Source: Candidatus Lambdaproteobacteria bacterium RIFOXYD2_FULL_50_16 (GTDB lineage: Bacteria; SAR324; XYD2-FULL-50-16). Taken from it: DNA of 36,671 nt. Location of the stretch: positions 56,358 through 93,028 of the forward strand of contig MFNE01000052.1 of NCBI GenBank assembly GCA_001783695.1. The letters run 5' to 3'. Of this stretch, positions 1 through 36,671 are shown one piece after another (the first letter of the stretch is position 1; each line of letters opens with the position of its first letter). Under the pieces are notes generated by a model. It was given only the letters and a program-made list of their open reading frames with translations. It searched no databases and was not told the origin of the DNA. Both the position numbers and the translations under genes were made by a program.

Positions 1-140
1 AATCCCCTGCGCACCAGAGCCAGAGCCACCTGGACTAGTTCAGGTGTGTTTGGAGCAAGGCTTGATAGTCTTAGGGAAAAATGCCGGTCAAAGGGATCAA
101 TTACCCCGGTCTGCCGCAAGGTTTTTAGGTTCCAATCCAT
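1..140 (-). CDS. recD: RecD, exonuclease V alpha subunit (N-terminal fragment, cut by window edge)
   Basis: The reading frame begins at the ATG at 140 and stays open to the window edge, giving 46 residues that start MDWNLKTLRQTGVIDPFDRH. A short N-terminal helical segment with a 'GVIDPFDRHF' stretch is like the start of RecD, the 5'-3' helicase motor of RecBCD. The ATG overlaps the recB stop by one base (TGATG), and the order recC-recB-recD is the usual one, so the call rests on position plus weak sequence likeness. None of the ATPase motifs lies inside the window. Translation is probably coupled to recB termination. Confidence 0.8.
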   Translation of the reverse strand, partial: MDWNLKTLRQTGVIDPFDRHFSLRLSSLAPNTPELVQVALALVRRG

Positions 141-3100
141 CAATGCCCCCCCAAAAGTGACCCAAAGGTTAACAAATCCGATTCTTCAGGCCTCCGCCAA
201 TGCACACCCGCTTGACTTCCGGGCTCCATCGCTCGCAGGAACAGGTAATAAACCCCGCCAAAATGGGTTTTATAGGAATAATCAGGCAAACGTCTGGAGA
301 GGTGTTGGTGCAGCGCCCAAGCATAGACCCATGATTGTAAATGGTAATGACTGCTCCCCATCACCTCATTCAAGGCCTCTTCTCGGTAAAGGACCGCTTG
401 ATTGCCCAAGTGGTTCGACTTGTAATCCGCCAAATAGTAACGCCCTTGAAAGCGAAACACCAAATCAACAAATCCCTTTAAATACCCGGTCAGGGTAGCA
501 AATCCCAAGGTTTTGAGTTGCGCTCCGTAGGCCTCATATCCAGGGACTTTGGCAAAAAAATTGGCCAGTCGGTCTGCGGTTAGGCTTTTAACTGGATAAA
601 TAAACTCCAATTCAGCCCATTGGTCCTTCGGCCCCCAATCACCCATCCCAAAGCCCCCTAAATCGACCTTGGGTAACTCCGCCAACCATTGGGTCAGGGG
701 CTCTTGCCAGCGTTCCCGGTCGAATTGGTGTTGGGTTAATTGAGTCTGGACCCAAGGCTTTGGGTCGCCGCTCCAACTCCAATGCTCCAACAAATCGTGA
801 AAAAATAGTCCTGCCTTGGCCCCTTTGGGGAACTGGGCTAAGGCTAAACTCACCTCTAGGTTGGTGGGTACAGCCGCAAGCAAGGGGGCTGGGTCGCGGT
901 CTTTGCCCAATTCTTCGGGCTGGTGCGCGGTTTGGGCGAGTCCTGAATAACTGCTAATCCGCCAAGCTCGGTTAGGGCCAGGTTTATACTTCCAGGGACT
1001 TATGGCCGCTGGCATATTGGGAGGAGGAGAACTATAATTCTTAGGTGCCCCTTCTTTTATCTCTAGTGCCCCGCCGGACTCCAAACCCAATTCCTCAACT
1101 CGGGCCTTTATTGTTTTGCTGTCCCAATCCTTTAGCCAGGACTTCTGTTTTTCATAAGGCCCCCCTTCACGGTCATCACTACATGGGGATAACGCCCAAG
1201 CCAGAGGGCTAGTTTCCCAGTCGCCGATTGGCCCAAAATAGAGATGGACTTGGTGTTTGGCGCGGGTCAGCGCGACATACATCAACCGAAGCGACTCGGC
1301 GAATTCCTCTTCTTCGTATAAGGAATTATCCGCGTCTGGGTGTAAATCAAACACCAATTGCCCCTTTTTGTGGTATATTGGATTTGTTGGTTTTTTTGGG
1401 GACTTGCCCTCCCATAAATAGGGACAAAATACCACCGGGTATTCCAACCCTTTGGCTTTATGGACCGTAACGATGGTCACAGATCGTTGGTCTTGGTCGG
1501 CCCACAACTCCTCTTTTTCGCCCCCGTTCCCGGCTAGTCGGTCTTTTAATAATTGTAATTGTGCAGCAGGTTCCCCATTGCCTAAGGATTGAATCAACTG
1601 TTGCCAATTCGACCAAATCCGCTGCCCACCTTGTTTGGCCAGGAGCCCCTTGGCCATTTCGATCTGGTCGGCCAGTTGAGTAGCCATCATTAGGAGCCCT
1701 TTAGAATGCCACTCATTTTGCCAATGGTCAAAATAGGCTTGCCAACGGGCTAAATGGCCTGGGTCCTTTAACAGGGTTTCGAGTCCCTGGGCATCAAAAC
1801 CAAAAAACACAGACGCCAAGGCCGAGCGCAGCGCCCGCGCGTCTTCAGGGTTTAATAAGGCGTATAACAACCGGGCTAAGTCGTAAGCCTCCTCGGTCTG
1901 AAAAAGCAGTTGCCGGCCAAGAAATAGATTGGGAATCCCCTGTTGATCAAGGGCTGCCTTGACCTCTTCCCCTTGCGAATTTTTGCGTACCAATACCGCT
2001 ATATCCTGCGGCGCCAAGGACTGCCCACCTAGCTTGGAGCTTTGTAAGAGTTGTTTAATCTGGGAGGCTAAAAGTCTGGGGATTTCGGTCCTGGCCCAAG
2101 CGGTGTTTATCTTAGTTTTAGTCTTGTTATTGCCGTGAGCAGGAAGACTGCCGTCTTGTTCAAGTAAATATACTTGAACCGCCGCCCCCTCCATTTGGTC
2201 TTGGGCTTCTGGCCGAGGGCGGACTGGGCTATATTCAACAAAACCGTACCAAAAGGGACTCCGGTGTTTCTGCCAGAGGTGGTTGAGGGCCGTAAGCAGC
2301 CCTGGGTCGCTGCGCCAATTGACCCCCATGGTGTATCGGCCTTTTGTCTCCTTTTGCGCTAATTGGTACGCAAAAATATCGGCCCCGCGAAAGGCGTAGA
2401 TCGACTGCTTGGGGTCGCCAATCAAAAACAGCGCCCCCGCCCCAAACAGCCCCTTAAAGATGCGGTATTGCAACGGATCGGTATCTTGAAATTCGTCGAT
2501 CAATGCGGCCTTATATTCCTGCCCGATCTGGAACTTTAACCGCTCTCCATTGGGTCCTGAAAGGGCTTTGTCTAGTTCGATTAATTGGTCGTCAAAAAAC
2601 TGGGATTTTTGTAGCTGTTTTTTGGCCGCCATTCTGGTTTTGGCCTCGATTAAAAAATCAGCCAAAAACGCGGCCAACCACTGGTCGGTCCGCAATGCTT
2701 GGATTTCCAGTTCCTCTAAAAGGGATTGAGCAAGGTCGAAGAAGGGGTGGGTTGGGGGGGTGAAGTTATTTTTGGTTTGTTGGGCTAACCAGTTTGTCGT
2801 AAAGAGTTTGAAACGATCAAAAGGCTTGCTCCCCGAGAGCGGACTACCTAAAAAGTCGTCCATTTCCTCGGGGCAGGCGGCCAAGGCCTTTTCGCTATAA
2901 CTCCCTTTTTTGAGCCCCGGCCCTGATATTAACTCTACCAACTTGGCCCGATCCTTCTCCCACCAGTCAACCATCTGCTCAAACAGGGCCTGCGCTTGGG
3001 CTAAGGACAATTCCCCCGCTGGATAAGGCGGGGCCAATACCTCAATCTCTAGCCGACCAGTATATTTCCCAAAGACCTTCGCGAGTCCGCTGGGTCCCAG

Positions 3101-3628
3101 ATTTTTAGCAATCAAAACCTCTAACTGGACCCAGCTTAACTCACGGCTTCGAATCGCCCAAAAATCGGCGGAAACTTCTTCAATCAGGGGGGCAGGATCT
3201 TCGATCAACCGGTTTTCAAAGGCTTGCCCCGACTCGAAGGCGTATTGGTTTAACACCCGCTGGCAAAATCCGTGGATCGTAAAGATTCGGGCTTCGTCTA
3301 AAGATTGCAAAGCCAATTGCAGCCGCAGCTTATGCTCGACCCGTTTTGGCCACCAGTTTTGGTACAAAGGGTCCTTGGGCTCCTCTAAGGCGGTTAACGC
3401 TGCCAAAGCGGTCCGTAGCGTCTTGGAGACCCGTTCGACCAATTCGGCGGTGCTGGCTTTGGTGAAGCTAACCACCAGAATTTGCCCGACGCTAAGCTGT
3501 TCTTCTAATAAAAACCGTAGGTAAAGCCCGGTAATTGCGTGCGTTTTGCCGGTTCCCGCGCTGGCCTCGATCAAAGTAGAGCGGTTCAGCGGGCAGGTAA
3601 CTAGATTAAATTCTTCCATCGATCTCAT
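140..3628 (-). CDS. recB: RecB, exonuclease V beta subunit (helicase-nuclease)
   Basis: This 1162-residue protein is close to the family length (about 1180 in E. coli). It is the 3'-5' helicase and sole nuclease of RecBCD, which resects double-strand breaks and loads RecA. The SF1 motifs are in order: Walker A EASAGTGKTH at about 21-30, DEFQDTDP at about 378-385, GDPKQSIYAFRGAD at about 404-417, and VTVHKAKGLEYPVVF further on. The C-terminal nuclease domain carries HDLLEHW and the paired GFVDLVF and YYLADYKSN motifs, matching the catalytic Asp, Asp and Lys of RecB nucleases. It appears intact. The start ATG overlaps the recC stop as ATGA (3625-3628). A second in-frame ATG lies three codons downstream (MEEF). 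Confidence 0.97.
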   Translation of the reverse strand: MRSMEEFNLVTCPLNRSTLIEASAGTGKTHAITGLYLRFLLEEQLSVGQILVVSFTKASTAELVERVSKTLRTALAALTALEEPKDPLYQNWWPKRVEHKLRLQLALQSLDEARIFTIHGFCQRVLNQYAFESGQAFENRLIEDPAPLIEEVSADFWAIRSRELSWVQLEVLIAKNLGPSGLAKVFGKYTGRLEIEVLAPPYPAGELSLAQAQALFEQMVDWWEKDRAKLVELISGPGLKKGSYSEKALAACPEEMDDFLGSPLSGSKPFDRFKLFTTNWLAQQTKNNFTPPTHPFFDLAQSLLEELEIQALRTDQWLAAFLADFLIEAKTRMAAKKQLQKSQFFDDQLIELDKALSGPNGERLKFQIGQEYKAALIDEFQDTDPLQYRIFKGLFGAGALFLIGDPKQSIYAFRGADIFAYQLAQKETKGRYTMGVNWRSDPGLLTALNHLWQKHRSPFWYGFVEYSPVRPRPEAQDQMEGAAVQVYLLEQDGSLPAHGNNKTKTKINTAWARTEIPRLLASQIKQLLQSSKLGGQSLAPQDIAVLVRKNSQGEEVKAALDQQGIPNLFLGRQLLFQTEEAYDLARLLYALLNPEDARALRSALASVFFGFDAQGLETLLKDPGHLARWQAYFDHWQNEWHSKGLLMMATQLADQIEMAKGLLAKQGGQRIWSNWQQLIQSLGNGEPAAQLQLLKDRLAGNGGEKEELWADQDQRSVTIVTVHKAKGLEYPVVFCPYLWEGKSPKKPTNPIYHKKGQLVFDLHPDADNSLYEEEEFAESLRLMYVALTRAKHQVHLYFGPIGDWETSPLAWALSPCSDDREGGPYEKQKSWLKDWDSKTIKARVEELGLESGGALEIKEGAPKNYSSPPPNMPAAISPWKYKPGPNRAWRISSYSGLAQTAHQPEELGKDRDPAPLLAAVPTNLEVSLALAQFPKGAKAGLFFHDLLEHWSWSGDPKPWVQTQLTQHQFDRERWQEPLTQWLAELPKVDLGGFGMGDWGPKDQWAELEFIYPVKSLTADRLANFFAKVPGYEAYGAQLKTLGFATLTGYLKGFVDLVFRFQGRYYLADYKSNHLGNQAVLYREEALNEVMGSSHYHLQSWVYAWALHQHLSRRLPDYSYKTHFGGVYYLFLRAMEPGSQAGVHWRRPEESDLLTFGSLLGGH

Positions 3629-6600
3629 CGCCGCCCCTCCGCCTTAAGTAATGGTCCAAAGGTTCGAAGGGCTAGTGCTTTAAACTCCTCTTGAACCTCT
3701 TGGCAAAGAGGGTCATTCAGCAGGTCTTGGTTATGATAGAGTTTTTTATAGGCCGGCGTGGTATTGGGCGGGTGAGTTCCTTGCCATTTAAAATCCACCT
3801 TTTCTGGATTTTTTAGATAACTTTGCGCAAAAACCCACGCTTCCTTGGTAAACAGGGGCAACGGACGACGACATCCGGCTAAAAACAATTTGGTTAAATC
3901 GGTGAGGATCGCCTTCGCATCGGGGCTCGCGATTAGGTGGATTCCTCGTCGCCCTTTCTCTGGTGCTGCAAACAAAGCTGTTTGTGTGGGGCCAACTAGG
4001 GCGTTAACAAAGAGGTGCTCAATCCAGGTTTTAAAAAGCAGACCTCCATGAGGCTTGGAGGCGCTGGCCCGCACCAAACCCTTATCCCAGAGCCCACCCA
4101 ATTCCCCCTGTAAGTCCACCTCGCCCAAAGTTATGCGGCCTTTGACCGGAGGTTTGACGGTTTGACCCGCTAGGTAGCCAGCTTGCGCAGTTAAAACCGG
4201 TTGATATCGCCGCCAAGCCTGATCAAACCACAACCTACCAGCAGGCCCGCTGGGAAGCTTGCCTTCGGCTTCTAATCTCGCCCAGATCTCCTCTGGGCCT
4301 AATTCGGTGGACAAAATAAAATCACCCAGACCATGTTTTTCTAAAGGGTCTAGTTCCAATGGCTCCCGATCGGGCAGTGGCGCCTCCGGCTCCTCTAGTG
4401 TTAAGCCCAGCCCCCAGCGGAAAAATCCGGCCAAGGGGTCCCTAAAAAAGCGGATAAGATCGGCTAGATTAAGCTGGAGTGGCGCGGGGGGGCTAAGCGG
4501 GAGTTCAAAAAAGGATCTAACCTTGAGCTGGCCCCAGGCCGCCTGGGCCGCGTTAAAATCAATAGGAGAATAATTGGCCAATAATGGAAAATTGGGGTCA
4601 AAACTTTTGAGTGATTGGGCCAATCGGGGGTGGGACTGGATCGGAAATTCAACGGGTTTTCGGTTCGCGTTTTTGTAGCGTAAACTGATATAATCCAACA
4701 ATTCCAACAAAACCACCGAAGGGGGACTGGTTTGATTGGAGGTTTGTCCTAGGCCAGGATAGGTCAGTATCAAGCGCTGACGGGTCGCCAACAGGGCTTC
4801 TAAAAACAAATATTTGTCGTCTTCCTTTTTGCTTCGGTCGCCAAGTCGAGGCCAGTTGGTGGCTAGGTCAAAACTAACCGGCCGTCGTTGGGCAGGGAAC
4901 TGGTCCTCCCCCAGCCCTAGCATACAGATCACCTTAAACGGGATCGAGCGCATGGGTAACATCCCACAGACCGTCACCCCGTGGGATAAAAACCCTCGTG
5001 CTGCGCTACTATTGCCGCCTATTCTCCCTAATAAATCGGCTAAGGAACGCCGGTCAAGATGGGTGTCGGCCAATTCAAGCTGATTAAGTTGACTCATCAA
5101 CCCCTGCCAAAGACCAAGCTCGTATGCCCTATCCTCGGCAACTAGATCATTGGCCCAGCGGCCTAACACTTGGGCCCAATCGGCTAAACTCTTAGGCACC
5201 GCCGCTTGATCTAAAAGGCGACTAACAAAGCCCAAAACCTCCATCAAAGGCCCCAAAAAATTGTAGTCTAACCCCTCGACCCCTCTTAAAGGTAAAATCC
5301 CCTCCCAAGTTTCCTCGTCGTCCATGGCATACCCTAAAACGACCCGGTCCAACCCCCAAGCCCAAGTATGGGAGCGTTCGCTAGGCTGGCCTAGTTCGGC
5401 CCGGTGGGTCTCATTTTTTGACCAACGAATTCCCGCTCGCAGACACAAATCCCGCGCCCGTTCTAAGTCGTGATCGTCAAGCCCAAAACGCCGCCCTACG
5501 CCGCCTTTTGCTAGCCAGCCCAAAACCTCACTTAAACTCCAGCGGTGTTCTGGCAAGGCTAGGATCTCTAAAATCAAGGCGACTAAAGGCACCTCCTCCT
5601 CTAGGTTTTGATCGGCCAAGGAATAGGGAATTTTGGGTTCACGTCCAAAAACAGCCGGGACTAAAGGGGCGTATATTTTCAGATCACTTACCAAAACTAG
5701 AACGTCAGCCGGGCTTAGGCTAGGATCCTCATTAAGGGTGGCTAAGATGCGATTTTTGATCACCTGTACTTCCCGAAGCGCCCCGGCGCAGCGGTGGACT
5801 TCGAGGCTATTTTCAGTCTCAAGCCAAGCCAAGGGCGGGGTCACCTCTGGATTAGTGAGTTGATATATATCCTGTTGCAACTGCCCAAGGAGACTGTTGG
5901 CTTTGGGGAAAACAAATAATTCGGGTCCTTCTTGGTAATTGGCCTTTTGCTCTAAAAGAAACTGAAATTCTTGGCCCATTCGGCCCAGAAAACTTAGCAA
6001 CCGGTTGCCCGACTCATAATATAAAAGATCAAAATTTTCTTTGAGTTCTGCTGCCCGATTTTCCTGTTTTAAAAGGGCTTTTTTATTTAATTGGTCGGCC
6101 CAATATTCGTTGGTTGGGCAAAGTTGGTAAAGATCAAGTTTGGCAAAATCCCCTAGGGCACTGAAAATATCGATAAATAGGGGAGGTAAGGTGGCCAAAC
6201 CAAAAACGGAGATCTGTTCAGGAAGGTGGGTGGGGTGTATCCCCTTGGATAGTTGGCTAAAAAAACGGTCCGCCATACAAACTAAATGATCAGGCCCCAA
6301 TTGGGCTACCAGTTTTACCCATAAAAGCCTTTGCCAACGCGCCTCGGGGGTTTCATCAGCAGGAGGAGTAGCCCGCTCGAAACCCCTGATCCAATCGGGG
6401 CGGTAAACTAGGTATTGGTCGTAAACATCGGCTAATTTTCGAGCTAGATGCCAGCGGTCTAGGGGGGTGGACGCAGTTTTGAGATAGTTGGATAAAACCA
6501 CAAACTCAGGGTCACCCTCGAGGTGACTAAGCTGGCTAAACAACGCCAGCGCCATGGACTCGACCTGGTAATGCTCTCCAACCCCTACAATTTGCTCAAC

Positions 6601-6804
6601 CAAGCGTTTTGGGAACAAAACCTTACCGCCAGCCCAAATCCCTAAATGATCGGCTAGTTTAAGTTCTAGCCATTTGTTCATCCCTGGGTTTTGGGTAACA
6701 AGCCACTGGGGAGCCAATGGGTCACTAGGGCCCTGGGCCAACTCTTGGGCTAGCGCCAAAAAAAGCTGCTCAATCTGGTTGCTTCGAAAAACCCGTAAAG
6801 CCAT
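3625..6804 (-). CDS. recC: RecC, exonuclease V gamma subunit
   Basis: This 1059-residue protein is slightly shorter than E. coli RecC (about 1120). RecC is the non-motor scaffold of RecBCD, with a dead helicase fold that splits the duplex and reads Chi. The N-terminal NPGMNKWLELKLADHLGI and the central CMLGLGEDQFPAQRRPVSFD are typical RecC blocks, and no Walker A motif is present, as expected. It is first in the recCBD operon and overlaps recB by four bases. A TATACT -10-like hexamer sits only six bases before the ATG with no Shine-Dalgarno sequence, which suggests a leaderless mRNA. Which Chi sequence it reads cannot be told from here. Confidence 0.95.
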   Translation of the reverse strand: MALRVFRSNQIEQLFLALAQELAQGPSDPLAPQWLVTQNPGMNKWLELKLADHLGIWAGGKVLFPKRLVEQIVGVGEHYQVESMALALFSQLSHLEGDPEFVVLSNYLKTASTPLDRWHLARKLADVYDQYLVYRPDWIRGFERATPPADETPEARWQRLLWVKLVAQLGPDHLVCMADRFFSQLSKGIHPTHLPEQISVFGLATLPPLFIDIFSALGDFAKLDLYQLCPTNEYWADQLNKKALLKQENRAAELKENFDLLYYESGNRLLSFLGRMGQEFQFLLEQKANYQEGPELFVFPKANSLLGQLQQDIYQLTNPEVTPPLAWLETENSLEVHRCAGALREVQVIKNRILATLNEDPSLSPADVLVLVSDLKIYAPLVPAVFGREPKIPYSLADQNLEEEVPLVALILEILALPEHRWSLSEVLGWLAKGGVGRRFGLDDHDLERARDLCLRAGIRWSKNETHRAELGQPSERSHTWAWGLDRVVLGYAMDDEETWEGILPLRGVEGLDYNFLGPLMEVLGFVSRLLDQAAVPKSLADWAQVLGRWANDLVAEDRAYELGLWQGLMSQLNQLELADTHLDRRSLADLLGRIGGNSSAARGFLSHGVTVCGMLPMRSIPFKVICMLGLGEDQFPAQRRPVSFDLATNWPRLGDRSKKEDDKYLFLEALLATRQRLILTYPGLGQTSNQTSPPSVVLLELLDYISLRYKNANRKPVEFPIQSHPRLAQSLKSFDPNFPLLANYSPIDFNAAQAAWGQLKVRSFFELPLSPPAPLQLNLADLIRFFRDPLAGFFRWGLGLTLEEPEAPLPDREPLELDPLEKHGLGDFILSTELGPEEIWARLEAEGKLPSGPAGRLWFDQAWRRYQPVLTAQAGYLAGQTVKPPVKGRITLGEVDLQGELGGLWDKGLVRASASKPHGGLLFKTWIEHLFVNALVGPTQTALFAAPEKGRRGIHLIASPDAKAILTDLTKLFLAGCRRPLPLFTKEAWVFAQSYLKNPEKVDFKWQGTHPPNTTPAYKKLYHNQDLLNDPLCQEVQEEFKALALRTFGPLLKAEGRR

Positions 6805-6810
6805 AGCCTA

Positions 6811-6816
6811 AGTATA
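6811..6816 (-). promoter_or_regulatory. Candidate -10 element of recC, implying a leaderless start
   Basis: The minus-strand hexamer TATACT is followed by TAGGCT and then the recC ATG. Standard -10 to +1 spacing would place transcription initiation at or next to the A of the start codon. No good -35 hexamer is seen 16-18 bases upstream, and no ribosome binding site precedes the ATG. Confidence 0.4.
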
Positions 6817-6913
6817 GAAATAAATAGTTGCCCCGAACTTGGAATAACAAAGGTTCAGCAAAAGGGCAAAATAAAAAAAACCTTACTTTTGTTGACTAAT
6901 GACGGGCCTTGGG

Positions 6914-6925
6914 TTTAGGCCTAAA
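6914..6925. promoter_or_regulatory. 12-bp perfect palindrome TTTAGGCCTAAA, candidate operator
   Basis: A perfect 12-base palindrome lies 35 bases before the DUF2946-like gene in the recC-DUF2946 intergenic region. Its half-site (TTAGGC) resembles those of DtxR-family regulators, and such a regulator is encoded at 22644. Binding is inferred only. The inner 8-mer TAGGCCTA also occurs at 11667-11674 and once inside the glutamate dehydrogenase gene, so chance remains possible. Confidence 0.3.
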
Positions 6926-6960
6926 GGCAGACCCCAAAATTGGGGAGAAAGGACAGGTGC

Positions 6961-7335
6961 ATGCTAGGTTTTAAAGTAAATAATGTTTTACTAATTTTGA
7001 CCCGATTGGGGGTGATGGCGATTTTTGCCTATACCCTGGTGGCGGCACCTTGGGCCTGTAGGTATTTACAGACTCAAACATCTCAAGCCTTGATGTTTGC
7101 CGATCCCCATGCGCTTTGTGTGGTTCCAAGTCCGATTGAGTCCAAAGAATCTAAAAAACAAGCCCGCAGCCAGTGCCACTTTTGTTTTCTTGCACAAGGT
7201 CTGACACTGGGCACTCCGGTTGATTTTGTTTGGGCGAAATTCCAAAAGGAAACAGAATTTGTTTTCCAGTCCTCTAACGCTTCCCAAGCTCTTACCCTTC
7301 GGACCCAAAGCCGAGCTCCCCCCGTACCGATTTAA
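6961..7335 (+). CDS. DUF2946-like small exported or membrane-anchored protein
   Basis: This 124-residue protein has a hydrophobic N-terminal segment (about residues 8-30, ending near AAPWAC) that could be an uncleaved anchor or signal peptide. A mid-protein Cys-His-Phe-Cys motif lies at about 72-75, and the tail reads SRAPPVPI. A CxxC followed by a basic-Ala/Gly-Pro-Pro tail is characteristic of the DUF2946 family, whose members are often found near metal-related envelope genes. The function is unknown. The ATG at 6961 is chosen because GGAGAAAGGA lies at proper spacing upstream. An in-frame TTG at 6940 would add seven residues and bury that site. It leads a same-strand cluster with the barrel and redoxin genes 92 bases downstream. 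Confidence 0.6.
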   Translation: MLGFKVNNVLLILTRLGVMAIFAYTLVAAPWACRYLQTQTSQALMFADPHALCVVPSPIESKESKKQARSQCHFCFLAQGLTLGTPVDFVWAKFQKETEFVFQSSNASQALTLRTQSRAPPVPI

Positions 7336-7384
7336 GCCAATCCAATTTTCTCTGACCAATCTACTTTGGTCTGAACCTATTTGA

Positions 7385-7408
7385 CCTTAGGTTTTATAAC
7401 CTTAGGTT
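7385..7408. repeat. Two direct copies of CCTTAGGTT, 15-bp period, upstream of the barrel gene
   Basis: CCTTAGGTT occurs at 7385-7393 and again at 7400-7408, separated by TTATAA. Within the pair, AGGTT-TTAT-AACCT forms a small inverted repeat. The position, 20-43 bases before the barrel ATG, suits an operator or promoter-proximal regulator site. Confidence 0.45.
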
Positions 7409-7427
7409 AATCTTTGGGCTTGAATCG

Positions 7428-8381
7428 ATGAATTTACGCAGATTACTTGGCCTTTTTGCCTGCTTTATCCTTAGCACACCCAACCTCTGGGCGGCGAGTT
7501 GTTGCGGCGGGGGTGGGGGTGGGGCACTGGTATTGCCTAAAATGAATGAGGCAATGACCAGTGGCACCTTTTCAATTGAGTCTTATCATGGGTTTTGGGA
7601 TCAGTCAGGGCAGTTCCACAACGATCCGGCCGGGTCAGATTTAAATCAAACCCGCGCTAGTTTCGGAGCCGCCTACCGCTTAGCCCCCAGGTGGCAGGCA
7701 TACGGAACCGGTTCTTGGGTAAAAAACAAAAATCGCTATGAAGGGGTTAACTCGAATACAGAAGGGCCAGGGGACGCCCTGTTGGGGCTCTGGTACGAAG
7801 GTTTTGATCAGGTCACTTGTGTTTGGAAGGTATATAGTGTTGCCGATCTTAAACCTGCGATCTATTGGGGTTTGGCGGTGAGTTTGCCCACAGGTATCTC
7901 TCCTTATGATGAGGTTGCGAATAGCTTTGATATTACTGGTCGAGGATTTTATGGGGTTTCGGGTAAACTTAGGATAGAAAAGACCATTTACCCTTTTTCA
8001 GCCGGATTAGCGCTAGACTTCACTCGGCATTTAGAGCGCCCGGTAAATAGGGAGTACGGCAACTGGGTCGAACCCTACCGCAAACAACTGGGCGACCGAC
8101 TTTCTGCCGGTTTTAATTTAGGTTATGTCTGGTTTTTTGAAAACCAAGACGAGTTCTCGCTCACTTGGGCAATCACCGATCTAAATGAAAACCAGGCCCA
8201 AATCAATCAAGTAGAGGACCCTACAACGGGTATGCACCTAAAGTCCCAAGGATTAAGTGCCAGCCTGGGAAAAGCGGAACGAGATTGGATATTTAAAGCC
8301 GGGATAGACCAAGGAACCAGCGGGACAAACTTTCCCAAAACTCAAACGATTTCAATTGGAGTGACCTATGTATTTCCTTAA
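7428..8381 (+). CDS. Secreted outer-membrane beta-barrel-like protein with CCGGGGGG motif
   Basis: This 317-residue protein has a clear signal peptide (MNLRRLLGLFACFILSTPNL, probable cleavage after LWAA at about residue 23). The mature N-terminus would be Ser-Cys-Cys followed by six glycines. The rest alternates polar and hydrophobic residues in barrel-like strands (SAGFNLGYVWFF, SIGVTYVFP) and ends in an aromatic-containing strand, as outer-membrane barrels do. I do not recognise a named family; it resembles transporter-type barrels of the MetA-pathway superfamily. The Cys-Cys pair could bind metal or form a redox centre with the CPIC lipoprotein, whose gene overlaps this one by 14 bases. 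No strong Shine-Dalgarno sequence precedes the ATG. Confidence 0.7.
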   Translation: MNLRRLLGLFACFILSTPNLWAASCCGGGGGGALVLPKMNEAMTSGTFSIESYHGFWDQSGQFHNDPAGSDLNQTRASFGAAYRLAPRWQAYGTGSWVKNKNRYEGVNSNTEGPGDALLGLWYEGFDQVTCVWKVYSVADLKPAIYWGLAVSLPTGISPYDEVANSFDITGRGFYGVSGKLRIEKTIYPFSAGLALDFTRHLERPVNREYGNWVEPYRKQLGDRLSAGFNLGYVWFFENQDEFSLTWAITDLNENQAQINQVEDPTTGMHLKSQGLSASLGKAERDWIFKAGIDQGTSGTNFPKTQTISIGVTYVFP

Positions 8382-8901
8382 TATTATATTAATACTGGCG
8401 CTGGTATTAGGGGGCTGCAAGGGTACCTTGGACGACCTACAACCCAGCGGTAATGACCAGCGAGCTGAAGAAGTACAAACCACGAATAATCAAACCCCGG
8501 TCTATGATTTTTCCATTCTTGATCAAAACGGACAAAGCCGTAACCTTGCCCAAGAACTGGGTGCTGGGCGGCCTTTGGTGCTCTACTTCACCATGTGGTG
8601 CCCAATCTGTAACGCCCACACAGACCACCTGTTAACCCAAACCATCCCGAAATACAGCGGGCCCAAATATTTTCTAGTCGATTATATTTCCGGTTCTGCT
8701 TCTGCCGCGCTTCGCTCAAGACAGGAAAACGGGTATGAATCAGCCGCTTTTGAACTGTTGGTGGACCAAAACAACCAAGCAATAAACGCTTTTTCGGCAA
8801 CGATGGGCACCACGGTAGTGTTATCAGCAAATGGGGAATTGTTGTTTAACGAGGATCTAAAGGACGGGGTTAAGCTGGAAGCGGTTTTAGCCAAGCTGTA
8901 A
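8368..8901 (+). CDS. Thioredoxin-fold (TlpA/redoxin-like) lipoprotein
   Basis: This 177-residue protein has an N-terminal hydrophobic stretch and a lipobox LGGC with the acylated Cys at residue 17. A linker follows, then a redoxin domain: VYDFSILDQNGQ, LVLYFTMWCPICNAH with the active-site CPIC at 78-81, and a TTVVLSANGELLF segment that looks like the strand region before the C-terminal helix. Such proteins reduce or oxidise disulfides or metal-bound thiols in the periplasm. Its start lies inside the barrel gene (14-base overlap), so the two are translated together and probably act on each other or on the same substrate. The cis-Pro usual before the last strands is not obvious: the matching position reads Gly-Thr-Thr. 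Confidence 0.8.
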   Translation: MYFLNIILILALVLGGCKGTLDDLQPSGNDQRAEEVQTTNNQTPVYDFSILDQNGQSRNLAQELGAGRPLVLYFTMWCPICNAHTDHLLTQTIPKYSGPKYFLVDYISGSASAALRSRQENGYESAAFELLVDQNNQAINAFSATMGTTVVLSANGELLFNEDLKDGVKLEAVLAKL

Positions 8902-8941
8902 TCTTTGGGCCAGTAAAGGCTTTAGAAGGAAATTACAGTTG

Positions 8942-8967
8942 CCAATGGATGCCTAAAGTGCCATTGG
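8942..8967. repeat. Inverted repeat CCAATGG/CCATTGG between redoxin and aminotransferase genes
   Basis: Seven-base arms at 8942-8948 and 8961-8967 enclose a 12-base loop. There is no following T tract, so it is not a typical intrinsic terminator. It could be an mRNA stem or a protein site in the 105-base gap. Confidence 0.35.
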
Positions 8968-9006
8968 TTGTGATCTATTAACCAATTTAACCCTGCGTAT
9001 AAAGCC

Positions 9007-10221
9007 ATGGATCAACCCCTAAAACCACCCCCATTAACCCCACTGTACCGAATTTTGCCCTCTGAGCCTTTGCTCTTGATGGGCGCGGGCCCGGTTCCGA
9101 TTCCGGCGGCGGTGGCGTTGGCGAACGGCGTGGTGATTAATCACTTAGGGGAGACCATGAACGCGGTGATCCATGAGGTCAAAGAGATGGCAAAGTATGC
9201 CTTCCAGACCGAATCCCCTTATGTTATGGGGGTTGCTGGGCCCAGTTCGGCGGCCATGGAGATGGCGATTACCAACTTATTATGGCCAGGCCGCAAGGCT
9301 TTGATCTTAGAAAACGGCACCTTTTCTGCGCGAATGGGGTGTATGGCGGAAGCCGTGGGGGCTTCGACTGATAAAATCGGTGGCTCCCATCCGGCGGCCT
9401 TGGACTTAGATGAGGTAAAGGCCGCATTTGCAAAAACCAAATATGATGTGGTCACCTTGGTGCAAGGCGAAACCAGTTGCGGGGTCTGTAATTACAACCT
9501 CCCCGAAATTGCCGCCTTTTGTAAGTCCCAAGGCGCATTGGTTATATTGGATGCGGTTTGCACCTTAACAACGATGCCTATGTGGATGGACCAGTGGGAG
9601 GTGGATGTGGTGATTACAGGTGGACAGAAGGGGATTAGTTCGATTCCTGGGGTGAGTCTAATTGCCTTTTCAAAAACCGCCTGGGACGTGATCATCAAGC
9701 GCCAAGCCCCTATGCCCCATTGGTGTTTTGATGCCCGCAAAGCCCATAGGTTTTGGGGCGAGCAACAATACCATTATACCGCGCCTGTGCCTGGAATTTT
9801 GGCCATGTACGAGGCTTTGCGGTTGATTTGTGAAGAAACCTTACAGAAACGTTTCCAGCGCCATAAAAGAAGCTCTGAAGCCTTGCAGGCCGGTATCGAA
9901 GCGATGGGGCTGAACCTGTTTGTGCCAACTGAGATTCGGTTAAATTCAGTGGTGGCCATTGATATTCCCAAAGGGATTGATGGCTTTAAGGTTAGAAAAA
10001 CGATGGCCGATAAATTTAATGTCGAAATTTCCGGGGCCTTTGGTTTGGATATTATTCGGATTGGTCAGATGGGTGAACAGTGTCGCAGTCACAACCTATT
10101 TAAAACGTTATATGCTATGGGAATGGCCTTTCGGACCCAAGGGTTTGAGGTGCATCTTTCCAAGGGCATGGCGGCTTTAGAGCAGGTTTTAGGTGGCGAC
10201 TTAAACGACTATGTACCTTGA
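9007..10221 (+). CDS. Class V PLP aminotransferase, alanine/serine-glyoxylate type
   Basis: This 404-residue protein is full length for alanine- or serine-glyoxylate aminotransferases. Seen in order: an N-terminal GAGPVPIPAAVALANG substrate-site block, VAGPSSAAMEMAITNLL (cofactor phosphate region), LDAVCTL with the Asp at about 182 that pairs with the pyridine nitrogen, and ITGGQKGIS with the Schiff-base Lys at about 208. The family moves an amino group from Ala, Ser or a related donor to glyoxylate. Ureidoglycine- or phosphonate-related members look alike, so the donor is not settled. Its stop overlaps the TTG start of a tetraheme cytochrome gene, an unexpected partner. No clear ribosome binding site precedes the ATG. 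Confidence 0.85.
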   Translation: MDQPLKPPPLTPLYRILPSEPLLLMGAGPVPIPAAVALANGVVINHLGETMNAVIHEVKEMAKYAFQTESPYVMGVAGPSSAAMEMAITNLLWPGRKALILENGTFSARMGCMAEAVGASTDKIGGSHPAALDLDEVKAAFAKTKYDVVTLVQGETSCGVCNYNLPEIAAFCKSQGALVILDAVCTLTTMPMWMDQWEVDVVITGGQKGISSIPGVSLIAFSKTAWDVIIKRQAPMPHWCFDARKAHRFWGEQQYHYTAPVPGILAMYEALRLICEETLQKRFQRHKRSSEALQAGIEAMGLNLFVPTEIRLNSVVAIDIPKGIDGFKVRKTMADKFNVEISGAFGLDIIRIGQMGEQCRSHNLFKTLYAMGMAFRTQGFEVHLSKGMAALEQVLGGDLNDYVP

Positions 10222-10778
10222 AAAATATTTTGTTTTTGTTGGTTTTTTCATTTTATTTAGGTGGAGAGGCTTGCGCCTCGGCACCTAAATATTTAGGTAC
10301 TAGAGCTTGCGAAAAGTGCCATATGGGCGAGCCCAGACCTGTGATGGACCAGTGGCTAAAGGGGCCACACTCGGTTGCATTTAAGCGACTTTTAGAGCCA
10401 GCCAGCAGAAAATTAGCCGCTAGTTTAGAGATTAATTCCCCAGAAAAATCGCCAAAATGCCTCGTGTGCCACGCCACCGGTTTTTTGCGCGAGGACCGAC
10501 CCGAAGTGACGGAAGGCGTAGGCTGTGAGGCTTGCCACGATCCTGGCCAACGCTACGCCAACTTTAAAACGATGGCTCGGCTTGGGGGGTTGCGTTTAAG
10601 AAAACCCAAGGAATCAGCCGTTTTCGCAAAAAAGGTGGGGCTCAAATATCCCACTGGTGAGGATTGTATGAGGTGCCATGGGCCCCAAATTGAGGTGGAT
10701 CAAGTGACCTATCTAAATCCGCATAACCAGCCATTTGATCTTAAAGCGGCGATGGTGACCATTCGGCATTGGCGATAA
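10218..10778 (+). CDS. Periplasmic tetraheme cytochrome c (cytochrome c554-like)
   Basis: This 186-residue protein has a signal peptide (KNILFLLVFSFYLGGEACA) and four CxxCH heme sites: CEKCH at about 31-35, CLVCH at 81-85, CEACH at 103-107 and CMRCH at 150-154. The first heme is followed by a Gly-Pro-containing loop, Trp and Ser/His residues (MDQWLKGPHS), as in the cytochrome c554/MtrA-type fold. It is likely a periplasmic electron carrier. The start is TTG, overlapping the aminotransferase TGA as TTGA. The first downstream ATG (10323) would delete the signal peptide and heme 1. No partner reductase or quinone-oxidising gene lies nearby. Confidence 0.85.
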   Translation: MKNILFLLVFSFYLGGEACASAPKYLGTRACEKCHMGEPRPVMDQWLKGPHSVAFKRLLEPASRKLAASLEINSPEKSPKCLVCHATGFLREDRPEVTEGVGCEACHDPGQRYANFKTMARLGGLRLRKPKESAVFAKKVGLKYPTGEDCMRCHGPQIEVDQVTYLNPHNQPFDLKAAMVTIRHWR

Positions 10779-10796
10779 AGACCAAGGCGAAGGTGC

Positions 10797-10825
10797 TTGA
10801 CAATAAGTATTTCCTCCGGCACTCT
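10797..10825 (+). promoter_or_regulatory. Candidate promoter of rplC
   Basis: A perfect TTGACA at 10797-10802 is followed at 17-base spacing by CACTCT (10820-10825), a weak -10. The leader to the ATG would be about 30 bases and ends in AAAGGAAT, a good ribosome binding site. It supports rplC being its own transcription unit. Confidence 0.4.
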
Positions 10826-10863
10826 CATAGATCAACTTACTTCAACCAATCATCCAAAGGAAT

Positions 10864-11499
10864 ATGATGTTGAACGGACTTATCGGCAAAAAAGCGGGCA
10901 TGTCTCAAGTCTTTAGCGAGGACGGGACCAGGATTCCGGTTACGGTTATCGAATTGGGCCCAGTCACGGTTACTCAGATTAAAACGGTTAAAGTGGACGG
11001 ATACGATGCGGTTCAAGTTGGCTATGACGAGCTTTCGCCAGCTAAAGCAAAAAATCTGTCTAAAGCTGTGTTAAATCACTTGGGCGAAAACAAGCCGGTC
11101 CGTCACTTGATGGAATTCCTGGCCAAAGGGGAAGTGCAAGTTGGTCAGTCTTTTGATGTAACCCTATTTGAAAAGGGCCAAAAGGTTGACGTTACCGGAA
11201 CGACCAAAGGTAAAGGTTTTGCAGGGGTTATCAAGCGCCACGGCTTCGGCGGTGGTCCCGGTGCACACGGACACCGATTCCACCGATCTACAGGTTCGAT
11301 TGGTCAGTCGGCTACCCCTTCGCGGGTTTGGAAAAACAAAAGAATGCCTGGTCACATGGGCAACGAAAAAATGACCGTTCAAAATTTGGAAGTGGTAGCC
11401 GTTCGGCCTGAACTAAATGCCATCTTAGTTAAGGGCGCCGTTCCTGGCCCCCAAGGTCGGCTGGTTGAGGTTAGGCACGCGATCAAAGCACCCAAGTAG
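10864..11499 (+). CDS. rplC: 50S ribosomal protein L3
   Basis: This 211-residue protein is the normal bacterial L3 length. L3 binds 23S rRNA near the peptidyl-transferase centre and is an early assembly protein. Seen: the N-terminal LIGKKAGMSQVF, GTTKGKGFAGVIKRHGFGGG, then GSIGQSATPSRVWKNKRMPG with the Gln that PrmB methylates in other bacteria, and HMGNEKMTVQNLEVV. The gene appears functional. ATG codons at 10864 and 10867 are both possible; AAAGGA lies just upstream and suits either. L3 genes normally sit second in the S10 operon between rpsJ and rplD. Here no ribosomal neighbour exists: a cytochrome gene precedes and a terminator follows. Confidence 0.97.
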   Translation: MMLNGLIGKKAGMSQVFSEDGTRIPVTVIELGPVTVTQIKTVKVDGYDAVQVGYDELSPAKAKNLSKAVLNHLGENKPVRHLMEFLAKGEVQVGQSFDVTLFEKGQKVDVTGTTKGKGFAGVIKRHGFGGGPGAHGHRFHRSTGSIGQSATPSRVWKNKRMPGHMGNEKMTVQNLEVVAVRPELNAILVKGAVPGPQGRLVEVRHAIKAPK

Positions 11500-11522
11500 C
11501 GGGTACTTTATTGAAAAAAATG

Positions 11523-11551
11523 AAGGCGACTCTAGGGTCGCCTTTTTTTTT
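11523..11551 (+). terminator. Rho-independent terminator of rplC
   Basis: The arms AAGGCGAC (11523-11530) and GTCGCCTT (11537-11544) pair perfectly over 8 bp with a TCTAGG loop, followed by an unbroken T run to 11551. It starts 24 bases after the rplC stop. Confidence 0.95.
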
Positions 11552-11673
11552 GCTTAAAATTTGGTTATTAATTAATATGGATATCTATCTGTATTCTATA
11601 TATATTAAAAATATAACTAATTTTAACGATGGTTTGCCAAAAACGGCGTCGCTGTAAAGCCGAATTTAGGCCT

Positions 11674-11701
11674 ACATAATATACCATATAGTATATTAAT
11701 A
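11674..11701. other. Candidate dif-like recombination site
   Basis: Eight-base arms TAATATAC (11677-11684) and GTATATTA (11691-11698) flank a 6-base centre CATATA, the spacing of Xer sites. In addition, 11674-11684 read on the minus strand is GTATATTATGT, identical over 11 bases to the centre-right part of the proteobacterial dif consensus. The other dif arm (GGTGCGCATAA) is not matched, and the two comparisons use different registers. Function is inferred. Confidence 0.35.
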
Positions 11702-11741
11702 AGTTTAAATGGGCCTTAGTTAAAAACAGGTGGTTTGCAGG

Positions 11742-11826
11742 GGTTAGTATTAAATTAGGTTCATTTTCCAGAATGCACCCCCTTTAAAAAGATCGAAAAA
11801 TTTCACACTTTATTCTGGTACTAACC
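11742..11826. repeat. Nested inverted repeat upstream of the recombinase
   Basis: The outer arms are GGTTAGTA (11742-11749) and TACTAACC (11819-11826), with inner arms CCAGAAT (11768-11774) and ATTCTGG (11812-11818). The right-hand arms are contiguous, so a 15-bp stem would form with an 18-base bulge on the left side and a 37-base loop. Either a structured single strand or a protein binding array could use it. Confidence 0.6.
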
Positions 11827-11889
11827 ACTTGACCCTCCCAAAAAATAGGTCGATTTATAGAGGTCTGTTGTCTGTGTAGATAATTGAAC

Positions 11890-11898
11890 TTATCCACA
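11890..11898 (+). promoter_or_regulatory. Single consensus DnaA box
   Basis: TTATCCACA matches the DnaA box consensus exactly, 45 bases before the recombinase ATG. No second box is seen nearby, so a regulatory or chance role is more likely than an origin. Confidence 0.4.
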
Positions 11899-11943
11899 CC
11901 TTTTACGGCTTAAATTTGGTTTTTGGGGCGGGGTGCTAAAAAC

Positions 11944-12912
11944 ATGGATTTAACAAGATTTGATTCTGGGGCGCTGTCGCTTCTAGGTCCTCAGGTGGCC
12001 CAAGAAACGAAACGGGAAAAAACCTGGGTTTCCATGGGCCAAGTGCCCCTAGCCGAAGCTCTGGAAGCCTGGCTTTATAATTTGGCCCCCCTTACCGCGA
12101 AAAGTTACCGGGCCGGCTTTAAGGCCTTAGAACAACGAGGTATTGTCAGTTTTGACGAAAATCTACAGAGGTTTTCGTTATTAAATCACGAACTTAAGGT
12201 AGATCAAATCAAGGCTGAACCCGGCTGGAGTGAGGCCACAAGGCAGGCTCGAGCGGCGGCGTACATCTCTTTTACTGGATTTTTGCAGCGTCGCACGGCC
12301 GGTCTCATTACCAAGGCTCAGTCGAATCGGGAAGGGGCAAACAAAACCTTTTTTAAGATTCGTGAAAAAGTTAAAACCCCCGCTTTAGATCCAGAGCAAA
12401 CCAAGGCTTTTTTTTCTGCCTTGGACCAGCTCAACCCTAGAGATGGATTAATTGGCAAATTAATTCTTCAAGGAGGGAAACGGAAAGGGGAGGTTTTAGG
12501 GGTTTTAATTGAGCAAATCGATTATAAAAACAACAGAATTTCCTTTGTTCAATCGAAAACAAAAGGGATGATCAAAGAAACGATTATCACCTATCCCGCC
12601 TTCTTAATGGCTGAATTACAGACTTATATTGCCGGGCGGAAGCAGGGTTTATGTTTTATCAGCCAAAATGGCCGTCGGTTAGCTCCCAATCAAATTGACC
12701 GAAATTTCAAAAAAGCTGGGGCGTTAGCAGGAATCCCTTTTGTGGTTTCACCCCATGTTCTTAGGGTCACCTTAGTCACAAGGTTAAAAGAGTATAAGGT
12801 GCAAGACTCTGATATTATTAAAATAACCGGACACGCCAGCCCGGTCCAATTACTGGCATACGACAAAACAAACCCTGCGGACAATGCCAGCGCACGTTTT
12901 AACTTAGTTTAA
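11944..12912 (+). CDS. Tyrosine site-specific recombinase (Xer/integrase superfamily)
   Basis: This 322-residue protein has an N-terminal SAM-like DNA-binding domain (about 30-125) and a C-terminal catalytic domain. All catalytic residues are visible: Arg in GGKRKGEVLGV (about 180), Lys in SKTKG (about 205-207), His and Arg in SPHVLRVT (about 271 and 274), His in ITGHAS (about 297) and the nucleophile Tyr in LLAYDKT (about 306). The signature blocks are divergent from XerC/XerD, so a gene symbol is not justified. No other phage or transposon gene is adjacent, which favours a solitary Xer-like role over a prophage integrase. The ATG at 11944 is chosen; an upstream TTG (11923) would add seven residues with no better binding site. 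Confidence 0.9.
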   Translation: MDLTRFDSGALSLLGPQVAQETKREKTWVSMGQVPLAEALEAWLYNLAPLTAKSYRAGFKALEQRGIVSFDENLQRFSLLNHELKVDQIKAEPGWSEATRQARAAAYISFTGFLQRRTAGLITKAQSNREGANKTFFKIREKVKTPALDPEQTKAFFSALDQLNPRDGLIGKLILQGGKRKGEVLGVLIEQIDYKNNRISFVQSKTKGMIKETIITYPAFLMAELQTYIAGRKQGLCFISQNGRRLAPNQIDRNFKKAGALAGIPFVVSPHVLRVTLVTRLKEYKVQDSDIIKITGHASPVQLLAYDKTNPADNASARFNLV

Positions 12913-12937
12913 AAATTACAATTTTGAAAATCTCATT

Positions 12938-13321
12938 TTAATTATCCAGTCGCTTACCTAATAAAATCGAGTAATAGCGAACCGTTGAGGGTGCATGTGC
13001 GATCAAGGATGACCCAATTAAAATTCCGGTTAGTGCATAAAATCGATAGTTTTCGAAAAACGGAATGCATAATAATATTAGAATCTTTGCCAAGATTACT
13101 AACCCCCGATTTTGCAATAGCCAGTTTATTTTTTGTAAGAAAAAAAGGCCCATCATCGCCGTTCCGGTTATCCCGACGAACGCTAAATAAAGCGATAATT
13201 GTTCAGAATTAATTCCCCAAAACACCCCTCCCAAATACAGGGAAAAAGCCAAAATATGAGCGCTTCTCACCCCAATACGTAACCACCTGACGATTCCTCG
13301 ATCCAGTTTTTTTTCTGCCAT
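12938..13321 (-). CDS. Small integral membrane protein of unknown function
   Basis: This 127-residue protein has about four hydrophobic segments: HILAFSLYLGGVFW (about 22-35), LYLAFVGITGTAMMGLFFL (about 44-62), LVILAKILILLCIPFF (about 74-89) and ALTGILIGSSLIAHA (about 95-109). The termini are charged (MAEKKLDRG, GKRLDN). I recognise no family; the RVxSAHILA start recalls cytochrome b- or CopD-like membrane proteins, but I see no paired heme His pattern. It starts 8 bases after the glutamate dehydrogenase stop with an AGGAT ribosome site, so it is probably co-transcribed with that gene. Confidence 0.75.
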   Translation of the reverse strand: MAEKKLDRGIVRWLRIGVRSAHILAFSLYLGGVFWGINSEQLSLYLAFVGITGTAMMGLFFLQKINWLLQNRGLVILAKILILLCIPFFENYRFYALTGILIGSSLIAHAPSTVRYYSILLGKRLDN

Positions 13322-13329
13322 ATTAAATC

Positions 13330-16300
13330 CTATTCAAGCAGCGATTCGATCTCGCCCAAGATAACCGCAACTGAGGCTAGTGACTTATTTTTATCGGCGT
13401 TAAACTCTTGAAACGCTCGTTTAACCGTCTGTATTTTTGCCGTATTTTGTGAGATAAAGGTTTTGAATCCTTGGATAGGTTGTTCTGGATCTTTGGAAAC
13501 AATTGCCGAAAGTAAGGCTTCAGAAAGGGTCTGGCATCGCCGGATTAAAAGGCCCCGGTGACGCCGTTCCCAGTTCAGGTCCAGTCTAAGTTGCATCAAA
13601 ACCTTACTTAATGGTTCCATCGTAAAATGGGTTTCCAAGGCTTGGGTTAGTTCGAGGCAATCTTTCATAGAAATCCCTAATTTCGCTTTTAGGGCAATGC
13701 TAGATAGACTAGAGTGGAGAAGGGACAATTGGCTAAATTCTTTAGCCAGGTCCTCGTCTAACCCTCGTTGGGCCGCTCGGTCCAATTGCTGGTAATATCC
13801 TTTTAATTCTGCTGGGCTAAGGCTTAAAAACACCAATCTTTTATAGTCGTTTAGGGGCTCCTGGTACTGGTCGGCCATGGACCAGTCGGGGGTTTGGTGA
13901 TGTAGTAAAAGATTAAATACCTGGGTGAACAAGAAGTCTTCAATTTCGATTAATAACTCATAGGCCAGGGTTATATTAGACTGGCCAAATTGCACTAAAA
14001 TATCTTTTCTTAGGGTGCCAAGTCCAAAGAGTTGGTCCGCTGTGTAGTACGCAACCAAGAGATCAGATGGTTTTATTTCTATCAGTTCTTGCATTCGCGC
14101 TAACAAGGTTACCCCTGCTTGATTAATCACTTGATTAATTAGCATAGTACCCACAATCTCACGGTAGAGCGGATGGTCCGTTGTGTCATATTTTGTCACT
14201 AAAGTGTCTGGAAAATAGGACTGATAGAGCGGTATCAAATGGGGGTCGTCAAGCCGGTCCCTTTCTGACATCGCCTTTTTATATAAAAACATTTTGGTGT
14301 AACTAAGGACCACCGCCAAGTCGGGTCGGGGAACCCCATGGCCAGAAAGGTTGTACTCTAAAAGTTTTTCGTTGCTGCTCAAACGCTCGGTGCGTCGGTT
14401 TAGCAAACCAGTGGAAACTAACTGCTCAATCCAAGTGGTAAACGGATAAATGTCGGTTTTAGAGCGAAGCTGGTCCATGGCTAAAACTCGGCCCTGTTCC
14501 TGATTGTGGCAGATTACCGCCTGCCCAATCACCTCCGTCAGGCTGGCTAAGAGTGAGTCGCGTTCTTTGACGCGATCAATTAGCCCTTTGTCAATAAGTC
14601 GGTCCACCAAGATCTTCAGGTTAACCTCATGGTCTGAGGTGTCCACGCCAGCGGAGTTATCAATGGCATCTGTATTAATCGAGCCTCCCTCTAAGTCAAA
14701 TTCGACGCGCCCCTCTTGGGTGAATCCTAGATTGCCCCCCTCGCCGACCACTTTAGCCCGAAGTTCTTTGGCCGTAATCCGCACCGAGTCGTTACTTGGG
14801 TCCGCAACCAGGCTATCTGGTTCGCCTGAAGATTTTACATAAGTGCCAATTCCGCCGTTCCATAATAGGTCCACCGGGGCTTTTAATAAAAGTTTGACTA
14901 GTTCCTCACCAGTTGCGCTGGATTGATTAGTATTTAAGACCTCCTGGATTTTATGATTTAGATCGATGGTTTTGGCAGAGCGTTCAAATACGCCCCCGCC
15001 TTCCGAGATTAAATCAAGCTGGTAATCGGTCCAGGAACTGCCAGGGGTATGAAACAAGCGGTGTCGCTCGCCCCAACTGACCTCTGGGTTTGGGTTTGGG
15101 TCTAAGAAAATATGGACATGATTAAAGGCGCCAACTAACTTGATGTGTTTTGAAAGCAACATTCCATTGCCAAAAACATCTCCGGCCATATCGCCAATTC
15201 CAATCACCCTAAAGTCTTCAGACTGGATGTTTTTGCCTAACTCTAAAAAATGCAACTTTATACATTCCCAGGCCCCTCTGGCGGTTATGCCCATCTTTTT
15301 GTGGTCATAACCTAACGAGCCGCCAGAAGCAAAGGCATCCCCTAACCAATGGCCCCGCGCTTGGGAAACCAAGTTTGCTTGATCAGAAAGGTGGGCGGTG
15401 CCTTTGTCGGCGGCCACCACTAGGTAAGGGTCAAACCCATCAAAGGCTTTGATCCCTTCGGGGTGGACCGGTCTTCCCCCCACTAGATTGTCGGTCAAAC
15501 TTAACAGGCTGTGCATAAAGTGGGTATATTGCCTTCGGCCTTCCTCTAAAAAGGCCTGCCGGTTGGGCTGCGGGCGTTTGGTGATAAATCCGCCTTTGGA
15601 ACCCTCGGGTACAATCACCACGTTTTTCATCATCTGGGTTTTCATTAAACCCAACACCTCGGTTCGAAAATCGTCAAAGCGGTCAGAATGGCGAATTCCG
15701 CCACGGGCAATCAAAGCGCCTCTAAGGTGAATCCCCTCCATATGCGGGCCATGTACGTAAATCTCGTACATAGGCTTGGGTAAAGGCATATATTCCACTT
15801 GCCCTGAATTAACCTTGATCGCAAGGCAGGCCTCACCGCGCAAGGTAAAGTAGTTTGTGCGTATTGTGGCCCAAAAAAGGTTAAGCAGGTTTCGCAAAAT
15901 TATATCTTCTTGGACCGTTTTGACTTTAAATATCTCCTGGACGACCTGTTGGCGCAGTTCCTCAGGTTCTAAAAGGTCTGTGTTTGGGCTTAATTTTTGA
16001 ACAAAATAGGCGAGCAACGCCTTAACCGCTTCTGGGTTTCCGAGCAAACAGCGATTTATGGTCTCCCGCTGGTAAGGCGTGCCAATTTGCTGATAATAGT
16101 TGCGATACAAAATAAAAAGATCAATCTCTTCAAGCCCTAAGCCAGTTGTAAACAAAAGGCCATTTAGTGGGTCTGATTCCGCTTGGTTATTAAGCACCGC
16201 CAGCAAAATTTGTTGGGCTTTGGCGCAAATTTGACTAGATTGTTCGGGTTTAATGAAGCGGTGTTTAACCTGAAACTGATAAAGGTAATAGGGACCTTCT

Positions 16301-18102
16301 GGGAGTTGGCAAACAAAGGTATTTTCGTCTAAAATAACCATCTCCAACTTGTGTAAATGGGGGATCAGTTGGCTTAGACTAAGGGGGTCCTTGAGGTAAA
16401 AAAACAGATTGGACTGTTCTCCACTTTCCCCTTGAGGTCGCAGTTCGACCTGTAACCCATCTTTTCGAAGGGCTTCGAATTGGTCGATATCTTTTAGCGC
16501 CTCTTGTGGCGAAAACAGGGCCTGAAAATGTTTATCAAAAGCGTTTTTGTAACTTTTAACGAGGGAAAGGCCGGTTTCTCCTTTATCGGCCAAAGCTAAT
16601 TCTAGCTGGTCTTCCCAGCTTTGGGTTTGGTCGTCTAGCCAAGTTTCAAGAACAGAAGGCTCAAACGTTTCACCCAGCCCAGGGTGGCCCTCTGGAAGCC
16701 AATACACGTGGTGGCTATAGACGTTTCGGTTAAAGGTGAAGAAGTATTCTAGTTCAGGTGCTAGGCCTAATAGCGCACTAAGCTTAGCGGTGATTTGCGC
16801 AAAAATAGCCGGGCTAAACCGGCGGTTGGCTAGGCAGAAAGTAAACCGCAGGTAGTCGCGGCGCGGGTCTTGGTAGAGATATAACCTAGCGTTGTGAAAG
16901 GCCCGAATAAATTGGACTTGGTCTAAAAGGTTACGCATTTCATCGAGGTCCAAGCGAAATAATTCAGCCTTGGGCATTTCACCAAAAAACTGTACCGCTT
17001 CGTCAAAGGCATGTGCATCGGGACTCCCGCCGAAATCTAAAGCGACTGTTTTCACCTTTTGGCGTGCGACAGGAATAGTCAGCGCACCGGCCTTGGATGC
17101 TTGACGGGTAAACATCACTAAAAAATAGACCAAAATAGAACGTCCCTCTGCGTCAAAACGTCGCGACAAAATTAACTGGATTCGTTCTCGCCGATGGACT
17201 TGGCTAACCTGCTCTAGTTCAAAGAAATTTAAGCCCAGGCGGGAGGTGATAAAATAACCCCCAAGTTTAGATAAAGCCTTGGGTAGTTCAGGGTCTTTGG
17301 CCTCGGACCAAATTCGGCAGAGTCCCAAGGACTGGCCCATTTGCAAGGCGGTCAACTCTTTAAGTTGAATCTCATAAATTTCAGTATAACCCATTAAAAT
17401 ACAGTTCCCTTGAACCAGCCATTCAAATAATTGGCATCGCTCCTGGTGGAGTTCAAGGGGTTCCTGGTTTTTAAAGGGTATTTGAGCCAGGTGATCCATC
17501 TGCGCCTTGACTTTCAAAAAATCACCGGTGACCGCAAAAACCTCGTCAAAGGTTCGCCGAAGATTGCTTTCTAACCCGGCCAGGTCTTCTAACGCGAAGT
17601 CGCGCAGGACGAAGGTGATCAAATTTAAAGGCGGGGTTTGGGTCCTAATTGAGGCATCCGTATAAACCCCTTTTATCCCGTTTGGGTCTTGCTCTAGGTG
17701 GATTACGGGATGGTTAAAAAAGGACAGTCGATAGTTGCGTTCCTCAATAAATTCAATCAATGAATCTATTAAAAAATGGCGGCTAGTGGTTACCAAATCG
17801 ACTTGCACAAAACCTCGTCCCCAATTAGGGGTCAAGGATAAATCGCCAAACCGCATTAAATAGGGCTCACCCTGATAAACCTTTAAAAGTTCCAGGCTAC
17901 CTTGGGCGACCTCGGCGGCCTTGCCGACCTCGAGTTCGCGTAAATGTTGGGTATTAAGATTGCTATAAAAGAGAGAGCCTAGCTGATAAACTAGGTCTTT
18001 GTGAGCCGGTGGATTGAGATCTAACCACTCTTTAAGCTCGGCTCGCCGTTGGCTTAAGAGCTTAATCTTGATCATAGAAATTGAATCTTGTCCTGGGCCC
18101 AT
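13330..18102 (-). CDS. NAD-specific glutamate dehydrogenase, large (~180 kDa) class
   Basis: This 1590-residue protein is the full length of the L-180 class. It converts glutamate to 2-oxoglutarate and ammonium with NAD, feeding carbon into the TCA cycle. Residues about 1-700 form the long N-terminal regulatory region. The catalytic core includes RGGIRHSDRFDDFRTEVLG at about 795-815 and IVPEGSKGGF at about 830, then VGIGDMAGDVFGNGML-like and WNGGIGTYVKSS blocks; the C-terminal region is helical. The start at 18102 is well supported by an AGGAG site 6 bases upstream. A stem-loop occupies the 50 bases between the preceding hydrolase stop and this ribosome site. Nothing looks broken. Confidence 0.95.
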   Translation of the reverse strand: MGPGQDSISMIKIKLLSQRRAELKEWLDLNPPAHKDLVYQLGSLFYSNLNTQHLRELEVGKAAEVAQGSLELLKVYQGEPYLMRFGDLSLTPNWGRGFVQVDLVTTSRHFLIDSLIEFIEERNYRLSFFNHPVIHLEQDPNGIKGVYTDASIRTQTPPLNLITFVLRDFALEDLAGLESNLRRTFDEVFAVTGDFLKVKAQMDHLAQIPFKNQEPLELHQERCQLFEWLVQGNCILMGYTEIYEIQLKELTALQMGQSLGLCRIWSEAKDPELPKALSKLGGYFITSRLGLNFFELEQVSQVHRRERIQLILSRRFDAEGRSILVYFLVMFTRQASKAGALTIPVARQKVKTVALDFGGSPDAHAFDEAVQFFGEMPKAELFRLDLDEMRNLLDQVQFIRAFHNARLYLYQDPRRDYLRFTFCLANRRFSPAIFAQITAKLSALLGLAPELEYFFTFNRNVYSHHVYWLPEGHPGLGETFEPSVLETWLDDQTQSWEDQLELALADKGETGLSLVKSYKNAFDKHFQALFSPQEALKDIDQFEALRKDGLQVELRPQGESGEQSNLFFYLKDPLSLSQLIPHLHKLEMVILDENTFVCQLPEGPYYLYQFQVKHRFIKPEQSSQICAKAQQILLAVLNNQAESDPLNGLLFTTGLGLEEIDLFILYRNYYQQIGTPYQRETINRCLLGNPEAVKALLAYFVQKLSPNTDLLEPEELRQQVVQEIFKVKTVQEDIILRNLLNLFWATIRTNYFTLRGEACLAIKVNSGQVEYMPLPKPMYEIYVHGPHMEGIHLRGALIARGGIRHSDRFDDFRTEVLGLMKTQMMKNVVIVPEGSKGGFITKRPQPNRQAFLEEGRRQYTHFMHSLLSLTDNLVGGRPVHPEGIKAFDGFDPYLVVAADKGTAHLSDQANLVSQARGHWLGDAFASGGSLGYDHKKMGITARGAWECIKLHFLELGKNIQSEDFRVIGIGDMAGDVFGNGMLLSKHIKLVGAFNHVHIFLDPNPNPEVSWGERHRLFHTPGSSWTDYQLDLISEGGGVFERSAKTIDLNHKIQEVLNTNQSSATGEELVKLLLKAPVDLLWNGGIGTYVKSSGEPDSLVADPSNDSVRITAKELRAKVVGEGGNLGFTQEGRVEFDLEGGSINTDAIDNSAGVDTSDHEVNLKILVDRLIDKGLIDRVKERDSLLASLTEVIGQAVICHNQEQGRVLAMDQLRSKTDIYPFTTWIEQLVSTGLLNRRTERLSSNEKLLEYNLSGHGVPRPDLAVVLSYTKMFLYKKAMSERDRLDDPHLIPLYQSYFPDTLVTKYDTTDHPLYREIVGTMLINQVINQAGVTLLARMQELIEIKPSDLLVAYYTADQLFGLGTLRKDILVQFGQSNITLAYELLIEIEDFLFTQVFNLLLHHQTPDWSMADQYQEPLNDYKRLVFLSLSPAELKGYYQQLDRAAQRGLDEDLAKEFSQLSLLHSSLSSIALKAKLGISMKDCLELTQALETHFTMEPLSKVLMQLRLDLNWERRHRGLLIRRCQTLSEALLSAIVSKDPEQPIQGFKTFISQNTAKIQTVKRAFQEFNADKNKSLASVAVILGEIESLLE

Positions 18103-18108
18103 CGTTTA

Positions 18109-18113
18109 CTCCT
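18109..18113 (-). promoter_or_regulatory. Ribosome binding site fixing the glutamate dehydrogenase start
   Basis: AGGAG on the minus strand lies 6 bases before the ATG at 18102. It fixes that start rather than the later in-frame Met in the sequence SISMIKIK. Confidence 0.8.
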
Positions 18114-18119
18114 AATTGA

Positions 18120-18154
18120 AGTTAACCGAACCCGAAAGCGAAATTCAGTTAACT
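18120..18154 (-). promoter_or_regulatory. Stem-loop between hydrolase stop and glutamate dehydrogenase RBS
   Basis: Read on the minus strand, the arms AGTTAACTGAA (18154-18144) and TTCGGTTAACT (18130-18120) can pair over 11 bp with one U-G wobble and a 13-base loop. The stem begins at the hydrolase stop codon and ends 6 bases before the AGGAG site of the next gene. No T run follows, so it is not a standard terminator. It may shape mRNA processing or translation of the dehydrogenase. Confidence 0.55.
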
Positions 18155-18971
18155 ATTTCAAACGGTTGATAATCCAGTGGATCAATTTTTGAGTCATTTG
18201 CGGCTCTTCTCGACTTTGCAAAATTTCGTGCCCAGACTCGGTAAAGGCAACCAATTCCTTGTCCCGGCTTTTGGTGGCCGCGAAGAAGCGTTCGATCCCG
18301 CTGGGAGAAACTACTCGGTCTGCTTTTGAATAAAAAGTCAGCAAGGGAAGGGTTAAGAGATGGGCGTTTTTGTGGAGTAATTGCGCCCAATCTAACATAG
18401 ATACAAACATACTCGGGGTAATGGTCTGCCCACGCAGTGGATCAGATTGATATTGGGGCCAGCGTTCTTCCAGGTTGGATAATTCTTTGGGATTAAACAA
18501 TTTAGGCATCGATTTGGTGGGGTATTTTTGATTTAGCCAGCGGCCCAAAGCCCCCATGAGCTGCATCGAAACCCCGTCAAATCCGGTCAAAGGGGAACTC
18601 AGGATCAGCCCCTTTAATTGAGCTGAATTTTGTATCGCATAGTGCCCCGAAATAAGCCCTCCCATGCTGTGTCCAAAAAGGAAAAGGGGAAGGTCTGATT
18701 CGATCTGTTGAATAAACCCCTGTAGGTTGCCTAGGTAGTCTTGGAAACTGTCAATATGGCACCTTAGCCCTTCGGCCAACCCGTGTCCTGGCAGGTCAAA
18801 TGCCTGGACTGTGATGTTTGCTTGGTTAAGTTTTTTAGCAAACTCGGAGTAGGGCCGGTAGTGTTCGGCAAACCCGTGGACCAAAACCATCTGGGCAATC
18901 GGTGCATTTGCGTTCCAAATAACCCTTGGGATTTTGCGACCTTGGGCATCAATCAATACTTGTTCATTCAA
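18153..18971 (-). CDS. Alpha/beta hydrolase, monoacylglycerol lipase/lysophospholipase-like
   Basis: This 272-residue protein has the serine hydrolase fold of the Hydrolase_4 type. Seen: the oxyanion block VLVHGFAEHYRPYS (about 30-42), FDLPGHGLAEG (about 58-68), the nucleophile elbow GHSMGG with Ser at about 102, an acid loop YSKADRVVSP and the final His in ESGHEILQS. It likely cleaves lipid or lysolipid esters in the cytoplasm; no signal peptide is present. The start is TTG, overlapping the plsY TGA as TTGA (18968-18971). Position directly after plsY agrees with a role in glycerolipid turnover, but the substrate is unproven. Confidence 0.85.
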   Translation of the reverse strand: MNEQVLIDAQGRKIPRVIWNANAPIAQMVLVHGFAEHYRPYSEFAKKLNQANITVQAFDLPGHGLAEGLRCHIDSFQDYLGNLQGFIQQIESDLPLFLFGHSMGGLISGHYAIQNSAQLKGLILSSPLTGFDGVSMQLMGALGRWLNQKYPTKSMPKLFNPKELSNLEERWPQYQSDPLRGQTITPSMFVSMLDWAQLLHKNAHLLTLPLLTFYSKADRVVSPSGIERFFAATKSRDKELVAFTESGHEILQSREEPQMTQKLIHWIINRLK

Positions 18972-19609
18972 TTTTTACCTGCTTTTAATTGTCCTTCATC
19001 CCCTGCTAAAAGCCGGTAGATATTGGATCGGTGGAGTAATATTAGGTAAACTGACAAAAGTGCTGCTAAAAAAACTTGGTCTTCAAATCCTCTGATAAGC
19101 GCCACCAGACCTGGCAACAAGGTCAGTGCAGATAGAGCCGATAAACTCGAAATCCGTTTAATAATAAACATTCCCAACCAAATAGCCGCCATCGCCAAAA
19201 AGACCCGCCAATCTAGGACCAACCAGACCCCGAAATTGGTTGAAACCCCCTTCCCCCCCTTAAAACCCATAAAAATGCTTTTTGTATGGCCAAATACAGC
19301 GAGAAAGGCGGTGAGTAATTCTAAAAATTCGGGTCCATCGAAGGCCCCTTTGACCAACCAAACTGCCAGCGACCCTTTGGCTAGGTCTAAAACAAAGGTA
19401 GCAATCCCTGGTCCTTTGCCAGCAGTGCGCATGACGTTGGTCATGCCGATGTTGCCGCTACCTACTTGGCGGATATCAATACCCAAAAAAAGCTTGGCAA
19501 TAATCAGTCCGAAGGGAATTGCGCCTAATAGGTACGCAATTACCAAGGCCACGTACCAATAGGGTGTGTGGGCTAATTCTTGAAGATGGAAATCTAAATG
19601 GGCCATCAT
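18968..19609 (-). CDS. plsY: Glycerol-3-phosphate acyltransferase PlsY
   Basis: This 213-residue protein is the usual length. PlsY is an inner-membrane enzyme that transfers an acyl group from acyl phosphate to glycerol-3-phosphate, the first step of phospholipid synthesis. The three family motifs are present: AIPFGLIIAKLF followed by GSGNIGMTNVMRT (about 50-62), FGHTKSIFMGFKGGKGVSTNFG (about 106-127) and a later hydrophobic helix. About five membrane segments are visible. It overlaps mnmA upstream (ATGA) and the hydrolase downstream (TTGA), so all three are translationally coupled. A second ATG follows directly (MMAHL). Confidence 0.95.
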   Translation of the reverse strand: MMAHLDFHLQELAHTPYWYVALVIAYLLGAIPFGLIIAKLFLGIDIRQVGSGNIGMTNVMRTAGKGPGIATFVLDLAKGSLAVWLVKGAFDGPEFLELLTAFLAVFGHTKSIFMGFKGGKGVSTNFGVWLVLDWRVFLAMAAIWLGMFIIKRISSLSALSALTLLPGLVALIRGFEDQVFLAALLSVYLILLHRSNIYRLLAGDEGQLKAGKN

Positions 19610-20670
19610 CGACCGACCTCTTTAATAATTCCGCCGCCAATAACCAAATCTTGGTCATAAAACACAGCCCCTTGGCCCGGGGTGGCGTCTAAGACAGGCT
19701 TTAAAAAATCAAGGCGGAACTCGCCTTGTTGCCCCTTTGTAAGTAGGGCAGGATGTTCAGGTGCGTTATAACGGATACGGGCGGCGATGGGGTGGCCCAG
19801 ATAGGCGGTTGGGTCTTGTTGGAAGTGCATCTCTTTTAAACTAATCCAGGTTGAATACCGAGCCTCTCCCCCCCCTAAGACGACTTGATTTTGTTTAACA
19901 TCAAGTCTTGTGACATAAAGGGGTTGGTCTGAGGATATCCCCAGACCCCGCCTTTGTCCTACTGTATAAAAGGGTAGCCCCCTATGCCGCCCCAGAATTT
20001 TTCCTTGGCTGTCCACAAAGTCACCTACCTGCCAAGCGCCTCCGTGAATCCGTTCTAAAAATCCTCGATAACCACCAGACCCGACAAAACAGAGGTCTTG
20101 ACTATCTGGCTTTGAGGCTACCTCAAGTTTATACTCTTTGGCTAGGGCTCTGGTTTGGCTTTTTTCTAGGGCTCCTAAGGGAAACATACAGCCAGCCAGT
20201 TGTGCTTGGCTAAGTTGGTATAAGACGTAGCTTTGGTCTTTTAGTGGATCAAGTCCTTTTTTAAGCAGGTATTGGCCCGCGTTTTCCTCAAGTCGGACAT
20301 AATGCCCGGTGACTAATTTTTGGCCCCCCAGGGCTCGCGCTTCGTCAAGCAAGGCCCCGAAACGGATCTTTTTGTTGCAAGTTAGACAAGGGTTGGGGGT
20401 TTCACCAGCTAGATAGGTTTGAGCGAAGGGTTCGACAACAGCGTCCCAAAATTTTTTTTTGTAATCGAGCAAATAAAAGGGAATCCCCAATTGATTCGCC
20501 ACCGCGCGGGCTTGCTCGACCGATTCAGGGGCGCAGCAACGATTGTCCCGGCAATCTGGTTCGGCCCAGAGTCTTAACATCAGGCCAATAACTTCGTGTC
20601 CTTCGGCAACCAGCTTAGCCGCCGCCACCGAAGAATCAACCCCGCCGGACATAGCTACAACTAGTTTCAA
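19606..20670 (-). CDS. mnmA: tRNA-specific 2-thiouridylase MnmA
   Basis: This 354-residue protein adenylates U34 of tRNA-Glu/Gln/Lys and inserts sulfur to make s2U. Seen: the PP-loop SGGVDSSVAA near the N-terminus, NPCLTCNKKIRFG with the first catalytic Cys, the tRNA-contacting TGHYVRL, DQSYVLYQLSQ, SQDLCFVGSGGYRGFL with the second catalytic Cys, and a C-terminal GQGAVFYDQDLVIGGG barrel end. I choose the TTG at 20670, because it gives the normal short lead (MKLVVAMSGG) and makes a TTGA overlap with the upstream stop. An in-frame TTG at 20691 would add seven residues. The sulfur donor is probably the cysteine desulfurase encoded just upstream. Confidence 0.95.
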   Translation of the reverse strand: MKLVVAMSGGVDSSVAAAKLVAEGHEVIGLMLRLWAEPDCRDNRCCAPESVEQARAVANQLGIPFYLLDYKKKFWDAVVEPFAQTYLAGETPNPCLTCNKKIRFGALLDEARALGGQKLVTGHYVRLEENAGQYLLKKGLDPLKDQSYVLYQLSQAQLAGCMFPLGALEKSQTRALAKEYKLEVASKPDSQDLCFVGSGGYRGFLERIHGGAWQVGDFVDSQGKILGRHRGLPFYTVGQRRGLGISSDQPLYVTRLDVKQNQVVLGGGEARYSTWISLKEMHFQQDPTAYLGHPIAARIRYNAPEHPALLTKGQQGEFRLDFLKPVLDATPGQGAVFYDQDLVIGGGIIKEVGR

Positions 20671-21794
20671 GTGCTCCCCAAAATTTCCCAAAGATCTTCA
20701 ATTACTTGCATGATCTCAGACTCTTGGTTCGATACCCCAAAACTAAAACGTAACACCGACAGCGCCTCTTCAGGGTTTAGCCCTAAAGCCATCATTCCAG
20801 GGCTCGGCTCTTCCATTCCTACGGAACAAGCAGAACCACTGCTGGCTTCGATTCCTAAAAGGTCTAAGCGCATCAATAGATTATGGGCCCGGCGATCGGG
20901 GAACAAAAAACTGTGAATATGGGGCACCCGAGGCAGTTCAGGCGGAACGATAGCGCGTCCGGCGTCCTCTAACCCTTGATACAACAAGCTTGAAAGCTTT
21001 TCAAAATGAGCCCGTCGTTTGTTGCGCTCATCGTTGGCAATGGTCATGGCTTTGGCTAAACCCAGAAGTCCAGATAGGTTTTCAGTCCCCGGTCGCAATC
21101 CATATTCTTGCCCACCGCCCCACATCAAGGGCGCCATGTTTAGTCCCTCTCGCTTATACAACAGCCCAACCCCCTTCGGGCCATAGATCTTATGTCCAGA
21201 AAGGGTCATCAGATCCACTCCCAAGTCTTTGGGTTTTAAAACCTCGGTCAAAGCGGCTTGAGAGGCGTCCGAAAAAAAGGTTACTCCCTTTTTTTGGGTC
21301 AAGGAGGCTAGCCTTTCTATGGGTTGCAAAAGTCCGGTTTCGTTGCTCGCCCACTGAACTACCAAAAGCTTAGTATCCGCCTTAATCTGGCGCTCGGCTT
21401 GTTCGAGGTCCACTTGCCCAAACGGGTCCACCTTAAGCCATTCAAGGCTCCAATTGGCTTGTTTGGCCAATTCCTCTAAGGGCCGCCTGACCGAAACGTG
21501 TTCGCCAGGGTTGACTAGAATATGCCCCCCGGGCAGTGTTTTTAAATAACCCAAAAGCCCTAAATGGTTGGATTCGGTGCCTCCGCTGGTGATAATCAGA
21601 TCCGCTCGGCGCACCCCAAGTAGGTTAGCAATCCGCTCCTTCCCTTTGACCCAAACCTGCTCGGCAGAGCGGGCTGAACCATGAATGGCCGAAGGGTTAG
21701 CCGCAAAAAATTCAAACCCCGGTGCCATCGCTTCTAATACCCGCCGGTCAAGCGGGGTAGAGGCGGCGTAATCGAGGTGAATTTTATTCCTCAT
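20667..21794 (-). CDS. Cysteine desulfurase, NifS/IscS-like
   Basis: This 375-residue PLP enzyme converts cysteine to alanine and passes on a persulfide. Seen: YAASTPLDRRVLEAM at the N-terminus, TSGGTESNHLG (about 69-79), the cofactor-binding SDASQAALTE, LSGHKIYGPKGVG with the Schiff-base Lys at about 202, RPGTENLSG, and SSGSACSVGMEEPS with the catalytic Cys at about 323. The Cys loop looks like the longer, flexible type I loop. No IscU, IscA or regulator gene is near. Its neighbour is mnmA, so tRNA thiolation is the most likely client. It overlaps the upstream unknown gene as ATGA. Confidence 0.93.
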   Translation of the reverse strand: MRNKIHLDYAASTPLDRRVLEAMAPGFEFFAANPSAIHGSARSAEQVWVKGKERIANLLGVRRADLIITSGGTESNHLGLLGYLKTLPGGHILVNPGEHVSVRRPLEELAKQANWSLEWLKVDPFGQVDLEQAERQIKADTKLLVVQWASNETGLLQPIERLASLTQKKGVTFFSDASQAALTEVLKPKDLGVDLMTLSGHKIYGPKGVGLLYKREGLNMAPLMWGGGQEYGLRPGTENLSGLLGLAKAMTIANDERNKRRAHFEKLSSLLYQGLEDAGRAIVPPELPRVPHIHSFLFPDRRAHNLLMRLDLLGIEASSGSACSVGMEEPSPGMMALGLNPEEALSVLRFSFGVSNQESEIMQVIEDLWEILGST

Positions 21795-22507
21795 ATCAAC
21801 TGCTCGGCGGTGATCTGGTGGAAACTACGCTCAACCTGGGCAGGGAGGTCCACCTTCTCTAGGGCGGTGATCACGTTTAATTGGTGTCCTAAGAGGATAT
21901 GCCGACAATGGGCCTCCCCTTCGATCAGTCCTGGCAAAATCCCTAGTACCGGGGTTCCAGAGCGAATAAAATGGGTCAATAGGCGCTCGCAGTGGCGCTC
22001 TAAGATTTGCTGCTCCGGGTGTTTTAGGGTCAAACGGTAGATTTCGCCAGGGATTTGTTGGCCCAATTCTTCAGGCAGGTCCAAAAAGCTCCACTCGGTC
22101 ACCCGGAAGCGTCCAGGCCCCACCCGTTTGATCCCTGGCAGGCCAATTAATTGGCCTTTTTTAAGCTTAGGGTCTTCGTGAAATTTAATCTCGAAGATGC
22201 CATTATCAGTGGTAATAATTTGATAATACAATTTGCCCTGATGGGGCAGTCGGAGGACCACCCCTTGACTTGGCTCTTGGTGCCGATGGTGACCGGACTC
22301 TACGTATTTAAAGGGGTAACCATCGTCTGCCTTGCTGGCCAAAATCAACTTTACATAATCTAGCTCTAAAATCGGAATCTCATTGTGCAGCCGGCAGGGA
22401 TGGTGGGACCAATGGCCTCGATGGAAATCGACAATCAGTCGGCGCTCGCGCTGTACAAAGGCTAGCCCGTCGCAATTGGGGCAATAAAAAGGAGCGATTT
22501 GAATCAT
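21791..22507 (-). CDS. Unknown Cys/His-rich protein heading the desulfurase-mnmA operon
   Basis: This 238-residue protein matches no family I recognise. The N-terminus has a CPNC pair (9-12) and then a run of potential ligands: His 29, 32, 35 and 36, Cys 38 and His 41. This looks like a small zinc-binding module, perhaps a zinc ribbon. Residues about 55-150 look beta-rich (KLYYQIITTDNGIFEIKF); the C-terminal part looks helical (QQILERHCERLLTHFI). No signal peptide or membrane segment is seen. It is the first gene of an operon followed by cysteine desulfurase with an ATGA overlap, so an accessory sulfur-transfer, tRNA or metal role is possible but only inferred from context. Confidence 0.75.
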   Translation of the reverse strand: MIQIAPFYCPNCDGLAFVQRERRLIVDFHRGHWSHHPCRLHNEIPILELDYVKLILASKADDGYPFKYVESGHHRHQEPSQGVVLRLPHQGKLYYQIITTDNGIFEIKFHEDPKLKKGQLIGLPGIKRVGPGRFRVTEWSFLDLPEELGQQIPGEIYRLTLKHPEQQILERHCERLLTHFIRSGTPVLGILPGLIEGEAHCRHILLGHQLNVITALEKVDLPAQVERSFHQITAEQLI

Positions 22508-22588
22508 CGATTGGGCCTAATATGGTTTATTTGGGGTCTTTTTCACTCTATAGAGCGCCGTTTGCTTTGACAATGGTTCAGGGCCGAC

Positions 22589-22616
22589 TAGACATTTTTT
22601 TCGTATGTGCTAATCT
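22589..22616 (+). promoter_or_regulatory. Candidate promoter of the DtxR-family regulator
   Basis: TAGACA (22589-22594, 5 of 6 to the -35 consensus) is followed at 16 bases by TAATCT (22611-22616), which carries a TG extension one base before it. The leader would be about 20 bases and lacks a clear ribosome site. Confidence 0.45.
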
Positions 22617-22643
22617 TTTCTCGCACCTTAATCTAACTCCCTA

Positions 22644-23318
22644 ATGGCCGTCGAGCGCAGTAGTATTGTTATTGAAGAATACCTACAGGCAATCTACGCG
22701 TTTTCGCGCGGAGACCTACCGGTTAAATCGGTCCAGCTTGCCGAGCGTTTGGCTTCAAGTCCTTCGACCGTTCACGCAACCCTGGGCCGAATGCAGCGGG
22801 ACGGGTTTATTGAAATGGGTTATAAAAAGCAGATCGCGCTTACCCCCAAAGGACTTTTAGAAGCCGAAACCCTAACCCGCCGGCACCAACTGGTCGAGAC
22901 CTTTTTGTGTGACCACTTAGGAATCCCTTGGCACGAGGTGCACCAACACGCCCATGTTTTAGAACACGGCCTGACCCCACTGGTCGAGGAGCGCTTGGCC
23001 GAGTTTTTGGGTTTCCCTGACAATTGCCCTCACGGCAGCCCAATTCCTGGCGGATTGGGCCGCTTGCCTGAACAGATGGTTTTTCTTGATCAATTGCCTG
23101 TTGGACAGGAATTTTCGGTGGTCTTGATCCAAGAAGCCTTAGAAGACCAGCCTGAATTGATGGAATTTTTAGAGCGTCATCACCTCACTCCTGGCGAAAA
23201 ACTCCAACTTCGCGAACGAGTCGAAGCGACTAATTCACTTATTCTAAATCGGGACAACCAGCCCTTCAGCCTGCCCCTTAGTATCGCGGCCCTAATTGGC
23301 GTGGTGGTAGGGGCTTAG
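22644..23318 (+). CDS. DtxR/MntR-family metal-dependent transcriptional regulator
   Basis: This 224-residue protein has the three-part layout of the family. Residues about 8-65 form a winged helix (IEEYLQAIYAF; VKSVQLAERLASSPSTVHATLGRMQRDGFIE). Residues about 70-140 form the metal-binding dimerisation domain, with RRHQLVETFLCDHLG, WHEVHQHAHVLEHGL and the CPHGSPIPGG block holding typical Cys, His and Glu ligands. The C-terminal region (about 150-224) is SH3/FeoA-like. Iron or manganese cannot be decided from the ligands. It is divergent from the desulfurase operon, and its last bases overlap the convergent YcgN-type gene (TTAG). Targets might include the envelope module at 6961-8901. Confidence 0.93.
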   Translation: MAVERSSIVIEEYLQAIYAFSRGDLPVKSVQLAERLASSPSTVHATLGRMQRDGFIEMGYKKQIALTPKGLLEAETLTRRHQLVETFLCDHLGIPWHEVHQHAHVLEHGLTPLVEERLAEFLGFPDNCPHGSPIPGGLGRLPEQMVFLDQLPVGQEFSVVLIQEALEDQPELMEFLERHHLTPGEKLQLRERVEATNSLILNRDNQPFSLPLSIAALIGVVVGA

Positions 23319-23794
23319 GCTTTGCGTTTTTTTCGACGACGGCTTTTATTGGGTTGGTCTTGGAGGAAGTATTTTTCTAAGTCTTCGTCGTTGATCCCCT
23401 CTTCAGAGATCATTTGGCCCGATAAGCTAATTCCAGCCTGATGGACTGTATCTGGGTCCCCTGAAAGTAGGGGGTGCCAATCTGCTAAACCGGCACCTTC
23501 ATATATCCTTTGGTAAGCGCAACTTTTTGGCATTAAACCTGGGGTTTTAATGTGCTCTAAGGTCAACGGGAGGCATTCTTCACGACTGTTGAACCGGCCC
23601 CCATAATCTCGACATTTGCAGGTTGTTGGGTCCAAATATCGGCAGGCGACCTGGGTAAACTTTACCTCAAAAGGTTCTTCGTAAATCACCTTTTTAAGAC
23701 AACAAAGACCACAGCCATCGCAGAGGGACTCCCACTCTTCTTTGCTTAATCTGGCTAGGGCTTTGTATTTCCAAAAGGGTAGATCATGACTCAT
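23315..23794 (-). CDS. YcgN family protein (UPF0260), Cys-rich
   Basis: This protein of about 159 residues is close to E. coli YcgN over its length. Seen: LPFWKYKALARLSKEEWESL, then CDGCGLCCLKK with the CxxCxxCC motif, TQVACRYLD, TCKCRDYGGRF, MPKSCAYQRIYEG and LADWHPLLSGD, followed by a basic tail (KSRRRKKRKA). The conserved cysteines may hold zinc or an iron-sulfur cluster; the function is not established. I start at the ATG at 23794 (MSHDLPFW), which lies just past the upstream stop and matches the family start. A longer frame opening at 23845 would overlap the flavoprotein gene by 37 bases. Confidence 0.9.
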   Translation of the reverse strand: MSHDLPFWKYKALARLSKEEWESLCDGCGLCCLKKVIYEEPFEVKFTQVACRYLDPTTCKCRDYGGRFNSREECLPLTLEHIKTPGLMPKSCAYQRIYEGAGLADWHPLLSGDPDTVHQAGISLSGQMISEEGINDEDLEKYFLQDQPNKSRRRKKRKA

Positions 23795-23808
23795 CGGGAT
23801 TTCCGCTA

Positions 23809-25938
23809 TTACTGGCGCAACCAAGTAAAATAGTGGGTTAACCACAAAAGAACTCTTTTAGGGCTATGGGCCTTTTTCCAAACACCTGCAACTGCCTTGT
23901 TGGCCTCCCCCCAAGTGGGGTAGGGGTGAATCTGGGCGAGGATTTTGTTTAACCCAATCCCCTCTTTGAGGGCCAAGGTCCATTGATGGATCATCTCTCC
24001 CGCTTGGGCGCCGACGAGGGTAACCCCTAAGATTTTGTCTGTCCCTGGTTGCGTTAAGACTTGGACAAAACCTTCGGTTTCTCGCTCAATCAGGGCTCGG
24101 TCCAGTTCGACCAGGTTATATCGAGTCACCTCCGCCCCTGGCGCTTGGTCGAAAGTCGCCCCTACTTGGGCCACTTGAGGGTCAGTAAAGGTAACCCTGG
24201 GTAAGTAAGAATAATCAACTTTAAAAGCCTTCCAAGGGCTAAAAAGGGCGTTAACCGCCGCGTGCCATGCTTGATGCGCCGCCGCATGGGTGAACTGGGG
24301 CCCTCCCACTTGGTCGCCGACCACCAAAATATTTGGAAACCGGGTCCTAAGGTAGGGATCAGAGTCAATATTTCCATTTTTTCCCAGCAAGCCCAATTTC
24401 TCAAGTCCCATTCCCGCACCAATCGGATTCCGCCCCAAGGCAAGGAGTAATCGGTCAAAGGGAATCTCATACTCCCCCGAAGGCCCCTCCACCTGCAAAT
24501 TAGGGGTAAAGGCCAAAGTCTTAACCCCCAAATGAAGCTCGATCCCTTGGGATAAAAAAATCGTTTTAATTAATTCTGAAACCGCGGGTTCTTCCTTGGC
24601 CAAAAGTCTAGGGCTCCGGTTTACTAAAATCACCTTTGAACCTAAGCTATTAAAGGCTTGGGCCAGTTCGCAAGCAATGGGACCGCCCCCAAGGATTAGG
24701 AGCCGCTTAGGCAATTCTCTTATTTCCCATAAACTATCCGAAGTAAGATAGTCGATCTCCTCTATCCCCGGCAGTTCAGGGATCCGGGGTTTGGCCCCGG
24801 TCGCTAAAATCAGGTGCCGACCGGTTAACACCTGGCCATTTACCTGAACCCGAAAGGGGTCTAATACCTGGGCCCAGCCTTGGATGCAGTCCACACCCAT
24901 GCTTTTGTAGCGCTGTGCCGAATCATGGGGCTCGATTGAGGCTATCGCGTTTTTGACCGAGTCCATCACCTGGGCGAAGTCGAATTGGGCATCCATCTTG
25001 TTGATTCCAAACTCTTTTGAACGGCCCGCCAGCCTTAGTAACTTTGCTGTATTAATCAGACTTTTAGAGGGGACACAGCCATGATTAAGACAGTCCCCAC
25101 CCATCTGGGCACCTTCAATCAGGGCCACCTTTGCCCCCACTGCTTGGCCAATATAGGCTGAAACCAACCCGCCTGCACCTGCGCCCACCACAATTAGGTT
25201 GTAATCAAAGTGTTTAGGCCGATCAAAAGAGCGGTATAGACGCCAGGTTTTGATTTGCCGAATAAGCCACCGGGCGAACCAAGGAAACAGTCCTAGCAAA
25301 CTAAAGGCGATCCAGAGCCGAGGCTCCACAATCCCCGAGAGCCCCTCCAATCGACTCAATTCCAACCCAGCATAAACATACACCGCAGTTCCTGGTATCA
25401 TCCCTAGTTGGCTCGCCCAATAAAAGGTCCAAGCCCGAATTCCAGTCAACCCCATCAGGCTATTAACCATAAAAAAGGGAATCACCGGGATCAAGCGCAG
25501 GCTTAAAAGGTAAAAGACGCCGTCCTCGCTCAGGCCTTGATTGATTTTCTCTAGTTTGGCACCAAATCGAGCCTCGACCGAATCTTTAAGCAGAAAACGG
25601 CTAATGCCAAAAGCGGTCAGCGCCCCTAAACTGCTGGCAAACGACACCAGTATCAGACCAGGAATAAAACCAAAAAGGGCCCCCGCGAGGAGGGTTAAGA
25701 GGGTCGAACTAGGAAAGTTTAATCCTGTAAAAGCCAAATAGATAAGGAAATAGCTAGCCAAAACAATCACCGGGAATTGTTCGTAGAGGTCAACAAAACG
25801 AGTCTGTTGATCTTTTAACCAGCCCAGATTTAAATAATCCCCCAACCCGAAAAACCAAACTAAGACCCCAAGCCCCACTAACCCAAAAAAAAGAGCTAGT
25901 TTTAGGCCCTGCCCAGTTTTTTTGCTCAAAATAGGCAT
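23809..25938 (-). CDS. TVP38/TMEM64 membrane domain fused to mercuric-reductase-like flavoprotein
   Basis: This 709-residue fusion has two parts. Residues about 12-230 hold five or six membrane segments of the TVP38/DedA-like (SNARE-associated) type (FPSSTLLTLLAGALFGFIPG, RLIPVIPFFMVNSLMGLTGI). Residues about 243-700 form a class I disulfide reductase: the FAD motif IVVGAGAGG (about 249-257), the redox pair CLNHGC (283-288), a second nucleotide motif LLILGGGPIACELA, VVGDQVGG and a C-terminal HPYPTWGEANKAV with the active-site His at about 671. No N-terminal heavy-metal domain is present. It probably couples membrane events to NAD(P)H-driven thiol or quinone chemistry; the substrate is unknown. 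It follows the phosphofructokinase gene by one base. Confidence 0.93.
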   Translation of the reverse strand: MPILSKKTGQGLKLALFFGLVGLGVLVWFFGLGDYLNLGWLKDQQTRFVDLYEQFPVIVLASYFLIYLAFTGLNFPSSTLLTLLAGALFGFIPGLILVSFASSLGALTAFGISRFLLKDSVEARFGAKLEKINQGLSEDGVFYLLSLRLIPVIPFFMVNSLMGLTGIRAWTFYWASQLGMIPGTAVYVYAGLELSRLEGLSGIVEPRLWIAFSLLGLFPWFARWLIRQIKTWRLYRSFDRPKHFDYNLIVVGAGAGGLVSAYIGQAVGAKVALIEGAQMGGDCLNHGCVPSKSLINTAKLLRLAGRSKEFGINKMDAQFDFAQVMDSVKNAIASIEPHDSAQRYKSMGVDCIQGWAQVLDPFRVQVNGQVLTGRHLILATGAKPRIPELPGIEEIDYLTSDSLWEIRELPKRLLILGGGPIACELAQAFNSLGSKVILVNRSPRLLAKEEPAVSELIKTIFLSQGIELHLGVKTLAFTPNLQVEGPSGEYEIPFDRLLLALGRNPIGAGMGLEKLGLLGKNGNIDSDPYLRTRFPNILVVGDQVGGPQFTHAAAHQAWHAAVNALFSPWKAFKVDYSYLPRVTFTDPQVAQVGATFDQAPGAEVTRYNLVELDRALIERETEGFVQVLTQPGTDKILGVTLVGAQAGEMIHQWTLALKEGIGLNKILAQIHPYPTWGEANKAVAGVWKKAHSPKRVLLWLTHYFTWLRQ

Positions 25939-25939
25939 T

Positions 25940-27235
25940 CTAGGGCTTTGAAAAAGAAGGTTGTCCGGTCGATTCGATGACGTCGCGCCACATGCGCCCC
26001 GAATCGAGCAGGGTTTTTCGTTTCGAAGTAGCTAACTCAATGGGGATATTACAATAAACCCCATGCCAGATCGAAACCACCATGGCCGTTTTGCCTGACA
26101 TGGCTGCATGAACCGCGTTTTGACCCAACGTGGCGCAGTAAAGGCCGTCGTTCGTATTAGCCGGGATACTGCGCACCATGTAGCTCGGATCAATGTATTT
26201 TAGGTTTACCTCGCGCTTTTTCTTTTTAAAATAGGTCTTAATTTCTTCACGAAGGTAAACTCCAATGTCTTGCAATTGCAGGTTCCCAGAAGCATCTCGT
26301 TTGGCTTCAACACCTTGAAAGAACTTTTGTCCTGCACCCTCCGCGACCACAATAACCGCATGGTTGCTGCGATCCAGCCGATTTTCTAACTCGACCATCA
26401 AGCCGTGTTCGCCCTGTAAATCGAAGTCGTCTTCAGGGACTAAAACATAGTTAACATCCCTTTGACTCAAAGCGGCAGCAGCAGCAATAAAGCCCGAATA
26501 GCGGCCCATTAACTTAACCAGTCCAATCCCATTGGGGAAGGATTTAGCTTCGGAATGGGCACATTTAATGGCCTCGGTGGCGGCTTCAACGGCGGTTTCA
26601 AAACCAAAACTGCGAGAACAAAAGGAGATATCGTTATCAATCGTTTTAGGCACCCCAATCACTGCAATCTTGCGGCCCCGTTTCTCCACTTCTTCGTGGA
26701 TCTTATTAGCCGCCCGCAAGCTGCCGTCTCCGCCGATCACAAAAAGGATATTAATCCCTTGGCGCTCCATCGTATCCACAATGTCTTCAATGGGCTGCTC
26801 GCCCCGGCTACTGCCTAAGATCGTACCGCCCATCTCATGAATATCGGTGACCTCTTGTGGGTTCAAGTCCCAAAAGGGCAGGCCATAATCGGCGATAAAG
26901 CCTTGTAGTCCAAACCGAATCCCTTTAATCCTCTGCACCCCATATCCGTGCCAAAGACTAAGCACAATCGAGCGGATCACGTTGTTAAGCCCTGGACAAA
27001 TCCCACCACAGGTGACGATGGCAGCGGTTATTTTTTTGGGGTCAAAATAGATCAACGGAGAAGGGTTACTCGACTGAAAAAAGACGGGGTCACAGCTAAG
27101 TCCATCAGAGGTAAAGGGCTGATAAAGCACATGCCTTTCGCGCATATCGTCTTGATGAAACTTGAGTGGGCTTTTTATTTTAGCGTCACCTAAAGTCTTT
27201 ATTTCAGTTTGTTCTTTGGTCAACGGGGTCAACAT
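25940..27235 (-). CDS. 6-phosphofructokinase, ATP-dependent plant-like group
   Basis: This 431-residue protein phosphorylates fructose-6-phosphate, the committed step of glycolysis. Seen: VTCGGICPGLNNVIR (about 74-89), GGTILGSSRGEQ, the phosphoryl-donor loop GGDGS (168-172), PKTIDND (196-202) and GLVKLMGRYSGFIA. The Gly in GGDGS points to ATP, while the Lys in PKTID is shared with pyrophosphate enzymes. This mixed pair is that of the plant-like ATP group, not of the short bacterial PfkA. The protein has about 60 residues before the core. Its start overlaps the oligoribonuclease stop by 7 bases, so the two are co-translated. Confidence 0.93.
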   Translation of the reverse strand: MLTPLTKEQTEIKTLGDAKIKSPLKFHQDDMRERHVLYQPFTSDGLSCDPVFFQSSNPSPLIYFDPKKITAAIVTCGGICPGLNNVIRSIVLSLWHGYGVQRIKGIRFGLQGFIADYGLPFWDLNPQEVTDIHEMGGTILGSSRGEQPIEDIVDTMERQGINILFVIGGDGSLRAANKIHEEVEKRGRKIAVIGVPKTIDNDISFCSRSFGFETAVEAATEAIKCAHSEAKSFPNGIGLVKLMGRYSGFIAAAAALSQRDVNYVLVPEDDFDLQGEHGLMVELENRLDRSNHAVIVVAEGAGQKFFQGVEAKRDASGNLQLQDIGVYLREEIKTYFKKKKREVNLKYIDPSYMVRSIPANTNDGLYCATLGQNAVHAAMSGKTAMVVSIWHGVYCNIPIELATSKRKTLLDSGRMWRDVIESTGQPSFSKP

Positions 27236-27798
27236 ACATCCTCCTCGGGGATGAAAACGTGTTGTTTGTAATATCGCAATTCTCCAATTGATTCGATAAT
27301 GTCGTCTAACGCCAAGTGGGCTTCTTGTTTTTTATATTTCGGCAAACCCGGATACCATCGGCGGACCAATTCCTTTAAGGTGGTTACATCAATGTTTCGA
27401 TAATGGAAAAAGGCCTCTAGGTCAGGCATCAATTTGGCTAAAAACCGCCGGTCTTGATGAATCGAGTTCCCACAAAGCGGGGTCACTCCGGTAGGTGCCA
27501 GACTTTTAGCCCATTCTAAGGTTAACTGCTCAGCCTCCTTCATACTGATCTTTGAATTAATACAACGGTCAGTAAGCCCCGAGGCGCCATGATGCTTGAT
27601 ACACCACTGGTCCATTTGATCAAGCCTAGTTTTTGGGCAATAGATGACCAAGGCGGGACCGTTAGAAATGATGTTTAACCCTTCATCGGTGGCGAGACTG
27701 GCGATTTCAATTATCTGATCTTGTTCTGGGTCTAAACCGGTCATTTCCAGGTCCATCCAAATCAGAATAGCTTGGTTTGTTTTTTTTTGGTTAGTCAT
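27229..27798 (-). CDS. orn: Oligoribonuclease
   Basis: This 189-residue protein degrades 2-5 base RNA fragments, including pGpG from cyclic-di-GMP turnover. The DEDDh exonuclease set is present: Asp and Glu in WMDLEMTGLDP (about 16 and 18), Asp in SIHQDRRFL, and His and Asp in EAHLALDDI near the C-terminus. The length is that of the family (about 180-190). The gene overlaps the Hsp70-like gene as ATGA and phosphofructokinase by 7 bases. Confidence 0.96.
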   Translation of the reverse strand: MTNQKKTNQAILIWMDLEMTGLDPEQDQIIEIASLATDEGLNIISNGPALVIYCPKTRLDQMDQWCIKHHGASGLTDRCINSKISMKEAEQLTLEWAKSLAPTGVTPLCGNSIHQDRRFLAKLMPDLEAFFHYRNIDVTTLKELVRRWYPGLPKYKKQEAHLALDDIIESIGELRYYKQHVFIPEEDVC

Positions 27799-29327
27799 CC
27801 TATACCACTAGTTCTTGTGAGTTGAAAGGTTTCGCTATAGCCGGTGTGGTGATTAATTATTTTAAAACTAATTTCCCCTTCGGCAGAAAGGCTGTAAATC
27901 TCTTCGACCTCAAAGTCGAAGGGATGCTCGTAACGGGTCACCTCCAGACCTAATAAATTAGTCCCTTCTAGCCCAGGCGCGAAGGAAAAGAGGATTTGGT
28001 TCCAGACGGTTACCAGACCGGCAGGCCGGTCATCTTCAATAAAACCACATTCTTGGAAACGAAAAATCCCAATGTTGTGGCTAGGGCGATACCTTCGGCG
28101 CAGGACTAACGCAGGCTCACCGCGAGGGGGCAAGGGTTGGTCCTTTTCAAAAAGTCGATCGAATACCAAGGATTCCCCGTCGTCCGCTTCTCGCCACAGA
28201 CCAAAATGGCGGGTTAGGGACTCTTGCAGCCGAATTTCCGATTCTCGGTCCGACAAAATAGCTAGGCCAATGGCCACTGCCGAGTTGCAATGATGAGATT
28301 TTTTTACTTTGTGCTGACCATAAATATGCTTTAAGTTCCGCGCAATCAGCGGGAAGGAGGACATGCCCCCGACTAAGTAAATGGCGGAAAATTCTTCTAA
28401 ATCATTACTTGAGTCAATCCGCTTAGCCAGATTTTGCACCACCTCCACCGTTTTTTGAACCAAGGGTTCACAGCGGTCAAAATAATCTTTGACCGGCACT
28501 CGGACCAACAAGGGTACACCCTCGTTGGGATGCCATTCTAAAAGAATAGTCCGGCTTTGTGGGGTCAAGGCTTCTTTCTTTTCGCGGGCCAGTTCTAAAA
28601 GCCGAACCCTTTCGCCAAAGGTTAACTCTGGGCGAGGGTTGAACTGCTCTAAAACCATCTCGGCTAAAATTTCGTCAAATTGGTCGCCTCCTAGGTTTTC
28701 TAAGCCTTCGGTAGCGATGATCCGGTGGGTTTTGTCTTGTATCTCTGCGATACTGGCGTCAAAGGTGCCTCCCCCTAGGTCGTAAACTAACAGATATTTT
28801 TTATTTGACCGCTCGACATGCTTAAAGACGCTGGAGGTATATTCCATAGTCGCAGCCGAGGGTTCGTTAAGCATGTTTAATAGGTCAAACCCAGCACTGG
28901 TAAAAGCCTCTGCGGTGACAAAGCGTTGTTGGTTGTTGGTATTAGCCGGAACCGCCACAGAGGTTTTAAAACTCAAGGGATTTGAATCAATACTACTGGC
29001 GTGCCGTAGGGCCCGTTTAAAGGCGGAGAGGTAATCAACCAATAGCTTTAATACACCGTAAGAATGCCCCTCAATTTCGAGTTGCTTAGTGCGGTCAATA
29101 TGTTTGAGTAGAGACTTAACCGAACGGATCACCGTCCATTGGGGGTCTCCGATCACTTCGTAAGCTTCAAATCCAAAACGAGTTTCTCCCGCTCGAATCG
29201 CGATCAAGCTTGGGAAAAAATCATACCAGTCCCCAGCAGGGCTCGAAAAAAACACCACTGGGAAGTTGCCTTGATCGGCGATTGCGGCGACAGTATGGGT
29301 TGTACCAAAATCAATTCCCAGTTTCAT
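27795..29327 (-). CDS. Hsp70-family ATPase with short C-terminal region
   Basis: This 510-residue protein is shorter than DnaK (about 640). Seen: the N-terminal IDFGTTHT phosphate loop (about 5-12), LNEPSAATMEY, YDLGGGTFDASI, LGGDQFDE and GGMSSFPLIARNL, so the ATPase domain is complete. Only about 140 residues follow it, with no lid-like helices, so the peptide-binding part is divergent or reduced, as in YegD-like and other accessory Hsp70s. No DnaJ or GrpE gene lies here. The start at 29327 is fixed by GGAGG 6 bases upstream. An upstream in-frame start at 29369 would add 14 residues of unlikely sequence. Confidence 0.92.
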   Translation of the reverse strand: MKLGIDFGTTHTVAAIADQGNFPVVFFSSPAGDWYDFFPSLIAIRAGETRFGFEAYEVIGDPQWTVIRSVKSLLKHIDRTKQLEIEGHSYGVLKLLVDYLSAFKRALRHASSIDSNPLSFKTSVAVPANTNNQQRFVTAEAFTSAGFDLLNMLNEPSAATMEYTSSVFKHVERSNKKYLLVYDLGGGTFDASIAEIQDKTHRIIATEGLENLGGDQFDEILAEMVLEQFNPRPELTFGERVRLLELAREKKEALTPQSRTILLEWHPNEGVPLLVRVPVKDYFDRCEPLVQKTVEVVQNLAKRIDSSNDLEEFSAIYLVGGMSSFPLIARNLKHIYGQHKVKKSHHCNSAVAIGLAILSDRESEIRLQESLTRHFGLWREADDGESLVFDRLFEKDQPLPPRGEPALVLRRRYRPSHNIGIFRFQECGFIEDDRPAGLVTVWNQILFSFAPGLEGTNLLGLEVTRYEHPFDFEVEEIYSLSAEGEISFKIINHHTGYSETFQLTRTSGIG

Positions 29328-29333
29328 TTTGAT

Positions 29334-29338
29334 CCTCC
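29334..29338 (-). promoter_or_regulatory. Ribosome binding site fixing the Hsp70-like start
   Basis: GGAGG on the minus strand is 6 bases before the ATG at 29327. It is one of the few consensus ribosome sites in the window. Confidence 0.85.
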
Positions 29339-29409
29339 AATAGCGAGCCATGTTGGTACGAGACCCCAATCATATTAAAATCAATCTGATTTGGCCAGGA
29401 TTTTGAGAC

Positions 29410-29520
29410 TTACTGACCTATAATCCAACCGTCTTGAGCCAGCTTAGTTAGAAATAGCTTCAGTTGACCTGGTTCGATTGACCAAATGGCTAGCGCTTCG
29501 TAGTCTGGCGGTGTGTCCAT
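29410..29520 (-). CDS. Possible 36-residue mini-protein upstream of the Hsp70-like gene
   Basis: An ATG-to-TAA frame encodes 36 residues, MDTPPDYEALAIWSIEPGQ and then LKLFLTKLAQDGWIIGQ. It has an acidic N-terminal half and an amphipathic second half. The composition (two Trp, ordered helix-like spacing) is not obviously random. It sits alone in the 230-base gap between the Hsp70-like gene and the divergent glycosyltransferase gene. No strong ribosome site is seen (AACAGCTCTTG before the ATG). It could equally be chance. Confidence 0.3.
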   Translation of the reverse strand: MDTPPDYEALAIWSIEPGQLKLFLTKLAQDGWIIGQ

Positions 29521-29557
29521 CAAGAGCTGTTAATCACCCTGGCCGTAACCAAAGCTT

Positions 29558-31132
29558 ATGACCCCCACTCCCACCGGAAATCGCATATTTGACCGTTGGA
29601 TGGGCTCGCCCTATGCAATTGGTCTGTTGCTTATGATACATGGTCTGATTTGGGGACTGGTAGCCTTTTCTCAAGACGTCCATCCAGACATGGCCGACCA
29701 TTGGGTCTGGTCCCGGTGGCCCGAATGGGGTTACTTTGAGCATCCCCCGATGGTTGCTCTGACGATGAAACTTGCCACCCTGATTGGGGGCGACAATCCG
29801 GCGACTTTAAAGCTGGGCTCGATCCTTTTTTCAATATTAATTTTATACATTGCCTACCGACTAGGGTTGCTTCTTTTCGATAAAGCAACGGCCCTAGCCT
29901 ACGCAGTAATATTAGAAGGCACCCTCTATTTTTCGGCGGGGTCCGTTTTTTGGCACATTGACCAGCCCTACATGGTATTTTGGCTTTTAGCACTGATTAC
30001 TTTAGTTAAATTAATCCAAACACAAAATCTGAATTGGATGATAGCCCTCGGAGTGATTTTAGGTCTAGGAGCCGAGTCGAAATACATCATGGCCTTTTTG
30101 CCAGTGGGTTTGGTGGTGTTTATTATTTGGGATAAAAATTGGCGCCATTTGCTTTGGGCCCCCCAGACCTATCTGGGCGGATTGTTATGCCTTATTATAT
30201 TAGCCCCTAACCTCTACTGGAATCAAACCCACGATTGGGTGACATTTACTTATAATTTTAACAAAGGGATGACTGGAGCTAAGTTTGGTATTCATTTTAT
30301 TATCTTTACTTTAAGCCACTTAGCCCTATTTTCCTTGGTGTTTTCCCTACTTTTTTGGCGGCGACTTTTAAGTGGCCGGATGGGGCCAGTGCCCCTTAAA
30401 ATGACTGAAGGCACACCCGCCTCGCTCTACCGGCTTTTAATGGCCACAGGGATGGTGCCCATGGTGATCTTTACCCTTACCAGTTTTCGTGGTAGGGGGA
30501 CGGACCCTCATTGGGTAAACGTCGCCTATTTTAGTTTCTTTTTGCTGCTGGCCCGGTTTTTGGTGCTGCGCCGCCGGGAGGGCCAACGAAAAAACTTTGG
30601 CCGACTCTTGGTTTTTGGAATGCTTTGGAATCTTCTTTTCGCTGGCGCACTGAACTGGCAACTCCAATTTAACCCCCTCAATCATGATTATCCTGAAACT
30701 CGCTTAGCCAAGGTTTTAGGTTGGGAGGATACGGCCCAACAGATCGAGGAAGTATTAAAAAACAATAAGCTATACCTTCCAACTTATGTTATTAGCCGCG
30801 AATATCATCTATCCGGGGCCTTAAGTCTCTATTTGCCCAACCATCCTTGGCCTTATAGCATCGAAAAGCCGATACGCAACCAGTGGAGCCCCGTCGAGGC
30901 AGTATCCAAGGCGGGAGCGTTGGTCGTTTGCCCGCCAGATGAATGTGCGGAGTTTTTAGTCGAAACTCGGAACCGTTTTGTGGCCGCTTGCCCAGTTGGA
31001 GAGTGCCGGGAACCAACCTTACAGGAGCCTGAGCCAACCCGAGAAATGACCTTTTTGGGCCAGATCGAAACCTTCCACCGAAATTTTGTGGTGAGGCGCT
31101 TAAGACTATACCTATTACCCCCAAAAACATGA
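29558..31132 (+). CDS. GT39/PMT_2-type membrane glycosyltransferase
   Basis: This 524-residue protein has about ten or more hydrophobic segments. The first periplasmic loop carries an Asp-containing segment and WPEWGYFEHPPMVAL (about 52-66), the typical GYF(D/E)HPP motif of lipid-linked sugar transferases of the PMT/ArnT superfamily. The tail from about 390 is soluble and Cys-rich (CPPDECAEFL, CPVGECREP). It probably moves a polyprenyl-phosphate sugar onto a lipid A or envelope acceptor. It is coupled to the permease gene by ATGA, which agrees with an outer-membrane lipid role. The exact sugar and acceptor cannot be read from sequence. Confidence 0.85.
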   Translation: MTPTPTGNRIFDRWMGSPYAIGLLLMIHGLIWGLVAFSQDVHPDMADHWVWSRWPEWGYFEHPPMVALTMKLATLIGGDNPATLKLGSILFSILILYIAYRLGLLLFDKATALAYAVILEGTLYFSAGSVFWHIDQPYMVFWLLALITLVKLIQTQNLNWMIALGVILGLGAESKYIMAFLPVGLVVFIIWDKNWRHLLWAPQTYLGGLLCLIILAPNLYWNQTHDWVTFTYNFNKGMTGAKFGIHFIIFTLSHLALFSLVFSLLFWRRLLSGRMGPVPLKMTEGTPASLYRLLMATGMVPMVIFTLTSFRGRGTDPHWVNVAYFSFFLLLARFLVLRRREGQRKNFGRLLVFGMLWNLLFAGALNWQLQFNPLNHDYPETRLAKVLGWEDTAQQIEEVLKNNKLYLPTYVISREYHLSGALSLYLPNHPWPYSIEKPIRNQWSPVEAVSKAGALVVCPPDECAEFLVETRNRFVAACPVGECREPTLQEPEPTREMTFLGQIETFHRNFVVRRLRLYLLPPKT

Positions 31133-32298
31133 TTCTTTTTTGGTATTGCTTTTTGGAGTTAATCTTCCCTCTGGCTATGGGGACAGGGGTCTTAACTGCA
31201 ATTATGTTAATGGATCAGATTTACAAATTTGTTCCTTTTTTAAAGGCGACTGGCCTAGAAATGGCCCCTTTGATTTGGATGGTGGTGTACAGTGTTCCTA
31301 CCATATTGATGCTTTCAATGCCTATTAGTTTGATGATTGGCACTTATGTAGGCATACACCGGCTTGGGCAGGATTCAGAGATTACCGCCATGCGGGCTGC
31401 TGGAGTTTCGTTGTCTTACCTCTTTCGCCCGGTTATGGCGTTGGCCTTTTTAGTTGGTTTAATCACCACTTGGTTGGTCATGTGGGCAAGCCCCTGGGGG
31501 GTTAGGAGCCTAGAGGAACTAAAGTTTGAGATCTTAAAACGCCAAACCAAAATCAACCTTACGGTAGGCAAGATTAATAATTTTTTTGGCCAGAAAAGTA
31601 TCTATATCTTTGAACAAGAGGGTGACCTGCTTAAAGGCGTGTTTATAGCCGATTGGGAAGACCCAGAAGGCAAATCGATGATCGAGGCTCAAACTGGCCG
31701 TATCCACTTTGAAGAGTCTGAAAAACGGATTTATTTGCTGCTATACAATGGTCGTATCCATCAGCTTGGAGAAGAGGAGAACCACCGTTTAATCCAATTT
31801 GCCCAGCTAGACTATAATCTATCCCCGCCTAATCGAGACCGGTCCAATCTTCCCGCCCGCTACCGAGACCCCTCAAAGGGTCCGCAGTTAAACGATATGC
31901 AAATGTCGGTTGGGCGGCTTCGCAGCGAGATTGAACGCGCCAAGGCGGGAAGCAAGGACCAGTTTGAATATATTGACGAATTCCACGGGCGCATTGCTAC
32001 TATTTTGAGTTGTTTGGTCTTTGGTATTTTTGCCCTGCCCATGGGAATCCACGACCCGCGAAACCCCAAATCCATGCGGTTTGTCTATATGATTTTAATG
32101 ATGATACTCTACTACGCCCTTTATTCTCAAGGGCGGGCGCAGGTTTCGCAAGGTAAGGGTTCCATCTTTATGATCTATTTTCCACTGCTCTTAGCCCTGG
32201 CCATTGGGCTGGTCAATTATTTTAAAATCAATTACGATTTTGGCTCGCTCAAGGAATGGGTCGGGCATCGATTTAAGCAAAAAAAGGAAACGCCATGA
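31129..32298 (+). CDS. LptF/LptG-family lipopolysaccharide export permease
   Basis: This 389-residue protein has the family layout: two N-terminal membrane helices, SMPISLMIGTYVGIHRLGQDSEITAMRAAG (about 62-91) with the coupling-helix region that touches LptB, a third helix (about 100-122), a large periplasmic beta region (about 135-280) and three C-terminal helices from about 288. The family forms the LptB2FG transporter moving LPS from inner membrane to LptC. Whether this is the F or the G paralog is not clear, and only one copy is in the window. Both ends overlap neighbours as ATGA. Confidence 0.9.
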   Translation: MILFWYCFLELIFPLAMGTGVLTAIMLMDQIYKFVPFLKATGLEMAPLIWMVVYSVPTILMLSMPISLMIGTYVGIHRLGQDSEITAMRAAGVSLSYLFRPVMALAFLVGLITTWLVMWASPWGVRSLEELKFEILKRQTKINLTVGKINNFFGQKSIYIFEQEGDLLKGVFIADWEDPEGKSMIEAQTGRIHFEESEKRIYLLLYNGRIHQLGEEENHRLIQFAQLDYNLSPPNRDRSNLPARYRDPSKGPQLNDMQMSVGRLRSEIERAKAGSKDQFEYIDEFHGRIATILSCLVFGIFALPMGIHDPRNPKSMRFVYMILMMILYYALYSQGRAQVSQGKGSIFMIYFPLLLALAIGLVNYFKINYDFGSLKEWVGHRFKQKKETP

Positions 32299-33671
32299 AG
32301 TATATTTCAACCCGAGGCGGTGGAGAAAGCCTAAGTTTTTCAGAAGTGGTATTAGAGGGCCTAGCTCGTGACGGAGGGCTTTATTTGCCAGAATCGGCGC
32401 CAGACCTTTCAGGACGGCTCGAAGAATTGTCCCAACTTCGTTATCAAGACTTGGCCTTAGAGATCTTCATGCCCTACATGGCACCCGAATTTGGTGCGGC
32501 TGAGATTGCCCAGTTGATTGAGGCGTCCTACGCCCGCTTTGACCATCCAAGCATAACCCCGCTTAAAAAAGCAGGCGACCATTGGGTTCTGGAGCTTTTC
32601 CACGGGCCTACCTTGGCCTTTAAAGACTTGGCCTTGCAGTTTCTAGGAAACCTGTTTGAAGCCCTGCTCAAAAAATCAGGCGGGAAGCTTAACATCGTCG
32701 GCGCAACCAGCGGGGATACGGGTTCGGCGGCCATTCACGGGGTTAGAGGCAAATCTGGAATCAATATTTTTATCCTACATCCCAAGGGTAAGGTCAGCCC
32801 GATCCAAGCGCTGCAAATGACCAGTGTGACCGATCCCAACGTCTTTAATATTGCCCTCGAAGGTACCTTCGACGACTGCCAAAATAGGGTCAAAGACCTT
32901 TTTGGCGATTTGGCGTTCAAAGACCAGTACCAATTGGCAGCGGTTAATTCGATCAATTGGGCTAGAGTAATGGCCCAGATTGTATATTACTTTTTTGCCT
33001 ATTTTAGGTGGCGGGAAAAAACGGGCCTGCCAAAAGTGGTTTTTTCAGTACCCACCGGCAACTTTGGGGACATTTACGCAGGGTTTATGGCCAAAGCGAT
33101 GGGGTTACCGATCCAAAAATTGATCTTGGCGACCAACGAAAACGATATTTTGACCCGAGCTTTTCAGGCAGGTGACTATTCAACCAAAGCGGTTAAACCG
33201 ACCATTAGCCCAAGCATGGATATCCAGCGGGCCAGTAATTTTGAGCGTTTTTTATACGACCTTTCAGGGAAAAACCCGAGCCAAGTGTCGGCTTGGATGG
33301 ATCAGTTGAAGAAACTAGGTGCCATTCATTTAAGCCCCGAACTTTTAACCTTGGCCAACCAGGAGATTGAGGCCCACCGGGCAGACCAAGTCGAATGTTT
33401 AGAAGTGATGGGGCGCTACTTTAAATCGGGTATTGCCCTTGATCCTCACACCGCGGTGGGTATGGTAGCGGCCGAAAAATCAGGTTATAATGAAGTAATT
33501 TGCTTGGCCACGGCTCACCCGGCTAAATTTGCGGAGGCCTATAAATTGGCGACAGGGGAAGAACCCAAACGTCCGAAAAGCCTTGAAGGTATCGAAGAGC
33601 GAGAAACCCGCTGTCTGGAAGTAGCCAACGATGAAAAGGCTATACGCAATTTAATTGAGGAGCGGGTTTAG
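32295..33671 (+). CDS. thrC: Threonine synthase
   Basis: This 458-residue PLP enzyme converts O-phosphohomoserine to threonine. Seen: KYISTRGG and [10 protein letters not shown] near the N-terminus, [17 protein letters not shown] with the Schiff-base Lys at about 110, [19 protein letters not shown] (cofactor phosphate loop, about 138-155), and [15 protein letters not shown]. The length and N-terminal domain are those of the bacterial class. It is the third gene of the coupled glycosyltransferase-permease-thrC unit. The grouping with envelope genes is odd; no other threonine gene is adjacent. Its TAG overlaps the convergent kinase stop (TTAG). Confidence 0.95.
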
Positions 33672-35317
33672 TTCAGTAGTTTATAAAGGGTGGAAAGCAG
33701 GATTTGTTTATTAATAGGTTTAGAAACAAACCCATTCATCCCCGCTTGTAAACATTTTTGGCGATCTGAATCATAGGCATTGGCCGTCATAGCCACGATA
33801 GGAACATTTGCCTTAGAGCGCCCATTACCTCCTTGGCGTATGGCCTTAGTGCACTCTATGCCGTCCATTTCGGGCATGCGTAGATCCATTAAAATCAAAT
33901 CAAACGGCTTTTCTGTTAGTTTAAAAAGCGCATCTTTCCCGTCCGTTGCTACTACCACTACGGCCTTTTGTTTTTCCAACATCAAAAGAGCTAGTTTTTG
34001 ATTAAAGGGGTTGTCTTCAACCAATAACAATCTAGCCCCCTCTAACCGGTCCTTAAAGGCGGTGTCACTAGATTCTATGGAAACCGGGGCTTCGGTCATT
34101 CGGTAGGGTAGGTCTAAGCCAAAGAGGCTGCCCCCGCTGGGGTTAGGGCTATAGTAAACCACCCCCCCCATCCCTTGCGCTAGGCGCCTGCTAATGGTCA
34201 GTCCTAAACCTGTACCCCCTAGGTTTTTAACAGACTCCACCTTTGCTTGAGTAAAGCTTTCAAATATTAATTCGCTTTGACTTGGAGGAACACCGATTCC
34301 TGTGTCGTACACTTCAAAAATCAGCCTGGGGGTGACGTCTAAAAACTTTCTAATTTTGAGTTCGACCCCTCCATGCTCCGTAAACTTGAGGGCATTTCCG
34401 ATCAGGTTAAGCAATATCTGTCGAAGCCTCAGCGGGTCCCCTAAAATAAATTGGGGTTTTTCAAAAGAAGGGAGTTTTAAATAAAGCCCCTTTTTCTCAA
34501 ATTCTGGAATAAAAAACTCCTGTATATCTTTAATTTCCAGATTTAAATCAAAGGGCTCTGATGCAAACTCCATGCGCCCAGCTTCGATTTTGGATAGGTC
34601 TAAAACATCATTGATTATGCGTAAAAGCGATTCAGACGAGCGATAGACAATTTCAACAAAATCCTTTTGTTCGTTGGTCAAGCTTGTTTCTAAAACCAAC
34701 TGGCTCATCCCCATTATCGCATTCATAGGGGTGCGGATTTCGTGGCTTACGTTGGCCAAAAAGTCGGATTTGGCTTTGTTGGCCAATTCGGCAGCTTCTT
34801 TAGCCAATTGCAGATCTAAGGTTCTTTCTAGGACCTTGGTTTCGAGTTGATGTTTGGCTTCGTTTAGGTGTTTAGTTCGTTCAGCAACCTTTTTTTCCAA
34901 GTTTTTTCGGTGAAAATTTAGGCTATAAATGCGGTCGGTTTCCAAGGTGACATCTTGGATAAAAACAGTCAGAAAGCGCCTGCCCTGGCTGTCTGAAAGA
35001 GGCTTGAGTAACACCCGTTGTTGCATTTGGCAGAAGTTTTCACTGTAATCAATGGGGATTTCGATTATATATTGATTAAAAGACTGGGACAGGAAATCAG
35101 GCTGACCGGCACTTAAAGCCTGTTCAAAACGCTGCTTAAGGTATTGCCGGGCTCGGGGGACCACCAGATGGAAAAAGGATTGGCCTTGGGTAGTATTTAA
35201 TGGAAATCCAGTTTTTTCGCTTAACCAGTGATTCCAAAAAACAATATTCCAATCCTGATCTAAAATACAAACCCCTTGTTCGAGGGCTTGTAATACATTC
35301 AGATACAAAGTATCCAT
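33668..35317 (-). CDS. Cytosolic hybrid sensor histidine kinase (PAS-HisKA-HATPase-REC)
   Basis: This 549-residue protein has no membrane segment. Domains in order: PAS (about 5-125; [21 protein letters not shown]), a coiled-coil linker (about 135-182), HisKA with [20 protein letters not shown] and His 192, HATPase_c with N box [12 protein letters not shown] (about 303-314), DTGIG (338-342) and GTGLG (368-372), and a receiver domain (about 428-549) with the phospho-acceptor Asp 478 in [13 protein letters not shown] and a Lys in FVSKPINK. It would sense a cytosolic signal and can pass phosphate to its own receiver or to the receiver protein encoded two genes upstream. It follows the CheC-like gene by 15 bases. 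Confidence 0.95.
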
Positions 35318-35332
35318 GGACCCGGCCTTAGT

Positions 35333-36019
35333 TTAGTTAAACGCTTCGCCGCTGGTCATTTGATCGAGTTTGGATAAAAACTTATCCATAAAACTCCCTA
35401 ATTCAAATAACATGATTAAATAGCCTTGTATTGTTTCTTCATCGTCCTTGAATATAGTTTCAATAAAAAAGGCATTATATTTTTCACTCCGCGCCAGTTC
35501 GTTCTGAAAGTTGTAGTTCATTTTAAGTTCAGGCACTGAGTATTCAAACCGAACGTCAATTAGATTTCCCACCGATCCTAATAGGGCGTTTATTAACATG
35601 TTGCCCACTTCAATTATAGCCTCTTTATCAGAGTCACTAAATTGTTCTGGAACCTCCGGTTCTGCCTGCGAGTCATTCTTGTGGCTATCCCAATCGTCAC
35701 GCCAATCGTCGCTTGCATGCAAGGACAAGAGCCGGTCCACCAAGGTCCGGCCATCTCGCTCTTCAAAAAACAGGGTGGCCGCCCCACTCATTAGCCCAGT
35801 ATAACGGATGGTAACACCTAAAGCGCGGTCCCCGAAAAGAGCAATAAACCGATCAGCCAAGTCCTCCGATTTTACCAGATCAATCTTGGGTATCTGAATA
35901 AGTATTTTCCGTTCAATCATCAACGAAAGAGTAGCCGCTGCCTTGCCAATGGCGATATTGACCAATTCACTGAAGGCATCGTTTTGTACTTCGTTTAGTA
36001 TCGAAGACGAATTGGCCAT
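35333..36019 (-). CDS. CheC-type phosphatase
   Basis: This 228-residue protein has the CheC fold with both helical phosphatase motifs: Glu 18 and Asn 21 in FSELVNIAIGKAAATLS, and Glu 137 and Asn 140 in IIEVGNMLINALLGSVGN. A short acidic segment (about 101-128) separates the two halves. CheC proteins dephosphorylate CheY-type receivers, and their activity can be raised by CheD, which is not seen here. The start overlaps the receiver stop by one base (TAATG), so the two proteins are made together and probably meet. Activity on the kinase receiver domain is also possible. Confidence 0.9.
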   Translation of the reverse strand: MANSSSILNEVQNDAFSELVNIAIGKAAATLSLMIERKILIQIPKIDLVKSEDLADRFIALFGDRALGVTIRYTGLMSGAATLFFEERDGRTLVDRLLSLHASDDWRDDWDSHKNDSQAEPEVPEQFSDSDKEAIIEVGNMLINALLGSVGNLIDVRFEYSVPELKMNYNFQNELARSEKYNAFFIETIFKDDEETIQGYLIMLFELGSFMDKFLSKLDQMTSGEAFN

Positions 36020-36402
36020 TATTGATGCTCATTTTGGAAATGGGAAACCACCTGGGCCAGCCGGACACGGTCTATTGGCTTATTTAAGAAATGTTTGACC
36101 CCGATACCCAAGGCTTCTTTTTCGGTGCTCGCTTGGATGTTAGCCGTTACCATTACTAAGTAGGCCTTAGGATTGATTTTTAGAATTTCTTTGGCCGCTT
36201 CAATCCCGTCCATTTCCGGCATAAGTTGGTCTAAAAAGACCAATTCAGGGGCCTGATTGGCATTAAAAAGCTCCAGATACTTGTCCAACCCTAATTGGCC
36301 GTTGTTCGCAGCAATAAAGTGGGCCTCTGGAAAGTGAATTTTAACCTCGCCGCGAAGCATATTACGAGCGAGACTTGAATCCTCAACGATTAAAATCCTC
36401 AT
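36019..36402 (-). CDS. Single-domain response regulator (CheY-like)
   Basis: This 127-residue receiver has no output domain. Seen: the acidic pocket Glu 7 and Asp 8 (LIVEDSS), the phospho-acceptor Asp 58 in LVFLDQLMPEMDG, Thr at about 86 in MVTAN and Lys at about 108 in FLNKPID. A GAGGA ribosome site lies just upstream of the ATG. It is the first gene of the receiver-CheC-kinase operon. It may act by binding another protein, for example a motor or enzyme, or as a phosphate sink. Confidence 0.93.
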   Translation of the reverse strand: MRILIVEDSSLARNMLRGEVKIHFPEAHFIAANNGQLGLDKYLELFNANQAPELVFLDQLMPEMDGIEAAKEILKINPKAYLVMVTANIQASTEKEALGIGVKHFLNKPIDRVRLAQVVSHFQNEHQ

Positions 36403-36438
36403 CGTTCCTCATTATTGGTTAGAAAAAACCGACATTGA

Positions 36439-36467
36439 AACATAACCGACTTTGGTCGTATAAGCAA
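36439..36467 (-). promoter_or_regulatory. Candidate promoter of the receiver-CheC-kinase operon, with AACCGAC repeats
   Basis: On the minus strand TTGCTT is followed at 17 bases by TATGTT, giving a leader of about 30 bases. Two plus-strand AACCGAC copies (36427-36433 and 36444-36450) lie over and beside the -10, with a 17-base period, and could be an operator. Confidence 0.35.
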
Positions 36468-36488
36468 CATTAAGATGTTATTCGATAT

Positions 36489-36671
36489 TTACATTAAGGT
36501 GACCAAGGGTTTGGTTAAAAGGCCGTTTGTGACTAAAACCTCTTTAGGATTAAGTACCTCTTCTCCTGCAAAGTTGGTTACGCGGCAGCCTGCTTCTTTT
36601 GCGATAACCACACCGCCAGCGATATCGTAAAGGTTAAGCTCTTGTTCCCAAAAAGCATCGACCTGACCGTC
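36489..36671 (-). CDS. Inositol-monophosphatase family enzyme (C-terminal fragment, cut by window edge)
   Basis: The frame enters from the right window edge and stops at TAA (36489-36491), giving 60 residues. DGQVDAFWEQELNLYDIAGG fits the second family signature (Asp in YDIAGG is a metal ligand), followed by VIAKEAGCRVTNFAG and VLVTNG, the typical end. SuhB-like inositol phosphatase, CysQ or histidinol phosphatase relatives cannot be told apart from this part. It ends 86 bases before the receiver gene. Confidence 0.85.
   Translation of the reverse strand, partial: DGQVDAFWEQELNLYDIAGGVVIAKEAGCRVTNFAGEEVLNPKEVLVTNGLLTKPLVTLM

Follow-up and report, generated by a model that had tools for sequence, protein, structure and literature searches.

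A candidate single-recombinase Xer/dif module on the chromosomes of a SAR324 family, related to the Pgp7/8 proteins of chlamydial plasmids

What is the task of a solitary tyrosine recombinase gene on a bacterial chromosome when no phage genes surround it? The question is raised by a locus of Candidatus Lambdaproteobacteria bacterium RIFOXYD2_FULL_50_16 (SAR324), located in a stretch of 36,671 nucleotides (hereafter the window, meaning the whole stretch of DNA that was analysed) within contig C52 (121.7 kb), which belongs to a draft genome of 3.14 Mb that is 97.9% complete. A sequence-only reading had proposed a divergent one-protein Xer system with the recombination site beside the gene. While such a system is well supported, the site is a different one from the palindrome that was named. 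Together with the 28-bp palindrome at 11873-11900, the gene at 11944-12912 probably constitutes a chromosomal single-recombinase Xer/dif module of an uncultured SAR324 (Ca. Lambdaproteobacteria) family, a reading in which we place good confidence. The arguments for it are taken from the DNA: the gene with its catalytic residues, the site with its covariation, conservation and uniqueness, a terminus-like position and the absence of canonical Xer proteins. The relevant features of the window are as follows.

10864-11499, plus strand: rplC (ribosomal protein L3; TIGR03625, 255 bits), constant neighbour of the module, outside the proposed mechanism
11677-11698: palindrome TAATATAC-CATATA-GTATATTA named in the sequence-only reading, present, without support as a recombination site
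11873-11900, plus strand: candidate dif-like recombination site, 28 bp, 11-6-11, TGTGTAGATAA-TTGAAC-TTATCCACACC, proposed from conservation, uniqueness and arm covariation
11873-11883, plus strand: left half-site TGTGTAGATAA, 9/11 bases symmetric with the right half-site, inner ATAA fixed in the family sites
11884-11889, plus strand: 6-bp centre TTGAAC, the presumed crossover region by analogy with Xer systems, asymmetric, identical in genome G002, most relatives showing a related or reverse-complement version
11890-11900, plus strand: right half-site TTATCCACACC, inner TTAT the same in every family site
11944-12912, plus strand: gene of a 322-aa tyrosine recombinase (PF00589, 68.8 bits), the single-recombinase Xer candidate, with an orthologue in each of the 10 family genomes and in 0/42 others
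12859-12861, plus strand: codon for Tyr306, which is predicted to be the nucleophile and is invariant in alignments A1 and A3

The recombinase ORF extends from TTG 11923 or ATG 11944 to 12912, the ATG being the better start when relatives are aligned. It stands alone behind about 440 bp without genes, as had been described, and neither phage nor other mobile genes lie beside it in the window; a comparison of the protein with phage records returned zero matches. The catalytic set (R-K-H-R-H-Y) is complete (R180, K205, H271, R274, H297 and Y306) and invariant across 11 aligned homologues. When an AlphaFold model of the protein (mean pLDDT 83; pTM 0.55, domain arrangement uncertain) was compared with the PDB, XerA and XerH ranked first among solved structures. 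Six further tyrosine recombinases are encoded in the home genome.

The sequence-only reading had placed the recombination site in a dif-like 8-6-8 palindrome at 11677-11698. This palindrome exists, as does ACATAATATAC at 11674-11684, the 11-mer shared with dif, and its likeness to dif is at chance level for AT-rich DNA. The 28-mer of this region agrees with E. coli dif at 17/28 positions, the best of shuffled windows reaching 17-19, and a search of the entire window for an E. coli-like dif likewise peaked at 17/28 (shuffled 17-19). Among dinucleotide shuffles of this AT-rich gene-free stretch, 2.2% contain a perfect 8-6-8 palindrome, 22% a perfect palindrome with any spacer of 0-12 and 1.7% an 11-mer shared with dif. 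Relatives possessing the recombinase do not keep the palindrome either, with best matches of 15-19/28 in nine of them and 17-20 in shuffled DNA. It is therefore rejected as the recombination site and may be an operator or a product of chance. The system itself does not fall with it, because a conserved 11-6-11 site, overlooked in the sequence-only reading, lies within the same gene-free stretch at 11873-11900.

The recombinase ATG lies 43 bp downstream of this 28-bp site. Side-by-side comparison of upstream DNA revealed such a site 5' of the orthologous recombinase gene in 10/10 family genomes, the start codon following after 8-75 bp in the members measured. Among the family sites, of which TGTGGTTATAA-CCTCAA-TTATAACCACA in G007 and TGTAGTTATAA-TTGAAG-TTATAACTACA in G001 are two examples, the inner ends are always ATAA...TTAT; the outer bases differ from site to site, with the two arms remaining matched. 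The centre deviates in G004 (GTGTGA). In the home genome the site is single-copy even with up to three mismatches allowed, and no second site of the same kind was found in the home contig. An ATAA-N6-TTAT core with at least 5/7 outer symmetry occurs in 0.2% of dinucleotide shuffles of the gene-free stretch. When eight family contigs totalling 1.33 Mb were scanned for this core, with symmetry required at 8/11 positions or more, the eight sites were recovered together with one extra, in G006. This core-bearing palindrome, TGATACAATAA-TTGAAT-TTATTGTATTA, lies on contig C22, some 42.1 kb to the left of the site, and could be the attachment site of an element exploiting the candidate Xer system.

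The two arms of the site also covary. Across 18 sites (10 family, 8 chlamydial) both sides have changed in 9/11 pairs and 0/500 shuffles match the observed value, in a set for which symmetry had been part of the reason to choose the plasmid sites and some of the family sites. A more telling test, using only the seven outer bases of the ten family sites, gave a permutation P = 5e-5 (relatedness not removed). Members differ, even within one genus, in the direction in which the 6-bp centre points with respect to gene and skew (TTGAAS/TTGAGG versus the reverse complement), and site orientation relative to either was mixed when considered as a signal.

Cumulative GC skew, a check suggested by the sequence-only reading, places the locus near the skew switch, with a peak at or near the 28-bp site. 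This is clearest in a 577-kb contig of G002 (Ca. Lambdaproteobacteria RIFOXYD2_FULL_56_26), where skew over 200 kb is +0.026 on the left and -0.024 on the right and just 0.7% of positions exceed the cumulative skew of the site, the absolute maximum being 31 kb off on a plateau. G005 is consistent with this, its maximum being 3 bp from the site on a contig that extends only 2.8 kb leftward, and the home contig shows a weak change from +0.0105 to -0.0216 (40 kb per side) with the maximum 7 kb away. The remaining contigs have the same skew sign over 40 kb (20 kb in G004) and are noisier; the family genomes are all drafts or MAGs, and skew is noisy in G003, G004, G006 and G008, while G007 is short of sequence on one side. 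Gene-strand bias was weak and adds little as terminus evidence.

Alternatively, the 28-bp palindrome could be an operator for the recombinase or another regulator, with the recombination site elsewhere or a role other than dimer resolution. Its place shortly before the start codon is operator-like, and Xer-type sites beside their own gene could serve both roles. An operator would, however, hardly be expected near a skew maximum, and the palindrome shares with dif and XerA sites the exact 11-6-11 spacing, the asymmetric centre and inner ends reading ATAA/TTAT. The home contig has no other palindrome of this type, and in pCLAVI the palindrome lies 3' of the gene. These points make the operator explanation unlikely.

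A chromosomal Xer/dif module is also in line with the distribution of the gene. Each of the ten genomes of the SAR324 family carries an orthologue (54-65% identity within the family) and none of 42 other genomes from the phylum does; G009 contains a second paralogue with no clear site beside the gene. In every family member checked the recombinase adjoins rplC, and in G000, G002 and G005 a glutamate dehydrogenase gene forms the other flank, with the module in either orientation between the two. Such constant chromosomal neighbours favour a vertically kept locus and disfavour a recent mobile element. An integrated mobile element or plasmid remnant, made up of an integrase and its attachment site, would fit the plasmid genes that are the closest relatives, the three relatives on IMG/VR contigs and the G009 paralogue without a site, but it is at odds with an orthologue in each family genome at the above identities, with the conserved flanking genes, with the absence of mobile genes beside the module in the window and with the lack of matches among phage records. 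We consider it very unlikely.

The surroundings of the module show some peculiarities of their own. Between rplC and the membrane-protein/glutamate dehydrogenase genes (compared were window 10864-18102, contig C38 of G005 and contig C15 of G001), it is inverted in place in some family members compared with the window and G002. In the family members checked, rplC is single-copy and adjoins the recombinase near the terminus; in the window it has no neighbour encoding another ribosomal protein, which is odd for an S10-operon gene.

Canonical xerC and xerD genes were sought elsewhere, as the sequence-only reading had advised, and nothing in the home genome comes near the curated cut-offs (best 91 bits versus 335). 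With the XerD model, best matches stay below 80 bits in G000 and G002 and reach E = 1.3e-14 in G005; with the XerC model, the best match in G000 is about 91 bits. Several other family members have proteins of 141-169 bits, and most sister-family genomes have an XerD/XerC-like protein of 214-261 bits with the XerD model. Judged by these scores, an XerC/XerD-like protein is not conserved in the SAR324 family, unlike in the sister families. No clear 28-bp dif-like site was detected in 4.5-kb stretches around the XerD-like genes of the latter. The family thus combines a dedicated recombinase with a lack of canonical XerC/XerD, with the exception of G006, in which XerC/XerD-like tandem recombinases (C14:118507-120359, 218-239 bits) follow a large ATPase-like ORF; this pair is probably a mobile element. 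That another tyrosine recombinase, e.g. the 309-aa protein at C34:16569-17495, is the chromosomal Xer and the module has some other role can be set aside as highly improbable: this protein is XerC-sized, is the best XerC-like protein of the genome (91 bits) and has relatives in most family members, but G002 (97% complete) has a match of just E = 7.5e-4 and G004 none, stops break the G001 copy, extra partial copies occur in G000 and G007, the distribution is the pattern of a mobile gene, and it is the window recombinase alone that occurs in every family genome and has a conserved site close to the skew switch.

FtsK_SpoIIIE was not detected in the home genome by profile search (control genomes were positive) and was found in 6/39 SAR324 relatives in searches of drafts, four of the six being family members. 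FtsK-gamma (PF09397) was absent from 39/39 genomes searched, with positive controls in 8/14. Given these negative profile searches of drafts, the system is probably FtsK-independent. The survey of 39 SAR324 relatives further suggests that canonical FtsK is largely missing from the phylum.

From these features we infer how the Xer/dif module could act. Two protomers would bind the two 11-bp half-sites, and when sister chromosomes become joined by recombination, two sites would synapse in a tetramer. Strand exchange by Tyr306 of the homotetrameric recombinase across the 6-bp centre would then turn the dimer into monomers, a reaction that probably does not need activation by FtsK, as in archaeal XerA.

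The nearest relatives outside the family are Pgp7/8-type "integrases" of chlamydial plasmids, most of them 37-50% identical, with homology spanning more than 90% of the protein length (Criblamydia 50%, Waddlia 48%, Simkania 45%, Rhabdochlamydia about 40%, pCLAVI 37%). In the tree, the SAR324 family and chlamydial proteins form one clade apart from XerD-like proteins. Its support of 100/99 refers to the joint clade; the inner branching order, and hence the direction of transfer, is not fixed by the tree. By homology and tree position, the recombinase is not descended from XerC/D and groups with the chlamydial Pgp7/8 proteins, with which it shares full-length homology and a common clade as expected of a family member. 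According to PMC7846284, Pgp7/8 have a viral origin and are found only on the plasmids and chromosomes of chlamydiae; this restriction does not hold for the chromosomal SAR324 members, which are universal in their family. Three further relatives are located on IMG/VR contigs. A 45% relative on a short contig labelled Clostridia (L119, 5310-6218) and an IMG/VR relative that groups inside the SAR324 clade (L143, 3001-3879) hint at further mobile carriers.

Most chlamydial homologues also have an 11-6-11 palindrome by the gene. In Waddlia it is TGTGTTTATAA-TGCTAG-TTATAAACACA, ending 13 bp ahead of the annotated start, and two Rhabdochlamydia plasmids carry TGTGTCTATAA-TTAGCC-TTATAGACACA and TGTGTCCATAA-TTAGTC-TTATGGACACA. 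Like palindromes occur in Criblamydia, two Parachlamydiaceae, Chlamydiifrater and pCLAVI (3' of the gene in the last), and in the complete Rhabdochlamydia porcellionis plasmid the palindrome is the sole one of its kind. No clear site was seen beside the genes of Simkania, L121 and the IMG/VR relative L142 or beside the G009 paralogue, and the palindromes of L143 and L144 are without the ATAA/TTAT core. The chlamydial palindromes suggest the same job on plasmids, namely multimer resolution, and the best explanation of the shared sequence features would be common ancestry of the SAR324 module with plasmid resolution modules. Perhaps a plasmid multimer-resolution module replaced an ancestral XerCD-type system in a lineage without FtsK-gamma, and the chlamydial Pgp7/8, rather than being integrases, resolve plasmids in an Xer-like manner at a dif-like site that has gone unrecognised; we lean towards this scenario with limited conviction. 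The main text of PMC7846284 mentions neither dimers nor Xer, and literature searches returned no paper combining chlamydial plasmid, integrase and dif, or SAR324 and XerC. New here are the apparent extension of the Pgp7/8 family to SAR324 chromosomes and the candidate site.

If the module is confirmed, it would represent a separate single-recombinase Xer lineage beside XerS, XerH, XerA and XerL and would clearly exemplify how a plasmid-type recombinase can hold a chromosomal post. A bacterial chromosome would possibly resolve its dimers without FtsK, and the control of timing would become testable. Pgp7/8, whose genes are widely conserved on chlamydial plasmids and carry no annotation beyond "integrases", would gain a testable function and a site.

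Among known systems, XerC/XerD/dif resembles the SAR324 module in its 28-bp 11-6-11 site, in similar inner arm ends and in the position near the terminus, but here a single recombinase is paired with a nearly symmetric site, FtsK-gamma was not found in the genomes searched, and the protein stays far below the cut-offs of TIGR02224 and TIGR02225 (44.5 and 19.8 bits versus 335 and 330). XerH/difH and XerS/difSL likewise consist of a single recombinase whose site adjoins the gene near the terminus (PMC5357621, PMC2731167). XerS, however, has 356 aa and an atypical 31-bp difSL, whereas the SAR324 protein has 322 aa and its 28-bp site is nearly symmetric, and the XerS model (NF003462) gives 27 bits versus a cut-off of 267; XerH gives 34.2 bits when PDB sequences are searched with a profile, in addition to its fold match. 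Archaeal XerA/dif is an FtsK-independent single-recombinase system with an 11-6-11 site (PMC5357621), and XerA is both the best NCBIfam match and the top PDB fold match of the recombinase, although the lineage differs and the score (NF040815, 71.2 bits) lies below the cut-off of 220. XerL/dif, reported from Legionellales only, combines a single recombinase with a strongly symmetric site, and xerL is plasmid-borne in Coxiella (PMC9765430). It is similar in all three respects, including the plasmid-chromosome link, and is set apart by its published description, with the nucleophile at Y387/Y389 versus Y306 here. The Pgp7/8 proteins, finally, are homologous and in most cases have a palindrome by the gene, while the SAR324 module differs from them in being chromosomal, located near the terminus and universal in its family.
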